Assembly: GCF_900096585.1 (NCBI RefSeq)
Contig: NZ_FMYH01000001.1
Location: 372,001 to 436,000, forward strand
DNA: 64,000 bases
Source of the DNA: Sanguibacter gelidistatuariae
GTDB lineage: Bacteria; Actinomycetota; Actinomycetes; Actinomycetales; Cellulomonadaceae
Direction of reading: 5' to 3'
Of this stretch, positions 1 through 64,000 are shown in pieces (the stretch's first letter is position 1; each line of letters starts with the position of its first letter). A program made the position numbers and the translations under genes. Under the pieces are notes generated by a model. That model saw only the letters and a list, made by a program, of their open reading frames with translations, had not been told where the DNA came from and made no database searches.

Positions 1-321
1 TGAGGAGAAGCCGTCGGGGCTCTGCACGTGGTCGTCCGCGATGTCGACGAGGCCGGTGAACTCCCGGCGGATGACCTCGCGGTAGGACTCCGGGTGGCCC
101 TGGGGCAGCCCGACGTACTCGTCCAGCAGGAATGCCCGTGTGCGGGCGAAGCTCAGACCGTCCTCGGCATGTCGGCGCACGAGCTCCCGGTAGACCGGGA
201 GCGGCGAGGACCCGGTGGCGAGCCCGAGGATCGGGGCGGCATGCGAGCGGACGAGCTGCTCAATCGAGTCCGCGACGACCGAGGCGATGTCCTCGGCGGT
301 CTGCTGGATCACGATCTCCAT
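1..321 (-). CDS. nagB: Glucosamine-6-phosphate deaminase, N-terminal part (cut by window edge)
   Basis: Converts glucosamine-6-phosphate to fructose-6-phosphate plus ammonia, the last step of N-acetylglucosamine use in the cytoplasm. About 107 N-terminal residues are visible, starting MEIVIQQTAEDIASVVADSI. The NagB/6-phosphogluconolactonase-family sugar-phosphate motif GLATGSSPLPVYREL and the following LLDEYVGLPQGHPESYREVI are clear. The ATG at 321 follows AAGGAG, so the start is well supported. It lies downstream of the ROK regulator on the same strand but is separated by a strong hairpin, so it probably has its own promoter. It fits with nagA and the hexosaminidase nearby. Identification is secure; the C-terminus is outside the window. 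Confidence 0.93.
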   Translation of the reverse strand, partial: MEIVIQQTAEDIASVVADSIEQLVRSHAAPILGLATGSSPLPVYRELVRRHAEDGLSFARTRAFLLDEYVGLPQGHPESYREVIRREFTGLVDIADDHVQSPDGFSS

Positions 322-380
322 GGTGAGCTCCTTCTGTTGAGCACGTGACTGTCGGCGCGCTCGTCGTCGATCTGACCGAA

Positions 381-400
381 TGGTCTGGATCACTGGTCTG
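381..400. promoter_or_regulatory. Direct repeat TGGTCTG in nagB promoter region, possible DasR/NagR half-sites
   Basis: TGGTCTG occurs at 381-387 and 394-400, a 13-bp spacing, 60-80 bp upstream of nagB. Established GntR-family DasR/NagR sites in actinobacteria are built on TGGTCTAGACCA, so these could be half-sites; here they are direct and not inverted, which weakens the case. No gntR gene is in the window. Confidence 0.35.
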
Positions 401-418
401 AGGTGGGGGAAGTAGGAC

Positions 419-444
419 GGTGCCGGGATCCTGATCCCGGCACC
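419..444 (-). terminator. Hairpin terminator after the ROK regulator gene
   Basis: GGTGCCGGGATC at 419-430 and its exact complement at 433-444 form a 12-bp stem with a 2-nt core loop, 25 bp past the ROK stop codon. There is no long T-tract, which is common for actinobacterial terminators. Confidence 0.7.
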
Positions 445-469
445 GGTCACCCGCTCGGCGTCACCACGG

Positions 470-1627
470 TCACGACAGACCGAGCTCTCGGTCGAGGACG
501 TGGGCGGCCGCTCCTGCGAGGATGCCGTCGTGCCCGAGGGCGGACATCCTCAGCCGCACGTGCTCGTCCCCGAACGGTCGGGTGAGCGCGAGCACGGTCG
601 ACTCGGCCGCCTGCAGCAGCGGGCCGTTGAGCAGCTCGTCGGGGCCTGAGAGCACGACGTCGCGCAGGCCCAGCGCCTGAGTGATGGGGGCGAGGATCTT
701 GCCGAGCTGACGACCGGCGGCGGCGAGGACGCCCGCGGCCTCAGCCTCGCTCAGCCCTTTGATCTTGGCCCGCAGGCGCGGCACGGCCACCAGGGACTCC
801 AGGCAGCCACGGCGTCCGCAGGAGCACTCGGGGCCGTCGGCCAGCACGTTCACATGGCCGATCTCACCCGCCGCGCCGTCCGGGCCGCGCAACAGCGAGC
901 CGTCGAGCAGGATGCCGGCACCCACACCGTGGCCGATCTCCACGAGGAGCAGGCCCGAGCCCGAGCCCTCCCCGAAGGTGTCCTCGGCGAGCGCGGCGGT
1001 GTCGGCGTCGTTGGCGACGTGGGTGGGATGACCCAGCGCCTCCTCAAGCTCGGTGCGCAGGTCGACGTTGGTCCAGCCGAGGTTGGGTGCACGGCGCACC
1101 ACACCGTCGACGGTGACAACGCCCGGGGTGCCCACCCCGATCCCGAGGACCCGTCCAGGAGACGTCTTGACCAGGTGCTTCGCGAGGGCGATCGTCTTGT
1201 CGACCGCTGCCTGCCCGGTCGCCCCGTCCAGGTCGACCTGCGTCGTCTTGACCCGCGACCCGGCGAGGTCGACGAGCGCTCCGCGCAGCACCGTGTCGTC
1301 GGAGAGGTCGAGGCACACGACGAAGCCGCCGCTGACGTTGACGCCGACGAGCGTGGCCGGCTTGCCCATGTGCGTTCCCGGGCGGACACCCAGCTCGACG
1401 ATGAGGTCGCTCTCCAGGAGATCGGCGACGACGTCGGACACGGTGACTCGGGCGAGCCCGGTGAGGCGCGCGAGGTCGGCACGGCTGACCGGGCCGCCGT
1501 CGAACAGGTGCTGGAGGACCAGGGAACGGTGGTGGATCCGCGCGTCCGAGGGTAGTATCTTGCCCGCTGTCGAGCCGGTACGCGCCGACGGACGACGCAC
1601 TTCGGCAGGTGCTACGTTTCGTGCCAT
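470..1627 (-). CDS. ROK-family transcriptional regulator (NagC/Mlc type)
   Basis: Probable sugar-responsive repressor of the amino-sugar genes. The 385-aa protein has an N-terminal winged helix (VSRADLARLTGLARVTVSDV, about residues 43-62) and a ROK sugar-kinase-like domain with GIGVGTPG, a GEIGHV loop and the zinc motif CSCGRRGCLE. An in-frame start 12 codons upstream exists (1663), but ATG at 1627 is preferred because AAGGTG precedes it and the palindrome at 1633-1651 then lies in its leader, consistent with autoregulation. It is divergent from the GH20 gene and close to nagA and nagB. The effector, likely GlcNAc or GlcNAc-6-P, is inferred from context. Confidence 0.88.
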   Translation of the reverse strand: MARNVAPAEVRRPSARTGSTAGKILPSDARIHHRSLVLQHLFDGGPVSRADLARLTGLARVTVSDVVADLLESDLIVELGVRPGTHMGKPATLVGVNVSGGFVVCLDLSDDTVLRGALVDLAGSRVKTTQVDLDGATGQAAVDKTIALAKHLVKTSPGRVLGIGVGTPGVVTVDGVVRRAPNLGWTNVDLRTELEEALGHPTHVANDADTAALAEDTFGEGSGSGLLLVEIGHGVGAGILLDGSLLRGPDGAAGEIGHVNVLADGPECSCGRRGCLESLVAVPRLRAKIKGLSEAEAAGVLAAAGRQLGKILAPITQALGLRDVVLSGPDELLNGPLLQAAESTVLALTRPFGDEHVRLRMSALGHDGILAGAAAHVLDRELGLS

Positions 1628-1632
1628 ATAAT

Positions 1633-1651
1633 AAGTACACCTTACATACTT
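1633..1651. promoter_or_regulatory. Palindromic operator candidate between ROK gene and GH20 gene
   Basis: AAGTA and TACTT arms flank a 9-bp centre in AAGTACACCTTACATACTT, in an AT-rich pocket between divergent genes. It overlaps the ribosome-binding region of the ROK gene and lies about 65 bp upstream of the GH20 start. Binding by the ROK protein is inferred from position and symmetry only. Confidence 0.45.
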
Positions 1652-1715
1652 AGTCGCTGTCAATCGGCCCTACCGTGTACCCGCTGCCTCTTGGTGGCGC
1701 TCGAAGGAGAGCATA

Positions 1716-3134
1716 ATGCCCGTTCCAGTCCTCCCGGCCCCACAGAATGTGACAATTTCGGAGGGTCCCGGGTCACCGCTGCGGACCGAGGACCGCGACG
1801 CGCTCGTGGCCTCGCTCAGCACCTGGGCACCACGCGCCGCCGACCTGGCCGCGCGAATCTCCGTGGCCGCCGCAGAGACCGCGCCGGCAACCCCGGTCGA
1901 GGTTGCCACCGCGTCCGACAAGACGCTTCCCAGCGAGGGTTACACCCTCACACTGTCGCCGGAGCGGTGGACGCTGCGTGCACGTGACGAGGCAGGTGCG
2001 TTCTGGGCCGTGCAGACCCTGACCCAGCTCGTCCGCGAGGGACAGGTCCCGGTCGTAGAGATCACCGACCACCCCGCCTACCCGGTGCGTGGCGTCATGC
2101 TCGACATCAGCAGGTTCTTCTTCGGCCCGCGCGACATCAAGGCCGTCATCGACCTCGCCTCGGCCTACAAGATGAACATCCTGCACCTGCACCTGACCGA
2201 CGACCAGGGCTGGCGCCTGGAGATCGAGACCCGCCCGCTGCTCACCGAGCTCGCCTCCGGGACCGATGTCGGCGGCGGCACGGGCGGGTTCCTCACCCTT
2301 GCCGAGTACGAGGACCTCCAGGACTACGCCGACGCCCGTCACGTGACGATCGTCCCGGAGATCGACCTGCCCGGCCACACCCACGCGGCGCAGATCGCCT
2401 ACCCCGAGATCAGCCCGGACGGCGAACCCCGGGAGCCGTACCTGGGCACCAAGGTCGGCTTCAGCGCGTTGCACCTGACCTCCGACGCCGCATGGAGCTT
2501 CGTAGAAGACGTCGTAGCCTCGGTGTCCAAGCACACCCGCGGGGAGTACATCCACCTCGGCGGGGACGAGTCGCTCACGCTGAGCGACGAGGACTATCGG
2601 GTCTACATGCAGCGCCTGGCCGAGGTCGGCGCGAAGTACGGCAAGAAGCTGACCTTCTGGCAGGAGGCGTCCGTCGCAGAGCTCCCCGCCCAGACGCGCC
2701 TGCAGTTCTGGAACCCGCAGATCGAGACCGGCCACCTGGCCGCGGTCGCCCTCGCCCAGGACGTGACATTCATCGCCTCCCCCGCGACCCGCGCCTACCT
2801 CGACCAGAAGTACACGGCGGACTTCGAGCTCGGCCTCGACTGGGCGCGCCTGACCGACATCGAGGACGCCTACGACTGGGACCCGGTCGCCGAGCTTCCC
2901 GGCATCCCGGCGGAGTCCATCATCGGAGTCGAGGCCTGCCTGTGGGCCGAGACCCTGAGGTCCTTCGACGACATCACGATGCTGGTCCTGCCTCGTCTGC
3001 CCGCGCTGGCCTCGGTGGCCTGGGGATCTCCGAAGGACTTCCCCGCCTTCGCCACCGCCCTCGCCCAGCACGGCACCTGGTGGGCTGGCGAAGGACTGGC
3101 GTTCTACCGGTCTGAGGCCATCAGCTGGGCCTGA
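1716..3134 (+). CDS. Beta-N-acetylhexosaminidase, GH20, cytoplasmic
   Basis: Hydrolyses terminal GlcNAc residues from chito-oligosaccharides or muropeptides by substrate-assisted catalysis. The 472-aa protein has an N-terminal GH20b-type domain (about 1-115) and a TIM barrel from about 120. The catalytic Asp-Glu pair is D284-E285 in HLGGDE; HLHLTDDQGW and EIDLPGHTHA are further family signatures. There is no signal peptide, so it should act on imported oligosaccharides. AAGGAG sits 7 nt before the ATG. Its GlcNAc product would feed NagA and NagB encoded next to it; a GlcNAc kinase or PTS is not in the window. Confidence 0.93.
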   Translation: MPVPVLPAPQNVTISEGPGSPLRTEDRDALVASLSTWAPRAADLAARISVAAAETAPATPVEVATASDKTLPSEGYTLTLSPERWTLRARDEAGAFWAVQTLTQLVREGQVPVVEITDHPAYPVRGVMLDISRFFFGPRDIKAVIDLASAYKMNILHLHLTDDQGWRLEIETRPLLTELASGTDVGGGTGGFLTLAEYEDLQDYADARHVTIVPEIDLPGHTHAAQIAYPEISPDGEPREPYLGTKVGFSALHLTSDAAWSFVEDVVASVSKHTRGEYIHLGGDESLTLSDEDYRVYMQRLAEVGAKYGKKLTFWQEASVAELPAQTRLQFWNPQIETGHLAAVALAQDVTFIASPATRAYLDQKYTADFELGLDWARLTDIEDAYDWDPVAELPGIPAESIIGVEACLWAETLRSFDDITMLVLPRLPALASVAWGSPKDFPAFATALAQHGTWWAGEGLAFYRSEAISWA

Positions 3135-3139
3135 CCGGC

Positions 3140-3190
3140 GGATCGACGAGGGGCCCGGAAGCCATTGGCTTCCGGGCCCCTCGTCGATCC
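3140..3190. terminator. Bidirectional terminator between GH20 gene and nagA
   Basis: A perfect 24-bp inverted repeat (3140-3163 and 3167-3190) with a 3-nt loop lies between two convergent genes. It should end transcription from both sides. Confidence 0.85.
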
Positions 3191-3211
3191 AGGCCGTCCG
3201 GCCGGGCCGCG

Positions 3212-4378
3212 TCAGACCAGGCGCTCGCCGGACCGGAACACGTCCCGGACCGTCACCGTCTCGTCGAGCACGACGACGTCGGCACGTGCTCCCGGTTCAA
3301 GGTTTCCCACGTCGGTGCGGCCGAGCACCGCAGCCGGGGTCGTGGTGACCGCCGCGAGCGCATCCTCGAAGGGGATCCCCGCGACGGTCGTGGCGTAGCG
3401 CAGCGCCACGTCGAGGGTGAGCGTGCTGCCCGCGATCGAGCCGCCCTCGCGGAGCCGGGCGACACCGTCCACCACGTCGACGACCAGGTCGCCGAGCAGG
3501 TACTCCCCGTCGCTGACCCCGGCGGCCGCCATGGCGTCCGTCACGAACACCGTGCGGCCCACGCCTGCCGAGCGCGCCGCGTGCTCGAGGGTGATGGGGT
3601 GCAGATGCACGCCGTCGGCGACGACCTCGACCACCACGCGGGGGTCCTCGAGCAGGGCTAGGACCGGGCCGGGCGCCCGGTGGTGGATCGGCAGCATCGC
3701 GTTGAACAGGTGCGTGGCCAGGGTGACTCCGGCGTCGACCGAGGCGGTGGCCATGGCGGCGTCGGCGTCCGTGTGCCCGATCGCCGCGATCGCGCCATGG
3801 CCGACGATGCGCCGCACGGCGTCGAGCCCACCGGGCAGCTCGGGCGCGATGGTGACGACCTTGACCGCGCCAGGTCGCGCGCCGAGCAAGAAGTCGATGT
3901 CCTCGATGGTCGGCTCGCGCAGCAGGTTCGGGTCGTGCGCACCGCGGTGCAGGGGGCTCAGCCAGGGACCCTCGAGGTGGATGCCGGCGAGGTCGCCCGC
4001 CTCGACCAGGTCGGCAAGGACCTCCACCGCCTCCCGCAGGACCTGCATGGGCTGCGTGACGAGGCTGGCGATCATCGTCGTCGTCCCGTGGGAGCGGTGC
4101 GTGGCGATGACCGTGCGGGCGCTGTCTGTGATCGAGGAGCCCGCACCGAAGGCCGCGCCGCCCCCGCCGTGGGAATGGATGTCGACGAAGCCGGGCACCA
4201 CCTGGTGGCCAGTTGCGTCCACCCGGGGAAGATCGCTCCAGTCGGGAGGGACCTCGCCCTCGCCGACCCCGGCGACCAGCCCGTCCGCGACGGCCAGCCA
4301 GCCCCCTCGCACGACTCGCTGCCCGGTGTGCACGGTTCCGCCGGTGATGACATATGTCTCTGTGTTGGTCACCAACAC
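3212..4378 (-). CDS. nagA: N-acetylglucosamine-6-phosphate deacetylase
   Basis: Deacetylates GlcNAc-6-P to glucosamine-6-P, the substrate of NagB. The 388-aa amidohydrolase shows GFVDIHSHGGGG (metal-binding His pair), HLEGPWLSPLHRGAH, IGHTDAD, THLFNAM and VTDAMAAAG, all in the usual order. The start is a GTG at 4378 or a second in-frame GTG at 4372; TAGGG lies upstream and does not decide between them. It is convergent with the GH20 gene and about 1.6 kb from the ROK regulator. A palindrome covers the start codon. Confidence 0.94.
   Translation of the reverse strand: MLVTNTETYVITGGTVHTGQRVVRGGWLAVADGLVAGVGEGEVPPDWSDLPRVDATGHQVVPGFVDIHSHGGGGAAFGAGSSITDSARTVIATHRSHGTTTMIASLVTQPMQVLREAVEVLADLVEAGDLAGIHLEGPWLSPLHRGAHDPNLLREPTIEDIDFLLGARPGAVKVVTIAPELPGGLDAVRRIVGHGAIAAIGHTDADAAMATASVDAGVTLATHLFNAMLPIHHRAPGPVLALLEDPRVVVEVVADGVHLHPITLEHAARSAGVGRTVFVTDAMAAAGVSDGEYLLGDLVVDVVDGVARLREGGSIAGSTLTLDVALRYATTVAGIPFEDALAAVTTTPAAVLGRTDVGNLEPGARADVVVLDETVTVRDVFRSGERLV
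4362..4378. promoter_or_regulatory. Palindrome over the nagA start codon
   Basis: GTGTTGGT-C-ACCAACAC is a perfect 8+1+8 palindrome exactly at the GTG start of nagA. It could be an operator or a start-codon-masking hairpin. It also encodes the first residues, so coincidence is possible. Confidence 0.35.
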
Positions 4379-4388
4379 ACCCTAGCGA

Positions 4389-4444
4389 CGTGTCGGCCGC
4401 GGATGCACCTCCGCTTCGTTGCGGGTGCAGACGCGGCGGACACG
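4389..4444. repeat. Long imperfect inverted repeat upstream of nagA
   Basis: Arms CGTGTCGGCCGCG..TGCACC and its near-complement pair across a 6-nt loop at about 4415-4420, with two internal mismatches and a bulge. It lies directly upstream of nagA on the minus strand and about 260 bp before the peptide gene on the plus strand. It may act as a terminator, an insulating hairpin or a small palindromic element. Confidence 0.55.
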
Positions 4445-4701
4445 TCCGATCTGTGCACTTCAGCGGCCCACCGGCCCCCTTCGGCTGGGGGAACAACAGG
4501 CCATGGCAGGACATTGCCACGCCCGCTCCCGGGACAGAAGCGGGGCTGCGCGGCGCGCTGTTCAGCCACGCACCTCCCCGGGTCGGACACGTCATTTCAT
4601 GCCACCGGCAAACGCTGTCCGGCACCATCCGAAGGGCTGGATCATTGATTCCGGCAGGGGAGCCACCCCGGCACCAGTACCACCAGCGCTAGGAGAGTCT
4701 G

Positions 4702-4950
4702 ATGGACAACATCATCCGATCTGCAGCCACGCGATCGGCGAGCATCGCCTCAGCGGCGGTCCTCGCCACCGGCTTGGTCCTGGCTGCTGGGACAGCTGCC
4801 TCCGCCCAAGTACCCGCTCCGCAGGTGGGGACGACCCAGGTCGTCACCACATCGGGGTCCGTCCTCGTCGGGACGAGTTCGACGAAGAAGCCCATCGGGA
4901 CGAACCCTGGTGTGGCCCAGCCGCTGAACGGGAGTGCATGGCAGGACTGA
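4702..4950 (+). CDS. Small exported-type Ser/Thr-rich peptide, candidate RiPP precursor
   Basis: An 82-aa product with GGAGAG before the ATG. Residues 1-35 look like a signal or leader: a short charged start, then an Ala/Leu/Val-rich core ending AGTAASA before QVPAPQ. The remaining 47 residues are rich in Thr, Ser, Val and Gly (VGTTQVVTTSGSVLVGTSST), have no Cys, and end GSAWQD. I recognise no named family. It lies 34 bp before a stand-alone lanthipeptide-dehydratase C-terminal-domain gene on the same strand, which suggests a modified-peptide precursor; a plain secreted peptide is the alternative. The 320 bp upstream hold only the hairpin at 4389-4444 and no convincing promoter. Confidence 0.7.
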   Translation: MDNIIRSAATRSASIASAAVLATGLVLAAGTAASAQVPAPQVGTTQVVTTSGSVLVGTSSTKKPIGTNPGVAQPLNGSAWQD

Positions 4951-4984
4951 CCGGCACGTCCGCTCGACCTGAAGGGTGCACATC

Positions 4985-5875
4985 ATGAGCACAGTCAGCA
5001 CGATGCGGCCGAGTTCGACGTCCCACGTTGACTGGTGGTTCGCGAGGCTAGGGACCGGGGGGTTGCAGCCACGCGACACGGTCATCAGCGATGTGATCGG
5101 GCCTCTTGTGCAAGAGGCCCGGTCACAGGGGCTCCTGAGATGGAGCTTCACCTGGCACCAGAGCTCGACCCGGACTTCGCTCATGCTGGCGCTGCTGGGA
5201 ACCGCACGTGTGGGACAGCTGCTGCCTGCGAGCTGGATCACGGCAGAAGACCGATCGGACACCGCGGTGTCCTGGCCGCAGGGGGGCCAGGAGACCGGGG
5301 CAGCCGCCTCGGACCTCGCCGAGTCCTTCGAAGAGCTCAGCTGCGACCTCGCGGTCTGGGCCGCCCAGGAACTCTCCCGGGAGACCGCCCGCGCCGCCCT
5401 CGGCGCCCTGCTCCTGCACGACGCCGCCCACGTGCTGCTGAGCCGACAGGTCTCGGACCCGCATCGCGGGGCCGGTGCCTGGGAGGAGTACTGGGACCGC
5501 CACGAGGCCACCTGGGGCCACCGCCACGACGCGGTCGCCCCGACGCTTCTCGCCCTCGACCTCAGTGCCCTGGCGACCTACTCCCTCGGGCCTCAGGTTG
5601 CCGAGCTCCGCTCGAGCTCGGTCGCGACCGAGTGGCGACACCGGTGGTCGCGCGGGCTGGAGCGCCTCCTCGACCGGTCGCGCGAGCTCGACCTCCCCAG
5701 CTCCCCGACCCGGCTCACCCTCATCCACTCCCACCTCCTCCTCAACCGCCTCGGCTTCCTCCCGCACGAGGAAGCCAGGCTCGGAGCGGTCGCTCGGGCG
5801 CTCGACGCCGAGAGCACCCCGCGCGCGGAGGAGCCCTCGCCGACAAGAGGTGAATGCCATGAACACTCTCACTGA
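4985..5875 (+). CDS. Stand-alone lantibiotic dehydratase C-terminal (SpaB_C/thiopeptide-type) domain protein
   Basis: A 296-aa protein resembling the elimination domain of class I lanthipeptide dehydratases (PF14028-like) without the glutamylation domain. What shows this: near the N-terminus WWFARLGTG, then DVIGPLVQEARSQGLLRWSF and a short beta-strand SLMLALLG; at the C-terminus LIHSHLLLNRLG...E followed by a helix, the typical family ending. Stand-alone members of this family are known either to eliminate glutamate from peptide esters or to catalyse the thiopeptide [4+2] cyclisation. No glutamylating partner is in the window. ATG at 4985, after AAGGG, is preferred over the GTG at 4976. It overlaps the next gene by 17 bp. 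Assignment is by pattern only. Confidence 0.72.
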   Translation: MSTVSTMRPSSTSHVDWWFARLGTGGLQPRDTVISDVIGPLVQEARSQGLLRWSFTWHQSSTRTSLMLALLGTARVGQLLPASWITAEDRSDTAVSWPQGGQETGAAASDLAESFEELSCDLAVWAAQELSRETARAALGALLLHDAAHVLLSRQVSDPHRGAGAWEEYWDRHEATWGHRHDAVAPTLLALDLSALATYSLGPQVAELRSSSVATEWRHRWSRGLERLLDRSRELDLPSSPTRLTLIHSHLLLNRLGFLPHEEARLGAVARALDAESTPRAEEPSPTRGECHEHSH

Positions 5876-6131
5876 CGAGACCCTCGACCTGGCCGAGCGG
5901 CTCGAGGCCGCGGTGACCCTGGACGGGGTCCTCAACGAGTCCGCGATCGCCACCGCGCTCGACGTGCCGCGCGCGGCCGCCGCGAACCAGATCCGACGGC
6001 TCGTCGCCGACGGGGCGATCCGGCCGTTCGAGCAGACCCGTTCCTACGTGCTGACGACGGAGGCCTGCGAAGGGCTGCGCAACCGGTGGGCCCGGTCGTG
6101 GGCCCTGGCCGTCTGGCCTGCGGACTCGTAG
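5859..6131 (+). CDS. Small winged-helix-like protein in RiPP-like cassette
   Basis: A 90-aa product whose ATG overlaps the end of the preceding gene, with AGAGGTG upstream. Residues about 10-65 fit a small helix-turn-helix with wing: a helix, then ESAIATALDVPRAAAANQIRRLVADGAI, then a beta pair. The C-terminus is Trp-rich (RNRWARSWALAVWPADS). No family is recognised. It could be a DNA-binding partner of the regulator encoded next, or a peptide-binding winged helix like the RRE recognition domains of RiPP enzymes; both are inference. Confidence 0.65.
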   Translation: MNTLTDETLDLAERLEAAVTLDGVLNESAIATALDVPRAAAANQIRRLVADGAIRPFEQTRSYVLTTEACEGLRNRWARSWALAVWPADS

Positions 6132-6215
6132 AACCCCTCGGCGGTCTCGACGTATCTGCGGCCCGGTGATGAGCTAGGCTCGAGGGCACCGTCGTCGCAC
6201 ACCCGAAGGGGCGCC

Positions 6216-7268
6216 ATGCCAGCACCCGATGGCCCACGCGACCAGGTGGCGAGCGAGACCGCGATGCGCCTCGGGCTCAGCGACACCGCCCGCGAGGTCT
6301 ACCTCTTCACCGCGTCGAACCCAGGCCTCGATCGGGCGGTCGCCCGTGACCGCCTAGGCCTGCCCTTCGACGAGGTCGACGTCGCATTGGCGTCCCTCGA
6401 GGCCGCGCGGCTCATCCGCAGGTCGTCCGGCGACCAGGGCTCCCACCATGTCTCCTGGGTGGCCGTCGCGCCCGAGCTCGCCGCGACGAGCCTGCTGGCC
6501 GATCAAGAGGAGCAGGTCGCCCGCCTCAGCCTGGACATCGCCGAACGCCGGGCACAGTTTCTGGCGCTGCTCCCCGGCTACCTGGACTCCCGGGCCGGCA
6601 GCTACTCCGAGGCCGGCATCGAGGTGATCGAGACCGGCGAGGAGGTCAACACCGTCCTGTCCCGGATCATCCGCGACACCCAGAAGCAGTGCTGGTGCGC
6701 GCACCCGGGCAACGGGCTCAATCCGGAGAACGTCCGCACGTCGTGGAAGAACGACCAGGAGATGATGGCCCGTGGCGTCGAGCTGAGGTCGATCCTCCAG
6801 CACAGCACCCGGACGCAGCTCGGCGCTCAGCGGTATGCGGCCCTGGCCATCCCGGCCGGCGCGAAGATCCGCACCATCCCGCTCGTCCCCGCGCGCACGC
6901 TGATCTACGACGGGGAGCTCGCCTTTCTCAGCCGCTTCGTCGACGGCCGCCCCAAGGGCGCCCTCCTGGTCCGCGACCCTGACCTCGTGGGCTACCTCAT
7001 CCAGGTCTATGAGGCGACCTGGTCGCTCGCGCAAGACTTTCCCATCGACGTCGAGCCGGCCGGGTCGGACACCGAGCTCGACGACACCTCCCGGGCTGTG
7101 CTGGCGCTGCTCGCCGCGGGCCACAAGGACGAGGTCATCGCCCGGCGGCTGGGGTGCAGCGTGCGCACCGCCCGACGGCACGTCTCGGCGATCATGGAGA
7201 CCCTTGAGGCGGAGAGCCGCTTCCAGGCGGGCGTGCGCGCCGCGCAGGCCGGCTGGCTCGACGCCTGA
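6216..7268 (+). CDS. Transcriptional regulator: TrmB-like N-terminus plus LuxR-type C-terminal HTH
   Basis: A 350-aa regulator. Residues about 15-75 form a TrmB-type winged helix (LSDTAREVYLFTASNP...VDVALASLEAARLIRR). A central PLD-like ligand region follows (about 120-280), and the C-terminus is a LuxR HTH (DTSRAVLALLAAGHKDEVIARR..CSVRTARRHVSAIM, about 290-335). AAGGGG precedes the ATG. The 84-bp gap upstream contains TAGGCT, a plausible -10, so it may also be transcribed alone. Such TrmB/LuxR fusions occur beside peptide natural-product genes in actinobacteria; control of the three upstream genes is inferred from position. Confidence 0.8.
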   Translation: MPAPDGPRDQVASETAMRLGLSDTAREVYLFTASNPGLDRAVARDRLGLPFDEVDVALASLEAARLIRRSSGDQGSHHVSWVAVAPELAATSLLADQEEQVARLSLDIAERRAQFLALLPGYLDSRAGSYSEAGIEVIETGEEVNTVLSRIIRDTQKQCWCAHPGNGLNPENVRTSWKNDQEMMARGVELRSILQHSTRTQLGAQRYAALAIPAGAKIRTIPLVPARTLIYDGELAFLSRFVDGRPKGALLVRDPDLVGYLIQVYEATWSLAQDFPIDVEPAGSDTELDDTSRAVLALLAAGHKDEVIARRLGCSVRTARRHVSAIMETLEAESRFQAGVRAAQAGWLDA

Positions 7269-7330
7269 GCGTCGGCCCAGCGAGCCCTGGACCATACCCT
7301 CCTCGGGGCCGCTGTGGCAGGATGCTCGCC

Positions 7331-7867
7331 ATGGGAATCCAGAGCACGCTCGGCGAGGACGAGTACGTCGTCCTCAACCTCCGCACGCACGTCAAGGCCC
7401 TCTTCGTGGCGATGCTCGTCCTTGTGGTCACCGTCGTCGCCGGGGTGATCCTCGCGCTCATGGCCCCGGAGGGCTCGGCCCAGCAGGGCCTGCGCTGGGC
7501 GATCCTCGGCGTGGCCGTGGTGATCATCCTGCTGTGGAGCTTCATGCCGTTCCTGCGCTGGATCACCTCCCGCTACACGATCACCAACCGCCGCCTCATC
7601 ACCCGCAGCGGGATCATCACGCGCACCGGCCGTGACATCCCGCTGTACCGGATCAACGACGTGACCTACGAGAAGGACCTGCTCGACCGGCTCCTCGGCT
7701 GCGGCACGATCATCATCTCCGACGCGACCGACAAGGCCGGTGTCGTGCTGCACGACGTCCCTCGAGTGGAGAAGGTCCAGGTCCAGCTGCACGAGCTGCT
7801 CTTCGCGGCCGACGACGGGTCCGACGACGGCGAGTTCCCACCCACCGAGCCTCGCCGCCGCCGCTGA
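7331..7867 (+). CDS. Membrane protein with bacterial PH domain
   Basis: A 178-aa protein. Two hydrophobic helices lie at about 20-45 and 52-75, followed by a bacterial PH (YdbS-like) domain: SRYTITNRRLITRSGIIT..DIPLYRINDVTYEKDLLDRLLG, ending in a charged Arg-rich tail. The function of these membrane PH proteins is not defined. An in-frame ATG 9 nt upstream (7322) is an alternative start; neither has a strong Shine-Dalgarno. It appears monocistronic, and a palindromic element lies 80 bp downstream. Confidence 0.82.
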   Translation: MGIQSTLGEDEYVVLNLRTHVKALFVAMLVLVVTVVAGVILALMAPEGSAQQGLRWAILGVAVVIILLWSFMPFLRWITSRYTITNRRLITRSGIITRTGRDIPLYRINDVTYEKDLLDRLLGCGTIIISDATDKAGVVLHDVPRVEKVQVQLHELLFAADDGSDDGEFPPTEPRRRR

Positions 7868-7948
7868 CGCACCTGCCCCGGGCACGCACCACACCCACCC
7901 GGGCAAGCCCCACACCCACCCCGGTCGAGCACCGCCACCCTCGCCCAC

Positions 7949-8020
7949 CACCCGCTGAGTGCGGCCGAATGGCTGCCCGATGTCCGGTTTGGGCAGCCAT
8001 ATGACCGCACTCAGCGGGTG
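7949..8020. repeat. Palindromic repeat element, copy 1
   Basis: Outer arms CACCCGCTGAGTGCGG (7949-7964) and exact complement (8005-8020); inner arms ATGGCTGCCC (7969-7978) and exact complement (7991-8000); a 4x4 internal loop and a 12-nt loop containing TCCGGTTT. A related copy in opposite orientation is at 24665-24734. It lies in the gap between the PH-domain gene and the SAM riboswitch and can also act as a terminator. Confidence 0.8.
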
Positions 8021-8100
8021 ATGCGAGCCTTCCCAGACGGATTCGTCTCACGCTTCGAGAGCCTCTAGCCCGCCTGCTGGATGCCCTCTAGGGTGGGACT

Positions 8101-8204
8101 ACCATCCAGAGCGGTTGAGAGTCCTGGCTCGTCGACACCGCAGCAACCCCCCACAATGGAAGCCTCCTGAGGGTGCGGGTGCTAACGCCAGGTCCGATGG
8201 AGAG
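8101..8204 (+). ncRNA. SAM-I (S-box) riboswitch upstream of metF
   Basis: S-box signature in order: ATCCAGAGCGGTTGAGAG, a CCTGGC helix strand, CACCGCAGCAACC and GCGGGTGCTAACGCCAGG. P1 is CCATC (8102-8106) with GATGG (8196-8200). The metF Shine-Dalgarno GGAGAG (8199-8204) overlaps the 3' strand of P1, so SAM binding would sequester it: translational control is inferred. It senses S-adenosylmethionine and should repress metF-metE. Confidence 0.88.
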
Positions 8205-8209
8205 ACCTC

Positions 8210-9283
8210 ATGACGGCTTCCGACGTACCACCGAGCGCTCCGGCGACGGCCCACGCAGCACCCGAGCTGAACGCTGCCCACATCCGTCCCCCCACGCGCC
8301 AGCGCCCCACGATCTCCTTCGAGCTCATGCCCCCGCGCAACCCCGCAGCCGCCCCGAAGTTCTGGGGGACGGTCGAGCGTCTGATCGCCGCACGCCCCGA
8401 CTTCGTGTCCGTCACCTACGGCGCGGCCGGCGGGGACCGCGACACGGCCCGCACGGTCATCAGCCGGATCCTCGAGCACGCACCCGTCCTGCCGATCGCC
8501 CACCTGACCTGTGTCGGCGCCTCCCGGGACAACGTCGCCGAGGTCATCGACGAGTTCCTCGCCGAGGGTGTGCGCAGTTTCCTCGCGCTGCGCGGGGACC
8601 CCCCGCGCGACCAGCCGGACTGGCGCCCGCACCCCGACGGCGTGCACTCCTCCGACGAACTCGTCGCGCTCCTGCGCGAGGTCGAGGCCACCCGGTGCGC
8701 GTCCAACCCGTCCACCGCCCTGCGTTCTGCGGCCCGACCGCTGACCATCGCCGTGGCCACCTTCCCCGACGGCAACCTCGCCGCCGGCACCACCCGCACC
8801 CAAGAGGTGCAACGGCTCCTGGAGAAGCAGCAGGCAGGCGCGAACTTCGCCATCACCCAGCTCTTCTACGAGGCCAGCACGTACATCGACTTCGTCACGG
8901 AGGCCCGCGCGGCCGGTGTGACGATCCCGATCCTCGCGGGGCTGCTCCCGATGACCGACCCGTCCCGGCTCGCCCGGGTCGAGTCCCTCACCGGTGTCCC
9001 CGCGCCGTCGGCCCTCGTCCGTGAGCTCGAGGCTCTCGACGACCCGGCCGCACGCCACGCTCTCGGTATTCGCGCCTCGGTCGAGCTCGCGAACGCCGTC
9101 CTCGCAGCCGGAGCCCCGGGCCTGCACATCTACACCTTCAACAAGCACGAAGCCGCACTTGACCTGCTCGAGGGCGTACACCTCGGCGGCGAACCAGTTC
9201 ACCCGGGCTTCTCCGGCACTGGTTCTGACCTGGCCAGCGGGCCGTGGGTCGGCGCATCCCCAATACCTGCAGTTCTCACCTAA
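8210..9283 (+). CDS. metF: 5,10-methylenetetrahydrofolate reductase
   Basis: Reduces methylene-THF to methyl-THF with an FAD cofactor, supplying the methyl donor for MetE. The 357-aa TIM barrel shows the family motifs ISFELMPPRN near residue 36, DFVSVTYGAAGGDRDTA, HLTCVG, FLALRGDPP, NFAITQLFYEA and GLHIYTFNK. The ATG follows GGAGAG directly below a SAM-I riboswitch. It is followed 10 bp later by metE, so the two form a SAM-repressed operon. The 32-residue N-terminal extension before the barrel is low complexity. Confidence 0.95.
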   Translation: MTASDVPPSAPATAHAAPELNAAHIRPPTRQRPTISFELMPPRNPAAAPKFWGTVERLIAARPDFVSVTYGAAGGDRDTARTVISRILEHAPVLPIAHLTCVGASRDNVAEVIDEFLAEGVRSFLALRGDPPRDQPDWRPHPDGVHSSDELVALLREVEATRCASNPSTALRSAARPLTIAVATFPDGNLAAGTTRTQEVQRLLEKQQAGANFAITQLFYEASTYIDFVTEARAAGVTIPILAGLLPMTDPSRLARVESLTGVPAPSALVRELEALDDPAARHALGIRASVELANAVLAAGAPGLHIYTFNKHEAALDLLEGVHLGGEPVHPGFSGTGSDLASGPWVGASPIPAVLT

Positions 9284-9293
9284 AGGGATGACC

Positions 9294-11663
9294 ATGACGA
9301 CACCTCACGAGCGCAGCTCCATCTCCCCCCAGGGAACATTCCCGGCATTCCCCGCCGGAACCGTCCTCGGCTACCCCCGCATCGGCCCGCGCCGCGAGCT
9401 CAAGAAGGCCGTCGAGTCCTTCTGGGCCGGCCGGATCGACGCGACCGAGCTCGAGGCCACAGCCGCGACCCTGCGTAAGAACACCCGCGACCGCCTGGTC
9501 TCCCTCGGCCTCTCGGCCACAGACGCCGCGATCCCGGGCACCTTCTCCTTCTACGACCAGGTGCTCGACGCCGCGGCGACCGTGGGCGCCGTGCCCACCC
9601 GTTTCGCCGGGCTCACCGACGCCAACGGCACCCTCGACCTCGCCGGCTACTTCACCGTTGCCCGCGGCGCAGGCGAGGACGCCCCGCTCGAGATGACGAA
9701 GTGGTTCGATACGAACTACCACTACCTCGTCCCCGAGATCGGCCCGGACACCGAGTTCCGCTTCGCGAGCGACCGCATCGTCCGCGAGTTCGCCGAGGGC
9801 CTGGCCGACGGCGTCACGACCCGCCCCGTGCTCGTCGGCCCGGTCACGTTCCTGCTGCTCAGCAAGGCAGCCGACGACGCACCGGCCGGCTTCCAGCCGC
9901 TCTCCCGCCTCGCCGACCTGCTCCCCGTCTACGCCCAGGTGCTCACCGCTCTCGCCGCCGCCGGGGCGACCTGGGTCCAGCTCGACGAGCCGGCCCTGGT
10001 CACCGACAACATCGACGTGCCGCTCGCCGACGTGCTCACTGCGGTGACTGCCGCCTACCGCGCGCTCGCGACCGACCTGACCCGTCCCACCCGCCCGGCC
10101 ATCCTGCTCGGCGCCCCCTTCGGCGACCTGCAGGAGGCGCTCGTCGTCGTCGCGGCGACCGACGTCGAGGCCCTGGCCATCGACCTCGTCAAGGGTTCTG
10201 CGCCGACCGGCCCGGTCGCCGGCCTGGAGACCAAGACCCTCGTCGCCGGCGTCGTCGACGGCCACAACATCTGGCGCGCGGACCTGTCCGCCAAGCTTGA
10301 GATCGTCGAACGCCTCCAGGTGCTCGGCGCCGGCGCGGTCACGGTGGGCACGTCCACCTCGCTCCAGCACGTGCCGCACACCACGGCCGACGAGCCCGAC
10401 CTCGACGACACCCTGAAGAGCTGGTTGGCCTTCGCAGACGAGAAGGTCACCGAGGTCGTCACCCTCGCGCAGGGCCTGACCGAGGGCCGCGAGGCCATCG
10501 ACGCCCAGCTGGTCGCCGCGAGCGCGGCCGTCGCCTCCCGCGCGACCGCTGCGGGCGTCGTCGCGGCAGACGTCCGTGAGCGCACGGCTGCCCTGGCCGA
10601 CGGCGACTTCCACCGCGGCCCGGCCGCCGAGCGGCGCGCGGCGCAGGCCGAGCGGCTCAACCTGCCGCTCCTGCCCACGACGACCATCGGGTCGTTCCCG
10701 CAGACCCTCGAGATCCGCAAGGCGCGCGCCGCCCACGCCAAGGGCGAGCTCTCCCTCGAGGCCTACGAGGACGAGATGCGCGCGGAGATCAAGCGCGTCG
10801 TCGACCTGCAGGAGGAGATCGGCATCGACGTCCTCGTGCACGGCGAGGCCGAGCGCAACGACATGGTGCAGTACTTCGCCGAGCTGCTCGACGGCTTCGC
10901 GGTGACCCAGAACGGGTGGGTGCAGTCCTACGGCTCGCGCTGCACGCGCCCGTCGATCCTGTGGGGCGACGTGTCCCGCCCGGCGCCGATGACCGTGCGC
11001 TGGACCGAATACACGCAGTCGCTGTCGACCAAGCCGGTCAAGGGCATGCTCACCGGACCGGTGACGATCATGGCCTGGTCCTTCGTCCGCGACGACATCG
11101 CGCTGGGCGAGACCGCGAACCAGATCGGCCTCGCGCTGCGCGACGAGATCGGCGACCTCGAGTCCGCCGGCATCGCGATCATCCAGGTGGACGAGCCCGC
11201 GCTGCGCGAGCTGCTACCGCTGCGCAAGGCGGACCAGGCGGCCTACCTCGACTGGTCGGTCAGCTCCTTCACGCTCTCGACCGCCGGGGTTCGCCCGGAC
11301 ACCCAGATCCACACGCACCTGTGCTACTCCGAGTTCGGTGAGGTCATCGGCGCGATCGACGCCCTCGACGCGGACGTGACCTCGATCGAGGCCGCCCGCT
11401 CGCGCATGGAGATCCTGCCGGACCTCAACGCCTCCGGGTTCTCCCGCGGGGTCGGCCCTGGCGTGTACGACATCCACTCCCCGCGCGTGCCCTCCCAGGA
11501 CGAGGTCACCGAGCTGCTCGAGCTCGCGGTGAAGTCCGTCGACCCAGCCCTGCTGTGGGTCAACCCCGACTGCGGGCTCAAGACCCGCGGCTACGCCGAG
11601 ACGACGCCGTCCCTCAAGCACCTGGTCGAGGCCGCTCGCGCGGTGCGCGCCCAGCTCGGCTGA
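9294..11663 (+). CDS. metE: Cobalamin-independent methionine synthase (5-methyltetrahydropteroyltriglutamate-homocysteine methyltransferase)
   Basis: Transfers the methyl group from methyl-THF polyglutamate to homocysteine. The 789-aa protein has the N-terminal domain starting GYPRIGPRRELKKAVESFW and a C-terminal catalytic barrel from about residue 460 (TTIGSFPQT). Zinc-ligand motifs HGEAERNDMVQYF, HLCYSEF and NPDCGLKTRG are intact. AAGGG lies 6 nt before the ATG at 9294. It is the second gene of the SAM-I riboswitch operon, and a 15-bp hairpin follows it. Confidence 0.96.
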   Translation: MTTPHERSSISPQGTFPAFPAGTVLGYPRIGPRRELKKAVESFWAGRIDATELEATAATLRKNTRDRLVSLGLSATDAAIPGTFSFYDQVLDAAATVGAVPTRFAGLTDANGTLDLAGYFTVARGAGEDAPLEMTKWFDTNYHYLVPEIGPDTEFRFASDRIVREFAEGLADGVTTRPVLVGPVTFLLLSKAADDAPAGFQPLSRLADLLPVYAQVLTALAAAGATWVQLDEPALVTDNIDVPLADVLTAVTAAYRALATDLTRPTRPAILLGAPFGDLQEALVVVAATDVEALAIDLVKGSAPTGPVAGLETKTLVAGVVDGHNIWRADLSAKLEIVERLQVLGAGAVTVGTSTSLQHVPHTTADEPDLDDTLKSWLAFADEKVTEVVTLAQGLTEGREAIDAQLVAASAAVASRATAAGVVAADVRERTAALADGDFHRGPAAERRAAQAERLNLPLLPTTTIGSFPQTLEIRKARAAHAKGELSLEAYEDEMRAEIKRVVDLQEEIGIDVLVHGEAERNDMVQYFAELLDGFAVTQNGWVQSYGSRCTRPSILWGDVSRPAPMTVRWTEYTQSLSTKPVKGMLTGPVTIMAWSFVRDDIALGETANQIGLALRDEIGDLESAGIAIIQVDEPALRELLPLRKADQAAYLDWSVSSFTLSTAGVRPDTQIHTHLCYSEFGEVIGAIDALDADVTSIEAARSRMEILPDLNASGFSRGVGPGVYDIHSPRVPSQDEVTELLELAVKSVDPALLWVNPDCGLKTRGYAETTPSLKHLVEAARAVRAQLG

Positions 11664-11685
11664 CAGCCGGCCAGCCGGTTGCCGG

Positions 11686-11729
11686 CGCAGCGGGTGGTCC
11701 GAGACTCACGTCTGGGACCACCCGCTGCG
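11686..11729 (+). terminator. Hairpin terminator after metE
   Basis: CGCAGCGGGTGGTCC (11686-11700) pairs exactly with 11715-11729 across a 14-nt loop, 22 bp past the metE stop. There is no T-tract. Confidence 0.75.
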
Positions 11730-11866
11730 GCGCACTGTGCGCACCCAGGTCTCGACCTCGGCGCGTGAGCGCAGGCGCACGAGGGTCAGGTGCGGGGCCG
11801 TTGCCTCTGGTGTCGGTGGTGAGGTGCACGATGGGCTGGCTGGCAATTGGGGAAGTGGGTGGTGAG

Positions 11867-13066
11867 ATGACGTTGCAGGGTTTCCGGCTCGAGCTCGCGC
11901 CCACGCCTGAGCAGGCCGGGCGGTTGTCCGCGCATGAGGGTTTGCATCGGGTGGTGTTCAACCATTGCCTCGCGCGCGTCAAGGCCGTGATGGATCAACG
12001 CGCGGCTGAGCGGTCGTACGGCATCGTGGATGCGGACCTGACGCCAGTCCAGTCGTGGTCGGGTCCCGGGTTGGAGAAGTACTGGCGCGAGACTGCGGCG
12101 ACATACCCGTGGTTCGCGGGTGAGCGCATGTCTTCGCGGGTGCCGAAGGAGGCGTGCCGGTCGTTGGCGGCGGCCTTGTCGAACTGGTCGACGTCGAAGG
12201 CCGGGGCGCGCCGGGGCCGCAAGGTTGGGTTCCCCGGCTTTCGCCGGCGTAAGGATGGTGGCAGGTTCCGCATGGACTCCGATCGCATTCACCCCACAGG
12301 TGCCCGCGCCATGCACATTCCAGCTGTGGGCGTGGTCCGCACTCGGGAGGATGCCACCTGGCTCACCGGGCGCCTGGCAGAGGGCCGGGCGCGCATCTTG
12401 GGCGGTGCTGCCTCCCGGGTGGCGGGGCGGTGGTGGGTGTCCTTCCAGGTCGAGGTCGACCGCACGGATATCAACGCCCACCACCGCGCGCCCACTGATG
12501 GCCCGGTCGTCGGCATCGACCTCGGGATCAAGACCTACGCGACCATCGCGTCCTCGGACGGGACCGTGGTGGAGGTCGCCAACCCGCGTCATCTGGCCCG
12601 AGCTCAGCGCAAGCTGGCCAGGCTCAACAAGGCCCTGGCGCGCACCCAGCGCGGGTCGGCCAACCGTGCCAAGGCCGTCCGCAAGGTTGCCCAGGTGCAT
12701 CTGGACGTCGCTCACGCGCGGGCGGACTTCGGGCACAAGTTCACGACGGAACTGGCGAGAACCAAGTCCGTGATCGTCGTGGAAGACCTGCACGTAGCAG
12801 GCATGGTCAAGAACCGCAGGCTCGCCCGGGCGATCTCCGACGCAGGGTGGGCCACCGTCCTGCACCAGCTCGCCTACAAGGCAGCCTGGTACGGGTCGCG
12901 TCTGGTGGTCGCCGACCGCTGGTTCCCGTCTTCGCGCCTGTGCTCGGCGTGCGGGGTCATCAACACCGAACTCACCCTGGCTGATCGGGTGTGGACGTGC
13001 CCGTGCGGCATCGTTCACGATCGTGACGTCACCGCCGCCCGCAACCTGCTGGGCCTCGTAGCCTAA
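11867..13066 (+). CDS. tnpB: TnpB (OrfB) RNA-guided nuclease of an IS200/IS605-IS607-type element
   Basis: A 399-aa TnpB, the transposon-encoded ancestor of Cas12 that cuts DNA guided by an omega-RNA. The RuvC triad is complete: D218 in GIDLGIKTYAT, E306 in VVEDLHVAGM, D387 in HDRDVTAARN. The zinc finger is CSAC..CPC (about 366-384) and the N-terminal wedge begins GFRLELAPTPEQ. No tnpA is present, so this is a solitary TnpB element. ATG at 11867 is chosen because the protein then begins at the conserved N-terminus; an in-frame ATG at 11831 would add 12 residues. It is inserted between the metE terminator and a GNAT gene; the left end is not recognisable. Confidence 0.9.
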   Translation: MTLQGFRLELAPTPEQAGRLSAHEGLHRVVFNHCLARVKAVMDQRAAERSYGIVDADLTPVQSWSGPGLEKYWRETAATYPWFAGERMSSRVPKEACRSLAAALSNWSTSKAGARRGRKVGFPGFRRRKDGGRFRMDSDRIHPTGARAMHIPAVGVVRTREDATWLTGRLAEGRARILGGAASRVAGRWWVSFQVEVDRTDINAHHRAPTDGPVVGIDLGIKTYATIASSDGTVVEVANPRHLARAQRKLARLNKALARTQRGSANRAKAVRKVAQVHLDVAHARADFGHKFTTELARTKSVIVVEDLHVAGMVKNRRLARAISDAGWATVLHQLAYKAAWYGSRLVVADRWFPSSRLCSACGVINTELTLADRVWTCPCGIVHDRDVTAARNLLGLVA

Positions 13067-13190
13067 CCAGTACGACCGTCGCCGGGAAGTTCCCCGGAGA
13101 CGCAAAATGCCTGTGGAGGCAGCATCAGACTCCCTCGGGAGCAGCAGCCAATGAAGCAGGAAACGAATCACTTACGATTCGTGAACGGCC
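13067..13190 (+). ncRNA. Putative omega-RNA (reRNA) and right end of the TnpB element
   Basis: Directly after the tnpB stop are four hairpins: 13077-13102 (CGTC/GACG outside CCGGG/CCCGG), TGCCT/AGGCA at 13108-13121, CTCCC/GGGAG at 13130-13141, and ACGAATC/GATTCGT at 13163-13182. TnpB guide RNAs characteristically overlap the gene's 3' end and stop at the element's right end, with the next bases of the host as guide. The exact right end is uncertain, somewhere after 13182. Confidence 0.5.
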
Positions 13191-13225
13191 AAGCATCTGC
13201 ATCCGAGCATCCTAAGCCGCTGCGG

Positions 13226-13699
13226 CTACAGCGTCTTGGTCATCAGCGCGGCCGGTCCGAGCACGGTCGTCACCCTGTCCACCACGCGCCACCCCGACTT
13301 CAGGTAGAGCAGCTCTGCGTGCTCGGTGACCAGGTACAGGGTGCCCACGCCGCGAGCGCGGGCCAGGTCCTCGACCTCCCTGCCCAGCCGGGTCGCGAGC
13401 CCAAGGTCGCGATGCTCCTCGTGGACGAACATCGCGGCCATCCAGGGCGAGAGGTCGGGCCGGTCGGGGAGGTCGCTCGGCCACAGGCTCGCCATCCCGA
13501 TCGCCCGTCCGTGCTTGACGGCGACAACGGTCTCGAGGCTCGCGTCGTCGGCATCGGTGTCCTCGTGCGGCGTGAATTTCGCGACGGCGCGCGCGAGGGT
13601 GCTGCTGCTCTGGCTACCCCACAGGCCGAAGGACCAGGCCGCACACACGTCGGCGTGCTCGGGGTGCTCGCTCAGCAGGACGAACTCGATGCTCATCAT
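13226..13699 (-). CDS. GNAT-family N-acetyltransferase
   Basis: A 157-aa single-domain acetyltransferase using acetyl-CoA. The core is AAMFVHEEHRDLGLATRLGREVEDLARARG (motif A region, about 92-121), followed by TLYLVTEHAELLYLKSGWRVVDR, typical of motif B. The substrate is unknown. There are adjacent ATG codons at the start and no strong Shine-Dalgarno. The TnpB element sits just past its 3' end, with a short AGCCG/CGGCT hairpin at 13213-13225 in between. Confidence 0.85.
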   Translation of the reverse strand: MMSIEFVLLSEHPEHADVCAAWSFGLWGSQSSSTLARAVAKFTPHEDTDADDASLETVVAVKHGRAIGMASLWPSDLPDRPDLSPWMAAMFVHEEHRDLGLATRLGREVEDLARARGVGTLYLVTEHAELLYLKSGWRVVDRVTTVLGPAALMTKTL

Positions 13700-13805
13700 C
13701 CAGTTCTACCGGACACTGGGCCTGCTCACCCCTGCTCAACCCTGCTGACCCACGGTCCGCACGTCGCACGGCTCGTGACCTGCTCGCGGCACTAGTGTGA
13801 ACGGT

Positions 13806-14705
13806 ATGCCTGACATCGCACCGGACGTGCAGCCGACCACCCCGAGCGACGCCGCCATCAAGGTGACCCTGTCGAGCGCATCGGTATACCCGCGCAAGGT
13901 CGCCTACGCCTTCGAGCTCGCCGCCGAGCTCGGCTACGACGGCGTGGAGGTCATGGTGTGGTCCGACTCGACCACACAGGACGACAACGCCCTCGCCCAC
14001 CTGGCCCAGCAGTCCGGCGTCGAGATCCGCTCGATCCACGCCCCCACCCTCCTGGTCAGTCAGAACGTCTGGGGCGCCAAGCCCGGCCCCAAGCTCGCCA
14101 AGGCGGTGGACATGGCGTCCTCGCTCGGGGCGAGCACCGTCGTCGTGCATCCGCCGTTCGCGTGGCAGCGCAAGTACGCCCGCAAGTTCGTCGACCAGGT
14201 CCACGAGCTCACGGCCGAGTCCGGGCTGACCATCGCCGTGGAGAACATGTACCCGTGGCGCCCACGCAAGCACGACTACGGCGCGTACCTGCCCGGCTGG
14301 GACCCGACCGAGCACGACTACGACTCGGTGACGTTGGACCTGTCCCACGCCGCGACAGCACGCCAGGACTCCCTGGCGATGGCCAAGGCCTTCGGGAGCC
14401 GACTGCACCACGTCCATCTGACCGACGGCACCGACTCCGGGATGGACGAGCACCTCGTGCCGGGCCGCGGCTCCCAGCCGGCAGCAGCGCTGCTGCAGCA
14501 CCTGAGCGGCTCCGGGTGGACCGGCGACGTCGTCATCGAGATCGGCACCCGCAAGGCCCGCACCGCCGCCGAGCGCCACGACGACGTCGCGCAGTCCCTG
14601 ACCTTTGCCCGGACGTACCTGACCCCCGGGCCCCACGCCGACTTCGTCCCGACCCCACCCCCCGCCCACCACCGCCCCGACGACGCCTGGGAGCTCGCCC
14701 CCTGA
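13806..14705 (+). CDS. Sugar phosphate isomerase/epimerase-like TIM-barrel protein (AP endonuclease 2 family fold)
   Basis: A 299-aa xylose-isomerase-like TIM barrel. Probable metal-binding positions are in AVENMYPW (Glu), TLDLSHA (Asp/His), HVHLTDG (His/Asp) and DVVIEIGTRK (Glu). The substrate is unknown. There is no Shine-Dalgarno; TAGTGT at 13793-13798 sits 7 nt before the ATG, the layout of a leaderless actinobacterial transcript. The C-terminus is Pro/His-rich (TPPPAHHRPDDAWEL). It seems monocistronic, with a hairpin 12 bp after the stop. Confidence 0.82.
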   Translation: MPDIAPDVQPTTPSDAAIKVTLSSASVYPRKVAYAFELAAELGYDGVEVMVWSDSTTQDDNALAHLAQQSGVEIRSIHAPTLLVSQNVWGAKPGPKLAKAVDMASSLGASTVVVHPPFAWQRKYARKFVDQVHELTAESGLTIAVENMYPWRPRKHDYGAYLPGWDPTEHDYDSVTLDLSHAATARQDSLAMAKAFGSRLHHVHLTDGTDSGMDEHLVPGRGSQPAAALLQHLSGSGWTGDVVIEIGTRKARTAAERHDDVAQSLTFARTYLTPGPHADFVPTPPPAHHRPDDAWELAP

Positions 14706-14716
14706 CCCCCTCCCCT

Positions 14717-14782
14717 CCCGCTGAGTGCTGGATTTTACACAATAAACGCCGCATTTCGCCTGTAGAACCCGGCACTCACGGG
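14717..14782. repeat. Hairpin element beginning CCCGCTGAGTGC, possible relative of the palindromic repeats
   Basis: 14725-14739 pairs with 14761-14775 over 15 positions with one mismatch and two G-U pairs as plus-strand RNA. Flanking CCCG..TGA and TCA..CGGG extend the stem with a bulged C. The outer start matches copies 1 and 2 (7949, 24665), but the interior differs and is AT-rich. It probably also ends transcription of the isomerase gene. Confidence 0.55.
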
Positions 14783-14898
14783 ATCCGACGGCGTTGGAGC
14801 GGCGGGGCGGCGGGGGTCGGGGCGGCGTCTGGGCTGGTCGCGGCGGTGTGGACGGCGGGGGTCCGGGAGCACCGGCGAACCGGGGGATAATCGGTGTC

Positions 14899-16347
14899 AT
14901 GCCTATCGATCCTGCCGAGCTCGCCGCTGCCGTCCGCGTGCTCGAGGCCGCCAACGACCTCGACCCCGAGCACCCGGACAAGATCGCGCTGCAGCGCGCC
15001 ACGGCCAAGCTCTACAAGACCGTCAAGAAGCAGCGCCGCGACGCCGCGAAGGACGCCATCCGCTCGGCGGACCACGCCATCATCGCCGCGACCGCGACGG
15101 GCGCACCCAGCCGCATCGACGACGAGACCCAGGGCCTGGAGCTGCTGCCCGCGGCGACCGGGCACTCCGCCGGCACGCTCCTCAAGTCGCAGGCCTGCTA
15201 CGTCTGCAAGCAGCAGTACAACGACGTCGACGTGTTCTACCACCAGCTCTGCCCCGAGTGCGCGGCCCTCAACCGGGACCGCCGCGACGCCCGCACGGAC
15301 CTGACCGGCAAGCGCGCACTGCTCACCGGCGGCCGCGCGAAGATCGGCATGTACATCGCGCTGCGGCTGCTGCGCGACGGCGCGCACACGACGATCACCA
15401 CCCGCTTCCCGAACGACGCCATCCGCCGGTTCAAGGCCATGGACGACGCCGAGGACTGGATCCACCGCCTGCGCATCATCGGCATCGACCTGCGCGACCC
15501 GGCCCAGGTCGTGGCCCTGGCCGACGACGTCTCCGCGCAGGGTCCGCTCGACATCCTCATCAACAACGCCGCCCAGACCGTGCGTCGCTCCCCCGGGGCC
15601 TACGCGCCGCTGGCCGCAGCCGAGGATGCCGAGCTCCCGGCCGGGTACCTGCCCGAGACCCTGACCTTCGGGCGCAGCCACGACACCCACCCAGCCTCCC
15701 TCGAGGGGACTGTCCCGACCGAGGCGACCGCCATGGCCCACCCGAGCGTGACGACGGCGGACCTGCTCACCAAGCTGGCCCTGACCGCCGGCTCCGCCTC
15801 CCTGGACCGGGTCGCGAACGCGACCGCGATCGATGCCGCGGGCCTGGTCCCCGACCTCGTCTCGTCCAACTCCTGGGTGCAGAACGTCGAGGACGTGGAC
15901 CCGCTCGAGCTGCTCGAGGTCCAGCTGTGCAACTCGACCGCGCCGTTCATCCTCATCAGCCGGCTCCGGGAGTCCATGCGGACCGCCGCGGCCGACCGGA
16001 CGTACATCGTCAACGTCTCGGCGATGGAGGGTCAGTTCTCCCGCGGCTACAAGGGACCGGGGCACCCGCACACGAACATGGCCAAGGCCGCGGTCAACAT
16101 GCTCACCCGGACCAGCGCGCGCGAGATGTTCGAGACCGACAACATCCTCATGACGAGCGTCGACACCGGCTGGATCACGGACGAGCGGCCGCACACCACG
16201 AAGGTGCGCCTGGCCGAGGAGGGCTTCCACGCGCCCCTCGATCTGGTCGACGGCGCGGCGCGGGTCTACGACCCGATCGTGCGTGGGGAGCTCGGCGAGG
16301 ACGTGTTCGGCTGCTTCCTCAAGGACTACAAGCCGTCCGCCTGGTAG
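14899..16347 (+). CDS. SDR-family oxidoreductase with N-terminal zinc-knuckle-like domain and atypical active site
   Basis: A 482-aa protein. Residues about 1-135 form an extra N-terminal region with CYVC..(17 residues)..CPEC, a likely zinc knuckle. A Rossmann SDR domain follows: ALLTGGRAKIGMYIALRLL for nucleotide binding and ILINNAAQT. The usual catalytic YxxxK is TNMAK here, so Tyr is replaced by Thr while Lys and an upstream Ser (VNVSAMEG) remain. An approximately 100-residue insertion follows NNAAQT. GATAAT at 14886-14891 is 7 nt before the ATG, indicating a leaderless transcript. The substrate is unknown and the enzyme may not be a classical dehydrogenase. Confidence 0.8.
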   Translation: MPIDPAELAAAVRVLEAANDLDPEHPDKIALQRATAKLYKTVKKQRRDAAKDAIRSADHAIIAATATGAPSRIDDETQGLELLPAATGHSAGTLLKSQACYVCKQQYNDVDVFYHQLCPECAALNRDRRDARTDLTGKRALLTGGRAKIGMYIALRLLRDGAHTTITTRFPNDAIRRFKAMDDAEDWIHRLRIIGIDLRDPAQVVALADDVSAQGPLDILINNAAQTVRRSPGAYAPLAAAEDAELPAGYLPETLTFGRSHDTHPASLEGTVPTEATAMAHPSVTTADLLTKLALTAGSASLDRVANATAIDAAGLVPDLVSSNSWVQNVEDVDPLELLEVQLCNSTAPFILISRLRESMRTAAADRTYIVNVSAMEGQFSRGYKGPGHPHTNMAKAAVNMLTRTSAREMFETDNILMTSVDTGWITDERPHTTKVRLAEEGFHAPLDLVDGAARVYDPIVRGELGEDVFGCFLKDYKPSAW

Positions 16348-16407
16348 ACCTACGTCCGGGACCTCGGGTACCGGTGTGCCCAGCTTCAGCCCAGGCGCTC
16401 GGGCGCC

Positions 16408-16827
16408 TCAGGCGAAGTGAGAGTCGAGCGCTTCGACGATCCGCACGTCGCCGTCGAGCCACGGCACGTCGAAGAAGCTTGACGGCTGCAACCAGCGGAG
16501 CTCGTCGTGCTCGATGAGAGGCTCCGGCTCACCGCCGGTCACACGGGCGAACCAGAGCCGCATGACGTGGCGATCGGTGATCACCCAGGCCCCGTCGTCG
16601 GGTCCCACCAGCTCGCGCCCGAGGTCCACACGTACACCGAGCTCTTCGATGAGCTCGCGGTGCAGACCCTCGACGGGCGTCTCACCGGGATCGACCTTGC
16701 CGCCCGGGAACTCCCACCGGCCGGCGAGGTGCTCAGGGCGTGACCTCCGCGCAGCCAACAGGGCTGTCGGACGGGAGAGGTCGTCGACGATGACTGCGGC
16801 CACGACGAGAACAGGCTTGGCTGACAT
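16408..16827 (-). CDS. NUDIX hydrolase, MutT-like
   Basis: A 139-aa NUDIX protein, probably a nucleotide-sanitising pyrophosphatase. The Nudix box is complete: GGKVDPGETPVEGLHRELIEE then LGV. WEFPGGK upstream is MutT-like. ATG at 16827 (MSAKPVLVV) is preferred because the fold starts there; an ATG at 16857 adds 10 residues and would translate through a perfect palindrome. It lies 52 bp downstream of the mini-LuxR gene on the same strand. Confidence 0.88.
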   Translation of the reverse strand: MSAKPVLVVAAVIVDDLSRPTALLAARRSRPEHLAGRWEFPGGKVDPGETPVEGLHRELIEELGVRVDLGRELVGPDDGAWVITDRHVMRLWFARVTGGEPEPLIEHDELRWLQPSSFFDVPWLDGDVRIVEALDSHFA

Positions 16828-16850
16828 ACCTGAGATTCTCTCAGGTATGT
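16824..16850. promoter_or_regulatory. Perfect 12+3+12 palindrome at the NUDIX start
   Basis: ACATACCTGAGA-TTC-TCTCAGGTATGT, with no mismatch, spans the preferred NUDIX start codon and the gap to the mini-LuxR gene. It may be an operator for the LuxR-type protein encoded next to it, or a hairpin in the mRNA hiding the start. I do not recognise the motif. Confidence 0.55.
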
Positions 16851-16879
16851 CGATCATGCCGGGTCGTACCCGAGATCGG

Positions 16880-17125
16880 TCAGCCTTCGGCCTGGTACAG
16901 ACCGGCCGCGCGCGCCCACTCCACAGCCTCGGAACGGGTCGAGACGCCCAGCTTGCGGTACACGCTGCGCACCTGAGACTTCACAGTGTTCCGAGTCACG
17001 AACAACTTCGAGGCGATCTGCTCGAGCGTCACCTCTTCGGTGAGGTTGGACAGCACCACACGCTCACGCCGGGTGAGCGAGCCGCTCGACGTCTTGGCCG
17101 ATCCTGACAGCTCCATCGTGGTCAT
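16880..17125 (-). CDS. Minimal LuxR-type HTH regulator
   Basis: An 81-aa protein that is little more than a LuxR/GerE helix-turn-helix: LTRRERVVLSNLTEEVTLEQ..LFVTRNTVKSQVRSVYRKLG, about residues 18-70. There is no receiver or ligand domain. GGAGGAAGA directly precedes ATG at 17125, which decides the start against longer in-frame alternatives (up to 17200). It probably binds DNA constitutively or with a partner. The palindrome downstream at 16824-16850 is a candidate target. Confidence 0.8.
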   Translation of the reverse strand: MTTMELSGSAKTSSGSLTRRERVVLSNLTEEVTLEQIASKLFVTRNTVKSQVRSVYRKLGVSTRSEAVEWARAAGLYQAEG

Positions 17126-17509
17126 TCTTCCTCCAGCCATTCCCGGCGTCCCAGCGACTCTGGATTCGTGCCCGGTTACTTCTGTCACATGGAGAGACAT
17201 GCCTGCCGTCGATCTATGACGCGAATTTCACCCCGAGTTTTGGAAAGTTCCCCCACTGCGGGTGATGACAACATCCGATCGACTGTGTCCTCGCAGATCA
17301 GATGCCATTTCTGGTGGCTTTTGAGGACCCCTGCGAGCCGTGAATCTCTCCACAATCCCGTGAATATCCCTCTAATCCAACCATCATTTGACCCATCCGC
17401 ACTCCGGGAAAAACCGGCAGACAGTTGGATCTCCGGCCAACCGGGCGGCCCAGGTGGCGGTCGAGGCCAACTCTGGCATAGGATCCCTCTCCCATCCGTT
17501 ACCAGAACG
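17126..17509. other. Intergenic region between mini-LuxR gene and gcvH
   Basis: About 380 bp, less GC-rich than its surroundings, holding the promoter and leader of the mini-LuxR gene and the 3' flank of gcvH. I see no convincing gene or RNA; a 65-codon minus-strand frame at 17298-17495 lacks a Shine-Dalgarno and any recognisable composition. Confidence 0.5.
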
Positions 17510-17905
17510 TTAGAAACCGACCTTGGCCTCGTACTCCTGGGCAGACAGGACGGGTCCGACCTCGGTCACGTCGACCTTGATGAGCCAACCCGCCCCGTAG
17601 GGGTCGGAGTTGAGCAGCTCGGGGCTGTCCACGGCAGCCGAGTTGATCTCGACGACGGTGCCGCTGACCGGAGAGAACAGTTCCGAGACTGACTTGGTCG
17701 ACTCGACCTCGCCGATCACCGATCCGGCTGTGAGCTGGGTACCCACCGCGGGCAGCTCAAGGTAGACGATGTCCCCGAGGGCGTCCTGCGCGGTCCAGGT
17801 GATACCGATCGTCGCCGGGGAACCGTCTGTGAGCCACTCGTGCTCGACGGTGTAGGTGAGGTCTGCGGGGAAGTTCGACGGGGTGTTCGACGGGGTGTTC
17901 GACAT
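17510..17905 (-). CDS. gcvH: Glycine cleavage system H protein
   Basis: Lipoyl carrier that shuttles the aminomethyl group between GcvP, GcvT and lipoamide dehydrogenase. A 131-aa protein with the lipoylation motif [12 protein letters not shown] (Lys in ESTK) and YTVEHEWL near the N-terminus. The N-terminus carries a small NTPS repeat. It is the last gene of the gcvP-gcvT-gcvH set, 127 bp after gcvT, and is expected to be under the glycine riboswitch upstream of gcvP. Confidence 0.95.
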
Positions 17906-18032
17906 AGTGATCTCCAGAGGACGTTGAGCGGAAGGCTGAGAGAGAAGCTGGCGGGCCTGGGTGTGGAACGACTGACCTCATCGTTCCTCACGCAGGCCCA
18001 CGACCGCGAGATGAAACGCGGATCAGTTCCGG

Positions 18033-19174
18033 TCAGGAACGGGCCCGCCGGTAGAACGGCAGCTCGACGACCTCCACAGCCTCACCGCGGCCCCGCACGT
18101 CCACGGCCAACCGGGTGCCCACGGCGGAGACCTCGGGGGTGACGTAGGCGAGCGCGATCGGGTAGCCGAGCGTGGGGGACGGCGCCCCGGAAGTCACATG
18201 CCCGATGACGAGGTCAAGCTTGGTCGCGTCGAAGGCCACCGGGTAGCCGGCCCGCGCCGGGCGCCGCCCGTCGACCTTGAGACCGACGAGCACCCGTGCG
18301 GGCTCGGAGCCCTTGCGCGAGGCCAGCGCGGCGCGTCCCACGAAGGCCAGCGGCTCGCCGTCGGGCCCGGTCTTGTCCAGGCGGACGACGCGGCCCAGGC
18401 CAGCCTCGTAGGGCGTGGTGGTGAGGTCGAGCTCGTGGCCGTAGAGCGGCATGCCCGCCTCCAAGCGCAGGCTGTCCCGGCAGGACAGCCCCGCCGGCAC
18501 GAGGCCGACCGGGGCGCCCTGGGCGAGCAGCGCACGCCACAGCTCCACCGCCTGGCCGCCCGGGACGAACAGCTCGAAGCCGTCCTCGCCGGTGTACCCG
18601 GTCCGGGCGACGAGCACGTCAAGACCGGCCACGACCGCCGTCGTGATCGCGTAGTACTTGAGCCCAGCGATCGCGGCGGCGGTCTCGGGGCTGGCCAGGG
18701 CGGTGACGATGCCCTCGGCGAGCGGACCCTGGACGGCGATGAGCGCAGTCTCGGGCGAGGTGAAGATGACCTCGGCGGTGAAGTTCCGCACCCGCTCGAC
18801 AAGCTCGCCGAAGACGACGTCGGCGTTGCCGGCGTTGGCCACGACGAGGAACTCGGTCTCGCCGGTGCGGTAGACGACGAGGTCGTCGATCACCGCGCCG
18901 TCCTCTTGCGCGATCATCGAGTAGCGGGCCCGGCCCACCTCGAGGGTGCTCAGCCAGCCCACGAGGGCGTAGTCGAGCGCGGCGCCCGCACCGGTCCCAG
19001 TCACGGTGATCTCGCCCATGTGGGAGAGGTCGAACAGTCCCGCGGCGGAGCGCACCGCGTTGTGCTCGGCGAGGTCGGAGCCGTAGCGCAGCGGCATCTG
19101 CCAGCCGCCGAAGGCCGTCATGGACGCACCGAGGGCCACGTGCTCCTCGTGCAGCGGGGTGAACCGTTCGGTGC

Positions 19175-19178
<4 letters not shown>
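18033..19178 (-). CDS. gcvT: Glycine cleavage system T protein (aminomethyltransferase)
   Basis: Transfers the methylene unit from H-protein-bound aminomethyl to tetrahydrofolate, releasing ammonia. A 381-aa protein with the usual family landmarks: [49 protein letters not shown] and [19 protein letters not shown]. The ATG overlaps the gcvP stop as ATGA (19175-19178), so translation is coupled. Confidence 0.95.
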
Positions 19179-22210
<3,032 letters not shown>

Positions 22211-22310
22211 GGGAGGCTCCTGTGCAGTCGGGGACGGCGGTAACCGGACCCCATGGTCATGGATCCTCCCCGCTCTGTCATCGGACCCGTGCCGCCTGGG
22301 CTGGGCCCGG

Positions 22311-22530
22311 TTGGGAGGGTCTACCTGAGAGTTTGGCCCGCGATGGTGGGCGGGCTTGCCCCTTCGGTGAGGCAGGCGGCGGGGTCCCGGGAAGGGGACT
22401 GCCGACGTCGGACCTGCTGTTCAGAGTTGCCTTGCCGCGGCGGTACATGGGCCTGAGAGTTTCCCGGGGAGGGTTTGCTCCTTCGGCGCCTGAGGTGGTG
22501 GGTGGCCGGTCAGGACTCTCCCACCGCGGT
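22311..22530 (-). ncRNA. Tandem glycine riboswitch (gcvT motif) upstream of gcvP
   Basis: Two aptamers read on the minus strand. Aptamer 1: GTGGGAGAGTCCTG (22527-22511), CGCCGAAGGAGCAA (about 22488-22474), AAACTCTCAGG (22462-22452). Aptamer 2: CTCACCGAAGGGGCAAG (22371-22355), AAACTCTCAGGTA (22334-22322). These conserved blocks in this order define the cooperative glycine riboswitch. It ends about 100 bp before the gcvP GTG and should switch on the cleavage system when glycine is high. Confidence 0.93.
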
Positions 22531-22596
22531 TCGAACGGCGCTGTATGTGGTTGTGAGACCAAGCGTACCGGGCGGTGGGAGCGTCGAGGCTGGCGG

Positions 22597-23088
22597 TCAC
22601 ATCGTGAGCATCACGTCCTGTGCGGTGCAGTCGCCGGCCGCGGCGAAGACCGCGTCCTTGAGGATGTCCATGCTCTCCTCGGTGTCGTTCCCGGAACCGG
22701 CGTCGAGCGCAATCAGATACAGCGGGGCGAAGAGGAAGCGCGTCTCGTCCGGTGCGCTCAGCTGGGCGGCCACGGCGCGGTCGGCGATGTCGCCGTAGCC
22801 GTCGGATTCAGCGGGGTCGACGAGCCTGAGGTCGGCCATGATCGTGTTGAACTCTTCGCAGGAGGACTTCACGGTGGTCGTGGCGCCGTCGGTGAGATCG
22901 GTCTCGTCCTCGGTCGCCTCGTCGTCGGGCGTCTCATCCTCGGGCGTCTCGTCATCCGAGGCTGACGTGGTGTCCGTCGGGGACGAGGGCTGGGGGTCCG
23001 TGTCGGAGGAGCTTGAGGAGCAGGCACCCATCGCCAGGACCAGCCCGAGCGACAGCGTGGTTGCAGCAACGGTTCGAGCGATCAGCAT
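22597..23088 (-). CDS. Putative lipoprotein with acidic linker
   Basis: A 163-aa product. Residues 1-21 form a signal peptide with a lipobox-like MGAC, so Cys22 should be lipidated although Met at -3 is unusual. An Asp/Glu/Thr-rich linker follows (about 25-70) and then a small domain with two Cys (SSCEEF and AAGDCTAQD), possibly a disulfide. GAGGAA precedes the ATG at 23088; longer open frames upstream lack support. The function is unknown, presumably at the outer face of the membrane. Confidence 0.75.
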   Translation of the reverse strand: MLIARTVAATTLSLGLVLAMGACSSSSSDTDPQPSSPTDTTSASDDETPEDETPDDEATEDETDLTDGATTTVKSSCEEFNTIMADLRLVDPAESDGYGDIADRAVAAQLSAPDETRFLFAPLYLIALDAGSGNDTEESMDILKDAVFAAAGDCTAQDVMLTM

Positions 23089-23207
23089 GGGGTTCCTCGT
23101 CGTCTGAGGTCGCCGACCCGGGGGCCGCGACCTGTCCAGGATGGTCTCCCACAAAACTACCCGCGGACACGGCCCGCAGACCGCCCCCTGCATGGGGACT
23201 AGTCCCC

Positions 23208-23393
23208 TCAGGTCCGCAGTCCGAGGACGACAACGATCGTCACCGCAGTGACGAGGGCGAACCCGAACGCGAGCATCAGGGCGACTCCGACGCCGCGCGC
23301 AACCCTGCCAGAGGTAGTACGGCACCGGCGAGTTCCCGGGCGCCGGTCGGCCGTTGTCCTCTCCTGCGCGACGCCGGTTGCCGGGTCCCGCAC
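23208..23393 (-). CDS. Small single-span membrane protein, hypothetical
   Basis: A 61-aa product: a basic cytoplasmic N-terminus of about 32 residues, then one hydrophobic helix (GVALMLAFGFALVTAVTIVVVL) and a short tail. The GTG start directly follows the TGA of the aminotransferase gene (TGAGTG), suggesting translational coupling. No family is recognised; it could be non-coding. Confidence 0.5.
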   Translation of the reverse strand: MRDPATGVAQERTTADRRPGTRRCRTTSGRVARGVGVALMLAFGFALVTAVTIVVVLGLRT

Positions 23394-24599
23394 TCACGTC
23401 GCGGACGGGCCCTCGAGCGTGGCCTGCCACGCGACGATCCGATCAACCGCCTCGGCCACGACCTCGGGCGCGGCCGCGAAGGACAGCCGGACCCAGTCCT
23501 TGCCGCGGACGGCGTCGAAGTCGGTCCCCGGGGTGAGCGCAACCCCGGTCTCGGCGAGCAGCCGCGCGCACCAGGTGACCGAGTCGAGGCCGGACCGGGA
23601 CACGTCCGCGTAGACGTAGAACGCGCCGTCGGCCGGGGCGACCGGTCCCCAGCCGAGCTCGTCGAGCCGGTCGAGCACGAGGCGCCGGGACGTGGCGTAC
23701 TGCTCGACGTTCTCCCGCGCGGCGGCGTAGCCCTCCTCGCTGAAGGCGGCCGTGCCTGCGTGCTGGGCGAGGGCCGGCGGGCACAGCGCGACGTTGCCGG
23801 CGAGCGCGTCGACGGGGGTCACGAGGTCGTCGGGGAGCAGCAGCCAGCCCAGGCGCCAGCCGGTCATCGCCCAGTACTTGGAGAAGGAGTTGACGACGAC
23901 GGCCCCGCCGCCGAGGTACGCCGCCGCGGTCGCGGCGCCGGCGCCCGGGGCTGCCAGGCCATCCGGCCCGTAGGTGATCCCGTGGTAGATCTCGTCGCTG
24001 ATCAGGCGGACGTCGAAATCTTCGCACCAGGCCGCGAGCGCGGCGAGCTCGTCGGCGGGGAGCATGGTCCCGGTCGGGTTTGCCGGGCTCGCAATGATCA
24101 GGCCGTCCAGGCCACCCTCGTAGTAGGCCTGCTGCAGCTGGGACACGGTCGGCTGGTACCGGGTCTCGGGGCCGCAGTCGAGCTCGACGACCTCGCAGCC
24201 CAGCGAGGTGAGGATGTTGCGGTAGGCGGGGTAGCCCGGGCGGGCCAGCGCAACCCGGTCCCCCACGTCGAAGGCGGCGAGGAAGGCGAGCATGAACCCG
24301 CCCGAGGACCCGGTGGTCACGGCGACCTGCGCGGGTGAGATCTCGACGTCGTACCAGCGGGCGTAGTGGTCGGCGATCGCCTGGCGCAGGGCCGGGGCGC
24401 CCATCGCCTCGGTGTAGCCGAGGTCACCCGCGGTGAGCAGGTCGATCGCCCTGCGGCGCACGGCCTCCGAGGCGCCCGTCGCCGGCTCGCCGGCGCACAG
24501 GTTGAGCACGGAGCGACCCGAGTCGCGCAGCGCGTTCGCCGCGGCGAGCACCTCCATGACCGCGAACGCCGGGACCTGGGACCGACCGGAGATCTTCAT
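23394..24599 (-). CDS. PLP-dependent class I/II aminotransferase
   Basis: A 401-aa fold-type I aminotransferase. Landmarks are LNLCAGEPATGA, GYTEAMGAPALRQAIADHY, ASPANPTGTMLPADEL, SDEIYHGITY and the PLP-lysine motif SFSKYWAMTGWRLGW. It resembles aspartate/alanine-type enzymes; the substrate cannot be told from sequence. GGAGG lies 8 nt before ATG 24599. A palindromic element lies just upstream. Confidence 0.9.
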   Translation of the reverse strand: MKISGRSQVPAFAVMEVLAAANALRDSGRSVLNLCAGEPATGASEAVRRRAIDLLTAGDLGYTEAMGAPALRQAIADHYARWYDVEISPAQVAVTTGSSGGFMLAFLAAFDVGDRVALARPGYPAYRNILTSLGCEVVELDCGPETRYQPTVSQLQQAYYEGGLDGLIIASPANPTGTMLPADELAALAAWCEDFDVRLISDEIYHGITYGPDGLAAPGAGAATAAAYLGGGAVVVNSFSKYWAMTGWRLGWLLLPDDLVTPVDALAGNVALCPPALAQHAGTAAFSEEGYAAARENVEQYATSRRLVLDRLDELGWGPVAPADGAFYVYADVSRSGLDSVTWCARLLAETGVALTPGTDFDAVRGKDWVRLSFAAAPEVVAEAVDRIVAWQATLEGPSAT

Positions 24600-24664
24600 G
24601 CCGCCATCCTCCCCCATCCCCCTCGCCAGAGGCAGGCAAGCCCCTCGCCGAGCGCGGGGACAGA

Positions 24665-24734
24665 CTCCGCTGAGTGCGGGGAAACGGCTGCCCAAACCGG
24701 ACATGAGGCAGCCATTTGACCGCACTCAGCGGAG
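24665..24734. repeat. Palindromic repeat element, copy 2 (inverted relative to copy 1)
   Basis: Outer arms CTCCGCTGAGTGCGG (24665-24679) and complement (24720-24734); inner arms GGCTGCC (24686-24692) and complement (24707-24713); the loop CAAACCGGACATGA is the reverse complement of the copy 1 loop. It overlaps the stop codon of the App1-like gene, whose TGA is part of the outer arm. Confidence 0.8.
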
Positions 24735-25874
24735 GGGGAGGATGCCGGCGGCGCGCAGGCGGCGGGCGAGGGTCTGGCCGTCGGGGCCGCGGACCTCCGG
24801 GACGGTCGTCCCGGTCACCGTCCCGCCGTCGGGCCGCGCGGCGTCGGCGGCCGTGGGGGCGCCGTGGGCGAACACGTGCTCGCTCGAGGACAGCTCACGG
24901 ATGACGACGGCGCGCACCGCGCTCGGGTGCGCGCGGGCGAAGTCGCGGTAGATCTGCGGGTCGCGCTGGCCGTCGTCGCCCACCAGGACCCACCGGATGT
25001 GCGGGAGCTCGGCCGCGAGCCGGTCGAGGGCCTGGCGCTTGTGCTCGGGGCCGCTGCGGAACAGTCCCGTGTTCGTCGGTCCCCAGTCGGTGAGCAGCAA
25101 CGGCCCGGCCGGGAAGCGGTGGTGGGCGAGGAACCGGCGCAGCGCGGGCGCGACGTTCCACGCGTTCGTGGACAGGTAGACCACCGGCATGGCGGCGTCG
25201 AGCCCGCCCAGCTCGGCGTAGAGCTGCGACATCCCCGGGACGGGAAGCCGTGCGTCCTCGTGCAGCACGAGGAGGTTCCAGATCGCGCTCAGCGGCCGCG
25301 GCAGCATGGTCACCATGACCGTGTCGTCGACGTCGCTCAGCAGGCCGGTGCACGGCCGCGTGGAGATCACCCGGACTGGCGCGAGCACGGCCGGGCCGCC
25401 CTCCGGGAGGATCCGGACGTCGTGCCACCCCTCCCCCAGCGTCGCCGGGAGGGTCACGTCGATGTAGCCGCCTCGGTCGGTCAGGACCTCGTGCACCGCG
25501 CCGCCTACGACCACCTGGACCCGCGTTCCCGGGAGCTGGGCGGTGACGAAGCTGCGCCAGCCACGCACGGCGCGCAGCGTCTCGGGCGTCCTCATGCGGG
25601 CCCGACGGCGCCGCAGCTGGGGGGCGGAGTCCTTGGGCTGGGCCGTGGGGTCGCTCGCCTGGTTGCCGCCGGAGGCCGACGGCGCGGGCGCGAGCATGAC
25701 CCGCGCCAGGACCCGAATCCACCCCGGATCCGCTCCCGGAGCCAGCCCGTACCCCGCGTACGGCTCGACCCGCGGGCTCCATCCGCGTCGCCTCAGGGCC
25801 GTGGCCAGCCCGCGGTCGAAGCGCGACTCCCACCGCCCGGCCCAGTGCGGTCTGCTCGACGCCTCGGTGCCCAT
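24726..25874 (-). CDS. App1-like phosphatase (DUF2183 domain)
   Basis: A 382-aa protein with a C-terminal HAD-like DUF2183 domain related to yeast phosphatidate phosphatase App1. The DxDxT motif is LLSDVDDTVMVT (about residue 190) and a later motif is LVGDDGQRDPQIY. The N-terminal half holds an Arg-rich region and a beta-sandwich-like part (LPGTRVQVVVGG...GYIDVTLPA). The substrate in bacteria is not established. ATG at 25874 is chosen because only 68 bp separate it from the upstream phosphatase gene; no strong Shine-Dalgarno is seen. The stop codon lies inside palindromic copy 2. Confidence 0.82.
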   Translation of the reverse strand: MGTEASSRPHWAGRWESRFDRGLATALRRRGWSPRVEPYAGYGLAPGADPGWIRVLARVMLAPAPSASGGNQASDPTAQPKDSAPQLRRRRARMRTPETLRAVRGWRSFVTAQLPGTRVQVVVGGAVHEVLTDRGGYIDVTLPATLGEGWHDVRILPEGGPAVLAPVRVISTRPCTGLLSDVDDTVMVTMLPRPLSAIWNLLVLHEDARLPVPGMSQLYAELGGLDAAMPVVYLSTNAWNVAPALRRFLAHHRFPAGPLLLTDWGPTNTGLFRSGPEHKRQALDRLAAELPHIRWVLVGDDGQRDPQIYRDFARAHPSAVRAVVIRELSSSEHVFAHGAPTAADAARPDGGTVTGTTVPEVRGPDGQTLARRLRAAGILPLR

Positions 25875-25942
25875 GCACACGCAGTCTTCCAGGCCCGCCC
25901 GGCTCCTGCCCGACGCCGCTCGTGACGACCTTCGGCTGAGGC

Positions 25943-26488
25943 CTACGCCTCCTCGGACGTGGGTTCGCCCAGCCGGGCCCGCGTCCACTCCACGATTCCG
26001 TCTGCCGCGGCCTCGATCTGGCTCAGGCACTCCTGGAAGTCGGTCAGGTCCCCGTACCAGGGGTCCTCGACGTCGAGGAGGCTCTCCTGGGAGGAGTCCT
26101 TGGTGCGGGGCGCGCCCGGGTCGAAGGTGCGGAACATGACGATGTCCGCGGCGGCGTCGGGCAGGCCGTGGCGGAGGGCGAGGCGGCGCAGCTCGGCGGC
26201 GTGCGCGGCGGTCATCGGCAGCACGAGGTCCCGCTCGACGAGGTCCTCGGGGCGGACCCGGCGGGCGCTGTGCCCCTCGAGCGCGGCGTCGGAGTACCCG
26301 GCCGCCGCCAGCACCTCCCGGGCCCGGCGGTCGATCGGCCGGCCCTGCTCCTCGGAGCTGATCCCGGTCGAGTCGACGACGACGCGGTCGCCGAAGCCCG
26401 CGGCCTCGAGCCGTTCCCGCAGGACGACCTCAGCCATGGGCGAGCGGCAGATGTTGCCCGTGCAGACCGTCATGATGCGCAGCGTCAT
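25943..26488 (-). CDS. Low molecular weight protein tyrosine phosphatase
   Basis: A 181-aa phosphatase with the P-loop C9-TGNIC-R15-SP near the N-terminus and the general-acid motif DPWYGD near residue 140. In actinobacteria such enzymes dephosphorylate tyrosine in envelope-polysaccharide or signalling proteins; the partner here is unknown. The ATG at 26488 follows a GGGGG run. The App1-like gene follows on the same strand. Confidence 0.9.
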   Translation of the reverse strand: MTLRIMTVCTGNICRSPMAEVVLRERLEAAGFGDRVVVDSTGISSEEQGRPIDRRAREVLAAAGYSDAALEGHSARRVRPEDLVERDLVLPMTAAHAAELRRLALRHGLPDAAADIVMFRTFDPGAPRTKDSSQESLLDVEDPWYGDLTDFQECLSQIEAAADGIVEWTRARLGEPTSEEA

Positions 26489-26572
26489 GCCCCCATGATG
26501 CCCGAGACGCCCCTTCGACAGTGCATCGACGAACAGTGAGACCCCGAGCGGAAAACTGCGCCGGAAAATACC

Positions 26573-26601
26573 TTGAGCCCTAGACCTGTCAGGCGTAACG
26601 T
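26573..26601 (+). promoter_or_regulatory. Sigma70-type promoter of the small transcription unit
   Basis: TTGAGC at 26573-26578 and TAACGT at 26596-26601, with an exact 17-bp spacer, point to a transcript starting near 26608. Confidence 0.6.
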
Positions 26602-26635
26602 CGCTGGAACCAGACGAAAGGAGGTGGTCCACAAC

Positions 26636-26674
26636 ATGATTTTTCCTAGGACACATGAGGTGGCGTCCCGCTAG
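26636..26674 (+). CDS. Twelve-codon ORF with extended Shine-Dalgarno
   Basis: MIFPRTHEVASR followed by TAG. The upstream GAAAGGAGGTGGTCCA (26616-26631) can pair with nearly the whole 3' tail of 16S rRNA, with one G-U pair, far longer than any other ribosome-binding site here. The stop lies inside the hairpin that follows. It is too short for ordinary annotation, but the promoter, ribosome site and terminator argue that it is expressed. Confidence 0.5.
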   Translation: MIFPRTHEVASR

Positions 26675-26700
26675 TCGCCGTCAGGCGAGGGACGCTGCCG

Positions 26701-26768
26701 AAGCCCGTGGGAGCCGCGAGTTCGTCCGCCGCGGCAGGTGGGGAGACTCACCAGCCCACGGGCTTTTT
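26701..26768 (+). terminator. Multibranched Rho-independent terminator
   Basis: An 11-bp closing stem with a T5 tract at 26764-26768 and two internal hairpins. Without the T-tract it may also end the convergent ABC-transporter operon on the minus strand, whose last stop is at 26789. Confidence 0.75.
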
Positions 26769-26788
26769 CATGCTCACCCGCCCATCAC

Positions 26789-27556
26789 CTACGCCGCCGA
26801 CCCGATCGCCTCCTCCACCCCGAGCTCGAGGAGCAGCTGACGGCGCAGGTCGCCGAAGCCGGGAACCCCGCGTCGGCGGGGCTTGGCGAAGGGCACGACG
26901 TGCTCGACCCCGACCTTGCCCTCCTGCAGCACGACGATGCGGTCCGCGAGCAGGATCGCCTCGTCGACGTCGTGGGTCACCAGCAGGACCGCCGGGCGGT
27001 GCTGGGCCCGCAGGTCCGCCACGAGGGCCTGCATCTTGATCCGGGTGAGCGCGTCCAGGGCCGCGAAGGGCTCGTCGAGGAGCAGCAGCTCCGGCTCGCG
27101 GACCAGCGCCCTGGCCAGGGCGACGCGCTGCGCCTCACCGCCGGAGAGCGTCGTCGGCCAGGCGCGTTCGCGCCCACCCAGGCCCACCTCGCTCAGTGCG
27201 GCGGCCGCGGCCGCGCGGACCGCGCGGGTGCGCGGCTGACCGAGGGTGACGTTGGCCCCCACCCGTTTGGCCGAGATGAGCCGCGGCTCCTGGTAGACGA
27301 CGGTCCGTCGCCGCGGGGTCAGGACGGTCCCGGAGTCGGTCGGCTCGAGGCCGGCGAGGATCCTCAGGAACGTCGTCTTGCCGCTGCCGCTCGCACCGAG
27401 CAGGGCCACGAACTCCCCCGGGGCGATGTCCAGGGTGAAGCCGTCGAGGATCGTCCGGTCGCCGAAGGTCTTGGTCACGGACTCGACGTGGACGGCGAGG
27501 CGACCGGTGGGACGAGCCTCGGTCGAGGCCTGCTGGACCTGTGCAGAGGGGGTCAT
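26789..27556 (-). CDS. ABC transporter ATP-binding protein, sulfonate/nitrate/taurine type
   Basis: A 255-aa ATPase energising import. Walker A is GASGSGKTT, the signature is LSGGEAQRVALARAL, Walker B LLLLDEPFAALD, the Q-loop VVYQEPRL and the switch VTHDVDEA. It is closest to SsuB/TauB/NrtD ATPases by pattern. It is the last gene of a five-gene operon, and its ATG overlaps the permease stop (27553-27556). Confidence 0.9.
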   Translation of the reverse strand: MTPSAQVQQASTEARPTGRLAVHVESVTKTFGDRTILDGFTLDIAPGEFVALLGASGSGKTTFLRILAGLEPTDSGTVLTPRRRTVVYQEPRLISAKRVGANVTLGQPRTRAVRAAAAAALSEVGLGGRERAWPTTLSGGEAQRVALARALVREPELLLLDEPFAALDALTRIKMQALVADLRAQHRPAVLLVTHDVDEAILLADRIVVLQEGKVGVEHVVPFAKPRRRGVPGFGDLRRQLLLELGVEEAIGSAA

Positions 27557-28461
27557 GATCGCTTCCTGGAGTACTTGTAGGGCAGGAGCGCGCGCTCGAG
27601 GAGACGCACGAGGAGGTCGACGCCGAGGCCCCAGATCGCGTAGATCATGATGCAGAGGACGAGGACGTCGGTCTGGAAGTACTGCTGCGCGGAGGTCATG
27701 AGGAACCCGAGGCCGCGCGGCGCGTTGGACTGCTCGGCGACGATGAGCGCGAGCAGCGAGACCGACAGGGACACCCGCAGGCCCACGAGGATCGACGGGA
27801 TGGCCTCGGGCAGGATGACGTGCCGGATGAGCCCGAGCCCGCGCAACCCGAACGTTCCGGCCGCCTCGAGGATCTTCTTGTCGACGTTGCGCACCCCGGA
27901 GTGGGCGTTGAGGTAGAGCGGGAACAGCGCGGCCGCGGCGATGATGATGATCTTGGGCAGCTCGTCGATGCCGAACCAGAGGATCAACAGCGGCGCGATG
28001 GCCAGGAACGGGATGGTGCGCAGCATCTGCAGGGTCGGGTCGAGCAGCTGGTCGCCGAGGCGGAACAGCCCGGCGAGGATCCCGAGGCTGAGGCCGAGGG
28101 TGCCGCCGATCGCGAAACCGACGGCCACCCGGGTCAGCGACACGGAGGCGTTGTCCCACAGGACGCCGTTCTCGGACAGGGTCCGGAAGGCGGTCCACAC
28201 CGACTGCGGGGACGGGAAGACCAAGGGGTCGATCGCGCCGCTAGCCGAGCCGTACCACCAGGCCGCGAACAGCACGAGGGGTACGGAGGCACGCAGCACG
28301 GTGGCGACCCAGGTCGCCTGGTTGGGCACCCGCCGCACGGCGGGCGGGACGAGCCCCTCCGTGCCCGACGCCGGACCGGCCACCGCGCCACGAAGGCCGG
28401 CCTGGTCGGTGGTCTGGTTGGTGGTCTGGTTGGTAGCCGGCAGAGCAGTCTGCGCGGTCAC
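27553..28461 (-). CDS. ABC transporter permease, sulfonate/nitrate/taurine type
   Basis: A 302-aa protein with about six membrane helices from residue 55 on, and the EAA-like loop EAAGTFGLRGLGLIRHVILPEAIPSI that contacts the ATPase. The N-terminus is a 50-residue polar extension with NQTTNQTTDQ repeats. The GTG start overlaps the stop of the binding-protein gene (GTGA). It belongs to the SsuC/TauC-like branch. Confidence 0.9.
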   Translation of the reverse strand: MTAQTALPATNQTTNQTTDQAGLRGAVAGPASGTEGLVPPAVRRVPNQATWVATVLRASVPLVLFAAWWYGSASGAIDPLVFPSPQSVWTAFRTLSENGVLWDNASVSLTRVAVGFAIGGTLGLSLGILAGLFRLGDQLLDPTLQMLRTIPFLAIAPLLILWFGIDELPKIIIIAAAALFPLYLNAHSGVRNVDKKILEAAGTFGLRGLGLIRHVILPEAIPSILVGLRVSLSVSLLALIVAEQSNAPRGLGFLMTSAQQYFQTDVLVLCIMIYAIWGLGVDLLVRLLERALLPYKYSRKRS

Positions 28462-29501
28462 TGGACGACCCAGCTGTTGATGTCGAAGGCCTCCGGGACG
28501 GTGCCCTGCTCCACGAGGAAGTCGAGCGTGGAGCCGATCGTCGCGAGTCCGTCCGGGTCGATCGCCTGGGTGCCATAGGCCCACAGCTCCGCGTCGTTGA
28601 TGATGTCGACCGGTGACCCGGTCGCGTCCGAGAGCCACTGGGCGTAGGCGTCGGTGTCCTCGAGGATCTTGGCGCTGCCGGCCTCGGTCACCGCCCACAC
28701 CGCCGCGGCCAGCTCGCTGTTGGCATCGAGGGTCGCGCGGGACGTGAGAACGACGGACGTCGCGAGCAGGTCGGGGTCGTCCACGCTCGCCTTGGACAGG
28801 ACGGGGAAGTCGTTGATCGCGCGCCAGATTCCCGCGGTCGTGGCGGGCACCGGGACCGCGTCGATGTCTCCGCGCTGCAGGGCGGGCAGCGCGTCGGCGA
28901 AGAGGAGGTTGATGTACTCGACGGAGTCCGCGACCCCGTGGCGGGCGAGCACCGCGCGGCCGTACTTGTCGAAGTTCGAGCCGAACTGGAGGCCGATCTT
29001 CTTGCCGGCGAGCTCCTCGATGGTCTTGACCCCGCCGGTCTTGGTGAGGAACCAGATGTCCGAGCTCGGCTTGGCCACGACGAGGGCGGGCACGTCGATC
29101 CCGGAGCCCTTGGCCTGGGTCGCCGGGGTGTCCCCGATGAAGCCGAGCTGGATGTCACCGGTCTGCAGCGCCTTGACGACGGGCGGGCCGTTGTTGAAGC
29201 CGACGAACTTGTCGTAGGTGAAGCCGTGGTCGGCGAGGATCGGCTCGGCGATCCCGGTCGCTACGGCGTAGCCGAAGGCACCGGTGAGCACGGGCTCCTT
29301 GCCTGCCGAGCCGCTCCACGGGCCTCCCGCTACAAGCGGTGTCAGCGCCGCCGCGCCGCCGGCCGGCGTGGCGGCCTCGCTCGCGTCCGAGGAGGAGGAG
29401 CAGGCGGCGAGGGAGGCGACCAGCCCTGCGACGGCAAACGCGACGCCGAGTCGGCGCAGCGGGGAGGTGCGGTGGGAGGTGGGGTGGGAGGTGCGGCTCA
29501 T
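28458..29501 (-). CDS. ABC transporter substrate-binding lipoprotein, sulfonate/nitrate/taurine type
   Basis: A 347-aa lipoprotein. The signal peptide ends in the lipobox LAAC (about residue 35), followed by a Ser/Ala linker. The NMT1/SsuA-like domain shows LQTGDIQLGFIGDTPATQA, FLTKTGGVKTIEELAGKKIGL and ALQRGDIDAVPVPA. It binds an unknown ligand outside the membrane, most likely an organosulfonate or other anion. AGGAG precedes the ATG, which overlaps the ferredoxin stop. Confidence 0.88.
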   Translation of the reverse strand: MSRTSHPTSHRTSPLRRLGVAFAVAGLVASLAACSSSSDASEAATPAGGAAALTPLVAGGPWSGSAGKEPVLTGAFGYAVATGIAEPILADHGFTYDKFVGFNNGPPVVKALQTGDIQLGFIGDTPATQAKGSGIDVPALVVAKPSSDIWFLTKTGGVKTIEELAGKKIGLQFGSNFDKYGRAVLARHGVADSVEYINLLFADALPALQRGDIDAVPVPATTAGIWRAINDFPVLSKASVDDPDLLATSVVLTSRATLDANSELAAAVWAVTEAGSAKILEDTDAYAQWLSDATGSPVDIINDAELWAYGTQAIDPDGLATIGSTLDFLVEQGTVPEAFDINSWVVQ

Positions 29502-29878
29502 GATGTGCTCCTGTGAAGGGTCTCCACCGTGCGGTGGTAGTCGATGGTCGAGGACGGCAGTGGTGCGGTAGGCGGAGCGGGAGAGATGACCGGCGTCGTG
29601 CGCCAGCCGACCCGCTCCCGATAGAGGCCAAGCTGCCCGGCGGCGAGGAGAGCGTCCTCGTCCCGCAGCGGGGAGTCGGGCCGCAGCGGTATCCGTGACG
29701 GGGCCACGAAGATCGCGTCGGCCGGGCAGTAGGCCTCGCACTGGAAGCAGGTCTGGCAGTCGGAGTGCCGAGCGATGACCGGCACCCCGCCCTCGACCGC
29801 GTCGAACACGTTGGTGGGGCAGATGCGGACGCAGATGTCGCACTCGGTGCAGCGGTCGGCGTTGAGTATCTCGATCAC
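29498..29878 (-). CDS. 2[4Fe-4S] ferredoxin-type protein, AprB-like
   Basis: A 126-aa iron-sulfur protein with two cluster motifs: CTECDICVRICP near residue 10 and CQTCFQCEAYCP near residue 42, then a 65-residue tail. Paired with the flavoprotein encoded upstream it resembles the beta subunit of adenylylsulfate-reductase-like complexes. The start is GTG at 29878, overlapping the flavoprotein stop. Its C-terminal tail overlaps the next gene by 4 nt. Confidence 0.85.
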   Translation of the reverse strand: MIEILNADRCTECDICVRICPTNVFDAVEGGVPVIARHSDCQTCFQCEAYCPADAIFVAPSRIPLRPDSPLRDEDALLAAGQLGLYRERVGWRTTPVISPAPPTAPLPSSTIDYHRTVETLHRSTS

Positions 29879-31632
29879 GAAGAAGCTCCCGTCAGCTCGG
29901 GGACCGGCAGGGGGCCAGTCACCGGGAGCTCCGGGTCGACCTCGACCCAGACCTCGTCGAGGCCGCCGGTGAGCAGGCGGTGCGTCTGGTGGGGGTCCTG
30001 CTCGGGGAAGTCGGTGCGGGTGTGCATCCCGCGGCTCTCGGTCCGCGCGAGCGCCGCCCGGGTGGCCCACCTGCCCATCGCGAGCATCGCGGCGGCTTCC
30101 CGGGTGCGGATCTCGGCGGCGCCCTGACCGGCAAGGGTCTCGTGGGCGCCCGACCATGCCCGGTCGAGCACCGCGAGGGTGCCGGTCAGGCTGGCTTCGT
30201 TACGGAAGGCGGACTTGGTGATCGGGAGGAGCTCGGCCTGGGTGCTCTCGACCACCGCGCGCCAGTCGCGCTCATCACTGCCGCGACCGGCGTCGGAGTG
30301 CAGGCCGATCGCGGCGGTGCGAGCGAGGGCGCCCGGTGCCAGGCCGTGCCTGTGCCGGGTCGCTCGTCCATCGTCAGCAGCGAGGCCGTCGCCGTCGACG
30401 CCCGCACCTCGGGCGAAGCGCGCGGCGGAGGTGCCCGACCACGTGCCCGAGGCGATCGCCCAGGCGAGGTTGGGGCCGCCGGCACCCGTCGCGGCGCCGA
30501 CGATGCGGTCGCGGGCGGCGACGTCCCCGGCTGCGTACAGGCCGGGGACGCCGACGGTTCCGCTGCGGTCGAGCACGTGCAGCCCACCGGTCCCGCGCAC
30601 GGTTCCCTCGTTGACCCAGTCGATCGGGAAGCGCTCGGTGAACGGGTTCACTCCGAGCTTGTCGGTGACCATGAAGAAGTTGGGCATGGCGGCGCGCAGC
30701 TGCGGCCACAGGTCCTCGGTGAACTGCGTGAACTGGGCGGTGATGGTTCCCCGGGTCGATGCGGCGAGCAGCTCTGACCGGCTCACGTGCAGGTCGGCGT
30801 ACTCGATCGGGGCACCCGTGTGATCCCAGTAGGAGGCGTGGACGAAGAACCCGTTCTTGTCCATGCTCGTGCCGAAAGGGACCATCCCGTAGAAGTTCGA
30901 GAACTCCATGCTCGACAGGTGCGCTCCGACCTCGGCACCCATGAGGTGCCCGTCACCGGTGTTGACGTCCCCGCCGAGGGAGTGGCTCTTCCACGTGGTG
31001 CCGCCCGTGGCGAGCACGACGGCGCCGGCGCCGATCGCCCACGCCCGCCCGACCTGGCGCTGGTAGCCCCGGGCGCCGGAGACGACCCCGGCGGAGTCGA
31101 CGAGCAGCTCGAGGGCGGGGCTGTGGTCGAGGATGACCACCCCGGACCTCTTGACCTTCCCGCGCAAGAACCGCAGGTAGTCGGGAGCGGGGCCGTTGAA
31201 GGCTCGGTCGGCCGGGCCGGTGCCGAACAACCGGTTGGCGCCGCGGAGTCCGCGTCGCTCCCAGCCCCAGCCAGGCAGCTCGGCGGTGCGGTGCCAGGCA
31301 ACGTCGAGCGCGGCGTCGGTCCACGTGCGGTCGGTGATGAACGCGCCGGCCCGCTCGCGGCGTCCGATCTCCTCGTTGCGGCGCTCCGTGTCGGGGGCGA
31401 CGAGCCAGTGACCGACGCCCGAGGTCGCCGCGACACCGCTCGACCCGCAGTGCCCCTTGTCGACGAGCACGACGGAGGCTCCGGACTCGGCCGCGGCGAT
31501 CGCCGACCAGGTCGCGGCGGGTCCGCCACCGATGACGAGGACGTCGGTGAGCAGCTCGAGGGGGGTGGTGAGGTCGGCGGAGTCTGTGAGGATGACGGGC
31601 TTTGGGGCACGAGGGGGCCGCACGGTGGTCAT
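29875..31632 (-). CDS. FAD-dependent oxidoreductase, AprA/fumarate-reductase flavoprotein-like
   Basis: A 585-aa flavoprotein: FAD-binding VLVIGGGPAATWSAIAAAES (about 30-50), then LVDKGHCGSSG, AVVLATGGTTWKSHS, and the C-terminal FAD contact GLYAAGDVAARD. Overall it resembles succinate dehydrogenase/fumarate reductase and adenylylsulfate reductase alpha subunits. Its ferredoxin partner and ABC transporter follow with 4-nt overlaps, so the complex probably oxidises or reduces the imported compound. Redox chemistry and substrate are inferred. ATG 31632 has AAGGA upstream. Confidence 0.85.
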   Translation of the reverse strand: MTTVRPPRAPKPVILTDSADLTTPLELLTDVLVIGGGPAATWSAIAAAESGASVVLVDKGHCGSSGVAATSGVGHWLVAPDTERRNEEIGRRERAGAFITDRTWTDAALDVAWHRTAELPGWGWERRGLRGANRLFGTGPADRAFNGPAPDYLRFLRGKVKRSGVVILDHSPALELLVDSAGVVSGARGYQRQVGRAWAIGAGAVVLATGGTTWKSHSLGGDVNTGDGHLMGAEVGAHLSSMEFSNFYGMVPFGTSMDKNGFFVHASYWDHTGAPIEYADLHVSRSELLAASTRGTITAQFTQFTEDLWPQLRAAMPNFFMVTDKLGVNPFTERFPIDWVNEGTVRGTGGLHVLDRSGTVGVPGLYAAGDVAARDRIVGAATGAGGPNLAWAIASGTWSGTSAARFARGAGVDGDGLAADDGRATRHRHGLAPGALARTAAIGLHSDAGRGSDERDWRAVVESTQAELLPITKSAFRNEASLTGTLAVLDRAWSGAHETLAGQGAAEIRTREAAAMLAMGRWATRAALARTESRGMHTRTDFPEQDPHQTHRLLTGGLDEVWVEVDPELPVTGPLPVPELTGASS

Positions 31633-32012
31633 GGGTGTCCTTCGGTTCTGCACGTGGGGGCGCGGCAGGATGACGGGAGGGCGGTGCGCACGGGCGGTGC
31701 GGCTAATACGGTGGCATCGAGCCAGCTCGCGGGATCGGCTCAGGCGCGGCAGTCGTCAGAGATGCCCGCGCGGGAGACGAGAAGGCTGGTCGCCGGGGAG
31801 ACCCGGGCGTGGGGCGGGATCAGGCCCGACAGCACCGTGCGCGCAGGCAGCTCCGCATATCGCTCACCAAGGCGGCGAGGGGCGTTGCTGGCGTCTGCGG
31901 GCTCATAGGTCAAAGGTCCCACAGCGTCCGAGGCGTGGCCATCCCCGTCTCGCTCATCGGGAGAATGTTTCGCCAGGTGTCACCACGTGAACGGGAGAGG
32001 GCTCACGTGGCG
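31633..32012. other. Intergenic region upstream of the flavoprotein operon
   Basis: 380 bp that must hold the operon promoter and the 3' flank of the lacI remnant. A 60-codon minus-strand frame (31740-31922) ends in DDCRA; cysteine-containing leader peptides precede some actinobacterial sulfur genes, but here I see neither a good ribosome site nor the usual consensus. Nothing firm. Confidence 0.4.
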
Positions 32013-32550
32013 TCAGGTCGAGAGGAGGGCCGCGGGCGCAGAGCCACGCACCACCAGACGTGTGGGCAGGATGATCGGACTCGGATTCTCACCTTCCATC
32101 AGACGGATCAGCATCGTCGCCATCTCATGACCGAGAGCACGGATCGGTTGGCTCATCGTCGTCAGTGATGGTTCCGTCTGCTGAGCGATGGCGAGGTCGT
32201 CGAAACCGACAAGTGCCACGTCGTCGGGGATGCGACGTCCGTGGGCCTTCAGTGCGCGGAGGGCGCCGGCCGCCATGTTGTCCGAGCCGACGAAGACAGC
32301 GTCCAGATCGGGGTGTACCGCGAGGAGTCTGGTCATCGCGCGAGCGCCACCTTCAGGGCTGAAGTCCGCCTGTTCGACCCAGTCCGAACGCAGTCCGGCC
32401 ATCGCCTTCGCATCCCCGAAACCGTGGTGCCGTGCGACGGACGCTTCCAGGTCCATAGGTCCGGTGATCGTCGCGACACGTCTGCGTCCAGAGCTCAGTA
32501 GGTGCTCGGTAGCACGGCGCGCTCCTCCTCGGTTGTCCGCGTCGACGCCG
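32013..32550 (-). pseudogene. LacI-family regulator remnant (C-terminal ligand-binding half)
   Basis: About 180 residues of the sugar-binding domain: DNRGGARRATEHLLSSGRRR, HPDLDAVFVGSDNMAAGALRAL, VALVGFDDLAIAQQTEPSLTT and the end VRGSAPAALLST. The whole HTH and the first subdomain are missing. Reading upstream, the LacI similarity stops at about 32550, where a GH6 gene fragment begins on the other strand. It probably regulated the adjacent cellulase genes, as CelR-type LacI proteins do, and is now dead. Confidence 0.82.
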
Positions 32551-33110
32551 GCGGCATCGCAAGTCGACCCGCGATCGTCATCCTGGAGCCGGATGCCCTC
32601 GGCGACTACAACTGCATGAGCGCATCGCAGATAGCCGACCGGCAGAACATGTTGACCAATGCCATCACCCAGCTCAACGCGCAGGCACCGAACACCTGGA
32701 CATACCTTGACGCGGGCAATCCCGGCTGGGTCTCTGCCTCGACCATGGCGCAACGGCTCCACGCAGCTGGCCTCAAAGGCGCTCATGGCTTCTCCGTGAA
32801 CGTCTCGAACTACTACAGCACAGCCGACAACACGACCTACGGGAACGCCGTCAACGCAGAGCTCAAGACGCGCTACGGCTACACGAAGCCGTTCGTGATC
32901 GACACGAGCAGGAACGGCAAGGGCACGACCGACTGGTGCAACCCTGGCGGCCAGAAGATCGGCACCACGAGCCGGACCAGCACAGGCGCGGAGATGCTGC
33001 TCTGGATCAAGACGCCCGGCGAGTCCGACGGCAACTGCGGCGTCGGAGGCGGTTCCACGGCAGGTGAGTTCCTGCCAGAAGTGGCCTACAAGATGATCTA
33101 CGGCTACTAG
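32551..33110 (+). pseudogene. GH6 cellulase remnant (C-terminal part of catalytic domain)
   Basis: About 185 residues of a glycoside hydrolase family 6 endoglucanase. Visible are AIVILEPDALGDYNC (catalytic acid region), GFSVNVSNYYSTADN, FVIDTSRNGKG..DWCNPGGQKIG, and WIKTPGESDGNCG. The signal peptide, start codon and N-terminal half of the barrel are absent, and no binding module follows. The break is within about 32547-32562, back to back with the lacI remnant. A single deletion across a divergent promoter explains both truncations. Confidence 0.85.
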
Positions 33111-33159
33111 CCTCAGGCCTTCCCGACGGACGCACTCGTGCTGTTCTGGTCCGCCGCCG

Positions 33160-33200
33160 CGCCTGGCAACCCCTTCCACGACCGGAGGGGTTGCCAGGCG
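33160..33200. terminator. Bidirectional terminator between GH6 remnant and LysR gene
   Basis: CGCCTGGCAACCCC (33160-33173) pairs exactly with 33187-33200 across a 13-nt loop between convergent reading frames. Confidence 0.75.
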
Positions 33201-33207
33201 CCCGCGG

Positions 33208-34122
33208 TCACCCGATGTACCCCAGGTCTAGCAGGGTGACCTGCTCGAGCAGGGCGTCGATGACCGCCCGAACCGCCGGCGTCGGCTCGTGACGGTTGCC
33301 CCGGTGGCGCGCGGCGATGTGGCGCATGCCCAGCCCGGCGATCGGGACGACGTCGACCCCGCGCAGGTCGGCACCCTCCAGGGCAAGCGCCGGGAGCAGT
33401 GCCACACCCTGCCCGGCCGCCACGAGCGCGATGGCCACCTCGTAGGAGTAGTAGCTGTGCAGGGTCTCCCGGGTGGGCCGGGCGACATCGACCACCCGGG
33501 CGAGGGCGCGAGCGGCGGCTGTGGACTTCACCGCGCCGATCCAGGTGACGTCCTTGAGGTCTTGCAGGCTGGTGGGGGCGGCCATGGACGCGGGGACGGC
33601 CACCCTCCACGGCTCGTCGAGCAGCGGCACCTCGCGGAAGCCCCGCGGGACGGGCCGCTCTGCGGACGAGTCGTGCTCGACGATCGCCACGTCGAACTCA
33701 CCGCTGCGCAGCCCTCGGGTCGACTCCTCGGTCTCGACCTCGTGGACCGTGATCTCGATGCCCGGGGCCGTGACAGCCAGCTCGGCGAGCATCGGCGCGA
33801 CGACGCTGCGGGTGATGGTCTGGAAGGCGCCGATCGCCACCCGGCCGCTGACGTCCGGGCCGATCGTCGCGATCTGCTTGCGCGCCTCGACGAGCTCGGA
33901 CTCGATGCGCTCGGCCGCCTCAGCGAGCATCAGCCCGACGGCGGTCAGCGTCACCCCGCGCGGGCCCCGGTTGAGGACCTCGACGCCTTCCTCCGCCTCG
34001 AGCTTGGCGATCTGCTGAGAGATCGCCGACGGCGTCAGGTGCAGCAGGTCGGCGGCCGCAACCACTCCGCCAGCCCTGTGGACGGCAAGGAGAACGCCAA
34101 GCCTTTTCGCGTCAAGAACCAT
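33208..34122 (-). CDS. LysR-family transcriptional regulator
   Basis: A 304-aa regulator with the N-terminal LysR winged helix (LGVLLAVHRAGGVVAAADLLHLTPSAISQQIAKLE, about 8-42) and a periplasmic-binding-like effector domain (SGRVAIGAFQTITRSVVAPM onwards). It is divergent from the CBU_0592-type protein/monooxygenase pair, which it probably controls. A palindrome lies over its start codon, and no clear Shine-Dalgarno is present, so a leaderless start is possible. Confidence 0.9.
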   Translation of the reverse strand: MVLDAKRLGVLLAVHRAGGVVAAADLLHLTPSAISQQIAKLEAEEGVEVLNRGPRGVTLTAVGLMLAEAAERIESELVEARKQIATIGPDVSGRVAIGAFQTITRSVVAPMLAELAVTAPGIEITVHEVETEESTRGLRSGEFDVAIVEHDSSAERPVPRGFREVPLLDEPWRVAVPASMAAPTSLQDLKDVTWIGAVKSTAAARALARVVDVARPTRETLHSYYSYEVAIALVAAGQGVALLPALALEGADLRGVDVVPIAGLGMRHIAARHRGNRHEPTPAVRAVIDALLEQVTLLDLGYIG

Positions 34123-34139
34123 GTAGCAATGCTACATGG
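34119..34139. promoter_or_regulatory. Palindrome at the LysR start, likely LysR binding site
   Basis: CCATGTAGC-AAT-GCTACATGG, perfect 9+3+9, in the divergent promoter region and over the lysR ATG. It contains a T-N11-A core in ATGTAGCAATGCTACAT, the usual LysR-type layout, fitting autoregulation. Confidence 0.6.
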
Positions 34140-34260
34140 GGATTGGAGAATGATTCGATTGTGCTAAACGGCTTTTCCGGTCACCATTGAGGTGTCGCAG
34201 GGATCCGACGTCGGTGGCTCGGCTCGGTTCCTCACCCCACCCATCCTCCAGGAGACAGCT

Positions 34261-34671
34261 ATGTCCACCGCCGTCCAGCTCGCAGTCACCCTCGCCGGAT
34301 GGACCGGTGCCCTGTCCACCGTGTTCGCCTACGGGATGGTTACGGCGAAGCGGATCAGCCCGGACTCCCTCGTCTTCCAGGGGCTGAACATCGTCGGTGC
34401 CTTCCTGCTCTCGATCAGCGCGTCGACCTACGGCGCCTGGCCCTCGGCCGTGGTCAACGTCATCTGGGTGGCCATCGGCGTCTTCGCGCTGCGCGCCATC
34501 TGGCTGCACCGGACCCGCATGAGCGTGCCGCTGATCGACGGCGTCTCGGCCCACGAGGCCGCGCCCAAGCCGGTAGCCTGCGACGCCACCCCCGACCACG
34601 CCCAGAGTCACGACGCGGCGAGTCACACCACCCAGAGGAATAGCGCGCAGCGCACCCCCGTTGCAGCCTGA
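34261..34671 (+). CDS. Small membrane protein, CBU_0592-like family
   Basis: A 136-aa protein with three hydrophobic segments (LAVTLAGWTGALSTVFAYGM, FQGLNIVGAFLLSISA, WPSAVVNVIWVAIGVFALRAI) and a 45-residue polar His/Ala/Thr-rich tail. The pattern GW.GA...YG....R....S..FQ..N..GA followed by GAWPS...N..W fits the CBU_0592 membrane-protein family, whose role is unknown. GGAGA precedes the ATG. Its TGA is followed directly by the GTG of the next gene. Confidence 0.72.
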   Translation: MSTAVQLAVTLAGWTGALSTVFAYGMVTAKRISPDSLVFQGLNIVGAFLLSISASTYGAWPSAVVNVIWVAIGVFALRAIWLHRTRMSVPLIDGVSAHEAAPKPVACDATPDHAQSHDAASHTTQRNSAQRTPVAA

Positions 34672-35736
34672 GTGAGCACCGAACCGAACGCGCCCGTCAC
34701 CGCCCTGTCCGTCCTTGACCTCATCCCCGTCCGCAGCGACCAGACGTCGTCGCAGGCGCTGCGCGCGAGCACCCGCCTCGCCCAGGCAGCCGACGAGCTG
34801 GGCTTCCGGCGCTACTGGGTGGCCGAGCACCACAACATGCCGGCGGTGGCCTCGACCAACCCGGCCGTGCTCATCGCCCTGCTGGCCTCCGCGACCCGGC
34901 AGATCACGGTCGGCTCCGGCGGCGTCATGCTGCCCAACCACGCTCCCCTCGTGATCGCCGAGCAGTTCGCGCTGCTCGAGGCGGCGTTCCCGGGCCGTGT
35001 GGACCTCGGGCTGGGCCGCGCTCCCGGCTCCGACCCGGTCACCAGCCACATGCTGCGCTCGGGCTCCGCGCGCGGGGGCGACGGCGTCGACTCCTTCCCC
35101 GACGACGTGCGCGACGTCGTCGACCTCATGTCCCCCGGCGGGCTGACCCTCGACCTGCGCGGGCGGACGTACCCGCTCTCCGCGACGCCGCGCGCCACGA
35201 GCGTGCCCGACGTCTGGCTGCTCGGCTCCTCGATGTACTCGGCCCAGCTCGCCGCGGCCCTCGGCCTCCCCTATGTCTTCGCCCACCACTTCGCAGGCCA
35301 GGGCACGGCCGAGGCGATGGCGACCTACCGCAGCACCTACCGGCCGTCGGAGGCCTACCCCGCCCCGAAGACCTTCGCGATCATCAACACCGTCGTCGCC
35401 GAGAGCGCCGAGGAGGCCGAGCGGCGCGCCCTGCCCTATACGCGGTCGATGATCCGCCTGCGCACCGGCGGGGAGATGGGCCCGGTCGAGCTCATCGAAG
35501 ACGCTGAGGCCGCGGGCCTCGCCCCCGAGCACGCAGGGCTGGCCCAGCAGATCCGCTCCACCTGGGCGGTCGGCACGCCCGACGTCGCTGCTCGCCAGGT
35601 CCGCGCCCTCGCCGAGCTCGTGGGCACCGACGAGGTCATGCTCTCCCCCGTGGGCTCCGCCCACGTCGGCGAGAACCCCGAGACAGCCACGACCCGCGAG
35701 GACACGCTCCGGCTGCTCGCCGCCGAGCTGCTCTGA
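34672..35736 (+). CDS. LLM-class flavin-dependent oxidoreductase (luciferase-like monooxygenase)
   Basis: A 354-aa bacterial luciferase-like TIM barrel using FMNH2 or F420. Family signatures: SVLDLIPVRSDQTSSQALR, FRRYWVAEHHNMPAVASTNPAVLI, VGSGGVMLPNHAPLVIAEQFALLEAAFPGRVDLGLGRAPG. It belongs to the group of LuxA-like proteins with the MsnO8/YhbW-type start; the substrate is unknown. The GTG start directly follows the TGA of the membrane-protein gene (TGAGTG), so translation is coupled. A strong terminator follows. Confidence 0.9.
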   Translation: MSTEPNAPVTALSVLDLIPVRSDQTSSQALRASTRLAQAADELGFRRYWVAEHHNMPAVASTNPAVLIALLASATRQITVGSGGVMLPNHAPLVIAEQFALLEAAFPGRVDLGLGRAPGSDPVTSHMLRSGSARGGDGVDSFPDDVRDVVDLMSPGGLTLDLRGRTYPLSATPRATSVPDVWLLGSSMYSAQLAAALGLPYVFAHHFAGQGTAEAMATYRSTYRPSEAYPAPKTFAIINTVVAESAEEAERRALPYTRSMIRLRTGGEMGPVELIEDAEAAGLAPEHAGLAQQIRSTWAVGTPDVAARQVRALAELVGTDEVMLSPVGSAHVGENPETATTREDTLRLLAAELL

Positions 35737-35752
35737 CACCGACCGTACACGC

Positions 35753-35789
35753 AGACGGACCGCTCCCCCACATGGGGAGCGGTCCGTCT
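35753..35789. terminator. Bidirectional terminator between monooxygenase and MFS genes
   Basis: AGACGGACCGCTCCCC (35753-35768) pairs exactly with 35774-35789 across a 5-nt loop; CTTGTT follows on the plus strand. Confidence 0.85.
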
Positions 35790-35802
35790 CTTGTTGGCCT
35801 CG

Positions 35803-37071
35803 CTAGTCCTGCGGGCGTGCCCGACGATCGGGCCGTCCAGCGAGCAACGGCGCGAGCGCCACGCCGAGGACCCCGGCGGCTACCCCCACCCCGAAGGCCA
35901 GCCGCAGCCCCGCGCCGTCGGCGATCATGCCGACGACCGGCGGCCCGGCGAAGCACCCGAAGCGCATGAACCAGCTGACGAAGGCGACCCCGGTGCCAGG
36001 CGCCAGCCCCGAGATCTCGTCCGCGGTCGTCGTCGCGAGCGGGATCATCACCGCAGCGCCGAACCCGGCCAGTGCGAAGCCGACGTACGCCATCGTCAGC
36101 GTGGGCCAGGCCATCGTCGCGCCGATCCCGATCACGACGAGGACCGACCCGAGCGCCGCCACAGCCCGCGGGCCGAACTGGTCCACCGCGCGGTCGGCGA
36201 CGAACCGGCCGATCAGCAGCGCGGTCATCATCGCCAGGAACGCACTCCCGGCGAGGGCCACCGGCGCGCCGAGGTCGTCGACCACGTAGACCGCACCCCA
36301 GGAGTTGCCGAGGTCCTCGACCATCGCACCGATGGTCGCGATCGCGCCCAGCCCGACGAGCCGCCCCAGCACCCGAGGCCGCCGCCAGAGCGCCACATCC
36401 CCGCCCGACGCCGCGCCCGCACCCAGATCACCCTCTCCGCCGTCCGACGCCTCCAGCTCGACCTCGCTGCGGTCCGAACCGGGAAGCATGAGGGGCGCCA
36501 CGAGCAGCGCGGCCACCACGACGACCACCGCGACGAGCGGCAGGTGGACGGTCAGCGGCAGCCCGGCAGCGGCCGCGAGAGACCCGGTGATCCCGCCCGC
36601 GACCGCCCCCACGCACCACACGCCGTGCAGGGCGTTGATGATCGAGCGGCCGTAGATCCGCTGTACCCGCAGGCCGTGGGCGTTGTCCCCGACATCGACG
36701 AGGGCGTCGAACACCCCTGTGACGAACATGAGCGCGACGAGCGCCCCCCACGATCCGGCGAAGCCGACCCCACTGAACACGACCGCCATCGTCATGGCCC
36801 CGGTCAGCGCGACCCGGCGTGATCCCCAGCGCGCGATCGCCCGCCCGGCGAAGAGCCCGCCGACGAGGGCGCCCAGCGGCGCTCCGGCGATCGCGGTGCC
36901 GAGCCCGGCCTTGGTGAGGTCGAGGGCGGACATGAGCTCGGGGTAGCGCGGGAGGAGGTTGGCGTAGATGAAGCCGTTGAGCGCAAACAAGACAGAGACG
37001 GCGAGGCGGGCCCGCCGGGCTTGGCGGGTCGGGCGGGTCGGGGCGACATCAAGGAGAGGACCGGAGAGCAT
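35803..37071 (-). CDS. MFS transporter
   Basis: A 422-aa major facilitator with about 12 hydrophobic helices. The loop 2-3 motif appears as GRAIARWGSRRVALTGA, and the second half repeats the pattern with GRFVADRAVDQFGPRAVAALG. It is closest by pattern to YbjJ/fucose-permease-like drug or sugar carriers; the substrate is unknown. A central polar loop (about 205-235) is Gly/Glu-rich. No strong Shine-Dalgarno is seen before the ATG at 37071. Confidence 0.85.
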   Translation of the reverse strand: MLSGPLLDVAPTRPTRQARRARLAVSVLFALNGFIYANLLPRYPELMSALDLTKAGLGTAIAGAPLGALVGGLFAGRAIARWGSRRVALTGAMTMAVVFSGVGFAGSWGALVALMFVTGVFDALVDVGDNAHGLRVQRIYGRSIINALHGVWCVGAVAGGITGSLAAAAGLPLTVHLPLVAVVVVVAALLVAPLMLPGSDRSEVELEASDGGEGDLGAGAASGGDVALWRRPRVLGRLVGLGAIATIGAMVEDLGNSWGAVYVVDDLGAPVALAGSAFLAMMTALLIGRFVADRAVDQFGPRAVAALGSVLVVIGIGATMAWPTLTMAYVGFALAGFGAAVMIPLATTTADEISGLAPGTGVAFVSWFMRFGCFAGPPVVGMIADGAGLRLAFGVGVAAGVLGVALAPLLAGRPDRRARPQD

Positions 37072-37166
37072 CGGCCCAGCCTAGGCCGAATTCCAACGAT
37101 GTAAACGTTCGATCCGGCGCGCCGAACTCGTGAATGACCCGGGTTCCCAGGCGAAAACTTGGCCTA

Positions 37167-37202
37167 GCTCACGAGCTCGGCGAACGGCTCACGAGCTCGG
37201 CG
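37167..37202. repeat. 20-bp-period direct repeat upstream of tRNA-Leu terminator
   Basis: GCTCACGAGCTCGGCG occurs at 37167-37182 and 37187-37202. Each copy contains the palindrome CGAGCTCG. It could be a pair of binding sites two helical turns apart, or a small duplication. Confidence 0.6.
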
Positions 37203-37300
37203 GACGTCCCACCTCGGGGGCAGGACGTCGCAAAGGTCCCCAAGCCGCCAACCCCTCACCAACCCCACACAGCACGCGGCGGCATACCCCCGGACGCACG

Positions 37301-37336
37301 AAAGGCCCCGATCGAGTTTCCTCGATCGGGGCCTTT
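37301..37336 (-). terminator. Terminator of tRNA-Leu
   Basis: AAAGGCCCCGATCGAG (37301-37316) with exact complement (37321-37336) and a TTTC loop, 29 bp past the tRNA 3' end, with a short run of T on the transcribed strand. Confidence 0.85.
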
Positions 37337-37365
37337 CAACACAACGACCCAACTTGCGGGTCTTG

Positions 37366-37448
37366 TGCGTGAGGGGGGACTTGAACCCCCACGCCCTTAC
37401 GGGCACTGGCACCTGAAGCCAGCGCGTCTGCCATTCCGCCACTCACGC
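37366..37448 (-). tRNA. tRNA-Leu (anticodon CAG)
   Basis: An 83-nt cloverleaf: acceptor GCGTGAG/CTCACGC, anticodon arm CTGGC-TTCAGGT-GCCAG, the long variable arm TGCCCGTAAGGGC expected for tRNA-Leu, and the T-arm with GGTTCAAGTCC. CCA is not encoded. Confidence 0.95.
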
Positions 37449-37631
37449 GCGACGTTGAACTTTACCACGCCTACGCTGCGCTTCTGTCCTCTGCTCCACC
37501 GATACCGTGATGTCTATACGATGGGGCAAGAGCTACTGCGAGTCGCGACCATCAACTCGGAAGCGACTGTAGTAATCATAGATGCGGTACGCGGTTGAAC
37601 AAACCACGCTGGTCAGACGGGAGGAGGTGCC

Positions 37632-38348
37632 ATGGGAGTCCTTGATCGCTTCGAGAAGAGTGTCGAGCGCGCGGTGAACAACACCTTCGCCCGGGTGTTC
37701 CGCAGCGAGCTCAAGCCCGTCGAGATGGCCAGCGCCCTGCGGCGCGAGGTCGACGACCGAGCCGCCGCCGTCGACCGCGACCGGACCGTGGTGCCCAACG
37801 AGTTCACCATCTCCCTCTCCGTGGACGACTTCGCCCAGGTCGAGGGATGGGGCGCGGAGGCCCTCGCCGACGAGCTCGCCACCAACGTCACCCAGTACGC
37901 CGGCACCCAGCACTACGCATTCGTCGGCCCGGTCACGGTGACCTTCGAAGAGGTCGAGGGGCTCGAGGTCGGCCGCTTCGACATCCGGTCCTCGACCGCG
38001 CGCGGCGCGGTCGCCCCGGCCACCTCGGCCGCACCCAGCTCACGCCACCCGCTCGTCGACATCGACGGCCAGCGCTACCTGCTCACCGGACCCGTCACGG
38101 TGATCGGGCGCGGGGCCGAGGCGGACATCGTCGTCGACGATCCCGGCGTATCGCGCCGCCACCTCGAGATCCGGGTCACCCCTGACGGTGTCGTGGCCAC
38201 TGACATGGGATCGACCAACGGCCTCTTCGTCGAGGGTCATCAGGTCCCGGCCGCGACCCTGCTCGACGGCAACTCCCTCACCATCGGACGAACCAGGATC
38301 ATGTTCTGGACCGGCGTCGCAGACGACTCTGCAAACGGGGATTGGTGA
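37632..38348 (+). CDS. fhaA: FHA-domain protein FhaA
   Basis: A 238-aa adaptor with an N-terminal DUF3662 domain (about 1-115, MGVLDRFEKSVERAVNNTFARVF) and a C-terminal FHA domain (about 140-225; VIGRGAEADIVVDDPGVSRRH, DMGSTNGLFVEG) that binds phosphothreonine. In mycobacteria FhaA binds the MviN pseudokinase and PknB and tunes peptidoglycan synthesis. GGGAGGAGG precedes the ATG. It is the first gene of the fhaA-fhaB-pstP-rodA-pbpA-pknA-pknB operon. Confidence 0.94.
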   Translation: MGVLDRFEKSVERAVNNTFARVFRSELKPVEMASALRREVDDRAAAVDRDRTVVPNEFTISLSVDDFAQVEGWGAEALADELATNVTQYAGTQHYAFVGPVTVTFEEVEGLEVGRFDIRSSTARGAVAPATSAAPSSRHPLVDIDGQRYLLTGPVTVIGRGAEADIVVDDPGVSRRHLEIRVTPDGVVATDMGSTNGLFVEGHQVPAATLLDGNSLTIGRTRIMFWTGVADDSANGDW

Positions 38349-38358
38349 CCTCCCCCGC

Positions 38359-38868
38359 ATGAGCGAACTGACGATGACCCTGCTGCGGCTGGGCTACCTG
38401 GTGCTGCTGTGGGTCTTCGTCTATTCCGTCGTGCGCGTGCTGCGCCGCGACCTCTACGGGACCCGTATCACCTCCCGCAAGGGCGGGGGGCGGGAGAAGC
38501 CGGCCCCGGCCAACGGTCCCGCGGCCCCTCGCACTGGCGCACCCGGCGCGCGCACCGCCCCCGCTCCCTCCCGGACCCGCCCGACCCGGCTGGTCGTCTC
38601 CGAAGGACCGCTGCGCGGGACGACCCTCCCGCTGTCGACGTCGGCGATCCTCATCGGCCGCGCTCCTAGCTGTACCCTCGTGCTCGACGACGACTATTCC
38701 TCCTCCCGTCATGCCAGGATCTTCCCGTCCGGCGACCAGTGGATCCTTGAGGATCTGGGGTCGACCAACGGCACGTTCATCGGAGCGCAACGAGTGACCA
38801 CGCCTACCCCGCTCGTCCCCGGAGTCCAGGTACGTATCGGGCAGAGCGTCGTCGAGCTGCAGAGGTAG
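38359..38868 (+). CDS. fhaB: FHA-domain membrane protein FhaB (FipA)
   Basis: A 169-aa protein: one N-terminal membrane helix (LLRLGYLVLLWVFVYSVVRVL), a basic Pro/Ala linker, then an FHA domain (about 85-165; LIGRAPSCTLVLDDDYSSSRHARI, LEDLGSTNGTFIG). In mycobacteria the orthologue links PknA/PstP signalling to FtsZ-FtsQ. It lies 10 bp after fhaA and 2 bp before pstP. Confidence 0.93.
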   Translation: MSELTMTLLRLGYLVLLWVFVYSVVRVLRRDLYGTRITSRKGGGREKPAPANGPAAPRTGAPGARTAPAPSRTRPTRLVVSEGPLRGTTLPLSTSAILIGRAPSCTLVLDDDYSSSRHARIFPSGDQWILEDLGSTNGTFIGAQRVTTPTPLVPGVQVRIGQSVVELQR

Positions 38869-38870
38869 TC

Positions 38871-40286
38871 ATGACCATCGCACTGCGGTATGCCGCACGC
38901 TCCGACGTCGGGCTCGTCAGGTCCAACAACCAGGATTCCGCCTATGCCGGTCCCCACCTGCTGCTCGTCGCGGACGGGATGGGCGGCCACGCCGGCGGCG
39001 ACATCGCCTCCTCGCTCACGGTCGCGTCCCTCGCTCCCCTCGACGGTGAGGCCTTCGGCTCGGGGGAGATCCTCGAGCGGCTCGAGCGAGCGATCGAGAC
39101 CGCCCGACTCGAGCTGGTGCGCCGGGCCCGCGAGGACTCCGAGCTCAGCGGCATGGGCACGACCGTCACCGCGTTGCTCCGCTCCGGGAACAAGCTGGCG
39201 ATGGCCCACATGGGCGACTCCCGGGCCTACGTGCTCCGCGCCGGCGTGCTGACCCAGGTCACCAAGGACCACACCTTCGTCCAGCACCTCGTCGACACGG
39301 GCAAGATCACCGCCGAGGAGGCCGAGCACCACCCCCAGCGGTCCGTGGTCATGCGGGTCCTGGGCGACTTCGACCTCGATCTCAACCCCGACCTGTCCGT
39401 ACGCGAGGCTCGCCCCGGTGATCGGTGGCTGCTCTGCTCGGACGGCCTGAGCGGCTTTGTCAGCCTGGCCACCCTCGAACGCACCCTCTCCGAGGTCGCC
39501 GACGTCGACGCGTGCGCCGAGCGGCTCGTCCAGCTCGCCCTGCGTGCCGGCGGCTCCGACAACATCACGTGCATCGTCGCCGACGTCCTCGACCTCGATG
39601 ACCTGCCCGACGGCGCAGGCCCGCACTCCGGCATCCAGGTCGTCGGCTCGGTGGCCGCGAGCCGGGACGACCCCACGGTGGCCGCCGACGGACCGGCCGC
39701 CCGCGCCGCCGCGCTGCTCGCCGAGGCTCGCGCGACGGTCGGCGCCCTCGCGGCTCCCGGCGCGCGCACCGTGACGGTCGCCGTCGACGAGCCACCCCTC
39801 ATCACCGCTCCCTCCACTGATGACGCGGCCGACGCGGCCGACGCCGAGGGCGACGTTCCCCTCGCGGCCCGCGACCGGCGTCGGGCAGCCAAGGAGGCCA
39901 AGCGGTCCGCCAAGGCCGGCAACAACAGCTCGATCACCGCCCCGGGCCTGGAGGAAGACTCCTCCGGGCACCGGTGGGTGTGGACGCTCGTGACGATCCT
40001 GGTCCTGGCGGCCCTGCTCGCCACAGGCGGGTTCTTCGCCTACCGCTGGACCCAGACGCAGTACTACGTCGGCGTCGAGAACGGTCAGGTCGCCATCTTC
40101 CGCGGGATCGCGCAGAGCGTCGGTCCCGTCGAGCTGTCCTCCGTCGTGGAGACCTCCGACCTGAGCACCGACGAGCTCGACACCTTCGTGACGGGCCAGC
40201 TCGACCGGACGATCCGCGCCACCTCTCTCGACGACGCACGGGCCAGGGTCGCCAACCTCGTCGCAGACGCAGGTGGCACCTCCTGA
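38871..40286 (+). CDS. pstP: PP2C-type Ser/Thr phosphatase PstP
   Basis: A 471-aa phosphatase that reverses PknA/PknB phosphorylation. The PP2C metal-site motifs are RSNNQDSAY, LLVADGMGGHAGG, MGDSRAYVLR and LLCSDGLSGFV, and SDNITCIVADV closes the catalytic domain (about 1-240). An Ala-rich linker, one membrane helix (WVWTLVTILVLAALLATGGFFAYRW, about 365-385) and a short extracellular domain follow. The stop overlaps the rodA ATG by one base. Confidence 0.94.
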   Translation: MTIALRYAARSDVGLVRSNNQDSAYAGPHLLLVADGMGGHAGGDIASSLTVASLAPLDGEAFGSGEILERLERAIETARLELVRRAREDSELSGMGTTVTALLRSGNKLAMAHMGDSRAYVLRAGVLTQVTKDHTFVQHLVDTGKITAEEAEHHPQRSVVMRVLGDFDLDLNPDLSVREARPGDRWLLCSDGLSGFVSLATLERTLSEVADVDACAERLVQLALRAGGSDNITCIVADVLDLDDLPDGAGPHSGIQVVGSVAASRDDPTVAADGPAARAAALLAEARATVGALAAPGARTVTVAVDEPPLITAPSTDDAADAADAEGDVPLAARDRRRAAKEAKRSAKAGNNSSITAPGLEEDSSGHRWVWTLVTILVLAALLATGGFFAYRWTQTQYYVGVENGQVAIFRGIAQSVGPVELSSVVETSDLSTDELDTFVTGQLDRTIRATSLDDARARVANLVADAGGTS

Positions 40287-41791
40287 TGGCAACGGTCGAG
40301 CCCGGCCGGGTTCGCAGCGGTCGGGCCAGCGAGCTTGGCCTTCTCGTCCTGGCCCTCACCCTCGGCGTGGGCGCGTACGCCCTGGTCGGCTTGGGCATGG
40401 AGGGGAGCCTCCCGGGGAACTTCTACGTGCTGACCTTCGGCATGGCCGCGCTCGGCTTCGGGCTGCACTTCGTCGTGCGGTGGCGCGCCCCCTACGCCGA
40501 CCCGGTGCTCGTGCCGATCGCCGTCGGGCTCAACGGGCTCGGCCTGGCGATGATCTACCGGCTCGACCTCGCGAGCCAGCAGCTCAAGGGCGACGACCCG
40601 GGGCTGGCGACCCGTCAGCTCGGGTGGACCGCGCTGGGCATCATCGCCGCGGGGATCGTAGTCTGGGTCCTGCGCGACCACCGCACCCTGCGCCGGTACA
40701 CCTACACCGCGATGATCGTCGGCCTCGTTCTTGTCCTGCTGCCGCTCGTCCCGGGCCTGGGAAAGCAGATCAACGGCGCCCGGATCTGGGTCGGGCTGGG
40801 CCCGTTCTCCCTCCAGCCGGCCGAGTTCGCAAAGATCGCCTTCGCGGTGTTCTTCGCCGGGTACCTGGTCACCAACCGGGACACGCTCACCCTCGCTGGG
40901 CGTAAAGTCCTTGGCCTGCAGCTGCCCCGGGTGCGTGATCTCGGGCCGATCATCGTCGTCTGGATCGCCTCGATCGCCGTGCTCGTCCTCGAGCGTGACC
41001 TCGGCACGTCGCTGCTGTTCTTCGGCCTGTTCGTGGCGATGCTCTACATCGCGACCGAGCGGATCAGCTGGGTGGTCATCGGTCTGACGCTCTTCGCCGC
41101 GGGGGCAGTCGCAGCCGCCACGTCCTTCGCGCATGTCCAGGGCCGCTTCAACGCTTGGCTCAACGCCTTCGACCCGGAGGTCTTCAACGCGCGGTTCGGC
41201 GGGTCCGGCCAGCTCGTGCGGGGCATGTTCGGCATGGCCAACGGCGGGCTGATGGGGACCGGCTGGGGCGAGGGACGCCCCGACCTGGTGCCCTACGCCT
41301 TCTCCGACTTCATCTTCGCCTCCCTCGGTGAAGAGCTCGGCCTGACCGGGATCATCGCGCTCCTCGTCATGTACCTCGTGCTTGTCGAGCGCGGCATGCG
41401 GATCGCGATCGGCACCCGGGACGGCTTCGGCAAGCTCCTCGCCGGTGGCCTGGCCTTCGTTGTGGCGTGGCAGTGCTTCGTCGTCGTGGGCGGCGTCACC
41501 CGGGTCATCCCGCTCACCGGCCTGACCCTGCCGTTCCTCGCCTACGGCGGCTCCTCGCTGCTGGCCAACTGGATCATCGTGGCGCTGCTCCTGCGGATCA
41601 GCGACAACGCCCGCCGTCCCACGCCGCTGCCGCTGCGCGGCGCGCCCGCCCAGAGCCCGCCTGCCAGCTCAGCCGATGCTGTCATGCCCGACGACGCGGA
41701 CTCGCTCCCCGAGGAGCACCTCACCCCCGGCGTCAGCCCCGGCGTCAGCCCCGGCGATGCCACCGAGATCATCAGGGCGGTAGACCAGTGA
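40286..41791 (+). CDS. rodA: SEDS-family peptidoglycan polymerase (FtsW/RodA)
   Basis: A 501-aa polytopic glycosyltransferase that polymerises lipid II together with the class B PBP encoded next. It has about 12 helices; SEDS landmarks are GKQINGARIWVGLGPFSLQPAEFAKI, LVLERDLGTSLLFFGLF, FSDFIFASLGEELG and TLPFLAYGGSSLLANW. The cytoplasmic C-terminus is Pro-rich with the duplication GVSPGVSPG. It overlaps pbpA by 4 nt (GTGA). Confidence 0.94.
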   Translation: MATVEPGRVRSGRASELGLLVLALTLGVGAYALVGLGMEGSLPGNFYVLTFGMAALGFGLHFVVRWRAPYADPVLVPIAVGLNGLGLAMIYRLDLASQQLKGDDPGLATRQLGWTALGIIAAGIVVWVLRDHRTLRRYTYTAMIVGLVLVLLPLVPGLGKQINGARIWVGLGPFSLQPAEFAKIAFAVFFAGYLVTNRDTLTLAGRKVLGLQLPRVRDLGPIIVVWIASIAVLVLERDLGTSLLFFGLFVAMLYIATERISWVVIGLTLFAAGAVAAATSFAHVQGRFNAWLNAFDPEVFNARFGGSGQLVRGMFGMANGGLMGTGWGEGRPDLVPYAFSDFIFASLGEELGLTGIIALLVMYLVLVERGMRIAIGTRDGFGKLLAGGLAFVVAWQCFVVVGGVTRVIPLTGLTLPFLAYGGSSLLANWIIVALLLRISDNARRPTPLPLRGAPAQSPPASSADAVMPDDADSLPEEHLTPGVSPGVSPGDATEIIRAVDQ

Positions 41792-43257
41792 ACGTCCCAC
41801 TTCGCCGGGTCGCGATGGTCATGCTCGCGATGTTCCTCGTCCTCATGGTCTCCAGCACCTGGATCCAGTTCGTCACCGCTCCCCAGCTCAACGCAGACCC
41901 GCGCAACGTGCGCACCCTGTACCGAGAGTTCGGGACGAACCGCGGACCGATCCTCGTGGCCGGGGAACCGGTCGCCGAGTCCGTCCCGGTCGAGGACGCC
42001 TACGGCTATCAGCGGGTCTACCCCCAGGGTGAGCTCTACGCCGCCGTGACCGGGTACTACTCCGTCATCTACGGCCGGACCGGGATCGAGCGCTATGCCA
42101 ACGAGTACCTCAACGGCAGCTCGAACTCGCTGTGGTGGAACCGCCTGCAGAACCTCATCTCGGGCGTGGACCCGCAGGGGTCGGCCGTCGAGCTGACGAT
42201 CGACCCGGCCGCGCAGCAGGCCGCCTGGGACGCCCTGGGTGACCAGCGCGGCGCGGTCGTCGCGCTCAACCCCAAGACGGGGGAGATCCTCGCGATGGTG
42301 TCCAAGCCCAGCTTCGACCCCAACACCCTGGCCTCCCACGCCATCAGCGAGGTCAAAGCCACCTACCAGGCGCTCAACGCCGCCGAGGGCGCCCCACTGA
42401 TCAACAAGACCATCGCGGGGAACCTCTACCCGCCCGGGTCGACCTTCAAGCTCGTGACCGCGGCGACCGCCCTCGAAGCCGGGACCGTGACCCCCGAGAC
42501 CGAGATCCCGGCGCCCGACCAGCTCCAGCTGCCGTTGTCGTCCTCCACGCTCAACAACTTCGGTGGGGCGTCCTGCTCGCCGACTCAGGCCATGACGCTC
42601 GCCGACGCGCTGCGGATCTCCTGCAACACCGCCTTCGCCCAGCTGGGCATCGACGTCGGCGCGCCCGCCCTCGGGGCGCAGGCGGACGCCTTCGGCTTCG
42701 GAGAGAAGCTGTCGATCCCGATGCCGGTCACCCCGAGCTCCTTCCCCATCGAGATCGACGGCAAGCCGCTGGACGGCGCGCAGACCGCCCTCTCGGCCAT
42801 CGGGCAGCTCGACGTCCGGGTCACCCCGCTGCAGGTCGCGCTCGTCTCCGCCGCGATCGCCAACGACGGCAAGCTGATGACCCCGTACCTCATCAAGCAG
42901 GTGCGCACCCCGGACCTGTCCGTCGCGTTCTCAGCCGACCCATCCGTCCTGTCCACGCCGATCGACACGCAGACCGCGCACGACCTGCGAGACATGATGA
43001 TCGGCGTCGTGCAGTCCGGGACCGGGACGTCCGCGCAGATCTCCGGCGTCCAGGTGGCCGGCAAGTCCGGGACCGCGGAGACCGTCAAGGGCGCCGCCCC
43101 GCACGCCTGGTTCACCGCCTTCGCCCCCGCGAACGATCCTCAGGTGGTCGTCGCGGTCATCCTCGAGAACGGCGGCGACGCCGGCAGCGAGGCCACCGGT
43201 GGCCGGGTCGCCGCACCCATCGCCCGCGCAGTCATGGAAGCGGTGATCAACAAGTGA
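41788..43257 (+). CDS. pbpA: Penicillin-binding protein 2 / class B transpeptidase PbpA
   Basis: A 489-aa DD-transpeptidase that crosslinks peptidoglycan. One N-terminal anchor helix (VAMVMLAMFLVLMVSSTW), a dimerisation region, then the transpeptidase with the active-site STFK (YPPGSTFKLV), SCN (RISCNTAFAQL) and KSGTAE motifs in order. It is the partner of the SEDS protein encoded upstream. Starts with GTG overlapping the rodA stop, and its own stop overlaps the pknA GTG. Confidence 0.95.
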   Translation: MNVPLRRVAMVMLAMFLVLMVSSTWIQFVTAPQLNADPRNVRTLYREFGTNRGPILVAGEPVAESVPVEDAYGYQRVYPQGELYAAVTGYYSVIYGRTGIERYANEYLNGSSNSLWWNRLQNLISGVDPQGSAVELTIDPAAQQAAWDALGDQRGAVVALNPKTGEILAMVSKPSFDPNTLASHAISEVKATYQALNAAEGAPLINKTIAGNLYPPGSTFKLVTAATALEAGTVTPETEIPAPDQLQLPLSSSTLNNFGGASCSPTQAMTLADALRISCNTAFAQLGIDVGAPALGAQADAFGFGEKLSIPMPVTPSSFPIEIDGKPLDGAQTALSAIGQLDVRVTPLQVALVSAAIANDGKLMTPYLIKQVRTPDLSVAFSADPSVLSTPIDTQTAHDLRDMMIGVVQSGTGTSAQISGVQVAGKSGTAETVKGAAPHAWFTAFAPANDPQVVVAVILENGGDAGSEATGGRVAAPIARAVMEAVINK

Positions 43258-44978
43258 AGCCCGCAGCAGGGATGGCTCTCGGCGGTCGCTACCGCCTCGT
43301 CCGACTGATCGCCGTCGGCGGTATGGGTGAGGTCTGGGTCGCGCACGACGAGTCCCTCGCCCGAGACGTCGCCGTGAAGGTCCTCAAGGAGGAGTTCGCC
43401 GGCAACGCCGACTTCCTCGACCGCCTGCGCACCGAGGCCCGCAACAGCGCCGCACTGTCGCACTCCAACATCGCCCAGCTCTACGACTACGGAGAGCAGC
43501 AGGGATCGGGCTACCTCGTCATGGAGCTCGTCCAGGGCGAGCCCATGTCCGACCTCCTCGAGCGCGAACCGGTTCTGCCGGTCCTACGGCTGCTGTCGAT
43601 CCTGTCGCAGACCGCCCGTGCGCTGCATGCCGCGCACGTCGCCGGCGTGGTGCACCGGGACGTCAAGCCCGGCAACATCCTGCTCGAGCGCAGCGGCGAC
43701 GTGAAGATCACCGACTTCGGGGTGTCCCTGGCCGCCAACCAGGTGCCGATGACCGCCGCCGGCATGGTCATGGGCACCGCGCAGTACCTGTCCCCCGAGC
43801 AGGCGATCGGCAAGGCCGCCACCGGCGCCTCCGACATCTACGCCCTCGGGATCGTGGCCTACGAGTCGATCCTGGGGAACCGCCCGTTCACCGGGGCGAC
43901 GCCGGTGGACATCGCCGTCGCACATGTCAACGAGTCCGTCCCACCGCTCCCGGCCACGATCCATGCCGGATTCGCCGACCTCATCATGCGGATGCTCGAG
44001 AAGGATCCGCTCGACCGTCCGCGCAGCGGCGCGATCCTGGCCCGCAACTTCGACCTGCTGGCCCAGGAGATCGCCGCCGACCCCTGGGGCAGCGGCCTGC
44101 GCCGGCGCAGCGACGACCCGCGGGCCGGACGGCACGGCAGCCGAGCGCCCCTGACCGGCAACGACGTCGACGCACTGACCGGCCCCGCCCCCCGACGGGC
44201 CCGACCTGCCCCCTCTGACGCAGCGAGCAATGTCCCCGACGGCGCTGCTCGGCGCGACGGCGTCCGGCAGGCCGACGAACCCTCGACAACGACCCGCGCA
44301 AGCGCCCGGATCGCCGCCGAGCGGGGGTCCACCGCTGGGCAGATCTCGACCCCCGGGCAGGGGTCGCTCGCCGAGGGCGAGGGACAGACCCGGGCCGGGC
44401 ACCGCGCCGTCGGGCAGGCTGGTTGGCCTGTCGACATGCCCGGGATGACCGGGCCCGGCCTGCGTGACGAGGCGAGCATCGCCACCCCTGCATCGCCCCT
44501 GCGCGCCATCCCGCCGCGCGGGAGTGCGGGCCAGGCCCGTACCCGGTCGTCCGTGCACGGAGCCGGCCGCCCTGCCCCCGCTCGATCCGGTACGCAGCGG
44601 CCGCGCCAGGGGTCCCCGGCCCGGTCCCCCGACGGCGCCAGGCCGACAGAGAGGCCGGCCGTGAGGTCCACCTCGAGATCGCCGGCACAGGCCCGGCCTG
44701 TGCCCAAGCGGACCTCTACGACCACCGGTCTGCGGATCGGCAAGCTCGGCTGGCCGACCCTCGCGCTCATCCTCCTGGTGCTCATCGTCATCATCGCCAC
44801 GATCGTCAAGGCGATCGGCGACGACAGTCCACCAGACTCCGCTCGGGCAGCCACTGCCCAAACCGGATCGCTTTCAGTACAATTCACCAGCGTGGCTGAC
44901 TTGGATGCGATGATCGTCCAAGTGCCGGAGTCGAATCCCTCGATCCCGGCACCACCAACAACACTTAAGGACACGTAG
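43254..44978 (+). CDS. pknA: Membrane Ser/Thr protein kinase PknA
   Basis: A 574-aa Hanks-type kinase. Kinase domain about 12-270: glycine loop LIAVGGMGEVWV, K42 in AVKVL, catalytic loop HRDVKPGN, DFGVS and the activation segment GTAQYLSPEQA. A 220-residue low-complexity Arg/Pro/Ala region follows, then one membrane helix (LALILLVLIVIIATIVKAIG, about 502-521) and a 50-residue extracellular tail without PASTA repeats. GTG start overlaps pbpA; its TAG overlaps the pknB GTG. Confidence 0.93.
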   Translation: MKPAAGMALGGRYRLVRLIAVGGMGEVWVAHDESLARDVAVKVLKEEFAGNADFLDRLRTEARNSAALSHSNIAQLYDYGEQQGSGYLVMELVQGEPMSDLLEREPVLPVLRLLSILSQTARALHAAHVAGVVHRDVKPGNILLERSGDVKITDFGVSLAANQVPMTAAGMVMGTAQYLSPEQAIGKAATGASDIYALGIVAYESILGNRPFTGATPVDIAVAHVNESVPPLPATIHAGFADLIMRMLEKDPLDRPRSGAILARNFDLLAQEIAADPWGSGLRRRSDDPRAGRHGSRAPLTGNDVDALTGPAPRRARPAPSDAASNVPDGAARRDGVRQADEPSTTTRASARIAAERGSTAGQISTPGQGSLAEGEGQTRAGHRAVGQAGWPVDMPGMTGPGLRDEASIATPASPLRAIPPRGSAGQARTRSSVHGAGRPAPARSGTQRPRQGSPARSPDGARPTERPAVRSTSRSPAQARPVPKRTSTTTGLRIGKLGWPTLALILLVLIVIIATIVKAIGDDSPPDSARAATAQTGSLSVQFTSVADLDAMIVQVPESNPSIPAPPTTLKDT

Positions 44979-47041
44979 TGGTTGACGAGACACCCCGCAT
45001 TCTTGCGGGCCGTTACGAGGTCGGTGAGCTCATCGGCCGCGGTGGCATGGCCGAGGTTCATATTGGCCATGACAACCGTCTCGGTCGCACCGTGGCCATC
45101 AAGATCTTGCGCTCTGACCTGGCCCGGGACCCCTCCTTCCAGGCGCGTTTCCGCCGCGAGGCCCAGTCGGCCGCCGCGCTGAACCACCCTGCGATCGTCG
45201 CGGTCTACGACACCGGCGAGGACACGTTCACCGAGCCGAGCGGGGCGACCTCCCACGTCCCCTTCATCGTCATGGAGTACGTCGAGGGTCACACCGTGCG
45301 TGACATCCTCCGGGACGGCAACGCCGTGCCGATCGAGGAAGCCGTCGAGATCACCTCCGGGGTGCTGTCCGCGCTCGAGTACTCCCACCACGCCGGGATC
45401 GTGCACCGCGACATCAAGCCCGCGAACGTCATGCTGACGCCGACCGGCGCGATCAAGGTCATGGACTTCGGGATCGCCCGTGCCCTGGCCGACTCGGCTG
45501 CGACCATGACCCAGACGCAGGCCGTCATCGGGACCGCGCAGTACCTCTCCCCCGAGCAGGCTCGCGGCGAGAGCGTCGACGCCCGCAGCGACCTCTACTC
45601 GACCGGCTGCCTGCTCTTCGAGCTGCTCACCGGCCGGCCGCCGTTCACGGGCGACTCACCCGTCTCGGTCGCCTACCAGCACGTGCGCGAGGCCCCGGTC
45701 AGCCCGAGCAGCATCGCCTCCGACATCCCCGAGACCCTTGACCGGGTCACGCTCAAGGCCCTCGCCAAGGAGCGCACAGCCCGCTATGGCAGCGCAGCGG
45801 AGTTCCGCGCCGACCTCGAGGCCGCGATCCGTGGCGGCGTGCTCGCCGCGGCATCGTTGAGCACCGTGACGGCCGCAGCCGCCGCCCCCCTCGACCAGGA
45901 GAACCCCACCGAGGTGTTCAGCGCCGCGACAGGTGGCCCGGCCACCCAGGTGGCCCCCGCCTGGGCGCCGCTGGGTGCCGCAGCCGCGCAGTCCCCGCTG
46001 GCCACGATCGACGGCGACGACGAGGACGACAAGCCGCGTCACCGCGCACTGCTGTGGACGCTCATCACCATCGCGGTCGTGGCGGTGGCCGCGATCGCGA
46101 CCATGCTGCTGCTCGGCAACGGGGACAAGAAGGACGACATCAGGTCGCTGACCGTCCCGACGCTGACCGGCATGACCGTCGACCAGGCCAAGGCTGAGCT
46201 CGTCAAGGATGGCTTCGACGAGAAGCTCATCAAGGTGAGCAACGAGAAGAGCACCGAGGTCGAGTCCGGGCTTTTCATCCGCAGCGAACCCGACGAGGGC
46301 TCCTCGATCAACTCCGACAAGACCATCGAGCTGTGGTTCTCGATCGGAGCCGACGCCGTCGCCATTCCGGACGTCGCCCGCCTGTCCCAGGAGCAGGCGA
46401 TCCGCACGCTGACCGGCCTCGGCTTCGTGATGGACCCCACGGGCGTCACGTCCGAGTTCAGCACCGACGTCCCCGCCGATGCCGTCACCCGGACCGAGCC
46501 GAAGGCCGGAGAGGTCAAGCCCCCGGGCACCGTGATCAAGCTGTTCACCTCGAACGGTTTTGTCGACCTCCCCGACCTCACCGGTCTGACCTCGGAAGAC
46601 GCACAGAAGGCGCTTGGCGACCTCAACCTCTCGGTCAATGTGCTCGAGGAGCCGTCCGAGGCCGCTCCGGGCACCATCGTCAGCCAGGACCCCGGCGCAG
46701 GCCGGGTCGCCCAACGATCTCGGGTGACCATCCACGTCGCCGTGCCGATCGTCGCCCAGACCGTGCCGATCCCCACCAACCTCGTGAACATGACCGAAGC
46801 TGATGCCCAGTCCGCCCTGGCGGCGTCCGGGCTTGTCGGGGTCATCCGAACGGGCGAACGGGCGAACACATCGCCCAAGGGTGTCGTCGAAGACACGAGC
46901 CCGCAGGGTTCCGTCCAGGTCGACATCGGCTCCACGGTCCTGCTCTTCGTCTCCGACGGTTCCAACGACCCGGCGAACAAGCCGACGACGGACCCGACCA
47001 CCCCGGAAACCTCGAAGTCGGACAAGGGGAACAACCCCTGA
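44978..47041 (+). CDS. pknB: Membrane Ser/Thr protein kinase PknB with PASTA domains
   Basis: A 687-aa kinase sensing muropeptides or lipid II. Kinase domain about 10-275 (GRGGMAEVHIG, K42 in AIKIL, HRDIKPAN, DFGIA, GTAQYLSPEQA), a linker, one membrane helix (about 357-375) and four extracellular PASTA repeats from about 388 to 662 (first one VPTLTGMTVDQAKAELVKDG). It ends in a Thr/Pro/Lys-rich tail. It is the last gene of the operon; a strong terminator lies 32 bp downstream. Confidence 0.95.
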   Translation: MVDETPRILAGRYEVGELIGRGGMAEVHIGHDNRLGRTVAIKILRSDLARDPSFQARFRREAQSAAALNHPAIVAVYDTGEDTFTEPSGATSHVPFIVMEYVEGHTVRDILRDGNAVPIEEAVEITSGVLSALEYSHHAGIVHRDIKPANVMLTPTGAIKVMDFGIARALADSAATMTQTQAVIGTAQYLSPEQARGESVDARSDLYSTGCLLFELLTGRPPFTGDSPVSVAYQHVREAPVSPSSIASDIPETLDRVTLKALAKERTARYGSAAEFRADLEAAIRGGVLAAASLSTVTAAAAAPLDQENPTEVFSAATGGPATQVAPAWAPLGAAAAQSPLATIDGDDEDDKPRHRALLWTLITIAVVAVAAIATMLLLGNGDKKDDIRSLTVPTLTGMTVDQAKAELVKDGFDEKLIKVSNEKSTEVESGLFIRSEPDEGSSINSDKTIELWFSIGADAVAIPDVARLSQEQAIRTLTGLGFVMDPTGVTSEFSTDVPADAVTRTEPKAGEVKPPGTVIKLFTSNGFVDLPDLTGLTSEDAQKALGDLNLSVNVLEEPSEAAPGTIVSQDPGAGRVAQRSRVTIHVAVPIVAQTVPIPTNLVNMTEADAQSALAASGLVGVIRTGERANTSPKGVVEDTSPQGSVQVDIGSTVLLFVSDGSNDPANKPTTDPTTPETSKSDKGNNP

Positions 47042-47072
47042 TCCACAGGGTGTGACCGACCGATCCAGATGA

Positions 47073-47105
47073 GAGGGGCCCCACCGGAATCCGGTGGGGC
47101 CCCTC
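47073..47105. terminator. Bidirectional terminator between pknB and pabA-like gene
   Basis: GAGGGGCCCCACCGG (47073-47087) pairs exactly with 47091-47105 across a 3-nt loop, between convergent genes. Confidence 0.88.
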
Positions 47106-47157
47106 GTCGTCGTGCGCGGCGTTTGCGGCGCTGGGAAACCGGGACTGCTGCTGGCTC

Positions 47158-47802
47158 CTAGCGCCGCACCAACGGCGCGAGGCCCTCGGCCCGAGCGACG
47201 GCGTCGTCGGACCCGCAGATCTCCAGCCAGTTGGCGAAGAGGCGGTGCCCGCCCTCGGTGAGAACCGACTCCGGGTGGAACTGGACTCCGTGCAGCGGGA
47301 GCGTGCGGTGCTGCAGGCCCATGATGATGCGTCCCTGGTCGGTCGCGACCTCCGCGGTGACGACGAGCTGATCGGGCACCGTGCCGGTGACGACGGCGAG
47401 GGAGTGGTACCGGGTCGCCGTGAACGGGTTCGCCAGGCCGGCGAACACGCCCTGGCCGTCGTGCTCGACGAGGCTCGTCTTGCCGTGCATGAGTTCGGGG
47501 GCGTGCGTGACGGTGGCTCCGAAGGCCTCTCCGAGGGCCTGATGGCCCAGGCACACCCCGAGCATCGGCAGGCCGGTCGCCGAGCAGTCTCGGATCACCT
47601 GCAGGCTCGCCCCCGCCTCGGCCGGCGTCCCCGGGCCGGGGGAGACCAGCACGCCATCGAAGCCGGCACGGTCGGCGAGGTCCGGGACGGCGTCGTTGCG
47701 CACGACGACGGTCTGGGCACCCAGCTGATTGAGGTAGCCCACAATCGTGTAGACGAAGGAGTCGTAGTTGTCTACGACGAGGATTCTCGTCACGTCATTC
47801 AC
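47158..47802 (-). CDS. Glutamine amidotransferase, anthranilate/aminodeoxychorismate synthase component II
   Basis: A 214-aa class I glutaminase delivering ammonia to chorismate-using synthases. Motifs: VVDNYDSFVYTIVGYL, LVSPGPGTP, nucleophile Cys in GVCLGHQALGEAFG, and GVQFHPES with the catalytic His and Glu. No component I gene is nearby, so TrpG versus PabA cannot be decided. GTG at 47802 overlaps the upstream small gene's stop as GTGA; GTG at 47793, with GGGGTGA upstream, is the alternative. Confidence 0.92.
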   Translation of the reverse strand: MNDVTRILVVDNYDSFVYTIVGYLNQLGAQTVVVRNDAVPDLADRAGFDGVLVSPGPGTPAEAGASLQVIRDCSATGLPMLGVCLGHQALGEAFGATVTHAPELMHGKTSLVEHDGQGVFAGLANPFTATRYHSLAVVTGTVPDQLVVTAEVATDQGRIIMGLQHRTLPLHGVQFHPESVLTEGGHRLFANWLEICGSDDAVARAEGLAPLVRR

Positions 47803-47954
47803 CCCACGGTCTGGTCGTTGAACGGCATGTAGTCCGCGATCCTCGGGAAAACCCACTCGAAGCACGCGGCGACGACCGCAGCAGCGAGCAGGACGAGGAG
47901 GATCACCCGGAGCCATGCCGGGCCGGGAAGCGCACGCCACAGCAATGCGTACAT
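47799..47954 (-). CDS. 51-aa conserved-type small membrane protein
   Basis: A product too short for usual ORF lists. Begins MYALLWRALPGPAWLRV, has one helix (VILLVLLAAAVVAACF) and ends ADYMPFNDQTVG. The ATG overlaps the sortase TAA by one base (TAATG) and the stop overlaps the GTG of the amidotransferase gene, so it is tightly embedded in the operon. A similar small protein ending in PFND.TV is, as I recall, common at this locus in Micrococcales. The role is unknown, at the membrane next to sortase. Confidence 0.8.
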   Translation of the reverse strand: MYALLWRALPGPAWLRVILLVLLAAAVVAACFEWVFPRIADYMPFNDQTVG

Positions 47955-48709
47955 TATTGTCCACCTTCCACCGGGGTGAGCAGCTCGGCAGGGGTTCCTG
48001 CGGAGACGGGCATCCAGTACTTGAACACCCCGTGGGTGATGAACCGCTGCCGCGCGGAGAACATCGGATGACAGCTGGTCAGGGTGATGTACCGCTCGGT
48101 GAGCTCGGGGATCTCCTCACCGGGCAGGAGTCCGGGTATCGGGGAGATCACCTCGACCTGGCTGGGCATGACGATGAGCGACTCGGTGGCTTCGTAGACG
48201 TACCAGGCGTCCTCGGTACGCACGACGATCGCGTCCCCCGGTTGCAGGTCGGCGATCTGGTTGAACGGCTTGGAGTAGGTCGTGCGGTGCGCCGCCAGGG
48301 AGAAGTTCCCCAGGTCGCCCGGCATGGCCGTCTCGGGATAGTGCCCGATGTTCCCGGTGTCCAAGATCGTGCGCTTGTCGACGCCGGAGGCGATGGGGAC
48401 CTCATAGTCGGCCCCGAAGCGAGGCACGTAGAGACGGGCGAAGACGTCGCCCACGGGGACGGGACCGAGCACCGGCGGGTCCCCAGTGGGCAGGTCTGCG
48501 GCTGGCGCGACCGTCAGCGGCGGGGCGTCCCAGCCCTGGGCAACCAGGGTCGCCTCGCGTGCGCGGGCTGCGGTCACGTCCGTCCACCACAGCTGCCAGA
48601 CGACGAAGAGGGCGAGCAGCACCCCCACCGTGATCATCAGCTCCCCGACGACCCCGGTGATCCGAAGGGCAAGGCTCTGGTGGGGTTTCGAGCGGCGGGA
48701 CCGGGTCAT
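47954..48709 (-). CDS. srtE: Class E sortase
   Basis: A 251-aa transpeptidase anchoring secreted proteins to the cell wall at an LAxTG-type signal. One N-terminal membrane helix (about 18-42), then the sortase barrel: H141 in AAHRTTY, nucleophile C213 in ITLTSCHP, and R222 downstream as probable catalytic Arg. No sortase substrate gene is in the window. The ATG overlaps the DUF881 stop (ATGA). Confidence 0.93.
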   Translation of the reverse strand: MTRSRRSKPHQSLALRITGVVGELMITVGVLLALFVVWQLWWTDVTAARAREATLVAQGWDAPPLTVAPAADLPTGDPPVLGPVPVGDVFARLYVPRFGADYEVPIASGVDKRTILDTGNIGHYPETAMPGDLGNFSLAAHRTTYSKPFNQIADLQPGDAIVVRTEDAWYVYEATESLIVMPSQVEVISPIPGLLPGEEIPELTERYITLTSCHPMFSARQRFITHGVFKYWMPVSAGTPAELLTPVEGGQ

Positions 48710-49458
48710 GAATAGATATCCGTTCCGTCGGGGACGCGTGCGTGCTCGAGGGTGAGCACTCCGTCGTAGGCCGGCAGCGTGACGTCGTCAAGCTTGTGGA
48801 CCTCGTACCCGAGGCCGACGGCATCCACGTACTCCTGGAACACCGTGACGGTGGGGGAGTCGTCGAGCGCCTTCTGGAGCGCCGCCGGGTCGCCGATGAC
48901 CTCGACGACGTAGGGAGGGGAATAGACCCTGCCGTGCAGCGACAGGACATTCCCGACGCACCGGAAGGCGGTCAGCGTCGTGACCCGCTGGCCCTGCAGG
49001 GTCATCGCCTCGGCCCCACCCGCCCACAGCGCGTTGATCACGCCTTCCAGGTCCTGCTGGTGCACCACGAGGTCGTCAGCGACGATGTCCTCGGGCTGGG
49101 GCCGGTTCGCGGGAGCGTCCTGGAGGGAGACACGAAGTCCCGCTCCTGACACGCTCGTGAGCCCGGTCGCGACCCCCGAGCGCTCGGCCAGCTGGGGATC
49201 GAGCTCCCGGACACTCGTGGCCTGCGACAGGGTGAGGACGTCGACCGCGCTGCGCAGCCCCTCGACCTCGGTCTGAAGATCGTCACCGTGCCCGCTCGCC
49301 TGGCGGACCAGCTCGCCGAAGTTCTCCGGTTGACGGTTCTCCTCGCCCCCGGAAAGTCGGGCGTTCGCGGTGAACAGGAGCCCGGCGAGGATCAGGACAA
49401 AGGTCACCGAGAGCGTGGCGCGCAGTGGCCGTCGCGTGCCGCGTGACTGTTGTGCCAT
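48706..49458 (-). CDS. DUF881 membrane-anchored protein
   Basis: A 250-aa protein with one N-terminal helix (ATLSVTFVLILAGLLFTANA) and an extracellular DUF881 domain (about 65-235): SGAGLRVSLQDAP, DDLVVHQQDLEGVINALWAGGAEAMTLQGQR and YSPPYVVEVIGD. Related to Bacillus YlxW/YlxX. Function undefined, but DUF881 genes regularly sit beside crgA and sortase E in actinobacteria. It is divergent from crgA by about 90 bp. Confidence 0.9.
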   Translation of the reverse strand: MAQQSRGTRRPLRATLSVTFVLILAGLLFTANARLSGGEENRQPENFGELVRQASGHGDDLQTEVEGLRSAVDVLTLSQATSVRELDPQLAERSGVATGLTSVSGAGLRVSLQDAPANRPQPEDIVADDLVVHQQDLEGVINALWAGGAEAMTLQGQRVTTLTAFRCVGNVLSLHGRVYSPPYVVEVIGDPAALQKALDDSPTVTVFQEYVDAVGLGYEVHKLDDVTLPAYDGVLTLEHARVPDGTDIYS

Positions 49459-49550
49459 GTATCCAACCGTGTGATGGGTGTTGGGCGAAGTGGTCCAGCC
49501 ACTACGCTAGTCGAGAATACGCCGTCATCCCATCGACAGGAGCTGGCTCC

Positions 49551-49820
49551 GTGCCTGAATCGAAGTCTCGCAAGAAGCCTGAGAAGGCCACTGCTGCTAA
49601 GGCCTCAACGCCGAAGATCACCAAGCCGACCACGGGCAACCCGCCGTGGCTCGTGCCGACCATGATCACCTTGTTCATCGTGGGCATCCTGTGGGTCGTG
49701 ACCTTCTACCTCACGTCGAGCGGACTGCGCCTGCCGGTCCCGGCGATCGGGCAGTGGAACATCGCCGTCGGCTTCGCGATCCTGCTCGCCGGATTCGGTC
49801 TGTCCACACGCTGGAAGTAA
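49551..49820 (+). CDS. crgA: Cell division protein CrgA
   Basis: An 89-aa membrane protein that coordinates septum growth, binding FtsZ/FtsQ/PBPs in mycobacteria and Streptomyces. A Lys-rich N-terminus (about 30 residues), then two helices: PTMITLFIVGILWVVTFYL and WNIAVGFAILLAGFGLSTRWK, the family ending. GTG start at 49551 with AGGAG 10 nt upstream. A terminator follows. Confidence 0.93.
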   Translation: MPESKSRKKPEKATAAKASTPKITKPTTGNPPWLVPTMITLFIVGILWVVTFYLTSSGLRLPVPAIGQWNIAVGFAILLAGFGLSTRWK

Positions 49821-49836
49821 CCACCACGGCTGAGAT

Positions 49837-49885
49837 GGGCCTCGGTGCGCAACGGTTCTCCTAGGAATCCGGCGTACCGAGGCCC
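49837..49885 (+). terminator. Terminator after crgA
   Basis: GGGCCTCGGTGCGC (49837-49850) pairs with 49872-49885 with one G-U pair; TTGT follows. Located 17 bp past the crgA stop. Confidence 0.75.
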
Positions 49886-49896
49886 TTGTCGTTCGC

Positions 49897-49941
49897 GTAT
49901 CCACAAGCCTTGTGCACAACTTTGTCCACAGGTGTGGATAA
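49897..49941. promoter_or_regulatory. Cluster of four DnaA-box-like sites
   Basis: Within 45 bp: GTATCCACA (49897-49905, one mismatch), TTGTGCACA (49910-49918, one mismatch), TTGTCCACA (49922-49930, consensus) and TGTGGATAA (49933-49941, consensus on the other strand). It lies between the crgA terminator and the 3' end of the rhomboid gene, outside any coding sequence and about 14 kb from where oriC should be. Confidence 0.7.
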
Positions 49942-49978
49942 CTACAGTGGTGTAACTAGGTGGGAGCGTCTGGGACGA

Positions 49979-50836
49979 CTAGACGAGGGCGTACCGCAGC
50001 ACAGCCAGCCCCACCACGACCGCAGCGACCACCACGGTCGCAGCCACCCCGACCACCTTCCGGTGAGCCGCCGGCGCGAAGACATACGCGGCCCCCAGGA
50101 CTGTCCCGGTGACCAGCCCACCCAGGTGCCCCTGCCAGGAGATGTTCGGGACGACAAAGCCGATCACGAAGTTCAAGCCGATGATGACAAGCATCCCGCG
50201 TGCTCCCTGACCCATCCGGCGAAGCACGAGCAGCACCGCGCCGAACATACCGAAGACCGCGGCCGAGGCACCGACCGTGGGGGTGAGCCAGGACTGCGCG
50301 GCCGGGTCTGCGAAGAGCGCGACCGCCACGTTGCCACCGATCGCGGACACCAGGAACAGCGCCGTGTAGCGCCACCGCCCGAGCATCCGCTCCAGGTAGG
50401 GACCCACGATCCACAGGGCGTACATGTTCATCAGGATGTGCAGAATCGAGCCGTGCAGGAACGCACCCGTGATGAACCGCCACGGCTCGCTCTCGCCGAG
50501 GAACGGCGCGAAGGCCAGCTTGGCCGTCCAGCCGCTCCAGCCGAGCACCTGCTGGAGCAGGTAGCTGACCGCGCACAGGACGATGATCGTCAGTGTGACG
50601 ACCGGTCGCCCTGCGCGCACCGGGGCACCCAGGGCCGTACGGCCCACCGGGGCGGCCCGCTGAACCTCTCGGACACAGTCCACGCACTGCACCCCCACGG
50701 CCGCCGCGACCGCACACTCGGGGCACGTCGGACGTCCGCACCGTTGGCACCGCACATAGCTGACCCGGCCGGGGTGGCGCGGGCAGGTCGGCGGGCCGCT
50801 CTGCGGCGACTCGGGCGAGGCGTTGGGGGACGTCAT
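49979..50836 (-). CDS. Rhomboid-family intramembrane serine protease
   Basis: A 285-aa protein. The N-terminus holds a B-box-like zinc region (CPRHPGRVSYVRCQRCGRP...CVDC). About seven helices follow. Rhomboid landmarks: AFLHGSILHILMNMYALWIVG, the catalytic Ser in TPTVGASAAVFGMFG, and the catalytic His in WQGHLGGLVTGTVLG. It cleaves membrane helices of unknown substrates. The cyclophilin gene upstream is 43 bp away on the same strand. Confidence 0.92.
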   Translation of the reverse strand: MTSPNASPESPQSGPPTCPRHPGRVSYVRCQRCGRPTCPECAVAAAVGVQCVDCVREVQRAAPVGRTALGAPVRAGRPVVTLTIIVLCAVSYLLQQVLGWSGWTAKLAFAPFLGESEPWRFITGAFLHGSILHILMNMYALWIVGPYLERMLGRWRYTALFLVSAIGGNVAVALFADPAAQSWLTPTVGASAAVFGMFGAVLLVLRRMGQGARGMLVIIGLNFVIGFVVPNISWQGHLGGLVTGTVLGAAYVFAPAAHRKVVGVAATVVVAAVVVGLAVLRYALV

Positions 50837-50879
50837 CAGCAGGTGCTGCTCTCGGGAACCGTACGGTCGATCAGCTGGA

Positions 50880-51419
50880 TCAGTCCTCGATGGTCACAGA
50901 GGTGATCGTGATGTCCTGCACGGGGCGGTCGCCCGGGCGGGTCGGGGTGGCGGCGATCGCGTCGATGATCGCGCGGCTGGAGTCGTCGGCCACCTCGCCG
51001 AAGATCGTGTGCTTGCCGTTGAGCCACGGGGTTGCCTCGACGGAGATGAAGAACTGCGAGCCGTTCGTTCCCTCGGCCTCGCCCGTGATGGCGTTGCGGC
51101 GCGTGCCGGCGTTCGCCATGGCGAGCAGGTACGGCTTGGAGAACTGCAGCTCGGGGTGGATCTCGTCGTTGAACTTGTAGCCGGGGTCGCCAGTGCCGGT
51201 TCCGAGCGGGCAGCCGCCCTGGATCATGAAGCCGGGGATGACGCGGTGGAAGATCAGTCCGTCGTAGAACGGGTCGTTGCGCTCAGCGCCCGTCTTGGGG
51301 TCGGTCCAGGACTTCGCCCCGGTTGCAAGGCCGGTGAAGTTCTCCACCGTCTTGGGTGCGTGGTTCGGGAACAGCTCGATGCGGATGTCACCAGCAGTGG
51401 TGTGGAGGGTTGCGAACAT
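50880..51419 (-). CDS. Cyclophilin-type peptidyl-prolyl cis-trans isomerase
   Basis: A 179-aa cytoplasmic cyclophilin speeding proline isomerisation in folding. The active-site block FYDGLIFHRVIPGFMIQGG, then AMANAGTRRN...GTNGSQFFIS and WLNGKHTIFGEV are standard. The ATG at 51419 lacks an upstream Shine-Dalgarno, so a leaderless mRNA is possible. The protein usually lies near dnaA/gyrA in actinobacteria, as here. Confidence 0.94.
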   Translation of the reverse strand: MFATLHTTAGDIRIELFPNHAPKTVENFTGLATGAKSWTDPKTGAERNDPFYDGLIFHRVIPGFMIQGGCPLGTGTGDPGYKFNDEIHPELQFSKPYLLAMANAGTRRNAITGEAEGTNGSQFFISVEATPWLNGKHTIFGEVADDSSRAIIDAIAATPTRPGDRPVQDITITSVTIED

Positions 51420-51574
51420 GCACCCAGTGTTCCATGCCCAGCTTGGGGGCGGGGATGTTCTCGCGCAGAGTCGCATCATGACTTCGCAGGACGGGCGGGG
51501 AGTTTCGGTGCGATCGGGGCACGCAAGTGGCAGAGTAGTGGGAGGTGCACCCCCTCTACCCTCCGGGAGTTCGA

Positions 51575-52624
51575 ATGTTGGACGGAATGAAGCAGTCCGC
51601 TCGCGCCGCGAGCGAGAAGATCGACGCGATCGATACCGAGAAGCTCAAGGACCAGGCCTCGGAGGTGGCTGCCGCGATCTCAGAGGGTGCACAGCAGGCC
51701 GGAGAGACGGCGACGATCCTGGCCGGTCAGGCGCGTGACGCAGCCGTGCAGGCCAAGGAGTGGGGCACCCCCAAGGTGGAGGCCTTCGTCGAGTGGGTCA
51801 CCCCGCGCATCGAGCAGGCCTGGAACGAGACCCTCAAGGCCGCCGCCCCCCGTGTGGAGAAGGCAGCGGAGAAGGCAGCACCCGCGATCGACTCCGCGCA
51901 CGAGAAGCTGGTCGAGGAGATCCTCCCCCGGTTCGTCACGGCGATCAACGAGGCGGCCCAGAACGCCGCCAACGCCGCGGTCAAGGGCGCCACCGCAGCC
52001 TCGGAGAAGGCATCCTCGGGCGCGGCCCACCTGGCCGACTCGATCGTTGCCGCCTCGGAGAAGGCCCCCCTCAAGCTGGCCGAGGCCGCCAAGGCAGGGG
52101 AGAAGCACTCCAAGAAGTCCGGCAAGGGCTGGTGGATCGCCGCGGGCGCAGCCGCCGCCGGTGGCGCCTACGTGCTCTGGCGCCGGTCCCAGCCCACGAC
52201 CGACCCCTGGGCCGAGCCGTGGGAAAAGGTTGATGGGGCTGCCTTCGACGTCGAGGACGCCGTGGGAGACGCCGCCGAGGCGGTGGGTGAGGCAGCCGGG
52301 GTCGCCGTCGCCAAGAGCCGCGAGGTCTCGGGCAAGGTCGCCGAGTCGGTCGAGGAGCTCTCCGAGAAGGTCACCGACAAGATCTCCGAGGCCAAGGCCA
52401 CCGCCAAGAAGGCGACCACCCGCACCCGCAACGCGGTCAAGGACACCACCGAGGACGTCACAAGCACCGCCGCGGACGCGGTAGCGGATGCCACCGCAGA
52501 CGCCACCGACGCCACGAGTGAGGCCGCTGCGCAGGTCAAGGAGACCGCAACACACGTCCAGGAGACCGCTGCGAAGGCCAAGGAAGCCAAGGAAGCCGCC
52601 GAGGGCAGCACCGACGCCAAGTAG
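51575..52624 (+). CDS. Alanine-rich helical (coiled-coil) membrane protein
   Basis: A 349-aa protein of Ala/Glu/Lys amphipathic helices, apolipoprotein-like, split by one short hydrophobic helix (KGWWIAAGAAAAGGAYVLWRR, about 192-212). The motif TTDPWAEPWEKV follows the helix. Repeats such as KAAEKAAP, KETATHVQETAAKAKEAKEAAE make the ends highly helical. ATG at 51575 is the family-like start MLDGMKQSA. Function unknown; it may be a membrane-surface scaffold. A terminator follows. Confidence 0.75.
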   Translation: MLDGMKQSARAASEKIDAIDTEKLKDQASEVAAAISEGAQQAGETATILAGQARDAAVQAKEWGTPKVEAFVEWVTPRIEQAWNETLKAAAPRVEKAAEKAAPAIDSAHEKLVEEILPRFVTAINEAAQNAANAAVKGATAASEKASSGAAHLADSIVAASEKAPLKLAEAAKAGEKHSKKSGKGWWIAAGAAAAGGAYVLWRRSQPTTDPWAEPWEKVDGAAFDVEDAVGDAAEAVGEAAGVAVAKSREVSGKVAESVEELSEKVTDKISEAKATAKKATTRTRNAVKDTTEDVTSTAADAVADATADATDATSEAAAQVKETATHVQETAAKAKEAKEAAEGSTDAK

Positions 52625-52658
52625 CTCGGCTGCTGGCAGCAGTAGCACAGCAGCGCAG

Positions 52659-52692
52659 ACGAGGGCCGTTCCCGTTCGGGGGCGGCCCTCGT
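52659..52692 (+). terminator. Terminator after the helical protein gene
   Basis: ACGAGGGCCG (52659-52668) with exact complement (52683-52692) across a 14-nt loop. It also lies downstream of the convergent DoxX gene. Confidence 0.7.
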
Positions 52693-52766
52693 GGCGTCTG
52701 GGGTTGGGGTGTCAGGGCGTCGTGGCACCCCGCCGGTCGCCGCCTGGACCGGCTACCTCGCGCCCG

Positions 52767-53129
52767 TCAGAATGCGGTGGCGAGCCACGCAGCCACCGCG
52801 GACCCGATGATCAGGAACGCGTTCAGACCCATGTTCTTGGCCTCCCCGCGTGACAGGTGAAGTCCGGCTGCCAGGACCTGCATGACGACAAATCCCACGG
52901 CGGCCCAGATCGCAAGGAACGGCGCGATTCCAGTCAACGGTGGCAGGACCAGTCCGACCGTGCCGAGGATCTCCACGCCACCGATGAGCCGGACCACCGG
53001 CATCGGGACTGTATCGACCCACCCCATCATGGGCGCGAGCTGCTCCTGGCTCTGAACGACCTTCTTCCCGCCGGCGTAGAGATAAAACAGCCCCAGCACC
53101 CCGACAACGATCCAGTACGCGACGGCCAC
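52767..53129 (-). CDS. DoxX-family small membrane protein
   Basis: A 120-aa protein with four helices. The DoxX-like pattern is seen in VLGLFYLYAGGKKVVQ, MPVVRLIGGVEILGTVGLVLPPLTG and WAAVGFVVMQVLAAGLHLSRGE. Some DoxX proteins take part in thiol or oxidative stress responses; no evidence here. Its upstream region carries the CCCACGT minisatellite starting 44 bp before the ATG. Confidence 0.82.
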   Translation of the reverse strand: MAVAYWIVVGVLGLFYLYAGGKKVVQSQEQLAPMMGWVDTVPMPVVRLIGGVEILGTVGLVLPPLTGIAPFLAIWAAVGFVVMQVLAAGLHLSRGEAKNMGLNAFLIIGSAVAAWLATAF

Positions 53130-53172
53130 GGCAGAACCTCCACTAGCGACGAGTTACGAGTAGAGCCATCAT

Positions 53173-53245
53173 CCACGTCCCACGTCCCACGTCCCACGTC
53201 CCACGTCCCACGTCCCACGTCCCACGTCCCACGTCCCACGTCCCA
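53173..53245. repeat. CCCACGT heptanucleotide minisatellite (about 10 copies)
   Basis: Nine perfect 7-bp units at 53179-53241 with partial units on both sides. On the minus strand it reads GGGACGT repeated, that is G3-N4 tracts able to form G-quadruplexes. It is positioned upstream of the doxX-like gene. Copy number is likely to vary by slippage. Confidence 0.92.
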
Positions 53246-53343
53246 GACGATCAAACCCGCCATCTGCCGGCCGAGCCGTCCATCGACCTCAGCCACAACC
53301 TAGAAATCCCAGTCAAAACAGGCATCCCGGCCACCCGCCGCCC

Positions 53344-53402
53344 GTAGGTGCGCGAATTCCGCCCCATTGCGGCCAAGAGTGGGGCGGAAATCGGACACCT
53401 AC
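53344..53402. repeat. Hairpin element with interrupted arms
   Basis: GTAGGTG...TTCCGCCCCA (53344-53366) pairs with 53380-53402 with an internal loop of three to four mismatches and a 13-nt apical loop. The layout resembles the other palindromic elements (outer stem, internal loop, inner stem). It is followed to about 53475 by degenerate GGGCGAGG-type repeats. No gene is seen between 53130 and 53544. Confidence 0.6.
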
Positions 53403-53494
53403 CGTTGGACCGGGCGGGGGCGGACCGGGCGAGGCTGGGCCGGGCGAGGACCGGACCAGGCGAGGCCGGGCCGTCCCCCGCCAGGAACGAAAAA

Positions 53495-53522
53495 ACGGCC
53501 CCTCTCTTGCGAGAGGGGCCGT
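53495..53522 (-). terminator. Terminator of tRNA-Ala
   Basis: ACGGCCCCTCTC (53495-53506) with exact complement (53511-53522) and a TTGC loop; on the minus strand the stem is followed by six T residues. It lies 23 bp past the tRNA-Ala 3' end. Confidence 0.9.
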
Positions 53523-53527
53523 CTGAC

Positions 53528-53553
53528 GTGGAGCCAATCTGATGTGGAGCCAA
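53528..53553. repeat. Duplicated tRNA-Ala 3' end
   Basis: GTGGAGCCAA occurs at 53528-53537 and, as the end of the tRNA gene, at 53544-53553 (16-bp period). Partial copies of tRNA 3' ends can be traces of integrase attachment sites; no integrase gene is near. Confidence 0.5.
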
Positions 53554-53617
53554 GGGGACTCGAACCCCTAACCCCCTGCTTGCAAAGCAGGTGCGCTACC
53601 AATTGCGCCATGGCCCC
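53545..53617 (-). tRNA. tRNA-Ala (anticodon TGC)
   Basis: A 73-nt cloverleaf: acceptor GGGGCCA/TGGCTCC, anticodon arm CCTGC-TTTGCAA-GCAGG and T-arm GGGGTTCGAGTCCCC. CCA is not encoded. It lies next to tRNA-Ile, as is usual near actinobacterial gyrA. Confidence 0.95.
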
Positions 53618-53654
53618 GCACACGCCGCAGCGTGCTTCATGCCGGAACCTCGAG

Positions 53655-53774
53655 TTACTCGAAGGTGTCCGTGACCTCAGACCACAGGTCTCGTTCGGCG
53701 TTGTCCTCGGACAGCTTGCGCCATACCGCGTAACCGGCGCCAGCAACCACCAGTACAAACAACAGCTTCTTCAT
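53655..53774 (-). CDS. DLW-39 family small protein
   Basis: A 39-aa protein too short for usual ORF lists: MKKLLFVLVVAGAGYAVWRK is one membrane helix, then SEDNAERDLWSEVTD with the diagnostic DLW. NCBI families name this actinobacterial group DLW-39; its length is exactly 39. It sits between tRNA-Ala and tRNA-Ile, the usual place. AAGGGGGAA precedes the ATG. Function unknown. Confidence 0.9.
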   Translation of the reverse strand: MKKLLFVLVVAGAGYAVWRKLSEDNAERDLWSEVTDTFE

Positions 53775-53802
53775 ACGTTCCCCCTTGAGTGGGATCCGGC
53801 AG

Positions 53803-53876
53803 TGGGCCTTGGAGGACTTGAACCTCCGACCTCTTCGTTATCAGCGAAGCGCTCTAACCGCCTGAGCTAAAGGCCC
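53803..53876 (-). tRNA. tRNA-Ile (anticodon GAT)
   Basis: A 74-nt cloverleaf: acceptor GGGCCTT/AAGGCCC, D-arm AGCTCAGGCGGTTAGAGC, anticodon arm CTTCG-CTGATAA-CGAAG and T-arm GGAGGTTCAAGTCCTCC. CCA is not encoded. Confidence 0.95.
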
Positions 53877-54004
53877 ATGCTCATGCCTTTGGTCCGAGGA
53901 CTTCAGGCTTGTGCAGCGCTTGACCTTACCCCACAGAACGACCCATGCTCAAACCGAGAACACGGTGCACATCCCGCAAGCCAACATCTGACGCTTGAGT
54001 GATC

Positions 54005-54826
54005 TTACTCGTCGGTGAGCGTGAGATGAACCCCGCCCACCAGCGCAGCGACCACGTTGTAGAGAAATGCTGCGATTGTCGACAGCGCTGTGAGAAGCAC
54101 CACATCGACGATCGCGATCATCGTCGACAACGACACGACTCGCTTGAGCTCGACGTACTGGAGGATGTTGACCTTGGTCTCCTCCCCGAGGATGTCCACG
54201 ATCATGTCGTTGACCTCCGTGAATACATGCAGACCGTCCAGGACGAGCCAGAAGACGACCGACGCCACGACGATCATGATGCCGATCGCGATCGACAGCA
54301 GGAACGACAGCTTCATGACAGACCACGGGTCCAGCCGCGACACCGCCAGCCGCACCCGCCGCGGGCCGGTCGGGACCTTCTTCTGCGTCGGGGGAGCCGC
54401 AGGAGCCTTCTCCGGCACGACGGCGTGGGGCGCCTTGGCCTCACGGGCGCCCGGAACAGCAGCGTCCACAGGCGGGCGCACAGACTCCGTCGCCGCGGGC
54501 TTGGAGGCGCCCGACGCCGTCACGCTGGCCGGCTTCACGCTGGCCGGCTTCACGCTCGCAGGCTTCACGCTCGATGGCTTCACTGTCGCAGGCTTCACTG
54601 TCGCAGGCTTCACTGTCGCAGGCTTCACTGTCGCAGGCTTCACGCTCGCCGGCCTCCCTGTCGCGGGCTTGATCGCCTCTGCCCCGGTCGTGTCTGCCCC
54701 GGTCGCCGGGGTGTGGACCTCGGCCGCTTCCGGACCAGGCACCGGCGGCATGCTCGTGGCCTTCGTCGTTGACGACTTCCCTGGACCGGTAGCGGTCACA
54801 GGCTGTCCGGCGGTGTCACGGCTCAT
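54005..54826 (-). CDS. DUF3566 membrane protein with VKPAT repeat region
   Basis: A 273-aa protein. The N-terminal 150 residues are disordered and contain about nine pentapeptide repeats ([10 protein letters not shown]), then a basic stretch and the C-terminal DUF3566 domain with two helices ([24 protein letters not shown] and [21 protein letters not shown]). DUF3566 proteins follow gyrA throughout actinobacteria; the function is not established. ATG overlaps the gyrA stop (ATGA), so it is co-translated with gyrase. Confidence 0.9.
54531..54665. repeat. 15-bp tandem repeat encoding VKPAT/S units
   Basis: Nine units starting at 54531, 54546, 54561, 54576, 54591, 54606, 54621, 54636 and 54651, mostly GGCTTCACTGTCGCA or GGCTTCACGCTCGCA. 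The central four are nearly identical, suggesting recent expansion by slippage. Confidence 0.9.
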
Positions 54827-57513
54827 TCGTTCTCCTCGGATTCTGCGCCTGCCTCGATGGCGATCCCTGAGTCGTCGGTCTGCTCAGGGGTCTCACCCTG
54901 CGCCGAGCCGTCGGTCGTGACGGTCTCGAGCTCAGCGGTGTCGGCCTCGGCGGCCTCCTCGATGTCGGTGTCGTCACCGAGGTTGCGTTCCACGTTACGC
55001 GCCACCGCGATGATGCGATCGTTCTTGTCCGGCTTCGCGAAGGTCACTCCTTGGGTGTTGCGACCCGTGAGGTGGACCTCCTTGACCGCGGACCGCACGA
55101 TCTTGCCACGCTCCATGATCACGAGCACCTCGTCGTCCTCGTCGGTGATCAGCGCACCGACCAGGTCGCCACGGGCCTCGACCAGGTTGGCGACCTTGAT
55201 CCCGAGACCGCCACGTCCCTGGACGCGGTACTCGTCGATATTCGTCCGCTTGGCGAACCCGCCCTCGGTGACCACAAAGAGGTTCGCGCCCTCGTGGACC
55301 ACGTCCATGGCGAGCAGCTCGTCGCCGTCACGGAACTTCATACCCGTCACGCCCGACGTCGCGCGGCCCAGCGGGCGCATCGCCTCGTCGCTCGCGGTGA
55401 ACCGGATCGACTGCCCCTTGCGGGAGACGAGGATGAGGTCGTCGGTCGAGTCGACCAACCGGGCCGCCACGAGCTCGTCGGCGGTCCCTTCCTCATCCTG
55501 ACGCAGGTTGATCGCGATGACGCCACCGCTACGGTTGGAGTCGTACTCACTCAGGCGGGTCTTCTTGACCAGGCCGCGGCGAGTGGCGAGGACGAGGTAC
55601 TCGGCCGCGTCATAGTCGCGCATGTCGAGGACCTGGGCGATCTTCTCACCCGGCAGGAAGGCCAGCAGGTTCGCCACGTGCTGACCCTTGGCATCGCGCC
55701 CACCCTCGGGCAGCTCGTAGGCCTTGGACCGGTACACCCGACCCAGGTTGGTGAAGAAGAGCAGCCAGTGGTGGGTCGTGGTGACGAAGAAGTGGTCGAC
55801 GATGTCGTCCTCGCGCAGCTGAGCCCCGCGCACGCCCTTGCCGCCGCGCTTCTGCGCCCGGTAGTTGTCGCTGCGTGTGCGCTTGACGTAACCGCCGCGG
55901 GTGATCGTCACGACGACCTCTTCCTCGGCGATGAGGTCCTCCATGGAGACCTCCCCGGCGAAGGGCAGGATCGTCGTGCGGCGCTCGTCGCCGTACTTGG
56001 CGACGATCTCACCGAGCTCGTTCGAGACGATGTCTCGCTGGAGCTGCGTGTCAGCCAAGATCTCCTCGTACCCGGCGATCTCCCGCGAGAGCTTGTCGTG
56101 CTGGTCGATGATCTCCTGGCGCTGCAGCGCAGCCAGACGGCGTAGCTGCATGTTGAGGATCGCGTTGGCCTGGAGCTCGTCGATCGCGAGCAGGTCCATG
56201 AGCCCGGCGCGGGCGCCGTCGGCGTCGGGGGAGCGACGGATGAGGGCGATGACCTCGTCGAGGGCGTCGAGGGCCTTGAGGTAGCCACGGTAGATGTGGA
56301 TGCTCGCCTCAGCCTCGCGCAGCAGGTAGGCCGTGCGACGCACGACGACCTCGAGCTGGTGCACGGTCCAGTGCCGGACGAACGCGTCGATGCTCAGCGT
56401 GCGCGGCACGCCGTCGACCAGGGCGAGCATGTTCGCCCCGAAGTTCTCCTGCAGCTGGGTGTGCTTGTAGAGGTTGTTGAGCACGACTTTGGCGACGGCG
56501 TCGCGCTTGAGCACGACGACGAGGCGCTGGCCGGTGCGGCCGGAGGTCTCGTCCCGGATGTCGGCGATCCCCTGGACGCGCCCGTCCTTGACCAGCTCGG
56601 CGATCTTCAACGCGAGGGTGTCCGGGTTGACCTGGTAGGGCAGCTCGGTGACGACGAGGCAGATCCGGTTCTGGATCTCCTCGACGTTGACGATCGCACG
56701 CATCGTGATCGAGCCGCGGCCCGTGCGATAGGCGTCCTCGATCCCACGGTGACCCAGGATGGTTGCTCCGGTCGGGAAGTCCGGTCCCTTGATCCGGAGC
56801 AGGAGAGCCTCGAGCAGCTCCTCGCGGGAGGCATCGGGATTGTCGAGGTACCACTGCACGCCCTCGGCGACCTCACGGAGGTTCTGCGGCGGGATGTTCG
56901 TCGCCATGCCGACGGCGATCCCCGACGACCCGTTGACAAGCAGGTTCGGGAAGCGCGCGGGCAGGACCGAGGGCTCCTGCGTGCGGCCGTCGTAGTTGTC
57001 CTGGAAGTTGACAGTGTCCTTGTCGATGTCCCGGACCATCTCCATGGCGATCGGAGCCATCCGGCACTCGGTGTACCGCGGTGCGGCCGCGGGGTCGTTG
57101 CCGGGGGAACCGAAGTTCCCCTGGCCGGCCACGAGCGGGTAGCGCAGCGACCAGTCCTGGACCAGGCGCACCATGGCGTCGTAGATCGCCGTGTCACCGT
57201 GTGGGTGGAACTTCCCCATCACGTCGCCGACGACGCGGCTGCACTTGGAGAAGGCGCGGTCGGGGCGGTAGCCGCCGTCGTACATCGCGTAGATCACGCG
57301 ACGGTGGACCGGCTTGAGACCGTCGCGGACGTCGGGCAGCGCGCGCCCGACGATGACGGACATCGCGTAGTCGAGGTAGGAGCGCTGCATCTCGAGCTGC
57401 AGGTCGACCCGCTCGATCCGGCCGTGCTCGATCACCTCGCCGGCACCGTTGTGCACGGGCGCCTGGGTCGGCACGATCGCATCGCTTGCTTCAGGGTTCT
57501 GGTCGTCAGTCAC
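54823..57513 (-). CDS. gyrA: DNA gyrase subunit A
   Basis: An 896-aa gyrase A subunit that cleaves and rejoins DNA. The catalytic tyrosine is Y147 in [11 protein letters not shown]. The quinolone-determining region reads [10 protein letters not shown], with T108 and D112 at the E. coli S83 and D87 positions. The C-terminal beta-pinwheel contains the GyrA box [10 protein letters not shown]. The start is a GTG at 57513 with GAGG upstream. The acidic C-terminal tail ends ESEENE. It lies 78 bp after gyrB. Confidence 0.97.
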
Positions 57514-57591
57514 GGTAAGCCTCGTTCTCTTCCGGCGCGTCCGCCGTCATGGTCCTGGGATCTTCGGTGGCGGGGCCCGCCCGCCTGTTCC

Positions 57592-59649
57592 CTAGATGTC
57601 CAGGAACCGCACGTCCTTGGCGTTGCGCTGGATGAAGTTGCGTCGGGACTCCACGTCTTCTCCCATGAGGACGGAGAAGATCTCGTCTGCGGCCGCTGCG
57701 TCGTCCAGGGTGACCTGCAGCAGCGTGCGGTGCTCGGGGTCCATGGTGGTGTCCCAGAGCTCGGAGTAGTCCATCTCGCCCAGACCCTTGTAGCGCTGGA
57801 TCCCGTTGTCCTTGGGCAGCCGCTTGCCGGATGCCAGCCCGGCCGCGATGAACTCGTCCCGCTCGCGATCGGAGTAGACGTAGTCGTGCTCGGAGTTGGA
57901 CCACTTGATGCGGTACAGCGGCGGCTGGGCGAGGTACACCATGCCGTGCTCGATGAGCGGTCGCATGTACCGGAACAGCAGTGTCAGCAGCAGGGTGCAG
58001 ATGTGCTGGCCGTCGACGTCGGCGTCGGCCATCAGAACGATCTTGTGATAGCGGAGCTTGGCGATGTCGAAGTCTTCGCCGATCCCAGTGCCGAACGCCG
58101 TGATCAGCGCCTGGACCTCCTGATTGCCCAGGGCCTTGTCCAGACGGGCGCGTTCGACGTTGAGGATCTTGCCTCGGATCGGCAGGATCGCCTGGGTGCG
58201 GGGGTTGCGCCCGCGGACCGCGGACCCACCGGCCGAGTCGCCCTCGACGATGTAGACCTCGCACTCCTCGGGCCGGTTCGACTGGCAGTCGCGCAGCTTG
58301 CCCGGCATCCCCCCCGATTCCAGCAGGCCTTTGCGCCGGGTCGCCTCGCGTGCCTTGCGGGCGGCCATCCGGGCCTGGGATGCCTGGATGGACTTACGGA
58401 TGATGTCCTTGGCCTCGTTCGGGTGCGACCCGAGCCAGTCGCCGAGCTGTTCGTTGACGACGGACTGGACGAAGGTCTTCGCCTCGGTGTTGCCCAGCTT
58501 GGTCTTCGTCTGTCCCTCGAACTGCGGCTCGCCGAGCTTGATCGAGATGACGGCGGTCAGCCCCTCGCGGATGTCGTCTCCGGTGAGGTTGTCCTCCTTC
58601 TCCTTGATCAGGCCCTTGGCGCGGGCGTACCGGTTGACCAGGGAGGTCATCGCGGCACGGAAGCCCTCTTCGTGCGTGCCGCCCTCGGTCGTGGAGATGG
58701 TGTTCGCGTAGGTGTGCACGGATTCGGAGTACGCGTTGGTCCACTGCATGGCCACCTCGAGCGAGATTCGCTTCTCGGTGTCCTCGGACTCAAAGGCGAT
58801 GATCTCGGGGTGGACGACCTCGACGCGCTTGGCGGAGTTGAGGTGGTGGACGTAGTCGAGCAGGCCGTTGGCGTAGTCGTAGACCACGATGCGCGGCTTG
58901 CCGGCGGAGTTCTCGTCCTCCGCGCCGGACTCGCCGGTCACCTCGTCCTCGGTGTCCGACTGCTCGGGGCGTTCGTCCGTGAGCGTGATCCGCAGGCCCT
59001 TGTTGAGGAAGGCCATCTGCTGGAGCCGGGCGCGCAGCGTCTCGAAGTCGTAGTGTGTGGTCTCGAAGATCGTCGCGTCGGCCCAGAACGTCTGGGTGGT
59101 CCCGGTCTCGGTGGTCGGTTCGCCCTGGCGTAGGGTGCCGACCGGCTTGCCGCCGTCGGCGAAGGACTGGTACCAGGTGAAGCCCTCGCGCTTGACCACG
59201 GTCTCTACCCGGGAGGACAGGGCGTTGACGACGGAGATACCCACGCCGTGCAGCCCACCGGAGACCGCGTAGCCGCTGCCGCCGAACTTTCCGCCAGCGT
59301 GCAGGATCGTCATGACGACCTCGACCGTGGGGCGTCCCTCGGTCGGGTGGATGGCGACCGGGATCCCACGACCGTTGTCGACGACGCGCACGCCGCCGTC
59401 GGCCAGGAGTGTGATCTCGATGTGGTCACAGTGCCCGGCGAGGGCTTCATCCACAGAGTTGTCCACAACTTCGTAGACAAGGTGGTGGAGTCCGCGTTCG
59501 CCGGTGGACCCGATGTACATCCCCGGTCGCTTGCGAACAGCTTCCAGGCCTTCGAGGACGGTGATGTCGCTGGCGTCGTAACTTCCGTCGCTCGCCCCGA
59601 GGGATGATGCCTTAGGCTCGGAATCGGCGGCGTTGTTGAGTTCTGCCAC
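57592..59649 (-). CDS. gyrB: DNA gyrase subunit B
   Basis: A 685-aa ATPase subunit of gyrase. GHKL ATP site: [42 protein letters not shown]; the TOPRIM domain has [10 protein letters not shown] and [11 protein letters not shown]; the C-terminus shows RYKGLGEM. An acidic insertion ([20 protein letters not shown], about 240-260) is typical for actinobacteria. GTG at 59649 ([11 protein letters not shown]) with AGGAG upstream is chosen; an in-frame ATG at 59697 would add 16 residues with no ribosome site. Confidence 0.97.
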
Positions 59650-59895
59650 GGCTGGTGGTGCTCCTAGTCCTCCTGCAGCGCGGTTCGACCAGCGCACGGG
59701 GGCAAAACAGGGTTCCCCGTGGAGGCTGGCTGGGCGCTGCTCATTTTCCGACTGCGGTCAGCGATCGGAATGACTAGGTAAGTCTACCGGAAACTACCGG
59801 AAACACTGGGATTTACACGAGATTTCCACAGGGCAGCCCCCAACGACGCGTGGGGTGGCGCACCAAGGATTTCCGGCGACCAACGCGCGCCTCGA
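59650..59895. other. gyrB leader and upstream region
   Basis: 246 bp between dciA and gyrB. It holds the gyrB ribosome site and a 10-bp tandem repeat CTACCGGAAA at 59784-59793 and 59794-59803. TTCCACAGG at 59823 resembles half a DnaA box. No gene seen. Confidence 0.5.
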
Positions 59896-60516
59896 TCACC
59901 CGAAGGTGTCCCGCGCACCGCGGCCCTTGACGGACCGGAATCCGCGTCCGAATCCCGGCCCTACCGGACCCAGAACAGTGATGTCCTGGACCACGTCGGG
60001 ACCGACCTCCTGCTCCATGAGCTCAAGGAGCCGCGGGATCAGCAGACGGACCTGCGTGGCCCATGCGGTCGAGGAAGCGCGAACCACGAGGGCGTTGTTC
60101 TCGAAGGTCTCGGGCTCGCAGTGGTCGGCGATGTCGTCACCGACCACCTCCCGCCAGCGCCCGATCACCCCGCCCACAGAGACCTCCTGGACCCACCCGC
60201 GCTGCTGAAGCAGCGCGGCGAGGGTCTCCGCGAAGAGCTTCGGGTCGCGGCCGTCCTTGCCGGGCCCGCTGCGTGGCTGCTCCGCGAGGATCCGACGACG
60301 CTGCTTGCCGGGGTAGAGCCCCTTGGCCTTGGCGGCCGCGCGGGCCCGGTTGAGGGCCTCCCGCGCGACGTCGCCGGGCGGCTTGAGGTCGATGATCTCA
60401 CTGACCGGCGTGCCGTCCTCGATCCTGCGCCGGTTGTCGATCGCGGCCTGGGCCGGGTCGGTGATCGCCGCGGTCACGTCCGGTTCCTCCGCGGGTCCCT
60501 TGGTCTCACGCGGCAC
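59896..60516 (-). CDS. DUF721/DciA-like protein
   Basis: A 206-aa protein. A C-terminal DUF721 domain (about 110-190; [58 protein letters not shown]) is related to DciA, which loads the replicative helicase DnaB. The N-terminal half is basic and Ala-rich. GTG at 60516 lies 6 nt after GGGAGG and is preferred to the GTG at 60531; it overlaps the end of recF by 11 bp. The place between recF and gyrB is conserved in actinobacteria. Confidence 0.88.
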
Positions 60517-61756
60517 GGGTGACCTCCCCACCCGCGACGTCGAGACGGATACCGACGAGCAGGTCGGGGATGTCTTGGGCGACGGCCGCGGTGATGATGA
60601 CCTGCCCGGCGCCGGCGACCAGCTCGGCGAGGCGGCCGCGGCGCCGGGTGTCGAGCTCGGCGAAGACGTCGTCGAGGATGAGCACCGGCTCGGTGTCCGG
60701 GCCGGACTCGGCGAACCAGAACGATTCGGGCCCGTCAGCAGTCTCGGGTCCGTCGGTCAGCAACCGGTAGGAGGCGAGGCGCAGCGCGAGGGCGAAGGAC
60801 CAGGACTCGCCGTGGCTCGCATATCCCTTGGCCGGCAGCCCCCCGAGCGTGAGCACGAGGTCGTCTCGGTGGGGGCCGACGAGACAGACCCCGCGCTCGA
60901 TCTCCTTGCTCCGCAACGCCGTCATCGCCTCAAGGAGCTGGAGCTCGATCTGCGCTGCGGACGGGAATGGCCTGCCGCCCGCGTGCCCGGCCTCCTGTCC
61001 GACACCGGCCGCCCCGGCCTGCGCTGCGGCGTCGGTCCCGGCCAGCGCGGCCGCGAGCGAGGACTTGTAGTCGATCTCGGCATGTCCCTGTCCGGCGCTG
61101 ACCTGCTCGTAGGCGGTGGCCACGTGCGGGCGCAGGGCTGCGACGAGCTCGGTGCGCAGCGCGATGATCTGGGCACCGACCTCGGCCAGCTTGGCGTCCC
61201 AGACGTCGAGGGTGCGCAGGTCGGCCGACGCGGCGGACCTGCGGGCGGCTCCAGCGGTCTTGAGCAAGGCACCCCGCTGACGCAGGATGCGGTCGTAGTC
61301 GGAGAAGACCCCCGCCATCCGGGGGACGAGCAGGACCGACAGCTCGTCGAGGTAGCGACGTCGAGCGTCGGGGTCGCCCTTGACCAGCACGAGGTCCTCG
61401 GGGGCGAAGAGCACGGTGCGGGCGATCCCGAGGATGTCGCGCGCACGGGGGACTGGCGACCGGTTGAGCCGCGCGCGGTTCGCCTTGCCCTGGGTGATCT
61501 CCACCTCGATCACGCTGGCGCGGTCGCCCCGGACGATCCTGGACCGCACGACGGCCCGTGAGGCGCCGGAGCGGATGAGGGCGACGTCGGCCGCGACCCG
61601 GTGGCTGCCGAGGGTGGCGACGTACCCGATCGCCTCGACGAGGTTGGTCTTTCCCTGGCCGTTCGGTCCGACCAGGGTGTTGATCCCCGGCTCGAGCTCG
61701 ACGTCGACCTGGGTGTAGGAGCGGAAGTCGAGGAGTGAGAGGTGGGAGACATACAT
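60506..61756 (-). CDS. recF: DNA replication and repair protein RecF
   Basis: A 416-aa SMC-like ATPase that helps load RecA at gaps with RecO and RecR. Walker [15 protein letters not shown] near residue 30, the signature [19 protein letters not shown], and Walker [13 protein letters not shown]. It starts [14 protein letters not shown], the typical beginning. Upstream lies a parS-like site, then gnd. Confidence 0.96.
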
Positions 61757-61806
61757 CAGAGCATCAGTCTCTCAGGAGAATCGTGGGGGAGCTGCCCGAC
61801 CAAGGG

Positions 61807-61822
61807 TGTTTCACGTGGAACG
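61807..61822. promoter_or_regulatory. Candidate parS site between recF and gnd
   Basis: GTTTCACGTGGAAC (61808-61821) differs by one base from the parS core GTTTCACGTGAAAC bound by ParB. It is intergenic and within a few kilobases of the expected oriC, where actinobacterial parS sites cluster. Confidence 0.7.
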
Positions 61823-61845
61823 GTGCAGATCGGCGGCAGGGGCCT

Positions 61846-62745
61846 TCACGAGGGTCCGGATCCGGCGTCGCGCACGGCATGGCCACCGAACTGGTGACGC
61901 AGTGCGGCCACCGCCTTCATCGCGGGAGACGCGCCCTGGCGGGAGGAGAAGCGGGCGAAGAGTGCGGCCGAGATGACCGGCAGCGGGACTGCCGCGTCGA
62001 TAGCCTCGTCGACGGTCCACCGGCCCTCGCCGGAGTCCTCGACCCAGTCGCTGATCTCGGACAGCTCGGGATCTTCCTCGAGCGCCTTGACGAGCAGGTC
62101 CAGCAACCAGGACCGGATGACGGTCCCGCGGGTCCATGCCTTGAGGGTCCCCGGGACGTCGGTCACGATGTCCTTGGCCTCGAGCAGCTCAAAGCCTTCG
62201 GCATAGGCCTGCATGAGGCCGTACTCGATGCCGTTGTGGACCATCTTCGCGTAGTGACCCGCGCCCACGGCGCCGGCGTGGACAAAGCCCTCCTCGCGAG
62301 GACCGTCCGGGCGCAGCGCATCGAAGATCGGCATCGCCCGCGCAACGAGCTCAGGGTCGCCGCCGACCATGAGGCCATAGCCGTTCTCGAGGCCCCAGAC
62401 ACCACCCGAGACGCCAGCGTCCAGGTAGCCGATGCCGGTCTCGGCCAGCGCGGCCGCCCGGGGAGCGTCCTGGACGTAGTGCGAGTTCCCGCCGTCGATC
62501 ACGGTATCCCCGGCAACCAACAGCGACCCGAGCTCGGTGACGACTGCGTTCGTGACGTCGCCCGCGGGCACCATGACCCAGACGAAACGCTCACCTGCGG
62601 GCAGTCCGGCGACGAGTTCCTCGAGTGAGGGCACGTCGGTGAGCTCAGGGTCCCGGTCGAAGCCGATGACCTCGATGTCATGCGCCCGAAGCCTGGTGCG
62701 CATGTTCGCGCCCATCTTGCCGAGTCCAACGAGACCTACGCGCAT
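61846..62745 (-). CDS. gnd: 6-phosphogluconate dehydrogenase, decarboxylating
   Basis: Oxidises 6-phosphogluconate to ribulose-5-phosphate with NAD(P)H. At 299 aa it belongs to the short (GntZ/YqeC-like) type, not the 470-aa type. NAD-binding GLVGLGKMGANM at the start, DGGNSHY, SGGVWGLENGYGLMVGG and the substrate/catalytic region KMVHNGIEYGLMQAYAEGF. Its position between dnaN and recF is the standard actinobacterial arrangement. Confidence 0.95.
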   Translation of the reverse strand: MRVGLVGLGKMGANMRTRLRAHDIEVIGFDRDPELTDVPSLEELVAGLPAGERFVWVMVPAGDVTNAVVTELGSLLVAGDTVIDGGNSHYVQDAPRAAALAETGIGYLDAGVSGGVWGLENGYGLMVGGDPELVARAMPIFDALRPDGPREEGFVHAGAVGAGHYAKMVHNGIEYGLMQAYAEGFELLEAKDIVTDVPGTLKAWTRGTVIRSWLLDLLVKALEEDPELSEISDWVEDSGEGRWTVDEAIDAAVPLPVISAALFARFSSRQGASPAMKAVAALRHQFGGHAVRDAGSGPS

Positions 62746-62808
62746 GGGACATGCCTCCTGGGTGCGGAAAGACCGGGCTCATCGAGATGCCGACGAGTGC
62801 GGGTGGGG

Positions 62809-63939
62809 CTAGCTGGCGAAGCGGATCGGGACGAGCAGGTACCGGTAGCTGCGGTCGTCCTCGCCGTCGAGCGATCCCTGACCGGTGAACTCGACCGGCT
62901 TGTTCGGGTGAGTGAAGCTCATCCGAACGAAGTCTGTGCCCAGCGCGCCGAGCCCGTCGAGCAGGAACGCGGGATTGAAGGCGACCGAGATGTCTTCACC
63001 GACGAGGACAGCTTCGAGGGCCTCGGAGGCCTGGGCGTCGTCACCCTGGCCGGCATCGAGCACGACCTGACCGTCGGAGAACGTCATCCGGATCGGGGTG
63101 TTGCGCTCGGCCACGAGGGAGACGCGCTTGGCGGCGTCGATGAGCGGCTGGGTCGGGACGACCGCGTGGATCGGGGTCTCGTCGGGGAAGAGCCGACGAA
63201 CGTGCGGGTAGTCGCCGTCGATCAGCAAGGAGGTCGTGTGCCGGCCGCCTGCCTCGAAGCCGATGATGTCGACGCCTGTCCCGGAGGACAGTGCGACGTT
63301 GACGTCGCCGGAGCCGCCGAGGGACTTGGCGACGTCGGAGAGGGTGCGTGCCCGCACGAGCGCGACGGTCGAGATGTCCGGCGAGTTCGGCTTCCATGTC
63401 ATCTCGCGCAGTGCGAGCCGGTAGCGGTCGGTGGCGAGCATCGTGATGCGCTCACCCTCGATCTCCACGCGCACGCCCGTCAGCAGCGGAAGGGTGTCGT
63501 CGCGGCTTGCGGCCACGGTTACCTGGGCGACGGCGTGGGTGAGCTCGTCGCCGTGAACCGTGCCGGTCACGTCGGGCATCGTCGGCAGCGCAGGATAGTC
63601 CTCGACCGGCATGGTCAGCAGCGTGAAGCGGCTGGCGCCGCACACGACGGTGACCTTCGAGCCCTCGACGCTGAAATCGACAGGCTTGGCCGGCAACGAC
63701 CGCGAGATCTCGGCGAGCAGCCGCCCAGAGACAAGAATAAGTCCGGGTTCGCTGACTTCTGCGGGGATCTCTGAACGGGCTGAGACCTCGTAGTCGAAGC
63801 TCGAGAGCCCGACGGTGCCGTCGGCCGACGCCTCGATCCGGACGCCGGCGAGAACAGGAGCAGGGGGCCGGGTCGGGAGGGTGCGAGCCGTCCACGTCAC
63901 AGCTTCGGCAAGAACGTCGCGCTCAACCCGGAACTTCAT
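62809..63939 (-). CDS. dnaN: DNA polymerase III beta subunit (sliding clamp)
   Basis: A 376-aa clamp that tethers the replicative polymerase. It starts MKFRVERDVLAEAVTWTARTL and ends YRYLLVPIR, both typical; three clamp domains of about 120 residues each are present. ATG at 63939 has GAAGGG upstream; a GTG 30 nt earlier is unlikely. With dnaA expected just beyond the window, it marks the start of the origin region. Confidence 0.97.
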   Translation of the reverse strand: MKFRVERDVLAEAVTWTARTLPTRPPAPVLAGVRIEASADGTVGLSSFDYEVSARSEIPAEVSEPGLILVSGRLLAEISRSLPAKPVDFSVEGSKVTVVCGASRFTLLTMPVEDYPALPTMPDVTGTVHGDELTHAVAQVTVAASRDDTLPLLTGVRVEIEGERITMLATDRYRLALREMTWKPNSPDISTVALVRARTLSDVAKSLGGSGDVNVALSSGTGVDIIGFEAGGRHTTSLLIDGDYPHVRRLFPDETPIHAVVPTQPLIDAAKRVSLVAERNTPIRMTFSDGQVVLDAGQGDDAQASEALEAVLVGEDISVAFNPAFLLDGLGALGTDFVRMSFTHPNKPVEFTGQGSLDGEDDRSYRYLLVPIRFAS

Positions 63940-64000
63940 CCCACACCCTTCGTGATGCGTGCATGGCACACATCGGTTGTCCGTCCGGGGATACCCCGAC
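63940..64000. other. Start of the dnaN-dnaA intergenic (oriC) region
   Basis: Only 61 bp are visible. There is no full DnaA box here; GGTTGTCCGTCC is the closest. oriC itself is inferred to lie to the right. Confidence 0.5.

Follow-up and report, generated by a model that had tools for sequence, protein, structure and literature searches.

Among described signalling systems the nearest to the locus reported here are the RRNPP pheromones of Firmicutes (Phr, PapR, SHP/Rgg and ComS-XIP, of which XIP bears a Trp motif). The likeness lies in a small precursor that often has a signal sequence, a signal unit at its C-terminus, an adjacent cytosolic regulator and putative autoregulation. The differences are that our candidate receptor is a TrmB-LuxR protein without a TPR domain, that the locus is actinobacterial, that a stand-alone LanB C-terminal domain protein (LanB-C) joins it as a putative accessory, and that, in the wider group, signal units occur in tandem. 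The archaeal regulators TrmB and TrmBL2 resemble our regulator in their winged-helix and sensor profile, but the latter carries an additional C-terminal LuxR helix-turn-helix (HTH) and lies beside peptide genes rather than sugar transporters; to our knowledge, the ligands of TrmB-type sensors are sugars and not peptides. Actinobacterial genomes code for many LuxR-type regulators each, whose ligands are mostly unknown, and a review of the field (PMC4748050) reports no acyl-homoserine lactones known to act on them. On the enzymatic side, the LanB elimination domain, as in NisB and MibB, is like LanB-C in its fold and in the His of the HMxxNR motif, but our locus has no glutamylation domain in the protein or the genome and no lanthionine precursor in the cassette. 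The thiopeptide pyridine synthases (TbtD, PbtD, TsrL and TclM) are, like LanB-C, stand-alone proteins of similar size and fold, but the peptide described here lacks a Cys- or Ser-rich core to cyclise.

Our locus lies in a 64,000-nucleotide stretch of Sanguibacter gelidistatuariae DNA, analysed as a whole and termed the window, and comprises the following features:

4702..4950, + strand: short peptide gene, 82 aa, candidate autoinducer precursor (from its sequence and its position as in related cassettes)
4985..5875, + strand: stand-alone LanB C-terminal-fold protein (LanB-C), PF14028, 296 aa (from profile and fold)
5859..6131, + strand: winged-helix-like small protein, 90 aa, sharing a 17-bp overlap with LanB-C
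6216..7268, + strand: TrmB-LuxR transcriptional regulator, 350 aa, candidate peptide receptor (from profile and 27-37% identity to the regulators of Arthrobacter cassettes)
4585..4602, + strand: GGACACGTCATTTCATGC, a possible (suggestive only) site for binding of the regulator, 117 bp ahead of the start codon of the peptide gene

The ORF coordinates confirm the arrangement given in the preliminary description of this DNA, namely four same-strand genes with a 34-bp gap, a 17-bp overlap and an 84-bp gap between them. A purine-rich Shine-Dalgarno-like stretch precedes each ORF (the longest possible LanB-C ORF starts with a GTG at 4976), and no peptidase, transporter or uptake gene lies within the cassette.

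We propose, with a probability of about 0.52, that this cassette is a self-contained, autoregulated peptide-signalling circuit of the pheromone type, with the TrmB-LuxR protein as receptor and LanB-C as an exapted accessory. We infer peptide export, processing, sensing, autoregulation and a role for LanB-C as follows. The 82-aa gene would encode a Sec-exported precursor, and its C-terminal Trp motif (GSAWQD here, WDW or WEW in Arthrobacter) would be set free to serve as a small signal. This peptide might be recognised, as such or once taken up again or processed, by the TrmB-type sensor domain of the cytosolic TrmB-LuxR protein, which would switch the promoter of the peptide gene and the co-transcribed genes. 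LanB-C, which has no glutamylation partner, probably has its origin in RiPP clusters, in a domain of the elimination or pyridine-synthase type, and together with the small winged-helix protein it may have been exapted for handling the peptide by binding, trimming or modifying the signal.

The 296-aa protein had been taken for a lone LanB C-terminal domain, and profile and structure comparisons agree: residues 17-270 match PF14028 at 25.2 bits (gathering threshold 24.4; E 2e-5), and the AlphaFold model (pLDDT 79.7) has strong structural matches only to LanB elimination domains and thiopeptide pyridine synthases, namely MibB, TsrL, NisB, TbtD and PbtD. A Foldseek comparison of the model with MibB gave an E of 1e-5, and VIA-align over residues 14-282 gave Z-scores of 17.7 for MibB and 16.8 for NisB, while those for the pyridine synthases, 15.7-17.4 (TsrL 17.4, TbtD 16.6), indicate a shared fold only. 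The window protein has no match in an NCBIfam search and therefore does not reach TIGR03891, the second model suggested for it; its relatives score 36-43 bits against that model, below the cut-off of 48.45.

The eliminating residues of NisB are R786, R826 and H961 (PMC4979651, PMC4341554). In LanB-C the equivalent of H961 is kept as H250 (5732-5734), and those of R786 and R826 are absent, the arginines of HLRxR and [RK]YGG being replaced (SLMLA and QETGAA); two of the three glutamate-eliminating residues are thus gone. This loss argues against canonical lanthipeptide-type dehydration with a glutamylation domain acting in trans, a reading that could draw on the PF14028 fold, the retained His and the Ser and Thr in the tail of the window peptide. 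The partner supposed to lie elsewhere in the genome did not turn up either: the complete window genome has no PF04738 match at E <= 1, and eight genomes with Arthrobacter-type cassettes have none above the cut-off. Since, moreover, the cassette peptides are free of Cys and conserve neither Ser nor Thr, we consider dehydration in trans close to refuted. The window genome has no second PF14028 protein, and no plasmid relatives of LanB-C were found.

A scan of the genome collection with the single LanB-C protein found nothing, and an alignment query was needed to find related cassettes. The related set, consisting of peptide, LanB-C, small protein and divergent TrmB-LuxR, was recovered in 48 Arthrobacter-type loci, for which reason the window cassette, which has all four parts, is not due to chance. 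Among the 48, a divergent regulator is present in 45, a small downstream gene in 46 and a gene for a W-acid-W peptide in 47. A short peptide gene lies directly upstream of the LanB-C gene in 47 of the 48; the peptide gene is hence conserved next to LanB-C, and together with the PF14028 hit this passes the refuting test set in the preliminary description. Identity between the window and these cassettes is up to 36% for LanB-C and 27-37% for the regulator, which is downstream and co-directional in the window but divergent in Arthrobacter. One of the cassettes (locus L043) is carried by Arthrobacter agilis UMCV2; the main text of a study of LuxR solos in this strain (PMC9659744) names no TrmB-type regulator.

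The Arthrobacter peptide ORFs are 7, 17 or 44-56 aa long, and their C-terminal motifs take the form of SWDWPK repeats, AWDW, KSWEWF or the minimal 7-aa gene MKSWDWF, with S, N, A, V or I preceding the first Trp. ORFs with a W[DE]W within four residues of their end number 45 in the 320 bp ahead of LanB-C, as against 11 in the rest of 512 kb. Within the motif, codons for D, E, P, K, S and N vary synonymously, and D and E replace each other; judged by these substitutions, the Trp motif is conserved at the amino-acid level. Related cassettes have a CATGTC-type box, GGNCATGWCNNGAA, 113-127 bp ahead of the start codon of the peptide. As this distance holds alike for ORFs of 7, 17 or 44-56 aa, it marks even MKSWDWF as a genuine gene. 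Each of seven Arthrobacter genomes has the composite site TGTCATTAACNNGACATGTCA exactly once, at the cassette, and the reversed control has none. The Arthrobacter operator has no match in the window genome at three mismatches. The window site GGACACGTCATTTCATGC is the best match at the corresponding distance, yet it is weak, 291 of 127,964 window positions scoring equally, and is suggestive only as a regulator-binding site.

In Arthrobacter, tiny ORFs such as MKSWDWF stop at a near-constant distance from the start of LanB-C, mostly 83-106 nt ahead of it. This would suit a short Trp-rich ORF that yields no product and controls LanB-C as a leader peptide or translational attenuator. We consider such a role very improbable: most versions have signal sequences and many have tandem repeats, the window has a spacing of only 34 nt and a single Trp codon, and motif peptides also adjoin TrmB-LuxR genes with no LanB-C downstream.

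In the window peptide, residues 1-35 (about 4702-4806) form a Sec-type signal sequence, with the cleavage site between GTAASA and QVPAP assigned by eye using the AxA rule, without a predictor. The mature part is Cys-free and bears the C-terminal motif GSAWQD at 4930-4947. It contains a single Trp (AWQD), no W-acid-W and no repeat, and is compatible with the broad pattern W[DEQGNT]; as a Trp among the last few residues of a peptide is not rare by chance, its membership of the motif group rests mainly on gene position. The original characterization of the peptide as Ser/Thr-rich holds for the window but not as a conserved property, and the idea that a dehydratable Ser/Thr tail is its point is not supported; the conserved core is the Trp motif.

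The 350-aa regulator combines an N-terminal winged helix, a TrmB-like sensor and a C-terminal LuxR/GerE HTH. A GerE/LuxR profile hits the C-terminal part, and a profile of the regulator family matches TrmBL2 across the winged helix and the sensor, which upholds the regulator's first assignment as TrmB/LuxR. Related regulators adjoin Trp-motif peptides, without LanB-C, well beyond Arthrobacter: in a LanM lanthipeptide cluster a GIRIWDW peptide lies beside a regulator 48% identical to that of Arthrobacter; other genera belonging to the same family as the window have peptides with DPQWE/DPQWD repeats; in Streptomyces-like genomes they carry GVIGWD, GDMGWQ, EPGWQ, DLPWT and others; and further Sec-type peptides end in DPGWQ or DSLWD. 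The motifs are often repeated, with two to five tandem copies per precursor; tandem motif copies are typical of multi-copy signal precursors. A second family of small proteins, some 95-120 aa long and marked by an EHV motif, recurs beside the Streptomyces-type peptides; profile comparison showed no relation to LanB-C, and it was rejected as a relative. In two genomes of the same genus as the window (G205 and G206) the syntenic spot has only a truncated regulator, without peptide and LanB-C.

In a first set of loci, 22 motif peptides lay near the regulator (140 kb) and two far from it (209 kb). Because the criterion had been written after seeing these loci, it was applied unchanged to 20 unseen loci, where 11 were found near the regulator (48 kb) and two away from it (74 kb). 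Under this criterion about a third of the first 60 TrmB-LuxR loci and a half of the fresh 20 have a motif peptide. These include loci without LanB-C, and that the Trp motif follows the regulator even there points to peptide signalling rather than a minimal dehydration system. The earlier suggestion of a new use of the domain is likely. The Trp-motif peptides tried fall into no family of Pfam or NCBIfam, and the literature searched contained no paper describing them (others may exist), motif searches giving unrelated papers only. As the pairing recurs across actinobacteria, the Trp-motif peptides and TrmB-LuxR look, from sequence, like a family of peptide signals in bacteria that has not been described. 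More tentatively, at somewhat less than even odds, they may form an actinobacteria-wide pheromone family for which an orphan LanB domain, no longer a dehydratase, was recruited for processing or modifying the signal.

As a rule the peptides carry signal sequences, in Arthrobacter and the window as well as in the Streptomyces-like genomes and the other genera of the window's family. One Arthrobacter clade has leaderless peptides of 7-17 aa, and therefore Sec export is not universal. These versions, and the lack of a transporter in the cassette, would fit a peptide that serves inside the producer as a cofactor or antagonist of LanB-C or the regulator, without cell-to-cell signalling; given the prevalence of signal sequences we consider this improbable.

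The main rival to the signalling circuit is a minimal RiPP system with new chemistry, in which LanB-C would modify the Trp-acid-Trp core, for example at its acidic residue or Trp by elimination or cyclisation, the small winged-helix protein would perhaps be the recognition element, and TrmB-LuxR would control the cluster or sense the product. The stand-alone relatives of the LanB-C fold are RiPP enzymes, and distant LanB-C homologs in other genera of the order and class, wherever their surroundings are readable, lie in split-LanB or thiopeptide-type RiPP clusters and not in cassettes. Of 44 full-length cassette proteins most retain the equivalent of H961, and paralogs without a peptide have mostly lost it (17 orphan paralog loci in Arthrobacter have no adjoining motif peptide). 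TrmB-LuxR also adjoins LanM and YcaO genes. In the cassettes the gene after the peptide is always LanB-C. Its constant presence there hints that the peptide is bound or chemically altered in some way, a point on which the signalling model stays vague. Against new RiPP chemistry, the motif peptides adjoin the regulator without LanB-C, the arginines equivalent to R786 and R826 are gone from the window protein, a 7-aa leaderless substrate offers no leader for the usual recognition, and the peptides have neither Cys, conserved Ser/Thr nor a constant residue before the first Trp. We therefore judge new RiPP chemistry unlikely, though less so than the other alternatives. If the signalling circuit is real, the neighbouring Trp-motif peptide would be a testable ligand for many LuxR-type regulators, including those beside lanthipeptide and YcaO clusters, and perhaps a means to activate silent clusters; LanB-C would be a rare example of a RiPP dehydratase domain persisting without its partner.

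The 90-aa protein had been described as a winged-helix protein, possibly for peptide recognition. It matches generic winged-helix/HTH models only, all below the cut-off (Pfam, NCBIfam), and neither it nor its 63-aa counterparts match an RRE or PqqD-like model there. Its positional counterpart in the Arthrobacter cassettes, and perhaps its homolog, is a protein of 61-63 aa, to which its identity is 15-28%. AlphaFold predicts a beta-alpha-alpha-beta-beta-alpha arrangement for the 63-aa counterpart (pLDDT 72), and the most conserved part of the Arthrobacter protein is its C-terminus, RDAAWADxxW.

The LanB-C cassette of the window comprises four genes, each preceded by a plausible ribosome-binding site, and re-reading of the sequence bore out both their positions and their spacing (34 bp, a 17-bp overlap and 84 bp):

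4702-4950, + strand, peptide (82 aa)
4985-5875, + strand, LanB-C, a stand-alone PF14028 protein (296 aa)
5859-6131, + strand, small protein (90 aa)
6216-7268, + strand, TrmB-LuxR regulator (350 aa)

As the preliminary description had supposed, the 296-aa protein belongs to PF14028, narrowly passing the curated cut-off (25.2 vs 24.4 bits); relatives encoded in Arthrobacter cassettes reach 60-66 bits. Using an AlphaFold2 model (55 homologs, pLDDT 79.7, pTM 0.79), we found that the predicted fold strongly matches solely LanB elimination domains and thiopeptide pyridine synthases (structure-comparison Z: MibB 17.7, TsrL 17.4, MadB 17.0, NisB 16.8, TbtD 16.6, next 7.7; Foldseek E 8e-6 to 5e-4 for those fold matches). 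H250 is kept, and counterparts of NisB R786 and R826, the arginines required for glutamate elimination (PMC4979651, PMC4341554), are absent, making ordinary glutamate elimination unlikely on the basis of these residues.

The orphan state of this LanB-C is real. The glutamylation partner proposed to lie elsewhere in the genome did not materialize, there being zero PF04738 matches in 4.04 Mb (100% complete), and the single PF14028 match is the cassette protein itself, which among 222 genomes of the family is confined to this one. Truncated regulator remnants lie between nagA and a PH-domain gene in two species of the same genus (L170:6669-7490, L171:6543-7196), with none of the peptide, LanB-C and small-protein genes at the syntenic spot; the cassette thus appears to have been lost there. 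Elsewhere in the window, an ORF at 11555-13066 resembles TnpB of the IS200/IS605 type, including a CxxC zinc finger at its end; TnpA appears to be lacking close by.

An order-wide scan recovered clear LanB-C homologs in just one further family; by the named genome collection, these belong to Arthrobacter and close kin, with 65 loci. A related gene set, sought as conservation of the neighborhood, is present at 48 of them: a divergent TrmB-LuxR gene flanks LanB-C in 45, a small gene lies immediately downstream in 46, or both. The window cassette has the same gene set, but its regulator is downstream on the same strand. Most cassette copies retain the histidine equivalent to NisB H961, which is gone in most of the 17 stand-alone paralogs. 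Two of the latter (L073, L100) lie near GAF-ANTAR- and EAL-domain-like signalling proteins, a setting that would agree with the domain being used in regulation. An Arthrobacter-type cassette also sits on a contig attributed to Vibrio cholerae strain 35D (L077), probably because that assembly is contaminated with actinobacterial DNA.

The small gene of Arthrobacter encodes a 63-aa protein with a winged helix predicted by AlphaFold and a strongly conserved C-terminal RDAAWADxxW, the sole part remaining in several species. The window 90-aa protein aligns poorly with it (15-28%), has WARSWALAVW near its end and occupies the same gene position, and is likely its equivalent. Comparison with Pfam and NCBIfam profiles found no recognisable RRE in the 90-aa protein.

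Examination of the region 5' of LanB-C revealed a short ORF ending in Trp-acid-Trp or a close variant in 47/48 cassettes, usually 83-106 nt before LanB-C in Arthrobacter-type cassettes. The motif stands near an ORF end 45 times just upstream of LanB-C vs 11 times across the remaining 512 kb. Codon changes within it are synonymous or exchange Asp and Glu. The peptides take three forms: 1) a signal sequence (here and below called by a hydropathy rule) followed by 2-4 repeats (..SISAASWDWPKSQATAGSWDWPK; ..ANWEWPK x3; GVWDWPQQ x4); 2) a signal sequence with one terminal motif (..VAAWDW, ..ARAWDW, ..AIWDWKN); 3) leaderless mini-genes (MEKATGSTVSIKSWEWF, MTKVWDWI, MKSWDWF). The candidate 7-codon gene MKSWDWF is kept in five Arthrobacter species (L053:4880-4903; L054, L055, L056, L058), with a box 121-122 bp upstream. 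This box, GGNCATGWCNNGAA, lies 113-127 bp upstream of the peptide start codon in ~30 cassettes irrespective of ORF length (7 aa as well as 56 aa), an argument for the mini-genes being real. In each of seven Arthrobacter genomes, a composite direct-repeat site is present a single time, at the cassette; the regulator appears dedicated to this locus. In the window peptide, a signal sequence and an AxA site are followed by the end GSAWQD, the second Trp missing; its candidate box is at the expected distance, the match being suggestive only.

A class-wide scan recovered such TrmB-LuxR regulators in 169/394 genomes and 52/131 genera. At 20 of 60 loci read, a Sec-type short ORF carrying W[DEQGNTW] as its terminal motif lies no more than 1.2 kb from the regulator; motif ORFs numbered 22 in 140 kb near it vs 2 in 209 kb farther away, and 9/10 repeated-motif precursors were near. 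As this criterion was formulated after viewing the 60 loci, we reran it unchanged on 20 unseen ones, recovering 11 near (48 kb) vs 2 far (74 kb). A few near ORFs look like chance occurrences, e.g. in L277 and an antisense ORF in L233. By these distributions, the motif belongs with the regulator. Sec-type short peptides with 2-5 motif copies near TrmB-LuxR genes (L210, L212, L214, L216, L223, L224, L227, L239, L241, L174-L177), include five GAGWD units in L216 and three EPGWQ-type units in L223; those compared with Pfam and NCBIfam matched no family. Among the closest non-cassette regulators, those in further genera of the window's family adjoin a Sec-type peptide in which DPQWE or DPQWD is repeated. 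In another genus of that family, a regulator 48% identical to that of Arthrobacter adjoins a LanM lanthipeptide synthetase and a C39 transporter (PF13575, PF05147, PF03412), beside a Sec-type peptide ending GIRIWDW; this lanthipeptide cluster may be under peptide control:

L172:825-7824, LanM, C39 transporter, TrmB-LuxR and WDW peptide in a row

All conclusions on the cassette draw on sequence evidence, which a signal peptide paired with a receptor would explain most simply. The precursor would be made and mostly exported via Sec, a signal unit would be cut out of its C-terminus or repeats, and the TrmB-LuxR protein would sense this unit and control its own locus, sometimes also a biosynthetic cluster. 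The layout is like that of RRNPP signalling, but the candidate receptor differs. LanB-C would be an accessory recruited in one lineage; a conservative guess for its role is peptide binding, by analogy with TbtD, which binds its leader (PDB 5wa4). Alternatively, LanB-C might modify the Trp core in a new way, as favored by the constant adjacency of the peptide and LanB-C genes and by the kept histidine. LanB-C possibly has a functional counterpart in a 95-120-aa EHV-motif family, without a Pfam match, which replaces it as the third gene in 12/27 loci with a motif peptide:

L174:287-571, EHV-motif protein next to a Trp-motif peptide gene
L176:6142-6429, the same
L177:7637-7927, the same
L219:2440-2763, the same
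eight other loci, the same
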